24,468 nt of DNA, from IMG/VR virus record IMGVR_UViG_3300030101_001918, positions 1-24,468 of that record. The stretch is one strand, 5' to 3'. The DNA comes from a virus. The notes beneath the pieces were generated by a model. That model did no database searches and was not told where the DNA came from. It worked only from the letters and a program-made list of their open reading frames with translations. Made by a program: the position numbers and the translations under genes. Positions 1-24,468 of the stretch are shown one piece after another (position 1 is the stretch's first letter; each line of letters starts with the position of its first letter).

Positions 1-21
1 CTGTTCGGAAAATTTAGGTAG
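1..21 (+). CDS. 3' end of an upstream gene (partial)
   Basis: Frame 1 reads six codons (LFGKFR) and then a TAG stop at 19-21, three bases before the next gene. The close spacing fits the tail of an upstream virion gene in the same operon. Too little is present to identify it, and chance is possible. Confidence 0.35.
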   Translation: MFGKFR

Positions 22-24
22 AAT

Positions 25-1299
25 ATGAGACCATTAAATAGACCAATGTTTAGATACGGTGGCCCTATTAAAGAGGGTATCATGGATGGTATGAAAGAAA
101 AACAAGCTATTAATACTGTTGGTAGTCCTTTAGCGCCAACTGATTCATCAGGAAGACAAGGGTATGCAATACCGATAATAGGTGCTGGACTTATGGCAGC
201 TGCAAGATTTTTACCTGCAGCTTACAGAGGATTTAAAGCAGCAAGAGCATACACACCTTTGTCACAAAATTTAGGGGTTGCTGGAAGATTAAAAGACATA
301 TTTAAATTAAAAGGTGGTATATCAGCACCCATGGCTCCAACAGGAGCTGGTGCAGGTTTTAGAACTGGTTCTTTTTTAAGACAAAACCCATTAACAGCTT
401 TACCTTTGGCAGGGATGGCTATTGAAGGTGGTGGTAGAGCTGCAACTGGTTTAGCTAAAATGACTCCAGATTTATTAAGACAATACGCTAACGCTGTTAT
501 ACCTTTTGCAGATCCATTTACTAAAAAAGAAGAAGATATTAAAACAACCGATGACGGCACAGGTGTAAAACGTGGTGATCCAAATAAAAATAAAGTTGTT
601 TCATCTCCTGATACAGGTGGTGCTGGTGGTAAATCAGATGCAGAAAAACAAATAATAAACGAAGATAGAATTAACGAAACAAAACAAAAATATTACAAAC
701 TAATGGGTATAGATAAAATGAATAAAGACGCTGTCTATGATTCATTAATAGATGCTAGTAAGATTGTATCTGAAGAGGGTGCAGATCTTAAAGGCTCTAT
801 TAAATCAGGTAATTTACAAAACAGACTTATACAAGCTATAGGTAAAAACTTAGATAAATCTGCTGATCTTAAAAAACAAATTGATGCTGCAGTTCTTAAA
901 GGTGAAATTACAAAAGATATTAATAGAACTAAACCGTCAGCATTTGCAGAACAGGTAGCTTATCTTAGAAATAATCCAAACGATCCGTTAGCTAAAAAAT
1001 TATCTGGTTTAACTTCTGTTGCTGATAATTTAGCTGCGTTAGCAGACAAACCATTAACAAGTGATATTGTAGCTAGATTAGTTCAATCTAAAGGAACTGA
1101 AATTGAAGACATAGTAAAAGATGACAAGTATCAAAAATGGGAAAAGAACAATGAAGGTAAAGACGAAATAGATTACTTACAAGAAATAACTAAAGGTAAA
1201 TCATTAGATGCGGGTATTTATATTGTAAATAAAAAAGCAATTAGAATTGACGAAGATGGAGACGCGTTCTCTGTAGATTTAGATACTATAATAGGTTAG
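25..1299 (+). CDS. Putative virion-associated protein (424 aa), function unknown
   Basis: Seen: a 424-aa protein rich in Ala, Gly, Lys and Asp. It opens with MFRYGGPIKEGIMDG around residues 8-22, then an Ala/Gly-rich hydrophobic stretch (IPIIGAGLMAAARFLP, about residues 50-65) and further Gly/Ala/Pro-rich sequence to about residue 165. The C-terminal two thirds is charged and probably helical. The FRYGG start recurs, as I recall, in uncultured marine phage particle proteins encoded near the end of the structural region, but I know no function for it. An AGGT lies just before the ATG. Ten bases separate its stop from the next gene, and AGGAGG lies in that gap, so the two are probably co-translated. 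Ejection (internal core) or tail-associated protein is the best guess, by position and by the amphipathic Ala/Gly content only. Confidence 0.6.
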   Translation: MRPLNRPMFRYGGPIKEGIMDGMKEKQAINTVGSPLAPTDSSGRQGYAIPIIGAGLMAAARFLPAAYRGFKAARAYTPLSQNLGVAGRLKDIFKLKGGISAPMAPTGAGAGFRTGSFLRQNPLTALPLAGMAIEGGGRAATGLAKMTPDLLRQYANAVIPFADPFTKKEEDIKTTDDGTGVKRGDPNKNKVVSSPDTGGAGGKSDAEKQIINEDRINETKQKYYKLMGIDKMNKDAVYDSLIDASKIVSEEGADLKGSIKSGNLQNRLIQAIGKNLDKSADLKKQIDAAVLKGEITKDINRTKPSAFAEQVAYLRNNPNDPLAKKLSGLTSVADNLAALADKPLTSDIVARLVQSKGTEIEDIVKDDKYQKWEKNNEGKDEIDYLQEITKGKSLDAGIYIVNKKAIRIDEDGDAFSVDLDTIIG

Positions 1300-1309
1300 G
1301 AGGTAAATT

Positions 1310-4300
1310 ATGGCCTCATTAAGAGAGTTAAATTTAGCTGAAGCAGAAAGCAATAATAAAGTAGGTACAATTGAATCTATACTAGCTGGTGTAGGTTCTG
1401 GTCTTCTTGCAATACCAAAAGGTTTCTTTTCATTAGGTGCAACATTATTAGATTTAGGTGTAGATCAAAATAGAGCAGCTAGAGTAGAAGCATTCTTTGA
1501 TGATCTTACAACACTAGATGAAAAAGCAGAGGCAACCGTAGCTGGTCAGATAACAGAAGCATTAGTCAACATAGGTATACCCGCTACTGCAGGTTTTAGA
1601 ATAGGGTCTAAGATTGCAGTTGATGCTATGAAAGCTGCAAATACAGGAAAATATTTTAGAGCTACAGGTGAAGTAAAAAAATTAGCTGACGATGTTTTAG
1701 AATTAAATTTAAAAGGTAAGACAAATAGATTTATTGGTGGTGCATTAGGGGGTGGTGTTGGTGAAGCAACGTTTGTTGGTGACGTAGAACAGATAGGTAC
1801 GTTTGGAGATCTTATTGGTGGACCCACAGAAGTAAACAGAGAGTCTGATGACCCATTAACAGATTTATTAAACAGAGCTAAGTTTGGTACTGAAGGTGCA
1901 TTATTTACAGGTTTAATTGGTGGCACAGGTAAAGTTATTAAGAAACTAACCAATAGAAACAAAAACATTACAGACTCAAACGATAAGATAGATAGATTTA
2001 TAGATAAAATTGCATCGGGGTTCAGGGCTAGAAGTGGTAAAACTGAAGCAATGTTTGGTGTGGAAAGAGTTAATATTGGAGAAAGATCTTCTGATGCTGT
2101 AAGAGCAAAAAATATATCTAGAGAATTAGATATAGCAATTGATAAAATATTTCCGCCATTTAGAAATATAGCAAACAGAACTAACCAAAAAGAAAGGGAC
2201 AAATTATTAAAAGAGATTAATGAGTTGTTATTATCAGGTAAGGCAGAGATAGACGACCAAGGTTATGCAACATTTGGTGCATTGGATCAAACAAAAAAAG
2301 AAGCACTACTTAAAAAGTTACAAGGACTAAATGTTGATGAAGATACTATTGGAACTGTGTTTGGTAGTTTAACAAGTATCAGAGATAAGTGGGCTGATTT
2401 ATTCTCTCATCTTGGAAGAACATTAGGAACTAATGAGATACAAGAATTTAAAAGATTATTTGGTAAAAAATTTAAAAACTATATTGGTGCAACTTATGAT
2501 GTATTTCAAAATAAAAGTATATTACCTTTTATGAGATACGAGCCTACACGAGAGGCAATCGAGAGAGCTAAGACAGTATTTAAAGAAAGTGCTAAAGAAG
2601 CGGGTAAAGATCTTACAGACCTAGAAGCAGAACAGATAGTAGCCAATGCATTAAAAGATCCTAGTCTTCCTAAAGGTTTTAAATTAGATAGACCATCTGA
2701 TGTTATATTTAAAGTGCCAGATTTTTTTGTTAATAGAACTACATTAAGTGACACATTACAAAGAAGAACTGCACAACCTCTTGTATCTATTGGTGAAATA
2801 GCTGTAAAAGGCGACCCTGAATCCAAAGCTAGTAAAGATTTACAAAAAGTATTTGAAGATTTATTTGGTAAACAACAAAACCCTATGCAGACAATCATAG
2901 GAGCTACTGCAAAACTATCTATGCTTACAAGGCGTAATATGTTTTACAGAGACTTATTAAAAAAAAACGATGAAATTGCAGCATTATATAGATCAGGAAC
3001 AAGTCCAACAAAACCTTTTCTAGCTAGAAGTGAAGATGAAGCTAGAGAATTATTTGGCACAGATTATGAGTTAGTAGAAGTTATTGATCCTGGTAAAAGA
3101 TTAGAAGTTGATGCAGGTAAAGGTGTTAAAAAAGAAACAAGAACAGAATTACTTCAAAGAAGAGGAGAAGCAGCAGCTGCTACAAATCCTTTTTCAGAGT
3201 CACGGTTTTTTGCAAGACCTGGTGTTGCTAAAGCATTATATGATACAGGGATAAAGCAACAGGAACCGGGAATGATAGGTCAGCTGTATCAAAGTTTAGT
3301 TCTGTATCCAAAAGGTTTATCACAAGTAGCAAAAACAATTTTATCACCAGTCACACACATGAGAAACTTTGTTAGTGCTAGTTTTTTTGCAACAGCAAAT
3401 GGTATCATACCTGATGGTGAAGCTATCAAACAAGCTTACTCTGCACTACAGACACCTTTAAAAGGCACAAGGCAACAAAATGCTTTATATGAAAGACTTT
3501 TAAAACTTGGTGTTGTAAATTCACAAGTGCAAATAGGAGACCTGACAAGATTGCTTGAGGATGTAAACTTTGGTGAAACTATGACAGCAGACAAAGGTTT
3601 TAGAATGTTATTAAAACCATTAAGAAAATTAAAATCAGTATCGCAAGATCTATACACAGCTGAAGATGACTTCTGGAAGATAGCATCATGGGCTATGGAA
3701 CAGAAAAGAATAGAAAAAAGTTTAACAAATGTAGGACTAACAAAAGGACAGTCGTTTAAAAGAAATGGTGTTGACGTAGTATTTGACGATGACTTTTTAG
3801 AAAAAGAAGCTGCAGATATTGTAAAAAATAATATACCAAATTATGATTATGTATCTGATTTTGTAAAAGGTTTAAGAAAATTACCTATTGGTAACTTCGT
3901 ATCGTTTCCTGCAGAGATAGCTAGAACAGGAACTAATATTGTAAGACGTGGTCTTAGAGAAATAAATGAAACAATAACTTTAGCTGATGGTACAGTAGTG
4001 AAACCTTTTCAAGCTATAGGATATACTAGATTATTTGGTATGGGTGCAACTACAATAGCTGTGCCAGCTGCAACAGCAGAAGCATTTGCTGCTATTTACG
4101 ATGTAACAGATGAAGAAAGAGAAGCTCTTAGAAGATATGTAGCTGATTGGTCAAAAAACTCAACACTACTGCCAATAAAAGACGAGAATGGTAATTTTAA
4201 ATACATAGATTTTAGTCATGCTAATGCATACGATACCTTGGTTAGACCTATTCAAACAGTAATTAACTCTGTAGCAGATGGTAGAACTGATGAAGATGGT

Positions 4301-5257
4301 ATCATGGATGATTTTATTGCAGGTATGTTTGGATCTATGAAAGAGTTTGCACAACCATTTATATCTGAATCTATTTGGACAGAAGCAGTTGCAGATATTA
4401 TAGCTAGAGGTGGTAGAACTAGAGATGGCTTCCAAGTATTTAATCCACAGGATACTGCAGGAGACAAAGCATATAAAATTATGGGCCACTTAGTAGAAGC
4501 ACAAATGCCTTTTTCACTTAACCAATTAAGAAGATTAGATAGATCTATAGAACCTGTATCTGTTATTCAAACAGGTAAATTTGATAAATATGGAGAAACA
4601 TATGAATTTGGTGATGAGTTTGCAGGTTTGTTTGGTTTTAGAACTGTAAAAGTAAATCCAGATAGAACTTTAAAATTTAAAGTTGCAAATTACCAAAGAG
4701 GTGTAAGGGAATCTAGACAATTGTTTACCAGAGAAGCTTTACGTGGTGGACCTATTGATCCAAGTCAAATTGTAGACTCATACTTAAATGCAAACAGAGC
4801 CTTGTTTGGTGTAAGAAAAAATTTTAAATTAGATTTAGATGCAGCAAAAACTTTAGGAATTACCCAATCGGGATTACGAACTTCTACAGATAGATTATCT
4901 AATGTAGAAGTTGGTTCTATAAATCAAAATATATTTAGACCAATAAATATATCAACAGAAATACAACAAGCTTTTGCAGAAAACGCTGCAAAGATTGGTC
5001 AACCTAATCCATTGATCGGTGCGTTTGATGCACTTGCAAACATACAACAACAGTTAGCCAATACTTCTTTATTAGAACCTGAGTTTCCATTTATAGAAAA
5101 CCCATTGTTGCCTATTATGCAAGACACACCTGCAACACCAACATCATTAAATTTACCTGGTATTGACGCCAATATAGTTAATAATCCAGGTGCAGCAGGG
5201 TCTTTTTCTAACTTGACAACAGCGCAAAAACTGCAATTATTGTTTCCACAGGGATAA
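1310..5257 (+). CDS. Very large virion protein (1315 aa), probable internal/ejection protein
   Basis: Seen: a single 1315-aa frame with a strong AGGAGG Shine-Dalgarno 7 nt before ATG. The N-terminal region (about 20-60 and 140-215) has several Gly/Ala-rich hydrophobic segments such as IESILAGVGSGLLAIPKGFF. The middle is helical and charged. Around residues 680-700 is a segment with LSPVTHMRNFVSASFF, which resembles what I remember of large polyvalent phage-protein domains (LPD38-like); this is not verified. The C-terminus (from about 1240) is Pro/Asn/Leu-rich and low complexity. It is the largest gene here and lies last in the structural block, directly before the lysis cassette, where podovirus-like phages often encode long internal-core or ejection proteins. 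No lysozyme, transglycosylase or polymerase motif was recognised. Role inferred from size and position. Confidence 0.65.
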   Translation: MASLRELNLAEAESNNKVGTIESILAGVGSGLLAIPKGFFSLGATLLDLGVDQNRAARVEAFFDDLTTLDEKAEATVAGQITEALVNIGIPATAGFRIGSKIAVDAMKAANTGKYFRATGEVKKLADDVLELNLKGKTNRFIGGALGGGVGEATFVGDVEQIGTFGDLIGGPTEVNRESDDPLTDLLNRAKFGTEGALFTGLIGGTGKVIKKLTNRNKNITDSNDKIDRFIDKIASGFRARSGKTEAMFGVERVNIGERSSDAVRAKNISRELDIAIDKIFPPFRNIANRTNQKERDKLLKEINELLLSGKAEIDDQGYATFGALDQTKKEALLKKLQGLNVDEDTIGTVFGSLTSIRDKWADLFSHLGRTLGTNEIQEFKRLFGKKFKNYIGATYDVFQNKSILPFMRYEPTREAIERAKTVFKESAKEAGKDLTDLEAEQIVANALKDPSLPKGFKLDRPSDVIFKVPDFFVNRTTLSDTLQRRTAQPLVSIGEIAVKGDPESKASKDLQKVFEDLFGKQQNPMQTIIGATAKLSMLTRRNMFYRDLLKKNDEIAALYRSGTSPTKPFLARSEDEARELFGTDYELVEVIDPGKRLEVDAGKGVKKETRTELLQRRGEAAAATNPFSESRFFARPGVAKALYDTGIKQQEPGMIGQLYQSLVLYPKGLSQVAKTILSPVTHMRNFVSASFFATANGIIPDGEAIKQAYSALQTPLKGTRQQNALYERLLKLGVVNSQVQIGDLTRLLEDVNFGETMTADKGFRMLLKPLRKLKSVSQDLYTAEDDFWKIASWAMEQKRIEKSLTNVGLTKGQSFKRNGVDVVFDDDFLEKEAADIVKNNIPNYDYVSDFVKGLRKLPIGNFVSFPAEIARTGTNIVRRGLREINETITLADGTVVKPFQAIGYTRLFGMGATTIAVPAATAEAFAAIYDVTDEEREALRRYVADWSKNSTLLPIKDENGNFKYIDFSHANAYDTLVRPIQTVINSVADGRTDEDGIMDDFIAGMFGSMKEFAQPFISESIWTEAVADIIARGGRTRDGFQVFNPQDTAGDKAYKIMGHLVEAQMPFSLNQLRRLDRSIEPVSVIQTGKFDKYGETYEFGDEFAGLFGFRTVKVNPDRTLKFKVANYQRGVRESRQLFTREALRGGPIDPSQIVDSYLNANRALFGVRKNFKLDLDAAKTLGITQSGLRTSTDRLSNVEVGSINQNIFRPINISTEIQQAFAENAAKIGQPNPLIGAFDALANIQQQLANTSLLEPEFPFIENPLLPIMQDTPATPTSLNLPGIDANIVNNPGAAGSFSNLTTAQKLQLLFPQG

Positions 5258-5259
5258 TT

Positions 5260-5439
5260 ATGGCTAAAAAATCAGCATTAGAAAAAATAGAAGCGCATGA
5301 AAAACTTTGCAGAATTATGCAAAAACAAACGTTCGAACAAATAAAAGAAATGAGAGAACGTATTAAAAGAATTGAATACATGATTGTAGCTGGAATGGGA
5401 TCAATAATTCTAGCTTTACTCATGAACTATATGAAATAA
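5260..5439 (+). CDS. Small coiled-coil plus single-TM protein, holin-like (XhlA-like topology)
   Basis: Seen: 59 aa, ATG two bases after the stop of the 1315-aa gene. Residues 1-40 are highly charged and heptad-like (KSALEKIEAHEKLC, FEQIKEMRERIKRIEYM). Residues about 42-56 are a hydrophobic segment (IVAGMGSIILALLM), followed by a short NYMK tail. This order (charged coiled coil, then one C-terminal membrane span) matches the XhlA/holin-accessory type of small phage protein. The gene overlaps the next one by one base (TAATG) and lies two genes before the M15 endolysin, which supports a lysis role. Family assignment rests on topology, not on a recognised conserved motif. Confidence 0.7.
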   Translation: MAKKSALEKIEAHEKLCRIMQKQTFEQIKEMRERIKRIEYMIVAGMGSIILALLMNYMK

Positions 5440-5603
5440 TGACAGCTGGCTTTGGTATTGCAATGTTTTTTTATGGCATGATTTGTATATGCATAGGTGC
5501 TGTGTCTGTATACTATGTAATAAATAAATTAAATAAAACTCCAGAACAAATTGAAGAAGAAGAAAATAAAAAATATTTAAAAGAACTACAAGGAAAATTA
5601 TGA
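5439..5603 (+). CDS. Small membrane protein of the lysis cassette (54 aa)
   Basis: Seen: 54 aa with an N-terminal hydrophobic stretch (residues 3-28, including MFFYGMICICIGAVSVYYVI) and a very acidic/basic C-terminal tail (PEQIEEEENKKYLKELQ). It starts inside the TAATG junction with the preceding gene and its stop overlaps the ATG of the endolysin by four bases, so three genes are translationally chained. One membrane span with a cytoplasmic charged tail suits a pinholin, antiholin or spanin-like part, but nothing identifies which. It was found by reading the gap between neighbours and has no in-frame interruption. Confidence 0.65.
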   Translation: MTAGFGIAMFFYGMICICIGAVSVYYVINKLNKTPEQIEEEENKKYLKELQGKL

Positions 5604-6076
5604 ATCTTTCACGGAACTTTACTCTCTCAGAGCTTATTAAAAGCGACACTGCTATACGTAGGGGCATTAATAATAACCCTAACGCAGAACAAATAGAAAA
5701 ACTAAAAGCGTTGTGTGAAAATATTTTACAACCAGTACGTGACCATTTTGGCAGGGTAAAGATAACTAGCGGTTTTCGTAGCAGTGAGTTATGTTTAGCT
5801 ATTGGTAGTTCTGCAAATTCACAGCACGCCAAGGCCGAGGCCGCAGACTTCGAATGTGTCGGAGTGGACAACGCTGAACTTTTTGATTGGATAAAAAATA
5901 ACCTCGAGCCAGACCAGCTTATCCTCGAGTTCTACACTCCCGGAGAACCTAACAGCGGATGGATACATTGTTCATGGATTGAAGGAACACCAAGAGCATC
6001 TTTCTTACATGCATATAGATCTGAAGGTAAAACTAAATACAAACCTATACTTGGTTCAGCAAGAGATATAGTTTAA
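5600..6076 (+). CDS. M15-family peptidase, probable endolysin
   Basis: Cleaves peptide cross-links or D-Ala peptides in peptidoglycan at the end of infection. Seen: 158 aa beginning NLSRNFTLSELIKSDTA, the typical start of Peptidase_M15_3 phage proteins. The zinc-site motif TSGFRSSELC (56-65) is followed by SQHAKAEAADFE with H76 and D83, the catalytic-type glutamate in QLILEF (E110), and GWIHCSW with the third metal ligand H123. The length is normal for single-domain M15 endolysins. No signal peptide is seen, so export should depend on a holin, consistent with the two small membrane genes just upstream (4-nt overlap). The segment about 5820-5950 is more GC-rich than its surroundings, but the frame is intact. 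Confidence 0.9.
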   Translation: MNLSRNFTLSELIKSDTAIRRGINNNPNAEQIEKLKALCENILQPVRDHFGRVKITSGFRSSELCLAIGSSANSQHAKAEAADFECVGVDNAELFDWIKNNLEPDQLILEFYTPGEPNSGWIHCSWIEGTPRASFLHAYRSEGKTKYKPILGSARDIV

Positions 6077-6150
6077 AGAAACCAAATTAAACACAAAACA
6101 AGACTAATCCACAATCCAAATCTTATAACAACACCAGGTCTTAGATCCAT
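6073..6150 (-). CDS. 25-aa single-span membrane microprotein
   Basis: Seen: an ATG at 6148-6150 on the minus strand opens 25 codons reading MDLRPGVVIRFGLWISLVLC then LIWFL and a TAA. It starts ten bases inside the 3' end of the SNF2-like helicase gene, in a different frame, and ends four bases into the stop region of the convergent endolysin gene, so it fills the apparent intergenic gap exactly. The peptide has a short polar N-terminus with two arginines, then one hydrophobic helix, as in small phage membrane peptides. Translation would be coupled to the helicase stop. Function unknown. The neat fit between neighbours is the main support, and proteomic or conservation evidence is lacking. Confidence 0.5.
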   Translation of the reverse strand: MDLRPGVVIRFGLWISLVLCLIWFL

Positions 6151-7574
6151 TCTTTTAACTCCTCTCCCATTATTTGAGTAGCTATATCTACTTTTTTACG
6201 CAAAGCTTTTACAATGCGAGTATCAACAGTATTTTCACATATAATATCTATGTATGTCATAGGTTTTTCTTGGCCTATACGATCTATTCTAGCTTCTGAT
6301 TGTTGTCTTTTTTCTAGATCGTAACCATTAGAATAATACACCATTGTACTAGCAGCTGTGAGTGTGATACCATAACCACCAGTCTGTGTTGTGCCTACAA
6401 AAAACCGGACTCCAGAATCAGGGTCCTGAAATTTTTTAATATTCTCTTGTCTTTTATCTTGTGGTGTAAGGCCATAGTAGTCTACAAAGGTGCCCTCACC
6501 ATATTCTTTAGCTAATGCATTTATAATATTATGCACATCTCTTTGGAACTGAGCCCAAATAACAACTTTACCCTCAACTTCATACAATAAATCTAATAGT
6601 TCACCTATTCTATTGTTTGGCATTTCTTGTATGGTGCCATCATCAGCTGTAAAGTGACCACAAGTTATCTGTTGTAATCTCATAAGCTGAGTCAATACTG
6701 TGGCTGTAGACATCATTTTGCCATTCATTTGAGCATGAGCTAGTTTTTGCATTTGTAAGTATGCTTTAGCTTGTTCTTCTGTTAACATAACTTCTCTCTT
6801 CATAAATGTTTTCTTTGGTAGATCTAAACATTCATCTTTTAATACACGATAAGAAAACGCTTTTAATTTTTCTGACAGCTCATCTAAATTTCTATAACCA
6901 ACCACAATCTGCACAGACCTACCACTAAAGTTTGCTGTTCTCATAACAGCATATCTAGTTCTAAATGCATAGTAAGAATTAAAGCCTAATAATTCATCTT
7001 CTAAAAACTCACATTGTTTATATAAATCTAACGGTGATTTAGTTACAGGTGATCCAGTAAGTATTCTTCTGTAAGTTGCAAGCTTACCAATACCCACAAT
7101 ATTTTTTGTACGTTTTGCACTTGGGTTTTTTATTGTAGTAGACTCATCAATAGCCATCATAGCTCTATGAGAGTTTAAAAATTTTTCTGCAAAAGCTACA
7201 CCTTTTTTAGTAGACAAAGCTTCTACATTCATAACTAATATATGTAAATCTTCACCGGTTTCAAACAATGTATCTAATTTTTTTTGTTGTTTTGCATTAA
7301 TTAATGACTGCCACAGAACATTTTTATATTCTATATGATCTACTAAATGTGTAGGTATCTCACCTTCGTGCCAATTTTTTACTACGCCTTTTGGTGCCAC
7401 AATTAAGACACCATTGATTTTACCATTATCATAAAGCATAGATATATTATCTATTAATACCTTAGATTTACCGGTACCCATCTCCATAAAGTACGCAAAG
7501 AAAGGTCTTTCCCACGACATTTCTAACGCTTTTAATTGGTGCGCATATGGCTTAGTCTTAAATTTATAATTCAT
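6141..7574 (-). CDS. SNF2/DEAD-like superfamily 2 helicase
   Basis: ATP-dependent translocase or helicase on DNA. Seen in 477 aa: Q-motif-like start (YAHQLKALEMSW), Walker A MGTGKSK (G33-K38), LIVAPKGVVKNWH (motif Ia region, 57-69), DEST at 143-146 (motif II), ILTGSPVTKSP (motif III, 171-181), VVIWAQFQRDV (motif IV region), GTTQTGGYGITLT (motif V) and QSEARIDRIGQ (motif VI, 425-435). The last two are hallmarks of SNF2-like phage helicases. The length is short for SNF2 proteins and lacks accessory domains, as is usual in phages. It lies on the opposite strand from the replication operon, and its promoter is interlocked with that of the 130-aa gene. A GAAAG sequence about 12 nt before ATG could be a weak ribosome site. 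Probably acts in replication or recombination. Confidence 0.92.
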   Translation of the reverse strand: MNYKFKTKPYAHQLKALEMSWERPFFAYFMEMGTGKSKVLIDNISMLYDNGKINGVLIVAPKGVVKNWHEGEIPTHLVDHIEYKNVLWQSLINAKQQKKLDTLFETGEDLHILVMNVEALSTKKGVAFAEKFLNSHRAMMAIDESTTIKNPSAKRTKNIVGIGKLATYRRILTGSPVTKSPLDLYKQCEFLEDELLGFNSYYAFRTRYAVMRTANFSGRSVQIVVGYRNLDELSEKLKAFSYRVLKDECLDLPKKTFMKREVMLTEEQAKAYLQMQKLAHAQMNGKMMSTATVLTQLMRLQQITCGHFTADDGTIQEMPNNRIGELLDLLYEVEGKVVIWAQFQRDVHNIINALAKEYGEGTFVDYYGLTPQDKRQENIKKFQDPDSGVRFFVGTTQTGGYGITLTAASTMVYYSNGYDLEKRQQSEARIDRIGQEKPMTYIDIICENTVDTRIVKALRKKVDIATQIMGEELKEWI

Positions 7575-7593
7575 AATATTTATTCTTTCTGTA

Positions 7594-7623
7594 TTGACAT
7601 TTATATATAGGACGTTATATGAT
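7594..7623 (+). promoter_or_regulatory. Sigma70-like promoter for the replication operon
   Basis: TTGACA at 7594-7599, 18-nt spacer, TATGAT at 7618-7623. The expected start of transcription (about 7 nt further) falls on the ATG at 7630, and no Shine-Dalgarno sequence precedes that ATG, so the first mRNA is predicted to be leaderless. It overlaps a minus-strand promoter completely. Confidence 0.75.
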
Positions 7624-7630
7624 TTGTCAA
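7602..7630 (-). promoter_or_regulatory. Sigma70-like promoter for the SNF2-like helicase
   Basis: On the minus strand TTGACA (complement of 7625-7630) is followed by a 17-nt spacer and TATATA (complement of 7602-7607). Transcription should begin near 7595, giving a leader of about 20 nt before the helicase ATG at 7574. Its -35 box covers the first base of the plus-strand ATG. Confidence 0.7.
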
Positions 7631-8022
7631 TGTCAGAAAGTAATAAATATGAAAGTTTAAAAAATGATTATGCAGCAACTGTATATGTCATTCAAGAAAT
7701 ACCAGGAACACGTTCAGGCAATCCAAAAATTAATATTATGGGTGCTGCGGAATATGGTAGATTTAAATTTTTATTACCAGAACTTTCACAAATGATTTTT
7801 TCTCCAGGTCCTTTAATATATAAATTAAGACACGGATTAAGACATTTTAATAATAAAGATTATTTACTACTTACAGGTGATCCTGCAATAATTGGTGTTG
7901 CATGTTCTATCGTATCTGATATTACTAATGGAAAATACAATTTACTCAAATGGGATAGACAAGAAAGAAAGTATTATCCTATTAAAATTAATTTATACGA
8001 GAAAGGAAAAATAGATGAGTGA
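7630..8022 (+). CDS. Conserved-looking hypothetical protein (130 aa), first gene of replication operon
   Basis: Seen: MSESNKYESLKNDYAATVYV opens a 130-aa soluble protein with mixed alpha/beta character and no obvious motif. A central segment reads FLLPELSQMIFSPGPLIYKL and a later one DYLLLTGDPAIIGVACSIVS. I chose ATG 7630 rather than the upstream TTG at 7594 because that TTG is part of the -35 box. The ATG sits six bases after the -10 hexamer with no ribosome site, so translation is predicted from a leaderless mRNA. It overlaps the next gene by 8 nt. The LLTGDPAIIG segment gives it the look of a small regulatory or replication-accessory protein, but I do not recognise the family. Confidence 0.75.
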   Translation: MSESNKYESLKNDYAATVYVIQEIPGTRSGNPKINIMGAAEYGRFKFLLPELSQMIFSPGPLIYKLRHGLRHFNNKDYLLLTGDPAIIGVACSIVSDITNGKYNLLKWDRQERKYYPIKINLYEKGKIDE

Positions 8023-8569
8023 TATAAATTTTGAAGCAGATCAAAGAGAAGATCTAAATTCTGTTAATGATGCAAAGTCATTGTCAGATCAAGTCGTCAA
8101 ACTAAAAAAATTAGAAGACGATCTTTTACAAAAAGAAAAAGAATTAAAAGAGCTAAAGAGACATATTGAACTAGTTTCTGGTGAGGTTATACCTACCATG
8201 ATGCAAGAGATGAATATCTCCACATTAAAACTAGCAGATGGTTCTTCAGTTGAAGTTAAACCAGTTTACGGTGCTTCTATTACACTAGCTAATAAAGAAG
8301 CAGCTTATACATGGCTTCGAGAAAACGGCCTGGGTGATCTTATTAAAAATGAGATTACAGTTTCCTTTGGTCGTAACGAAGATAACAAGGCGAGCGAATA
8401 TGCAAACCTTGCAAAGGGTCAAGGGTACGAACCTGTCCAGAAATTAAAGGTCGAACCTATGACACTTAAAGCATTGGTCAGAGAGCGTCTGGAATCTGGA
8501 CAAGAGATGCCCTCTGATCTATTTAATGTGTTCGCAGGAAACAGGACCAAAGTAACAAGGAGTAAATAA
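8015..8569 (+). CDS. Coiled-coil phage protein of unknown function (184 aa)
   Basis: Seen: residues about 22-50 form a strong charged coiled coil (VVKLKKLEDDLLQKEKELKE), followed by a compact domain with SSVEVKPVYGASITLANKE, AAYTWLRENGLGDLIKNEIT and VSFGRNEDNKA, and a C-terminal helix (LKALVRERLESGQEMPSDLF). This pattern is familiar from uncharacterised phage proteins encoded beside replication genes, but I know no function for it. AAAGGA lies upstream of its ATG, inside the end of the preceding gene. The following gene starts two bases after its stop. Position between a regulatory-looking gene and a possible ssDNA-binding protein suggests a DNA-replication accessory role. The residue pattern is intact, with no frameshift. 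Confidence 0.75.
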   Translation: MSDINFEADQREDLNSVNDAKSLSDQVVKLKKLEDDLLQKEKELKELKRHIELVSGEVIPTMMQEMNISTLKLADGSSVEVKPVYGASITLANKEAAYTWLRENGLGDLIKNEITVSFGRNEDNKASEYANLAKGQGYEPVQKLKVEPMTLKALVRERLESGQEMPSDLFNVFAGNRTKVTRSK

Positions 8570-8571
8570 AC

Positions 8572-9333
8572 ATGAACCAAGTAACAGAGAAAAAGTCTGC
8601 AGGTCTTCCTTCAAATATATTTGAGGACGATGCAGCAAAAGGTTTGGGTACAATAGGTCAAGAAGATCTAGCCCTGCCTTTCTTAAAAATCCTTGGACAA
8701 CTTTCACCGGAAGTTAACAAACGTGATGGTAAGTATGTCGAAGGTGCAGAACCAGGTATGATATATAATTCAGTATCTGGAGATCTGTATGATGGAGTGA
8801 AAGGTATTGATGTAATTCCATGCTTCTATAAATTGGAGTACATCGAATGGAAAGATAGAGGAGAGGGACCAGGTGCACCAGTTGCCATTTATGATTCTTC
8901 TTCAGACATCATGTCCAAAACAAAACCGGATGCAAACTATAAAGATAGATTACCAAATGGTAATTATATTGAAAAGACTGCATCTCACTTTGTGATAGTA
9001 TCGGGAGATAGTCCATCGACAGCACTGATTTCTATGAAATCTACTCAATTAAAAATTAGTAGAAAGTGGAACTCTATGATGTCTGGAATTAAGATGAAAG
9101 GTGCAAACGGAATGTTTACACCAGCATCTTTCAGCCACATTTACAAATTAAAAACAACCCAAATGCAAAATGATAAGGGCACTTGGTTTGGTTGGGAAGT
9201 AAATAAAGTTGGCCCAGTAACTGACAAAGGTCTTTACGATCAAGCTAGAAGTTTTAGTGAAAGCATTTCTAAAGGAAGTGTCAAAGCTAAACATGGCGAA
9301 GATAAACCAAAGGACCAAAGTAGCATTATCTAA
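8572..9333 (+). CDS. Replication-operon protein, possible ssDNA-binding protein (253 aa)
   Basis: Seen: 253 aa, with AAGGAG about 12 nt before ATG. The N-terminal 30 residues are flexible and polar, then comes DLALPFLKILGQLSPEVNKR, the opening of a phage family often labelled hypothetical and sometimes proposed to bind single-stranded DNA. Later segments (GIDVIPCFYKLEYIEWKDRG, SHFVIVSGDSPSTALISMKS) look beta-rich. The tail is charged and disordered and ends GEDKPKDQSSII, but it is less acidic than a typical SSB tip. It lies directly before the primase, separated by 66 nt holding two inverted repeats. The SSB idea is inference from location and fold impression; a nuclease inhibitor or recombination mediator is equally possible. 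Confidence 0.7.
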   Translation: MNQVTEKKSAGLPSNIFEDDAAKGLGTIGQEDLALPFLKILGQLSPEVNKRDGKYVEGAEPGMIYNSVSGDLYDGVKGIDVIPCFYKLEYIEWKDRGEGPGAPVAIYDSSSDIMSKTKPDANYKDRLPNGNYIEKTASHFVIVSGDSPSTALISMKSTQLKISRKWNSMMSGIKMKGANGMFTPASFSHIYKLKTTQMQNDKGTWFGWEVNKVGPVTDKGLYDQARSFSESISKGSVKAKHGEDKPKDQSSII

Positions 9334-9389
9334 TTCTCTAAGAGAATAAGTGCACAGTGTGGGCCGGACGCGAGAGTGGATGGCCCACA
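9333..9389 (+). other. Two adjacent inverted repeats in front of the primase
   Basis: ATTCTCT-A-AGAGAAT (9333-9347) begins on the last base of the preceding stop codon. It is followed by an 8-bp stem TGTGGGCC (9358-9365) / GGCCCACA (9382-9389) with a 16-nt GC-rich loop. The second stem encloses a possible GTG start at 9376. There is no U-tract, so a simple terminator is unlikely. A translational or processing control of the primase is possible. Confidence 0.5.
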
Positions 9390-9399
9390 GAAAACAGTT

Positions 9400-11031
9400 A
9401 TGGAACGATACATAGAATTTTTTAATGGGTACAGAAATGCTTATGGTGTAGCTGACTTCAACCATCAGGACTCAAAAATAGATCCAGAAACAGGTAAGAA
9501 GAAACCTGTATACAGGTGGAACTTTGAAGAGTTAACCAATGAAATATATAATCAACATTTACAAGGCAAGCTATCAATAGGTATACAACCTTGCACAGAA
9601 GATTCAGAGGTTAAGTTTGGAGTAATAGATATAGACCCAAAAGATTATGCTGAATTTAACAAAAAAGATTACATAGACATCATACAACAATATGAATTAC
9701 CTTTACTACCAGTAGAATCTAAAAGTGGTGGTTTACATTTATTTTTATTTATGGATACATTTACAGATTCTAAAACTGTAAAATCTTTTCTAACAAATTT
9801 ATTGTCTTTGTTTGGACTCAAACAAGATACAGAAATATTTCCAAAACAAACACAGCTAACAAAAGATAGCGAGACAGGTCAGTTACGACCAGGTCAATTT
9901 ATAAATTTACCATACTTCGGAGAGGAGCGTAAAGCTTTAAACGTAGATGGTACACCATTTACACTAGACCAGTTTATGAAAGTTATTAGCGCAAACCTGG
10001 TTACAAAAGAAAGATTGAAAGGAATTACAGAAGAGATTGAACACAAGAGTATGGAAGGTGTAGACGAAGAGTTTTTGGATGGTCCACCATGTCTAGCATC
10101 CATATCTAAATTATCTAGGAATGAAAACTTTGATGGCAAAGATAGGTTTATGTACAATTATCATGTCATGGTTAAGATGAAGTATCCTGATAATTGGCAA
10201 CAGAAAGTTATGAATGCACCAGTAAAATATTTTGCTGGCGTACATGCAAACGCGTGGGATCAAAAGTTTTTAAATCAAAAAGTAAAATCATGGAACAGAA
10301 GTTCTAAAGGTTATACCTGCACACAAAGTCCGCTAAGTGAGAATTGTAAGAAAGGTATTTGTGTAAAGAAAAAGTTTGGAGTCTTGGCAGGATCAAAAGG
10401 TTCTTATCCTGTATTGACAAACCTAAAGAAGATAGATCTGGATCCAGAACCAGAGTACGAGTTTGATGTAACAAAACCAGACGGTATTGGTACAGCTACG
10501 GTTCATTGTAAAAATGTAGAGCATCTAAATGATCAGCGTAAAAGACGTAACTCAATATCAAAAGCTGCAGGATTTTTACCACCACTAATTAAGAATGATG
10601 AAGAGCAAACTGTTATGGATGCGTTGTATCAAACACAAAAAGTTGTACAGCCACCAGTAGGAACATCACCAAAAGAAAAACTACATGATGTTATACACGC
10701 AAAAATAAATGGACCAAAAGCTACAAGCGATGCTGCATTTAAAACTGGATCTGTATTGATAGAGGGTGAGTATGCATTTTTTAAATTTGATAAATTTTAC
10801 GACAAACTAAAAGCAAAGAACTGGAAGTATAGCGAGGACAAGACAGGGCGTATGATGCAGGTATTGTATCAAGAATGTGAGATAGAATTTTTAGAACAAA
10901 AAAGATTTCCATCAAAAGAATCTGGTAAATACCATTCATCAACAAAGAATATAATACAGATAAACATAAAAACATTTGAAGAAGTGCCTATACATCACAC
11001 TAAAACAAAACATAAAACGGATATAATATGA
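9400..11031 (+). CDS. AEP-type primase (TOTE-like archaeo-eukaryotic primase)
   Basis: Synthesises primers for DNA replication. Numbering from ATG 9400 (543 aa): FGVIDIDPKDY carries the metal-binding DxD (D77, D79); SKSGGLHLFLF (107-117) is the SxH motif with H113; TEIFPKQ (144-150) is characteristic of TOTE-type AEP primases. Further on, C231, C307, C316 and C321 (YTCTQSPLSENCKKGIC) could bind a metal or Fe-S cluster. The C-terminal third has no recognised domain. A GTG at 9376 would add eight residues, but it is buried in a hairpin and its ribosome site is no better, so the start is uncertain. It overlaps the UvrD-like gene by 4 nt (ATGA). Together with PolA and the helicases it forms the replisome encoded here; no DnaB or DnaG-like gene is seen. 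Confidence 0.88.
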   Translation: MERYIEFFNGYRNAYGVADFNHQDSKIDPETGKKKPVYRWNFEELTNEIYNQHLQGKLSIGIQPCTEDSEVKFGVIDIDPKDYAEFNKKDYIDIIQQYELPLLPVESKSGGLHLFLFMDTFTDSKTVKSFLTNLLSLFGLKQDTEIFPKQTQLTKDSETGQLRPGQFINLPYFGEERKALNVDGTPFTLDQFMKVISANLVTKERLKGITEEIEHKSMEGVDEEFLDGPPCLASISKLSRNENFDGKDRFMYNYHVMVKMKYPDNWQQKVMNAPVKYFAGVHANAWDQKFLNQKVKSWNRSSKGYTCTQSPLSENCKKGICVKKKFGVLAGSKGSYPVLTNLKKIDLDPEPEYEFDVTKPDGIGTATVHCKNVEHLNDQRKRRNSISKAAGFLPPLIKNDEEQTVMDALYQTQKVVQPPVGTSPKEKLHDVIHAKINGPKATSDAAFKTGSVLIEGEYAFFKFDKFYDKLKAKNWKYSEDKTGRMMQVLYQECEIEFLEQKRFPSKESGKYHSSTKNIIQINIKTFEEVPIHHTKTKHKTDII

Positions 11032-12521
11032 TTAGTAGAAAATTATTTGGGCCCCCGGGAACAGGAAAAACAACTAAACTATTAAAGTATGTTAAAACAT
11101 TTTTAAAACTAGGCACACCAATAGATAAGATAGGGTATTTTGCATTTACAACTAAAGCTGCGAACGAAGCTATTGATAGAATGTTAGAATACCACACAGC
11201 TTTTGAAAGAAAAGATCTCAAACATTTTAGAACTCTACACTCACTTGCTTTTAATCAACTTGGTATGAAGAAAGCGCAGGTCATGCAGGACGAACATTAC
11301 GAAGACATAGGTAGAAAATTAGGTATAGAAGTTACAGTGTATTCTAATGGAGAAGAATCTACAGGATTCATAAATTCTGATAGTGAATATTTTAATTTAA
11401 TAAATGCAGCTAGAATAAAAAATATTACTATTGAACAAGAATATAATACTGACATGTACTCACAAGAAATGGACAAAAGATTATTAAAAATTATTTGTGA
11501 TGAAGTGCAAAATTACAAAGAATCATTTCAACTGGTAGATTTTACGGACATGATAGAAAAATTTATTGTGTCCAAATTGTGTCCAAAATTTGACGTAGCA
11601 TTTGTTGATGAAGCACAGGATTTATCACCAATACAGTGGAAAATGTTCAATATTATCAAGGAAAATAGCAAATATGTTATACTGGCAGGGGACGATGATC
11701 AAGCAATTTATGGCTGGGCAGGTGCAGATGTAAAAAAATTTCAGCAAGAAATTTCAAAAAAAGACATAATTTTGCCACAATCTTACAGGGTTCCACAAAA
11801 CGTACAGCACTTGGCAGACAAGATATTAAATTTAATTCCAGACGATAGAAGAGTAAAAAAAAATTGGAAAGCACGAGAAGAACAAGGAACTGTAAATTAT
11901 ATTTATGATACAGCAGATGCACCACTGGACCAGGGAACATGGCTAGTGTTGGCAAGATACAATGACAAATTAAATAGACTCAAGCCTACACTAAAAGAAC
12001 GTGGTATATATTTTGAATTTAAGGATCGTAAAAGTTATAAGGTAACATTGTTTAGAACGATTCTAAACTACATACGATGGCAGAAGGGTGATGAGTTATC
12101 TTTATCTGAAGTTAAAGATATATTTGAATACACTAATACTAAAGAAGAATTAACAGAAGAAAGAATGTATAATCTCGAAGAATTTGGCTATGATAAAAAC
12201 ATACCCTGGTATGATGAGTTTACATCTGACTACGAAGAGTGTTTATACATAAGAGAAATGTTAAGTAATGGAGAAGAACTAAGAAAGAACCCACGAGTAA
12301 AATTATCTACAATACATTCTGCAAAAGGTGGTGAAGCAGATAATGTATTATTAATATTAGATAATACAAAAACAATACGAGATGCATTAGATAAAAGTTC
12401 TGACAAACAAGATGAAGAACACAGAGTATGGTATGTAGGTGTAACTCGTACAAAACAAAATCTATATATCATGGCAGCAAAAAAGGAGGACCAAGGTTAT
12501 GACATCGAAAGTTTGGGATAA
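11028..12521 (+). CDS. UvrD/Rep-like superfamily 1 DNA helicase
   Basis: 3'-5' ATP-dependent DNA unwinding in replication or repair. Seen in 497 aa: Walker A GPPGTGKTT at 8-16; FAFTTKAANEA (motif Ia) at 38-48; RTLHSLAF (Ib region) at 68-75; DEAQDLS (motif II) at 194-200; GDDDQAIYGWAGA (motif III) at 221-233; QSYRVP (motif IV) at 251-256; STIHSAKGGEADNV (motif V) and YVGVTRTKQNLYI (motif VI) near the end. It is shorter than bacterial UvrD (about 720 aa), lacking most of the accessory 1B/2B insertions, which is common in phages. It starts in an ATGA overlap with the primase, and the DUF3310 gene begins inside its 3' end, so translation of the three is coupled. Confidence 0.93.
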   Translation: MISRKLFGPPGTGKTTKLLKYVKTFLKLGTPIDKIGYFAFTTKAANEAIDRMLEYHTAFERKDLKHFRTLHSLAFNQLGMKKAQVMQDEHYEDIGRKLGIEVTVYSNGEESTGFINSDSEYFNLINAARIKNITIEQEYNTDMYSQEMDKRLLKIICDEVQNYKESFQLVDFTDMIEKFIVSKLCPKFDVAFVDEAQDLSPIQWKMFNIIKENSKYVILAGDDDQAIYGWAGADVKKFQQEISKKDIILPQSYRVPQNVQHLADKILNLIPDDRRVKKNWKAREEQGTVNYIYDTADAPLDQGTWLVLARYNDKLNRLKPTLKERGIYFEFKDRKSYKVTLFRTILNYIRWQKGDELSLSEVKDIFEYTNTKEELTEERMYNLEEFGYDKNIPWYDEFTSDYEECLYIREMLSNGEELRKNPRVKLSTIHSAKGGEADNVLLILDNTKTIRDALDKSSDKQDEEHRVWYVGVTRTKQNLYIMAAKKEDQGYDIESLG

Positions 12522-12720
12522 ACAGCACGGCGGGAGCCACTATCAAAAATATAAAATACAGCCCAGTAAGTTTGTAGTAGAGAATGAATTGCTATATCCT
12601 GAAGGTTGTGCTATAAAATATATTATCAGACATCGTGATAAGGGAAAGAAACAGGATCTATTGAAAGCAATACACTTTATAGAAATGATTATCGAGAGGG
12701 ATTACAGTGAAAATTCCTAA
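12499..12720 (+). CDS. DUF3310 family protein
   Basis: Seen: 73 aa matching the DUF3310 pattern: DKQHGGSHYQKYKIQPSKF at the N-terminus, EGCAIKYIIRHRDKGKKQDL in the middle and KAIHFIEMIIER at the end. Known: the family is widespread in phages, and T7 gp1.7, which carries such a domain, is a nucleotide kinase acting on dTMP/dGMP; whether this short version is active is not shown. AAGGAGG lies 9 nt before the ATG. The start lies 23 nt inside the UvrD-like gene, and the end overlaps the PolA GTG start by 14 nt. This placement fits a role in nucleotide supply during replication. Confidence 0.88.
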   Translation: MTSKVWDKQHGGSHYQKYKIQPSKFVVENELLYPEGCAIKYIIRHRDKGKKQDLLKAIHFIEMIIERDYSENS

Positions 12721-14563
12721 GTTTGAAGCACAAACTGAATGGGTAAAACCTACTGAGTTTCCAGACCTACGTAATGTAGATGAGATAGCGATTGACTTGG
12801 AAACAAAAGATCCAGACTTATTAAAGAAAGGATCTGGTTCTGTAATAGGTAATGGTGAAGTCATAGGTATTGCTGTTGCTACAAAATTTTACAAAGGTTA
12901 TTTTCCTATTGCACATGAAGGCGGTGGCAACATGGACAGGAACAGAGTCTTGTTGTGGTTGAAAGACATACTTGAATCACAGTCTACAAAAGTATTTCAC
13001 AATGCAATCTATGACGTTTGTTGGTTGCGGGCAATGGGATTTAAAATAAATGGTGACATAGCCTGCACTATGATTGCATCAGCATTAACAGATGAAAATA
13101 GATTTAGATACGATCTTAATAGTTTGTCATGGCATTACCTTGGTTATGGTAAGAACGAAGCTGCACTTGCAGAAGCTGCAGAAGAATGGGGTATAGATTC
13201 TAAATCAGAAATGTACAAATTACCTGCAATGCATGTAGGTGCATACGCAGAACGAGATGCTGAAGTAACATTAGGACTTTGGCAGGAGATGAAAAAAGAA
13301 ATTATTAGTCAAGACCTGGAGGATATATTTGATTTAGAATCTGATTTGTTTCCGTGCCTGGTCGATATGAGATTCAAAGGTGTACGTGTAGATATAGAAC
13401 GAGCTCACGCAATGAAGAAAGAATTAATCTCACAAGAAAAAAAATTATTACATAAAATAAAAGGTGAAACGAATATTGATACACAAATCTGGGCAGCTAG
13501 GTCTATTGCAAATGTATTTGATATATTAAGATTAGAGTATCCAACAACAGAAAAAACAGGGGCACCTTCATTTACAAAAAACTTTTTACAAGAACACAAA
13601 CATCCTGTTGTAAATATGATTGCACAGGCAAGAGAAATAAACAAAGCACATACAACATTTTTAGATTCTATTTTACGTTACGAACATAACGGCAGAATAC
13701 ATGCAGAAATAAATCAATTACGTAACGCTGGGGGTGGCACGGTAACTGGTAGGTTTTCCTACCAGAATCCGAACTTACAGCAGATACCAGCTAGAAACAA
13801 AGATCTTGGTCCTAAGATAAGGTCATTATTTATACCCGAGGAAGGCCATACATGGGGTTGTTTTGACTATTCTCAGCAAGAGCCTAGGCTAGTAGTGCAT
13901 TATGCTTCTTTGTATAAATTACCGTCTGTATACGACGTTGTAGATTCTTATAGCAATGACTCTAGTGCAGACTTTCACCAGACTGTTGCAGATATGGCTG
14001 ACATACCTAGATCACAGGCAAAAGTAATTAACCTTGGATTGTTCTACGGCATGGGTAAAGCAAAATTGCAAGCAGAATTAGGGGTAACAAAGGACAAAGC
14101 TGCTGACCTATTTAATACATACCATTCTCGTGTACCATTTGTAAAACAACTTATGGACAAAGCATCTAACAGAGCACAGGATCGTGGACAGATACGAACA
14201 TTGCTGGGTAGACTATGCAGGTTTCACCTGTGGGAGCCTAACAGTTTTGGTATGCATAAAGCCATGACTCACGAAGATGCACTCAGGGAACATGGACCGG
14301 GGATTAAGAGAGCATACACATACAAAGCTCTTAATAAATTAATACAAGGATCAGCTGCTGACATGACTAAAAAAGCAATGTTAGAACTATATAAAGAAGG
14401 TATTGTACCACATATACAAATACATGATGAATTAGATATATCTGTAAAAGATGAATCACATGCAAAAAAAATTATTGATGTGATGGAAAATGCTGTTACA
14501 CTAGAGGTCCCTAACAAAGTTGATTATGAACACGGGGACAACTGGGGTGAGATACATGGGTAA
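12707..14563 (+). CDS. polA: Family A DNA polymerase with 3'-5' exonuclease, Leu at the 762 position
   Basis: Replicative polymerase. Seen in 618 aa: exonuclease motifs IDLET (D30, E32), HNAIYD (N99, D103) and YAERD (Y180, D184), all intact, so proofreading is expected. Polymerase motif A is DYSQQEPR (D387); motif B is RSQAKVINLGLFYG (R435, K439, Y447); motif C is IHDELD (H573, D574, E575). The residue equivalent to E. coli Phe762 is Leu443. Such Leu variants are well known among virioplankton PolA and are thought to slow synthesis and raise fidelity. No 5'-3' exonuclease domain is present. The start is GTG at 12707, preceded by GAGAGGG about 7 nt upstream and inside the DUF3310 gene. Part of the primase-helicase-polymerase operon. 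Confidence 0.95.
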   Translation: MKIPKFEAQTEWVKPTEFPDLRNVDEIAIDLETKDPDLLKKGSGSVIGNGEVIGIAVATKFYKGYFPIAHEGGGNMDRNRVLLWLKDILESQSTKVFHNAIYDVCWLRAMGFKINGDIACTMIASALTDENRFRYDLNSLSWHYLGYGKNEAALAEAAEEWGIDSKSEMYKLPAMHVGAYAERDAEVTLGLWQEMKKEIISQDLEDIFDLESDLFPCLVDMRFKGVRVDIERAHAMKKELISQEKKLLHKIKGETNIDTQIWAARSIANVFDILRLEYPTTEKTGAPSFTKNFLQEHKHPVVNMIAQAREINKAHTTFLDSILRYEHNGRIHAEINQLRNAGGGTVTGRFSYQNPNLQQIPARNKDLGPKIRSLFIPEEGHTWGCFDYSQQEPRLVVHYASLYKLPSVYDVVDSYSNDSSADFHQTVADMADIPRSQAKVINLGLFYGMGKAKLQAELGVTKDKAADLFNTYHSRVPFVKQLMDKASNRAQDRGQIRTLLGRLCRFHLWEPNSFGMHKAMTHEDALREHGPGIKRAYTYKALNKLIQGSAADMTKKAMLELYKEGIVPHIQIHDELDISVKDESHAKKIIDVMENAVTLEVPNKVDYEHGDNWGEIHG

Positions 14564-14568
14564 TTATT

Positions 14569-15216
14569 ATGGCTTATTTAAATGCAAACATACCGGTGAC
14601 TTATGCTCAGATAAGGAGGGAATATTTATATGACTTACAAAAACATCATGGCGAAGTTGAAGACTGCATTATCTTTGGCCTTAGCGCAATTACAGGTCGT
14701 TCGATCTTATTCCATGCCATTATGGAAAACGGCGCAATCTTTTACCGCCTCCCAATTAGCGCGTTTATTCAACGTGGTTTCGAAGCAAAAGAAGTACCAA
14801 AAAGAAGACTTGATGAGCTACAGCTCTGGAATTGTTTTAGCTACTATCCTTCTGTTCATTCTTTTGATATTTTAGACGGGCAGGCTGGAAAATACATAGG
14901 TAAAGATAAGAAATGGCATCACGGTAAATATCTATTTACCGTTGACTTTGCACACCCAGAGTCTAATATACTTGATACAGATCATTCTGAGATACCGCAC
15001 GAACACAAGTGCGCTCACATAATTGCCTTAGATGATGGTAATTTTGCAGCACAACCAAATAACAGATGCATATGGGATATACCTTCTTTCACAGTGAAAG
15101 ATAATATTCCTGATTGGAAGGTGCAAACAAATGAGTGGAATGTAGAAGACACAAGTCAGTGGAGAACAGAAGACACAGACAAATTCTTTTACGAAATTGA
15201 GGAAAAGAAAAAATGA
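14569..15216 (+). CDS. Conserved-looking phage protein of unknown function (215 aa)
   Basis: Seen: starts MAYLNANIPVTYAQIRREYL six bases after the PolA stop with no clear ribosome site, so it may depend on read-through ribosomes. Features: EVEDCIIFGLSAITGRSILF, RRLDELQLWNCFSYYPSVHS, KDKKWHHGKYLFTVDFAHPE, HKCAHIIALDDGNFAAQPNN and an acidic Trp-containing tail. Many aromatic residues and histidines suggest a compact globular enzyme or binding protein. I recall similar proteins following polymerase genes in marine phages but know no role. It is probably co-transcribed with the replication operon. Confidence 0.7.
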   Translation: MAYLNANIPVTYAQIRREYLYDLQKHHGEVEDCIIFGLSAITGRSILFHAIMENGAIFYRLPISAFIQRGFEAKEVPKRRLDELQLWNCFSYYPSVHSFDILDGQAGKYIGKDKKWHHGKYLFTVDFAHPESNILDTDHSEIPHEHKCAHIIALDDGNFAAQPNNRCIWDIPSFTVKDNIPDWKVQTNEWNVEDTSQWRTEDTDKFFYEIEEKKK

Positions 15217-15228
15217 TTGGAGGTTGTT

Positions 15229-15363
15229 ATGAATTACAGATTCACAGCTATACTAATAATTTTATTGTGTTTATTAGCAGTTTTTGTAAGACCACCACAA
15301 CCATTGAAAATTGAGACAAAAGATATTATACTCCCGTTACCAAAACCAAAAATAAATGAGTAA
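15229..15363 (+). CDS. Small membrane-anchored proline-rich protein (44 aa)
   Basis: Seen: MNYRFTAILIILLCLLAVFV is an N-terminal membrane or signal-anchor helix, then RPPQPLKIETKDIILPLPKP in a proline-rich tail. GGAGG lies 5 nt before the ATG, an excellent ribosome site. The Cys in ILLC is not preceded by Gly or Ala, so a lipobox is doubtful. It overlaps the next gene (a membrane plus coiled-coil protein) by 8 nt. A pair of small envelope proteins, one proline-rich, recalls Rz/Rz1 spanins, but order and topology are not standard. Function unknown. Confidence 0.6.
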   Translation: MNYRFTAILIILLCLLAVFVRPPQPLKIETKDIILPLPKPKINE

Positions 15364-15781
15364 GAAACCTTTAACAATATCTGAATCCGCTGCCGTGCAA
15401 ATGCCAATGAAGACGGTTGCTTCTCTGATTATAATTGTTGCCCTTGGCACTATGGGCTACTTTCAAATGGTTGAAAGATTAAACATTGCTGACACTAAAA
15501 TTAAAATAATGGAACAGGATGTTGAACAGAACACAGAGTTTAGAATCAAATGGCCACGTGGTCAAATGGGTTCACTGCCCGCCGATTCTGAACAGTATAT
15601 GATGTTGGAAGATATTTATAAAACTTTAGATCGTATAACAAAACACATAGACGACATGGCTCTAAATAAAGTCAACATAGAATTTTTAACAAAACAAATG
15701 GACAAGGTTTTATCTGATATTGAAAAATTAAAAGATGCAAACAGGGATATTAAATACAATGGCAACGGGAAGAATCACTAG
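15356..15781 (+). CDS. Membrane-anchored coiled-coil protein (141 aa), possible spanin- or holin-like
   Basis: Seen: an N-terminal polar segment (MSKKPLTISESAAVQMPMKT), a membrane helix (VASLIIIVALGTMGYFQMV, residues 21-39), then a helical ectodomain with RIKWPRGQMGSLPADSEQY and a long coiled coil (EFLTKQMDKVLSDIEKLKDA). The RIKWPRG...LPADSEQ block looks like a conserved signature of a marine phage family whose role I do not know. One transmembrane span followed by a periplasmic coiled coil is compatible with an i-spanin or with a membrane scaffold. It shares 8 nt with the upstream 44-aa gene, and its end overlaps the next small gene by 23 nt. Confidence 0.7.
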   Translation: MSKKPLTISESAAVQMPMKTVASLIIIVALGTMGYFQMVERLNIADTKIKIMEQDVEQNTEFRIKWPRGQMGSLPADSEQYMMLEDIYKTLDRITKHIDDMALNKVNIEFLTKQMDKVLSDIEKLKDANRDIKYNGNGKNH

Positions 15782-15929
15782 AAAAGTTTTAGACTATATA
15801 GCTGAAATGAATAGAACAGCAAAACAAATGAAATATGTAAAAGAATTAAAAAAATCTGTAGAACATGGTAAAAATGGAACACAGAAATATGTTGTTAAAG
15901 AAGGTGAGAACAAAGGTAAGGTAGTATGA
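15759..15929 (+). CDS. Small basic protein (56 aa), unknown
   Basis: Seen: MATGRITRKVLDYIAEMNRT then a lysine-rich helix and a KYVVKEGENKGKVV end. I chose ATG 15759 over an ATG at 15735 because the residues before it lie deep inside the preceding gene and look unrelated. The gene overlaps its upstream neighbour by 23 nt and the next by 4 nt (ATGA). The charge pattern suggests nucleic-acid or protein binding. No family is recognised. Confidence 0.6.
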   Translation: MATGRITRKVLDYIAEMNRTAKQMKYVKELKKSVEHGKNGTQKYVVKEGENKGKVV

Positions 15930-16135
15930 TCGAGACTGTATTTGCCCTGCTGATGTTTTGGGACGGAGAGATCAAGGAGCATCGTATACAAAAGTCGATG
16001 GCCGATTGCCTTCGGGCCCGTCGTATCGCGGAGAGGGAGTTTAACCCAAATATATCTTACAAGTGTATACGTAGCGAGGCAGAGACAGAGATCTACATGG
16101 GTGAGAAATCAATCAAAAAATTACACCTCAAATGA
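15926..16135 (+). CDS. Small conserved-looking phage protein (69 aa), unknown
   Basis: Seen: MIETVFALLMFWDGEIKEHR, then KSMADCLRARRIAERE and YKCIRSEAETEIYMGEKSIK. Two cysteines (in ADCL and YKCI) are spaced about 20 residues apart, which could form a disulfide if the hydrophobic N-terminus exports it. GGTAAGG lies before the start, and both ends are in ATGA overlaps. The gene is clearly richer in GC than its neighbours (for example around 16000-16040). I recall similar short proteins in marine phages, all without assigned function. Confidence 0.65.
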   Translation: MIETVFALLMFWDGEIKEHRIQKSMADCLRARRIAEREFNPNISYKCIRSEAETEIYMGEKSIKKLHLK

Positions 16136-16335
16136 AAATACATACTGAAATAGTTAATGGTATATGTCCGCAATGTGAGGAATTAACAATGTTAGTTGGC
16201 GTAACTAGAACTTTTTACAGATGCATGTCATGTGGTGCAGATCTAGAACAACATGTTAATGGTAAAATAGCATATGTTCCTGTAATTCCTAACGTAGATA
16301 AATTGAAAGAATTTTTAAATGGCGAGAAAATCTAA
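16132..16335 (+). CDS. Zinc-ribbon protein (67 aa)
   Basis: Seen: two CxxC knuckles, CPQC near residue 12 and CMSC near residue 31 (FYRCMSCGADLEQ), forming a typical four-cysteine zinc ribbon, followed by an amphipathic tail (PNVDKLKEFLNG). It overlaps the previous gene by 4 nt and the next by 17 nt. Zinc ribbons of this size in phages usually bind nucleic acid or modify a host polymerase or replication protein; which applies here cannot be read from sequence. Confidence 0.7.
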   Translation: MKIHTEIVNGICPQCEELTMLVGVTRTFYRCMSCGADLEQHVNGKIAYVPVIPNVDKLKEFLNGEKI

Positions 16336-16465
16336 AGGTTTATACGCAAAGGTTGCACACATACCTATATTTCACAAAACGTCGATTGGGCGTAATCCTA
16401 GCAAGGCAAAAATGAACAAGCACCGCCGGCGTAGTTTCAAAAAATACCGGGGCCAGGGAAAATAA
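16319..16465 (+). CDS. Very basic 48-aa protein
   Basis: Seen: MARKSKGLYAKVAHIPIFHK then NPSKAKMNKHRRRSFKKYRG, about one third Lys/Arg, ending GQGK. It begins inside the zinc-ribbon gene. The N-terminal half looks ordered (YAKVAHIPIFHK) and the C-terminal half is ribosomal-protein-like. It is likely to bind RNA or DNA. It is the last gene before the strong promoter at 16469 and uses more GC-rich codons at its 3' end. Confidence 0.6.
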   Translation: MARKSKGLYAKVAHIPIFHKTSIGRNPSKAKMNKHRRRSFKKYRGQGK

Positions 16466-16468
16466 GGG

Positions 16469-16496
16469 TTGACAATATTTTATAGGATATTATATT
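16469..16496 (+). promoter_or_regulatory. Sigma70-like promoter producing a predicted leaderless mRNA
   Basis: TTGACA (16469-16474), 16-nt spacer containing TATAGGATAT, TATATT (16491-16496). Six bases later is the ATG of the next gene (16503), with no Shine-Dalgarno sequence. Confidence 0.72.
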
Positions 16497-16502
16497 ACCC
16501 GT

Positions 16503-16694
16503 ATGAAAGATAAAATAATAACAATAAAACCAAAAAATATAACACAAAAACAATGGTCTATATTTTTATTAGAGTTAAATCTAATTAAGAAAGCCTGGAA
16601 AAGATACGGCGTAGATGTGCAAATGTCTGCACCAGGTTTAAAAAGAATTGTAGATTGGGGCACTAAACGTTATGGAACTGATCATTCTGAATGA
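16503..16694 (+). CDS. Small phage protein (63 aa), unknown
   Basis: Seen: MKDKIITIKPKNITQKQWSI followed by an amphipathic helix (FLLELNLIKKAWKRYG) and APGLKRIVDWGTKRYG. It is a basic single-domain protein. Its ATG coincides with the predicted transcription start of the promoter at 16469, so it should be made early in its transcript from a leaderless message. It overlaps the following gene by 23 nt. I recognise the pattern as recurring in marine phages, without known function. Confidence 0.65.
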   Translation: MKDKIITIKPKNITQKQWSIFLLELNLIKKAWKRYGVDVQMSAPGLKRIVDWGTKRYGTDHSE

Positions 16695-16878
16695 TGGCCT
16701 GTATCAATTGATACCCGTCACAAAAGAGATTATGGAAGGTATTGCCATAACTTCTGAGATAGATTGTTTTGATTTGTGTGAGATACTCAGATTAAAACTA
16801 ACAGGATATGTAGATACTTTAAATTTACATATGATGAACGATGGCAGTGGTGCCATGGTTGGTTGTATGTGTAGATAA
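16672..16878 (+). CDS. Small protein (68 aa), unknown
   Basis: Seen: MELIILNDGLYQLIPVTKEI, then SEIDCFDLCEILRLKLTGYV and NLHMMNDGSGAMVGCMCR with a cysteine-rich end (C65, C67). The gene begins inside the previous one. The start is uncertain, since the first codons could be shared sequence only, but no later in-frame ATG precedes the conserved-looking part. Function unknown. Confidence 0.55.
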   Translation: MELIILNDGLYQLIPVTKEIMEGIAITSEIDCFDLCEILRLKLTGYVDTLNLHMMNDGSGAMVGCMCR

Positions 16879-16909
16879 AATTTACCCCGGTGAGTAGGCG
16901 TCGATACAA

Positions 16910-17077
16910 ATGCTTCGCGCTAAGTCACTCACGTTAGCTATAACCTGCAAGGGTAGCGACCAAAGCCGGCCGGTGTACAGTACAGTGCACACAGATCTGT
17001 ACACCGCGTATGAATTAAATAGATTCTATGGGTGCACAAGTAAATTTAATATAGATCTGGTGTTTGTTAACGTCTAA
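16910..17077 (+). CDS. 55-aa protein overlapping a minus-strand gene
   Basis: Seen: ATG at 16910 opens 55 codons reading MLRAKSLTLAITCKGSDQSR, PVYSTVHTDLYTAYELNRFY and GCTSKFNIDLVFVNV, then TAA. The composition is protein-like, with regular beta-type alternation, and it explains a stretch that would otherwise be a GC-rich 136-nt gap. No good ribosome site is seen (AGGCG 9 nt upstream at best). Its last 63 nt are antisense to the 3' end of the minus-strand 70-aa gene. A 9-bp stem GGTGTACAG/CTGTACACC at 16971-17004 lies inside the coding sequence. Unknown function, moderate confidence that it is real. Confidence 0.55.
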   Translation: MLRAKSLTLAITCKGSDQSRPVYSTVHTDLYTAYELNRFYGCTSKFNIDLVFVNV

Positions 17078-17227
17078 TCTACCAACCTCTTCCATTTTAT
17101 TTATAGATTCTTTGTAACCAAACATCATGCAATCATACGTAGAATCAAAATGTTGTGGCCACTCATATCCGGGCATACATATACCTTCTGTATAGCTGCA
17201 CATTATTAAGGTTAGTAAAAATTTCAT
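17015..17227 (-). CDS. Small secreted protein (70 aa), unknown
   Basis: Seen: MKFLLTLIMCSYTEGICMPG looks like a short signal peptide, then YEWPQHFDSTYDCMMFGYKE, a helical middle (KMEEVGRLDVNKHQ) and IYIKFTCAPIESI. Three cysteines after the signal region suit disulfides in the periplasm. It is the only minus-strand gene within the 7630-19687 plus-strand block. A TACAAT hexamer ends 9 nt before its ATG. The plus promoter TTGACA at 17228 abuts its start codon. I recall the YEWPxxFD/YDC pattern in other marine phages but not any function. Confidence 0.7.
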   Translation of the reverse strand: MKFLLTLIMCSYTEGICMPGYEWPQHFDSTYDCMMFGYKESINKMEEVGRLDVNKHQIYIKFTCAPIESI

Positions 17228-17256
17228 TTGACACCTATTGTATATTATGAGATAAA
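17228..17256 (+). promoter_or_regulatory. Promoter candidate for the ribbon-helix-helix gene
   Basis: TTGACA (17228-17233), 17-nt spacer, GATAAA (17251-17256). It would start near 17263, giving a leader of about 30 nt with AAGGAG (17277-17282). It begins on the base next to the start codon of the divergent 70-aa gene. Confidence 0.6.
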
Positions 17257-17292
17257 TCCTATATTTAAATCTAAGAAAGGAGTATAAGGTTT

Positions 17293-17466
17293 ATGACTGA
17301 TATAAGCAAATATAAAAATGTATCACTGCCAAAAGATACATATAATAAAATAGATAAGATAAGGAAAGTTATTGTACCTGAGATGACAATTAGTAGATCT
17401 CAAACGATAACATTATTAGTAAATGAGAAAGAGAAGAAGTTAAATGGCAGACTCAAAAAAGCGTAA
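17293..17466 (+). CDS. Ribbon-helix-helix-like DNA-binding protein (57 aa)
   Basis: Seen: YKNVSLPKDTYNKIDKIRKV is a beta strand then helix, followed by PEMTISRSQTITLLVNEKEK, the strand/turn/second helix of a ribbon-helix-helix fold, and a basic tail. Length and order fit MetJ/Arc-type repressors. AAGGAG lies 10 nt upstream. It starts a run of overlapping small genes and could repress its own promoter at 17228 or that of the divergent secreted protein; this is inference. Its 3' end overlaps the zinc-finger gene by 23 nt. Confidence 0.65.
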   Translation: MTDISKYKNVSLPKDTYNKIDKIRKVIVPEMTISRSQTITLLVNEKEKKLNGRLKKA

Positions 17467-17617
17467 AGTAATCTGTTCTGTTTGTAATGGAAATGGTTTT
17501 GTCCGAGTCCCGTACAAACAGGCCAGGGAAGAACAATGGGCTGATTGCAATTTTTGCAATAGTCAAGGTGAAATAGAGGAGGGAGACGATGATACTGTTC
17601 GGAAAGTGGAGCATTAA
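17444..17617 (+). CDS. DnaJ-type zinc-finger protein (57 aa)
   Basis: Seen: CSVCNGNGFV and CNFCNSQGEI are the paired CxxCxGxG-type repeats of the DnaJ cysteine-rich domain, separated by RVPYKQAREEQWAD. The tail is acidic (EEGDDDTVRKVEH). One zinc site made of two half-repeats is expected. Such isolated mini-DnaJ fingers are common small phage proteins; they may act as adaptors for host chaperones or RNA-binding proteins, but that is speculation. It starts inside the RHH gene and overlaps the next by 29 nt. Confidence 0.75.
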   Translation: MADSKKRKVICSVCNGNGFVRVPYKQAREEQWADCNFCNSQGEIEEGDDDTVRKVEH

Positions 17618-17729
17618 TAATAAAAAATGGAAACAAGACTTAGCAGTGTGGAGTTTGTATTATAGAACTGAAATAGTTTTAACCACAGCAGGATTTATTG
17701 TTGGTCTAATTGTTGGCTTAATTATATGA
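17589..17729 (+). CDS. Small single-span membrane protein (46 aa)
   Basis: Seen: MILFGKWSINNKKWKQDLAV is polar/aromatic, and the C-terminal part is a membrane helix with a Gly zipper (TTAGFIVGLIVGLII). A strong AGGAGGGA site lies 4-6 nt before the ATG. It overlaps the zinc-finger gene and ends in an ATGA overlap with the LAGLIDADG gene. A GxxxG-type zipper suggests oligomerisation in the membrane. Function unknown. Confidence 0.6.
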   Translation: MILFGKWSINNKKWKQDLAVWSLYYRTEIVLTTAGFIVGLIVGLII

Positions 17730-18166
17730 TTAGTCAAAGTGACATAGCTTATATCGCCGGTCTTTTTGATGGTGAGGGTAGCATTTATTTTGCTAAACGA
17801 ATCGAAAAGAAAAAGAAACACAAAGGCAAAGGCTATCGAACTTCTATGTCCCAGCGTATTAGTATGGAGATAACCATGACAGATGAGTCTGTTGTGCGTT
17901 GGGTCCACGAAGTATTGGGTGTCGGAACTGTTGTAAAAAAACCTAGAAAAGGTAGACGAAAAGACGGCACTAAATATTTGATGCAATACAAATGGCGTTG
18001 TACTTTTAGACAGGCATACTATGTTTGTTGTTTAATTTGGCCTTACTCACACACTAAATTACCTAAAATAAATCAGATACTTGAACATTATAAGGACAAT
18101 GAAAAGATGATTAATGGTAAGGTAGTTGATCTTAAAAAATATAAACAATTAATGAGTTTAGAATGA
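17726..18166 (+). CDS. LAGLIDADG homing endonuclease (free-standing)
   Basis: Cuts a specific long DNA target, typically spreading itself into uninfected copies or competing phages. Seen: AYIAGLFDGEGSIYF (residues 8-22) is a clear LAGLIDADG helix with the catalytic acidic residue. Then comes SMEITMTDESVVRWVHEVLG (typical second strand/helix), a basic loop GTVVKKPRKGRRKDGTKY, and WRCTFRQAYYVCCLIWPYSH. Only one motif is present in 146 aa, so it should act as a homodimer. No intron or intein flanks it. It is linked by 4-nt overlaps on both sides, so it is a well-integrated gene and not a fresh insertion. Confidence 0.88.
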   Translation: MISQSDIAYIAGLFDGEGSIYFAKRIEKKKKHKGKGYRTSMSQRISMEITMTDESVVRWVHEVLGVGTVVKKPRKGRRKDGTKYLMQYKWRCTFRQAYYVCCLIWPYSHTKLPKINQILEHYKDNEKMINGKVVDLKKYKQLMSLE

Positions 18167-18363
18167 AAAAAGAACGAGGTAAAAAATGGGATGGAAAGTC
18201 AAGGGTTTCCAACGATTTGTATCGTAAAAGATATAATGAAATATTTAAAAAAGTAACTGACGATAATGCTGAAAAATTTGTTCACGGACAAAAGAAAGAG
18301 AAGACTTTACATGAAGAACTTATGGAAGGTTATGAAAAAGAAAAGAAGATGGATTTAGAATGA
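18163..18363 (+). CDS. Charged helical protein (66 aa), unknown
   Basis: Seen: a highly charged sequence (MKKERGKKWDGKSRVSNDLY, RKRYNEIFKKVTDDNAEKF, HEELMEGYEKEKKMDLE) with predicted helices and no cysteine. Both ends are in 4-nt overlaps, with the endonuclease upstream and the lipoprotein downstream. No family recognised. It may bind nucleic acid or protein. Confidence 0.55.
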   Translation: MKKERGKKWDGKSRVSNDLYRKRYNEIFKKVTDDNAEKFVHGQKKEKTLHEELMEGYEKEKKMDLE

Positions 18364-18491
18364 AAGACATAGGATACATTATGATTTATGCACTGATTAT
18401 ATTATGGCTGACAGGCTGTAGTGCTAAATTAGATAGTTTTGATCCAGCGACTTCTACGTTAAGATGGATAATAACTAATGAAACTAAATAA
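18360..18491 (+). CDS. Small phage lipoprotein (43 aa)
   Basis: Seen: an N-terminal hydrophobic helix ending in a proper lipobox LTGC (residues 17-20; IYALIILWLTGCSAKLD), so lipidation of Cys20 by the host is predicted, leaving a 24-residue mature peptide. Small phage lipoproteins can exclude superinfecting phage or serve as outer-membrane spanins; neither can be told apart here. It starts in an ATGA overlap and its end overlaps the exonuclease start by 14 nt. Confidence 0.65.
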   Translation: MKDIGYIMIYALIILWLTGCSAKLDSFDPATSTLRWIITNETK

Positions 18492-19197
18492 AAAATTTAT
18501 CTACCCGTCATCAACAAGATCATTGATTGATGGTAAACGACACTACGATATAAGTAACGAGAAATTACCGAGTGTTACGACTATATTACAGGCAACACAG
18601 TCAGAAGAAAAACGTAAAAAACTAGAGGAGTGGCGTGCTAGGATGGGAGCGCAACGAGCAGATAGAGTTAGAGATATATCTGCTATGCGGGGTACCTCTA
18701 TGCACACGTATCTAGAGGGATACATCACAAATCAACGGCATTTAGATCTTACAGCTTTGGGCCAGGAAGCAGGGCGCATGGCTGATGTGGTCATTCGATC
18801 GGGGCTCGGGGACCTGGAAGAGGTATGGGGCACTGAAGTAACCTTGTACTATCCTGGACTATACGCTGGTGCTACTGATGTTGTAGGAATTTATAATGGG
18901 CGCGAAAGTATAATAGACTTTAAACAGACTAACAAGCCTAAACAACGTGAATGGATTGATGATTATTTTACCCAGCTAGCAGCTTACGCTATGGCCCACA
19001 ACTATGTGTATGACACTAAGATACAGTCTGGAATTATTCTAATGTGTAGTAAAGATGGCTTTTTTCAGAAGTTTGAAGTGCTTGACCAAGAATTTCAGGG
19101 CTATATGCACACATTCTTGAAGAAGGTTGACCAGTATTATGCAAATTGTACCAAGAATAAAAAGGGCCAGGATACAAAAAATGATCAAAAAGTATAG
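18478..19197 (+). CDS. PD-(D/E)XK exonuclease, RecB/Cas4-like
   Basis: Probable DNA end-processing exonuclease in recombination or replication. Seen in 239 aa: SVTTILQATQSEEKRKKLEE at the N-terminus; RGTSMHTYLEGY with H76, typical of RecB-family phage nucleases; E120 in VWGTEVTL; D134 in YAGATDVVG; D147-x-K149 in SIIDFKQTNK; and QLAAYAMAH (Q166, Y170). All catalytic positions are present. It begins 14 nt inside the lipoprotein gene without an independent ribosome site. A partner annealing protein (beta/Erf type) was not recognised nearby. Confidence 0.9.
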   Translation: MKLNKKFIYPSSTRSLIDGKRHYDISNEKLPSVTTILQATQSEEKRKKLEEWRARMGAQRADRVRDISAMRGTSMHTYLEGYITNQRHLDLTALGQEAGRMADVVIRSGLGDLEEVWGTEVTLYYPGLYAGATDVVGIYNGRESIIDFKQTNKPKQREWIDDYFTQLAAYAMAHNYVYDTKIQSGIILMCSKDGFFQKFEVLDQEFQGYMHTFLKKVDQYYANCTKNKKGQDTKNDQKV

Positions 19198-19399
19198 GAA
19201 ATCATAGGCTAATTTGCTCATGTACCGATTGTATACACTTTTCTGTATAAAAATAAAAAAAATTTTTTTATTTTTTTTAAACCCTGGTACAATTGGTACA
19301 ATTGTTAAAAAAGCTAGTAATACCAACGAAATAGGGGGTCGCGCGCATGATTTTTTATATTTATTTATTACTTATACAAAAAGGGGTATACAGAATTTC
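19198..19399. other. 202-nt non-coding gap with A/T palindrome, tandem GGTACAATT and GC island
   Basis: Seen: an A/T-only inverted repeat (13-nt arms around one base, about 19249-19275) followed by three more T, which may terminate the exonuclease transcript. Then come two exact tandem copies of GGTACAATT (19286-19303), a sharply GC-rich GGGGGTCGCGCGC island (19335-19347) in otherwise very AT-rich DNA, and TATACA at 19387-19392 seven bases before the ATG at 19400. No convincing protein is encoded. Confidence 0.5.
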
Positions 19400-19687
19400 A
19401 TGAAACGTCCCAAAAAATCTAAATATAAGTCTGTTGTAATCAAGAAGAAGCGATACTACTTCTACGAGATAACTTGGATTGATCCGACAGGCGATTCGGG
19501 GCATGCCACACATTTTGATTCATATGGTTTAGTGCCATCTACAATGATTACTCACGCTTACCTGTTTGATAAAAATAAAAAATATATTTGGACTTTTGCA
19601 TCTTATGAAAAAGGCGATGAGTTATTTTCAGACCGTAATGTATTTCCGAGAGGTTGTGTACTAAAAATGGAGAAGGTTACTCTTTAA
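19400..19687 (+). CDS. Small phage protein (95 aa), unknown
   Basis: Seen: MKRPKKSKYKSVVIKKKRYY is very basic, followed by YEITWIDPTGDSGHATHFDS, a beta-rich middle and IWTFASYEKGDELFSDRNVF, PRGCVLKMEKVTL. I chose ATG 19400 because the frame upstream runs through the A/T palindrome and low-complexity DNA. The WTFASY...FSDRNVFP block looks conserved-type and recalls marine phage proteins of unknown role. Its last 11 nt overlap the convergent small terminase gene. Confidence 0.65.
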   Translation: MKRPKKSKYKSVVIKKKRYYFYEITWIDPTGDSGHATHFDSYGLVPSTMITHAYLFDKNKKYIWTFASYEKGDELFSDRNVFPRGCVLKMEKVTL

Positions 19688-20165
19688 TAAGTTTAGTATC
19701 TGTAATTCTTTGTTCGTTTAATTCTTTAAGTCTTTTTATTTCAGCCTCTCGTTCTTTTAAATCAGTTGCACTAATATTTACATTGTAATTAGTTTCACTA
19801 AACTGCCCTGTAGCTTTGCCAATTAAAGTTTCAAATCCTAATGCCTTATCTATTTTACCATCATCAACCAGCTTTTGTGACAACACTTGTTGTCTTCTAA
19901 CATAGTTGTGTTTGGTAACAGCAAAACCTCTATTAACCTCAGCAGATCTTTTTGCGATGTACGCCTGGATTTTAGGATTTTTTAATAGCCTCCAAGCTTC
20001 TTGTTTAGCACCTACTTCGGAGTATCCAGCTTTAATAGCAGCGTCTTGATGAGTAGTTCTGCCTTCATTGAATATTAAATACTCGCAGAATCTTCTTTGC
20101 ATAGCTGTAAGGCCATCAGATTCTGTTATATTTGCTGCCTCTTTTTTGACTAATTCTTGGCTCAT
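19677..20165 (-). CDS. Terminase small subunit
   Basis: Recognises the phage genome for packaging and hands it to the large subunit. Seen in 162 aa: LTAMQRRFCEYLIFNEGRTT and QDAAIKAGYSEVGAKQEAWR form the Terminase_2-type helix-turn-helix, followed by LLKNPKIQAYIAKRSAEVNR, a central oligomerisation-type helix region and a charged C-terminus (KEREAEIKRLKELNEQRITD). It is on the minus strand while other virion genes are on plus, and no large terminase is in the window. Its ATG lies six bases after a TATATT -10 box with no ribosome site (predicted leaderless). Convergent with the 95-aa gene. Confidence 0.87.
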   Translation of the reverse strand: MSQELVKKEAANITESDGLTAMQRRFCEYLIFNEGRTTHQDAAIKAGYSEVGAKQEAWRLLKNPKIQAYIAKRSAEVNRGFAVTKHNYVRRQQVLSQKLVDDGKIDKALGFETLIGKATGQFSETNYNVNISATDLKEREAEIKRLKELNEQRITDTKLIKE

Positions 20166-20167
20166 AC

Positions 20168-20196
20168 TTGCAATATATATGTATATGGGATATATA
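20168..20196 (+). promoter_or_regulatory. Promoter for the 74-aa gene and VRR-NUC-like nuclease
   Basis: TTGCAA (20168-20173), 17-nt spacer, TATATA (20191-20196), predicted start about 20203, five bases before ATG 20208. It shares the same DNA as the terminase promoter on the other strand. Confidence 0.6.
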
Positions 20197-20200
20197 TCAA
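20172..20200 (-). promoter_or_regulatory. Promoter for the small terminase (leaderless)
   Basis: Minus-strand TTGATA (complement of 20195-20200), 17-nt spacer, TATATT (complement of 20172-20177), then six bases and ATG at 20165. There is no Shine-Dalgarno sequence, so the mRNA should start at or next to the ATG. Confidence 0.68.
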
Positions 20201-20207
20201 CCTACTT

Positions 20208-20432
20208 ATGGTGTTAGGTAGAACGTTACAGAAAGCATTAGATAAATTTTTTAAGTCCCCTGTAGTGCAAGATTCTAGGTGTCAAGTGCTATTACCAAAC
20301 GGAGAATTTTTAGATCTTACTGGTGTAAAACTTCTTGAAAATAAAATTATTGGTAGTAAAGAAACACACAGGTTAGTATTTCTTTGTGAAAAATCGAAAA
20401 GAGAAATGGGTAAAGTAATCCGAGTAGTTTAG
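20208..20432 (+). CDS. Small phage protein (74 aa), unknown
   Basis: Seen: MVLGRTLQKALDKFFKSPVV then CQVLLPNGEFLDLTGVKLLE and a beta-strand/basic end (HRLVFLCEKSKREMGKVIRV). ATG 20208 was preferred because the frame upstream lies in promoter DNA; a GTG three bases later is an alternative. The leader would be about five bases long, so initiation is near-leaderless. It probably forms an operon with the nuclease that starts 16 nt after its stop. Role unknown. Confidence 0.65.
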   Translation: MVLGRTLQKALDKFFKSPVVQDSRCQVLLPNGEFLDLTGVKLLENKIIGSKETHRLVFLCEKSKREMGKVIRVV

Positions 20433-20447
20433 TCCGAGGTAAGCAAC

Positions 20448-20813
20448 CTGAAACCAGAGGCTAAATTATATAATGATCTTAAAAAAAATATTAGAAGCAT
20501 ATCGTGGATTAGGCTTGAAAACCGTAGTTTACTCGGTACTCCCGATCTATTGGGTTATTCTCCTAACGAGCACTTTTTTACATTGGAGTTAAAGTTTACA
20601 TCTGCTTACCGAGTACGCTTTTCACCCCACCAAATTAGCTTCCATGTGAAGCATCCACAGAACAGCTTTATTCTTGTTGCTTGCACCTTGGAGCTTGGGA
20701 CCTGCCGCTTGTACCCTGGCTCGAAGATTCTGGAGCTTGTGCACTCTGGCTTGAAGCTTGAACCCTTGGCTCTGGGGTGGGATGCTTGTCGCCTCCAGCT
20801 TGAGAGCTTGTAA
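20448..20813 (+). CDS. VRR-NUC-like PD-(D/E)XK nuclease with a CTG start
   Basis: Probable structure-specific or Holliday-junction-type nuclease. Seen: numbering from CTG 20448 (121 aa), LKPEAKLYNDLKKNIRSISW, then ENRSLLGTPDLLGYSP with D33 and FFTLELKFTSAYRVRFSPHQ with E47-x-K49: a complete GTPD...ExK site, with SPHQISFH following as in VRR-NUC phage proteins. An in-frame TAG lies at 20430-20432 and no ATG, GTG or TTG precedes the GTPD motif; GAGGT sits 7 nt before the CTG, so CTG initiation is the best reading. A TTG at 20550 would cut off the active site. The last 45 residues are encoded by a degenerate GCTTG repeat array and are probably not functional. Confidence 0.78.
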   Translation: MKPEAKLYNDLKKNIRSISWIRLENRSLLGTPDLLGYSPNEHFFTLELKFTSAYRVRFSPHQISFHVKHPQNSFILVACTLELGTCRLYPGSKILELVHSGLKLEPLALGWDACRLQLESL

Positions 20814-20868
20814 GCTTGCGACCCTGCTTCCTGAGCGCCGCGTAATATTTTGGGTGTCTAAATACCAT
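20668..20868 (-). CDS. Small basic protein with repeat-encoded tail (66 aa)
   Basis: Seen: MVFRHPKYYAALRKQGRKLT is a plausible folded or basic head; the remaining 45 residues are Ser/Gln/Ala/Pro-rich low complexity (SSQSAQAPESSSQGTSGRSQ) because they read the antisense of the GCTTG repeats. The gene starts in a TAATG overlap with the stop of the Gp88-family gene, so it is translationally coupled. It overlaps the convergent nuclease gene by 146 nt. I recall the FRHPKYYAA head in other marine phages with variable tails. Function unknown; the tail probably varies freely. Confidence 0.6.
   Translation of the reverse strand: MVFRHPKYYAALRKQGRKLTSSQAGGDKHPTPEPRVQASSQSAQAPESSSQGTSGRSQAPRCKQQE
20679..20818. 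repeat. Degenerate heptamer-phased GCTTG repeat array
   Basis: GCTTG occurs ten times, starting at 20679, 20693, 20707, 20735, 20749, 20756, 20784, 20798, 20806 and 20814. Steps are 14, 14, 28, 14, 7, 28, 14, 8, 8: the first seven are multiples of seven. The array is GC-richer than the genome and lies inside two convergent overlapping genes. Confidence 0.8.
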
Positions 20869-21473
20869 TAGTGTTTACCATAACAGACGTTAGGTGTTGA
20901 CCTGTCCCAGCACGCGCGACAGCTGCCGCACTCGTTGCCCTGATCTGGGGCCGGGCAAGTACGCTTGTTGTCCTGGCTGGATACAGTCGAAGTCCATGGC
21001 CATTGCTTCACGGGTCCCTGGTTTATCATGTGTGAACTCATTCTAATGATTAAATTTGGCGGAACTGTGTCTGGATCAATATCTTTTAAAAATTGCGCTT
21101 CTCTAGTTGGCATCCAGTGCTGGGTCTGGGGTGTACGCTTGCACACTATAAAAATATTTTTTAGATGCTCCAGACTCTGGATGTCTCCTGAGTCATGCCA
21201 TCTAAACCAGTCCTGGTCCTTGATCAGTGTTACCATCGCATCAACCCAACGCGGGTCCTCCAACGCTTGCAGCCTTCGCTGCAATGCTGCTTGTACATTC
21301 TTGAATCTATATCTCCCCTTCAGGGCATAACAGCCAGCGCAGACGCTGCCTGGTATCTTCACCAGCTTCGCGCCAGTCTTACACGCCACGGCCGGCAGGT
21401 TGTGAGCTGGTCCTGGCATCTTCGACGGCTTCGACAGCCCGCCAGTTATTTTCCTTGCTTCTTTTTTTAACAT
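20868..21473 (-). CDS. Gp88-family phage protein (cysteine-rich, 201 aa)
   Basis: Seen: GGLSKPSKMPGPAHNLPAVA then CKTGAKLVKIPGSVCAGCYA, the signature of the Gp88 (gene product 88) family, with C31, C45 and C48. Later come WFRWHDSGDIQSLEHLKNIF and WMPTREAQFLKDI, and a second cysteine cluster (TCPAPDQGNECGSCRACWDR). The cysteines suggest an Fe-S or zinc site. The family is known from mycobacteriophages and others but its reaction is not established to my knowledge. AGGAGG lies 5 nt before ATG, with a TTGACA-17-TATAGG promoter just upstream. The gene is much more GC-rich than the rest of the window, hinting at separate origin. No truncation seen. Confidence 0.85.
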   Translation of the reverse strand: MLKKEARKITGGLSKPSKMPGPAHNLPAVACKTGAKLVKIPGSVCAGCYALKGRYRFKNVQAALQRRLQALEDPRWVDAMVTLIKDQDWFRWHDSGDIQSLEHLKNIFIVCKRTPQTQHWMPTREAQFLKDIDPDTVPPNLIIRMSSHMINQGPVKQWPWTSTVSSQDNKRTCPAPDQGNECGSCRACWDRSTPNVCYGKH

Positions 21474-21491
21474 AATATCCTCCTATAAATT

Positions 21492-21520
21492 CCTATATCA
21501 TCTGGCTTGTAACCTGTCAA
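21492..21520 (-). promoter_or_regulatory. Promoter for the Gp88-family gene
   Basis: Minus-strand TTGACA (complement of 21515-21520), 17-nt spacer, TATAGG (complement of 21492-21497), predicted start near 21485, so the message would begin right at the AGGAGG site (21479-21484). The -35 box lies inside GCTTG repeats. Confidence 0.62.
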
Positions 21521-21542
21521 GCTTGTAAGCTCGAGCCCTGAA

Positions 21543-21570
21543 GCTTGGACCCACACAGGCGGGCCCACCC
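21543..21570 (+). repeat. Variant copy of the heptamer plus GGCGGGCCCACCC element
   Basis: GCTTGGA (21543-21549), then CCCACACAGGCGGGCCCACCC (21550-21570 in total), similar to the 34-bp tandem units at 21916-21983 but with one heptamer and a changed middle. Confidence 0.6.
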
Positions 21571-21605
21571 CAGCGGGGCAGGTGCAGAGCACCTCACAAC
21601 CCGCC
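21558..21605 (-). other. GC-rich three-way-junction element in the minus transcript
   Basis: On the minus strand: GGCGGG, then AGGTGC-tct-GCACCT (6-bp stem, triloop), then CCCC-gct-GGGG (4-bp stem, triloop), then CCCGCC closing the outer 6-bp stem. It is about 48 nt, between the 75-aa gene (10 nt after its stop) and the Gp88 promoter. It could be a terminator, a stabilising 3' end or a structured RNA. Pairing is read by eye. Confidence 0.5.
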
Positions 21606-21614
21606 GGAATTTTG

Positions 21615-21842
21615 TTAATCGAGCAATACATAATATTGATCGGTAAAATGTTTCTGGAACCAGTCCAGGCCTTTGCGCATCAGCTGCGCGTCACCTGTTA
21701 CTTCAGCGCCCTTAATCACATCATACACAGCTACAGCGTATCTGGGCAGCTGGCAGGTCTGGCCGCTGTAAGGATTAGTTACAGTCTCCAGAGCGTGCTT
21801 AGACTTTGGGTCCTCCAGCATTATTTTAAATGGTAGTTTCAT
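21615..21842 (-). CDS. Conserved-looking phage protein (75 aa), unknown
   Basis: Seen: MKLPFKIMLEDPKSKHALET, then VTNPYSGQTCQLPRYAVAVY, DVIKGAEVTGDAQLMRKGLD and WFQKHFTDQYYVLLD. Composition and length suggest a compact alpha/beta protein. AGGAGG lies about 4 nt before the ATG, and a TTGAGT-17-TATAAC promoter precedes it, so it has its own short leader. It lies upstream of the Gp88 gene on the same strand. I recall close relatives in marine phages, all uncharacterised. Confidence 0.7.
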   Translation of the reverse strand: MKLPFKIMLEDPKSKHALETVTNPYSGQTCQLPRYAVAVYDVIKGAEVTGDAQLMRKGLDWFQKHFTDQYYVLLD

Positions 21843-21858
21843 ATATCCTCCTGGATTT

Positions 21859-21887
21859 GTTATATCCTATAAGATCCCAGAACTCAA
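21859..21887 (-). promoter_or_regulatory. Promoter for the 75-aa gene
   Basis: Minus-strand TTGAGT (complement of 21882-21887), 17-nt spacer ending in TATAGGA, TATAAC (complement of 21859-21864). Start expected near 21852, at the 5' edge of AGGAGG (complement of 21847-21852). Confidence 0.6.
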
Positions 21888-21915
21888 GAAAAAAATTAAA
21901 ATAATTTTCTTGACA

Positions 21916-21983
21916 GCTTGTAGCTTGTAGACTATGGGCGGGCCCACCCGCTTGAAGCTTGTAAACTATGGGCGGGCCCACCC
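21916..21983 (+). repeat. Tandem pair of 34-bp units (heptamer doublet plus GGGCGGGCCCACCC)
   Basis: Unit 1 is 21916-21949 and unit 2 is 21950-21983, directly adjacent and differing at two positions. Each is GCTTGWA-GCTTGTA-RACTATGGGCGGGCCCACCC (two heptamers plus a 20-nt block). A TTGACA lies at 21910-21915 just before unit 1. The rest of the gap to 22005 is A/T-rich. Confidence 0.85.
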
Positions 21984-22005
21984 AAAAAAAAGAAAAAATT
22001 TTTTT

Positions 22006-22045
22006 CAACCCTAGATTGTAGACATAACAATACAATCTAGGGTTG
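22006..22045 (-). terminator. Rho-independent-like terminator of the 124-aa gene
   Basis: Perfect 15-bp stem CAACCCTAGATTGTA (22006-22020) / TACAATCTAGGGTTG (22031-22045) with a 10-nt loop, 20 nt after the stop of the minus-strand gene. Read on minus, it is followed by seven A and then T6-C-T8. The U-tract comes a little late for a classic terminator. Confidence 0.65.
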
Positions 22046-22065
22046 TTCATCAAGGACAGATGAAA

Positions 22066-22440
22066 CTATAAATTTGGTTGAGTTTGATTTCTATATTCTT
22101 GTTCAGAAATATTAATCTGTCTACCACTAACCATATTATACCAAAAATAAGTTGAAGTATAATTTCCATTATCATACCTATAACTTCTTCTTTTATTCCA
22201 CGCATTTTCTTCTTTTAAAGTTATTGGTTCGTGAAGTCTGCCACTAATTTGATCTACTGCTCTATCCATAAAATCTCTCGCCCAATCATCATAACAATTC
22301 AATGAGCAAAAATTTCCATTTCCATAGTAGAAAGTACTTCTTCTTCTTGTTTGATTAACTCGGTTATCTTTTGAACCTCGTTTCCTGTCCTTTGTGTCAT
22401 AAGTATGGCATTTATGACTTTGGCAATATTTTAGTGCCAT
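22066..22440 (-). CDS. Conserved-looking cysteine-containing phage protein (124 aa)
   Basis: Seen: MALKYCQSHKCHTYDTKDRK then RGSKDNRVNQ, NGNFCSLNCYDDWARDFMDR, AVDQISGRLHEP and a Tyr/Asn-rich C-terminus. YCQSHKCH and FCSLNC give four cysteines in two CxnC pairs, a zinc-finger-like arrangement. GCGAGGA precedes the ATG by about 8 nt. Its leader (about 100 nt from the promoter at 22550-22578) carries an inverted repeat. Divergent from the 333-aa gene. Likely expressed at the same time as it. Role unknown, possibly nucleic-acid binding. Confidence 0.72.
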   Translation of the reverse strand: MALKYCQSHKCHTYDTKDRKRGSKDNRVNQTRRRSTFYYGNGNFCSLNCYDDWARDFMDRAVDQISGRLHEPITLKEENAWNKRRSYRYDNGNYTSTYFWYNMVSGRQINISEQEYRNQTQPNL

Positions 22441-22463
22441 ATCTGTCCTCGCTTTCTTTTTTG

Positions 22464-22511
22464 AACTTGGGTTGACTATTCTACACTAGAACTACCTTTC
22501 AACCCAAAGTT
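22464..22511 (-). promoter_or_regulatory. Leader hairpin of the 124-aa gene
   Basis: Inverted repeat TTGGGTTGA (22467-22475) / TCAACCCAA (22499-22507), extended by AAC/GTT across a one-base bulge, loop about 23 nt. It lies in the predicted 5' UTR about 24-70 nt before the start codon, so it could fold in the mRNA upstream of the ribosome site. Confidence 0.5.
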
Positions 22512-22549
22512 GTTAATTGATATATGTTTTTTTACAATATATAGAAATT

Positions 22550-22578
22550 AATATAATATCCCATTGACAATTAGTCAA
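22550..22578 (-). promoter_or_regulatory. Promoter for the 124-aa gene
   Basis: Minus-strand TTGACT (complement of 22573-22578), 17-nt spacer, TATATT (complement of 22550-22555), start expected near 22543. Its -35 box is three bases from the -35 box of the plus-strand promoter; the two form the palindrome-like TTGACAATTAGTCAA. Confidence 0.68.
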
Positions 22579-22592
22579 GAATAAAATATAAA
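22564..22592 (+). promoter_or_regulatory. Strong sigma70-like promoter for the 333-aa gene
   Basis: TTGACA (22564-22569), 17-nt spacer, TATAAA (22587-22592): a near-consensus promoter. Start expected about 22599, with a leader of about 38 nt containing AGAAAGCGAGGA just before ATG 22637. Confidence 0.75.
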
Positions 22593-22636
22593 TTTTTTTA
22601 TGTCATTAACCAATAAAAACAGAAAGCGAGGATAAG

Positions 22637-23638
22637 ATGGCTAGAATACGACTAAACAACGAGTATCGAAATAAAATTGCAAACAGAATAAAAATTCACT
22701 TGCAACAAGAAGATACCCAAGAAAAAAGAAAATACGACAAACTGAAAGCCGACCAAATTGATATCAATGATATGGCGTGGTCAGTTGCAGAAAAAATAGT
22801 AAGACGACATTATACAGAAGAAGATGTTGAGAAAGCTTACTATCTTCAAAATAAGTTTGAAAATGTTTCGACTATTGCAAAAGATAGTTGTTTCCATTTT
22901 CATTATCAAGGCGAGGTCGAAACAAAAGACTATGACGGAAATGTTAAGATTGAAAAAAAACCAATCGAAAAACATTTTGATTTTAGATTAAATGGTTCTA
23001 TTGATGAGAGTAGCAATTCTTCTTATTCACATGATAGTCAATATGCTTTCGCTTTGTATCGAGATGAAATCAATGCGCAGGACGATTGCAACGCAGATAT
23101 TTTAATCGAGCAAAAAGATAAAGACGACAATCCACATAAAAGAAAGTTTGTTGAGAATAACGAAAAATACCTTGGGTTAAGTGGTGGTCGAGATAATGAA
23201 ACCAAATATGGTCTAGAATGGAATGAAAAATACCAATTAGATTTAATTGGCAGAGATTATTGTAGAGATCGTTCTATTGCTTGTTCAGAGGATGAGTTCA
23301 AGTTTTTAATAACTTGGAAACAACAAAAAGCACAATTTGTTTTATCTCACGAAAAATGGATAGAAAGCGTTTTAAAACAAATGAAAGAAATCAAGCTTGG
23401 TCTAAAAGGTTATAAGTGGCTAGATGAGGGAATTGAACTAGCAAACGAACTTGGTTTAGATGTTAAAGACCACGAAATAATAAGAACAAATTCTAGTGGT
23501 TTGGTAATTTACAATCCTAAAAATCTTGCAGAAAGAATCAAGGGAATGAAAAACACCGAAAAAACTAGAGAACAAAAGATAGCAGAACGTGTTGCATATA
23601 TGCAACAACAACAAAATAATTCTGATAACTTGAATTAA
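22637..23638 (+). CDS. Early-looking phage protein (333 aa), unknown
   Basis: Seen: MARIRLNNEYRNKIANRIKI, DDMAWSVAEKIVRRHY-like helical N-terminus, KFENVSTIAKDSCFHFHYQG, then an acidic middle (FDFRLNGSIDESSNSSYSHD, DCNADILIEQKDKDDNPHKR), and a helical C-terminus (GIELANELGLDVKDHEIIRT, NPKNLAERIKGMKNTEKTRE). It ends in a polyglutamine-like tail (MQQQQNNSDNLN). It has the strongest promoter in the window and a GAGGA ribosome site, as expected for a gene expressed right after infection, for example a host-takeover or regulatory protein. The pattern recalls marine phage proteins of unknown function; no catalytic motif was recognised. Confidence 0.75.
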   Translation: MARIRLNNEYRNKIANRIKIHLQQEDTQEKRKYDKLKADQIDINDMAWSVAEKIVRRHYTEEDVEKAYYLQNKFENVSTIAKDSCFHFHYQGEVETKDYDGNVKIEKKPIEKHFDFRLNGSIDESSNSSYSHDSQYAFALYRDEINAQDDCNADILIEQKDKDDNPHKRKFVENNEKYLGLSGGRDNETKYGLEWNEKYQLDLIGRDYCRDRSIACSEDEFKFLITWKQQKAQFVLSHEKWIESVLKQMKEIKLGLKGYKWLDEGIELANELGLDVKDHEIIRTNSSGLVIYNPKNLAERIKGMKNTEKTREQKIAERVAYMQQQQNNSDNLN

Positions 23639-23651
23639 TTTGTTGCAATTC

Positions 23652-23682
23652 GTTATGGGATAAATTATATTTATCCCATAAC
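23652..23682 (+). other. Perfect 13-bp hairpin between early genes
   Basis: GTTATGGGATAAA (23652-23664), loop TTATA, TTTATCCCATAAC (23670-23682), 13 nt after the stop of the 333-aa gene and 24 nt before the next ATG. There is no U-run after it, so full termination is doubtful; an attenuator, RNase processing site or operator palindrome is possible. Confidence 0.65.
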
Positions 23683-23706
23683 ATTAAGTTATAGAAAGTA
23701 GGAAAA

Positions 23707-23898
23707 ATGATAGATAATAAACCCTTTGTTATTACTTACTATTCAGCAAGTGATAAAAAGACAATAACAAGAAATGCATTATGGACAGATAAATGCAGAT
23801 ATTGGTTATCAAAAAATGGTCGAATGTTAATGACCTATTTTGATGTAGACGCAGATGGATATAGAACTGCGTCAGATAGTTGGAGTATAAAGTTATGA
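23707..23898 (+). CDS. Small phage protein (63 aa), unknown
   Basis: Seen: MIDNKPFVITYYSASDKKTI, TRNALWTDKCRYWLSKNGRM and LMTYFDVDADGYRTASDSWS, a beta-rich compact sequence with many aromatics. GTAGGA lies 5-10 nt before the ATG. It ends in an ATGA overlap with the next gene. The pattern is familiar from marine phages, but no function is known to me. Probably co-transcribed with the 333-aa gene through the hairpin. Confidence 0.7.
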   Translation: MIDNKPFVITYYSASDKKTITRNALWTDKCRYWLSKNGRMLMTYFDVDADGYRTASDSWSIKL

Positions 23899-24161
23899 GT
23901 GAACTAAACGAAAAACAATTTTTTATAATCAGTAAAGAAAAATACATTGGTTATAGAATATATGACAGCAAGTCTTATGACCTAACAACAGCAGTTAGAA
24001 AGTTGATAGCATTAGATGAGTTGAAAGATAATAAAGATACTTCATATCACTTACAAGAAGTAAGTTTTTCAAAGTTTGACAAACCTTTTAAACTTACAAA
24101 AGAAATGGAAGTGAAGAAGAAGAATGGAGAGGACATTAGTCTAGACGATATGCCTTTCTAA
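23895..24161 (+). CDS. Small phage protein (88 aa), unknown
   Basis: Seen: MSELNEKQFFIISKEKYIGY, RIYDSKSYDLTTAVRKLIAL and a lysine-rich end (KLTKEMEVKKKNGEDISLDD then MPF). I chose ATG 23895 over an in-frame ATG at 23880, which lies inside the previous gene; the later start gives the usual 4-nt overlap. The acidic DISLDDMPF end resembles the acidic tips of ssDNA-binding proteins, which end in a similar DDxPF motif, so an SSB-like interaction peptide is worth testing; no OB-fold is obvious. Last gene of the early unit. Confidence 0.65.
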   Translation: MSELNEKQFFIISKEKYIGYRIYDSKSYDLTTAVRKLIALDELKDNKDTSYHLQEVSFSKFDKPFKLTKEMEVKKKNGEDISLDDMPF

Positions 24162-24169
24162 TCCTACTT

Positions 24170-24205
24170 GGGTTGCGTGGTGATACTAGTGCAATCACGC
24201 AACCC
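24170..24205 (+). terminator. 10-bp hairpin after the early unit
   Basis: GGGTTGCGTG (24170-24179) / CACGCAACCC (24196-24205), 16-nt loop, eight bases after the last stop. Strong GC stem but followed by ATAAAATCCC rather than a U-tract, so an intrinsic terminator is possible but not textbook. Confidence 0.5.
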
Positions 24206-24222
24206 ATAAAATCCCATAAGGG

Positions 24223-24253
24223 TATGCAAAAACTGCATTGCACTTTTTGCATA
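24223..24253. other. Symmetric 31-bp inverted repeat in non-coding DNA
   Basis: TATGCAAAAA (24223-24232) / TTTTTGCATA (24244-24253) around CTGCATTGCAC, which itself holds TGCA twice. It lies in a 262-nt non-coding region. Operator, origin-associated or packaging-site roles are possible. Confidence 0.55.
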
Positions 24254-24292
24254 GTGTGTCGCGATAGAGGTACCACTACATATAGATTTTTT

Positions 24293-24319
24293 GCTTGAAA
24301 ATTATGGGAGGGCCCACCC
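24293..24319 (+). repeat. Third dispersed copy of the GCTTGAA plus GGGAGGGCCCACCC element
   Basis: GCTTGAA followed by AATTATGGGAGGGCCCACCC, the same heptamer plus 20-nt block as at 21916-21983, about 2.3 kb away and in the same orientation, in non-coding DNA. Confidence 0.75.
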
Positions 24320-24373
24320 AAAGCACACAAAGGGGTCCCAAACGTACACATATATGTAAGATTTAGACTCTTA

Positions 24374-24402
24374 TAGACTAACTTTCAAAATTGGGTTATA
24401 AA
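24374..24402 (+). promoter_or_regulatory. Weak promoter candidate for the gene at 24424
   Basis: TAGACT (24374-24379), 17-nt spacer, TATAAA (24397-24402), start expected near 24409. The -35 box matches only four of six consensus positions. Confidence 0.4.
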
Positions 24403-24423
24403 AAATTTATTACAAAAAATTTT

Positions 24424-24468
24424 ATGGAAAATTTTTCAGGATTGACTCCAGAAGAGAAAGCACGACTT
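24424..24468 (+). CDS. 5' end of a gene running off the window
   Basis: Fifteen codons, MENFSGLTPEEKARL, open to the window end, with AT-rich DNA and no clear ribosome site before the ATG. The LTPEE(x)AR opening is seen in several virion and terminase proteins, so a packaging or head gene is likely by position, but identity cannot be settled. Confidence 0.45.
   Translation, partial: MENFSGLTPEEKARL

Follow-up and report, generated by a model that had tools for sequence, protein, structure and literature searches.

The window analysed here is a virus record of 24.5 kb (24,468 nt). Its DNA polymerase shares 64.5% identity with the enzyme of Pelagibacter phage HTVC027P and 61% with that of phage 023Pt_psg01, and by sequence comparison it comes from a marine phage with relatives among the viruses that infect SAR11 bacteria. 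A locus with repeated copies of the pentamer GCTTG adjoins the small terminase gene (Terminase_2; minus strand, 19677-20165). The gene order at this locus is a nuclease-like ORF on the plus strand (20448-20813), then a 66-aa ORF (20868-20668), a GP88-family gene (20868-21473; family match to PF17338) and a 75-aa ORF, all three on the minus strand. The comparison set consisted of 80 viral contigs carrying GP88, and the evidence in this study is comparative throughout. An Rfam search of the window returned no match.

The initial annotation had described a heptamer-phased GCTTG array between the two convergent ORFs, read as protein on both strands, and both observations were confirmed. Within 20668-20868, GCTTG is the commonest pentamer of the array stretch and starts on the plus strand at 20679, 20693, 20707, 20735, 20749, 20756, 20784, 20798, 20806 and 20814. 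The first eight of these ten copies are in phase with one another modulo 7, and each of the last two comes after an 8-bp step. Dinucleotide shuffles of the stretch contained a mean of 1.4 copies, and none of 20,000 reached ten copies or eight in phase. This array, designated array A (20679-20818; GCTTGNN on the plus strand, CAAGC on the minus strand), begins within the nuclease fold, supplies approximately the last 44 codons of the nuclease and extends beyond its stop codon (TAA, 20811-20813). Read antisense, it supplies the tail of the 66-aa ORF.

Array A is one of several GCTTG sites at the locus, and the others (21505-21547, 21916-21961 and 24293) are non-coding. The sites of array B (plus strand, 21505-21547) are distributed over the GP88 promoter and the DNA upstream of it, and the palindrome-like GGCGGGCCCACCC (21557-21570) follows them. 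Array C (plus strand, 21916-21983) is a 34-bp tandem repeat composed of two GCTTG heptads and GGGCGGGCCCACCC, and site D (plus strand, 24293-24319) comprises one GCTTG and GGGAGGGCCCACCC. Near-palindromes of the GGGCGGGCCCACCC type were found beside GCTTG sites at 21557-21570, 21936-21949, 21970-21983 and 24306-24319; they also occur in most close relatives, often paired approximately 27-37 bp apart. HTVC027P has three arrays at places matching those of the window. In near-complete relatives of 57-59 kb, GCTTGNNGCTTG is confined to this locus of approximately 2 kb and to a single strand.

Ahead of its conserved core, the nuclease ORF contains none of the codons ATG, GTG and TTG. It likely starts at the CTG at 20448-20450, because this codon aligns with the ATG or GTG that precedes KPE in relatives and is located 8 nt after GAGG. 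A structure model of the window protein, built from 22 sequences, had a mean pLDDT of 91.8, and its array-coded part was modelled as a strand (85-89) and two helices (90-102 and 110-118) with pLDDT values of 94-97. The best Foldseek match of this model was A. fulgidus Hjc (E 5.8e-4), with VRR_NUC 4qbn lower in the list. A profile search of solved structures with the nuclease alignment gave no significant match. GTPD and ELK are conserved among relatives, as the initial annotation had expected of the GTPD/ExK core, and the predicted fold together with this GTPD...ExK core is that of an Hjc/VRR-NUC-type PD-(D/E)XK nuclease. In the model, the tail forms a well-ordered portion of this Hjc/VRR-NUC-like fold.

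The distance from GTPD to the stop codon is exactly 92 residues in 54 distinct nuclease sequences including that of the window. Loci outside this set, for the most part in more distant relatives, have truncated nucleases or tails whose length ranges from 91 to 102 residues. In eight of these 54, the FRHPKYY 66-aa ORF is absent and another gene or none follows GP88. The tail is conserved in pattern too, both with and without the 66-aa ORF. Array-free or array-poor relatives (two loci) have a homologous nuclease tail; therefore, the tail predates the array and was not added by the repeats. The initial annotation had proposed that both genes absorbed the repeats as disposable C-termini, forming an expandable junction with tail lengths varying in 7-bp steps. 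For the nuclease, this proposal failed: the tail is conserved across relatives, the coding array showed no such steps and homologous tails exist where the array does not. Because the tail has one length in the 54 sequences, is homologous in array-free relatives and is modelled as ordered, it is, as far as prediction can tell, neither low-complexity nor disposable. Rickettsia palindromic elements are DNA repeats inserted in ORFs, read as protein, which lengthen the proteins concerned. Unlike these, the phage repeats appear to have recoded a pre-existing tail of fixed length rather than lengthened it.

We examined GCTTG in the 54 nuclease genes, which are related sequences with counts that are not independent: 422 of 528 copies were in one 7-bp phase, and these 422 were distributed over codon frames 0, 1 and 2 as 108, 119 and 195. 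When synonymous codons were permuted so that the protein was preserved, 4.2 GCTTG were expected in the tail against 9.3 observed, and the observed number was higher in 54 of 54 genes; this null begins from amino acids that the motif has already shaped. Some relatives show a register swap from GAT GCT TGT (DAC) to GAG CTT GTG (ELV), in which GCTTG has moved by one base and is kept, with three residues changed. Where GCTTG is read in frame as GCT TGN, the base that follows was T in 80 cases, C in 35, G in one and A in none, such that the TGA stop is avoided. By these comparisons, the constraint on GCTTG is one acting on the DNA, because the 7-bp phase crosses all three codon frames, whereas protein constraint alone has a period of 3, and because GCTTG exceeds the protein-preserving null.

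Neutral heptamer slippage, by which the array would be a microsatellite tolerated by the genes, was already disfavoured and is highly improbable as an explanation. Uniform spacers in bacterial arrays (described below) would agree with it, as would a few 7-nt gaps that stood alone in the non-coding array, all found in pairs with one locus in a thin comparison of 21 pairs. In the phages, however, the spacer dinucleotides are mixed and vary freely while GCTTG is fixed, the nuclease tail has a fixed length and a predicted structure, and in the 400 kb of P. putida scanned, such arrays were formed by no other pentamer family.

The minus-strand 66-aa ORF starts at the GP88 stop codon (TAATG at 20868) with the conserved head FRHPKYYAALRK, and its tail runs antisense to the nuclease and array, with an overlap of 146 nt between the two ORFs. 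Members of its family are 53 to 85 aa long. The head (HPKYYAxLRK) is well conserved, as had been anticipated, and the ORF is therefore probably a real gene. The overlap changes among relatives mainly by 21 nt (125 versus 146 nt), because the minus-strand ORF stops at different points; a step of 21 nt preserves both the codon frame and the heptad phase. Enumeration of CAAGCNN arrays gave zero stop codons in any of the three frames, a property common to 248 of 1024 pentamers and not peculiar to CAAGC. Within the 146-nt overlap, variation in the 66-aa frame was highest at the second codon position (0.65) and lowest at the third (0.39), the opposite of the pattern in the head (0.83 at the second and 1.18 at the third position), in a descriptive test of 24 related rows. 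Because this variation fits protein selection on the nuclease strand alone, the minus-strand tail looks like passive read-through, and for this C-terminus the initial annotation is supported to that extent.

In five relatives, the small gene after GP88 is swapped for unrelated ones (MTDKQKE..., MIKLFYDYK...), and the nuclease tail and array are kept. This interchange of unrelated small genes beside a persistent tail and array suggests that the site downstream of GP88 is a cassette site.

A sigma70-like GP88 promoter is predicted on the minus strand at 21492-21520 (TTGACA-17-TATAGG), with CAAGC immediately upstream of the -35 box; it is a consensus match backed by position and conservation. A TTGACA-like/TAT promoter was present in 66 of 77 distinct GP88 upstream regions, and CAAGC was near all 66. 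It abuts the -35 box (CAAGC/TTGACA) in 50 of them, overlaps it as TTGA(CAAGC) in 11 and is nearby in five. Thus, in 61 of the 66, CAAGC either adjoins the -35 box or overlaps it, a promoter overlap of the kind found in omega-type arrays. In all six phage sequences examined that carry arrays, the GP88 promoter was the only consensus promoter with at least two CAAGC just upstream. In the transcriptome of HTVC027P infection, gp33 (GP88) and gp34 cluster on their own, with high expression at 6-9 h (PMC12753301). It weighs against the operator-like reading given below that array A is approximately 700 bp away from the GP88 promoter and has no obvious promoter of its own.

The reading that we tentatively prefer, with a probability of roughly 0.4, is that the GCTTGNN ladder is a multi-site, operator-like protein-binding array of the GP88 unit that overprinted the nuclease end. 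The ladder (CAAGCNN in the sense of the unit) would belong to the small minus-strand transcription unit, consisting of GP88 and its neighbours, near the small terminase gene. The part against and across the GP88 -35 box would most likely be an operator or activator array, to which a small protein may bind cooperatively with one unit per 7 bp. We infer this binding, and the regulation of GP88 that it may exert, from the arrangement of the sites. Array A would be an extension of the ladder into the convergent nuclease gene, the end of which may have been recoded to hold GCTTG in three codon frames with its length and fold retained. The 66-aa ORF would read through array A because CAAGCNN never gives a stop codon. 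The locus looks like a clear example from nature in which a DNA signal has been forced onto the folded end of a protein, with an antisense ORF following passively, and it offers a testable promoter/operator in abundant ocean phages of poorly known regulation.

The closest worked-out parallel is omega (ParB of pSM19035). Omega is a ribbon-helix-helix (RHH) protein, of which each dimer binds one of 7-10 consecutive 7-bp repeats that overlap promoters; these heptads (5'-WATCACW-3') are non-palindromic, and adjacent units are bound far better than single ones (PMC9499535). Like the omega parS/operator sites, the phage ladder consists of contiguous or near-contiguous, non-palindromic 7-bp units, with several copies per cluster and overlapping promoters. 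It differs in its motif, in that each unit combines five fixed bases with two free ones and in the same orientation of all units of the locus, and its binding protein is putative. Heptamer direct repeats (TAACTGA) also lie between genes in marine Beggiatoaceae, where a function has been suggested for them but not proven (PMC4679880). Those repeats differ from the phage ladder in having a fixed 7-bp unit of another sequence, and in occurring in a bacterial genome rather than at one phage locus.

The window also encodes a 57-aa RHH-like protein (plus strand, 17293-17466) that is a candidate array binder. Its model has an extended N-terminus and helices at 14-27 and 35-49, and its fold matches were weak: the best Foldseek hit had an E of 4, and VIA gave a Z of 4.4 to the RHH regulator Reg576. 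Pfam RHH_1 was matched in one of 28 family members, and a profile search of solved structures with the RHH-like alignment gave no significant match. The N-terminal segment KYKNVSL is almost invariant among 62 distinct close homologues. Among 12 records, the gene was present in all nine with arrays and in none of three related phages without phased arrays; in a second set, it was present in 11 of 12 array-bearing records, the twelfth being a fragment that stops short of where the gene would be expected. The same presence/absence pattern was matched exactly by two other window genes, one of which is the small terminase, and nearly by three more, and at least two RHH-bearing contigs had no array within the sequence read. 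Because of these two observations, the co-occurrence is weak and serves as a lead only, and binding of the ladder by this protein is speculative.

Iteron origins and phage pac sites, such as P1 pac, are short repeats clustered near terminase or replication genes. The phage ladder resembles them in that its short repeats are clustered at a single place in the genome close to a terminase gene, and it may be part of a replication origin (iterons) or a pac site; the small and large terminase genes flank it, and an AT-rich stretch and a 15-bp inverted repeat are close by. The direct repeats on the same strand within a single locus of approximately 2 kb per genome, beside terS, agree with this idea, and so does the contig position of the locus, which differs among near-full-length relatives as circular permutation would have it. 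The inverted repeat is also in its favour. This perfect repeat, CAACCCTAGATTGTA, has a 10-nt loop, lies at 22006-22045, just past array C and an A/T run, and may be a terminator or an origin-like feature. On the other hand, 023Pt and HTVC023P have related polymerases and no phased heptads, a departure from iterons and pac sites, and the GCTTG/GCTCG words that 023Pt_psg01 (L166, 15390-15490) carries at the same place follow one another around GGGCCCACCC in steps of 4 and 8 bp, not of 7 bp. Moreover, the small terminases of array-bearing phages are as low as approximately 30% identical while the motif is constant, and GC skew gave no origin signal. We regard an origin or pac role as quite improbable.

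The same repeats, (GCTTGNN)n, are abundant in the genomes of P. putida, P. abyssi, Stutzerimonas and Alcanivorax. Their abundance in Pseudomonas and Alcanivorax counts against the operator-like reading, since it argues for a cause more general than one phage regulator. A four-unit scan of one genome per species in 84,980 bacterial and archaeal species yielded at least 118 stretches, with many phyla among the matches listed. Four gammaproteobacterial genomes had 42-133 four-unit matches per strand, against 0 in the read-backwards control. In 400 kb of P. putida, GCTTG/CAAGC alone among pentamer families formed arrays of at least four units in 7-bp steps, other pentamers being sub-registers of these; the arrays are often located shortly past an ORF end or occur as inverted pairs. 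Literature searches for the repeat strings, pelagiphage heptamers and GCTTG tandem repeats found nothing relevant, and this pentamer ladder, recurring in unrelated bacteria, was not found named in the literature searched.

On these grounds, the phage arrays may be a copy of a broad, undescribed bacterial (GCTTGNN)n element near gene ends, with CAAGC in the sense strand past the stop codon. Such an element would work by way of a conserved host factor or at the RNA level and not through a phage regulator. Several P. putida arrays begin 5-35 nt past an ORF end as CAAGC, although the ORF calls are rough, and the GP88/66-aa unit likewise has array A at its 3' end, with CAAGC in sense. We consider this origin of the phage arrays doubtful: the phage ladder is anchored at a -35 box, which is a gene start and not a gene end, and spacers are mixed in phages but often uniform in bacteria, as slippage there would give. 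Rather unlikely, in our judgement, is the broader proposition that (GCTTGNN)n is one undescribed prokaryotic DNA element, common to SAR11-type phages and distant bacteria with common recognition machinery, which in the phages was overwritten on a structured nuclease C-terminus in three codon frames. Some of the bacterial arrays occur as inverted pairs approximately 60 bp apart.
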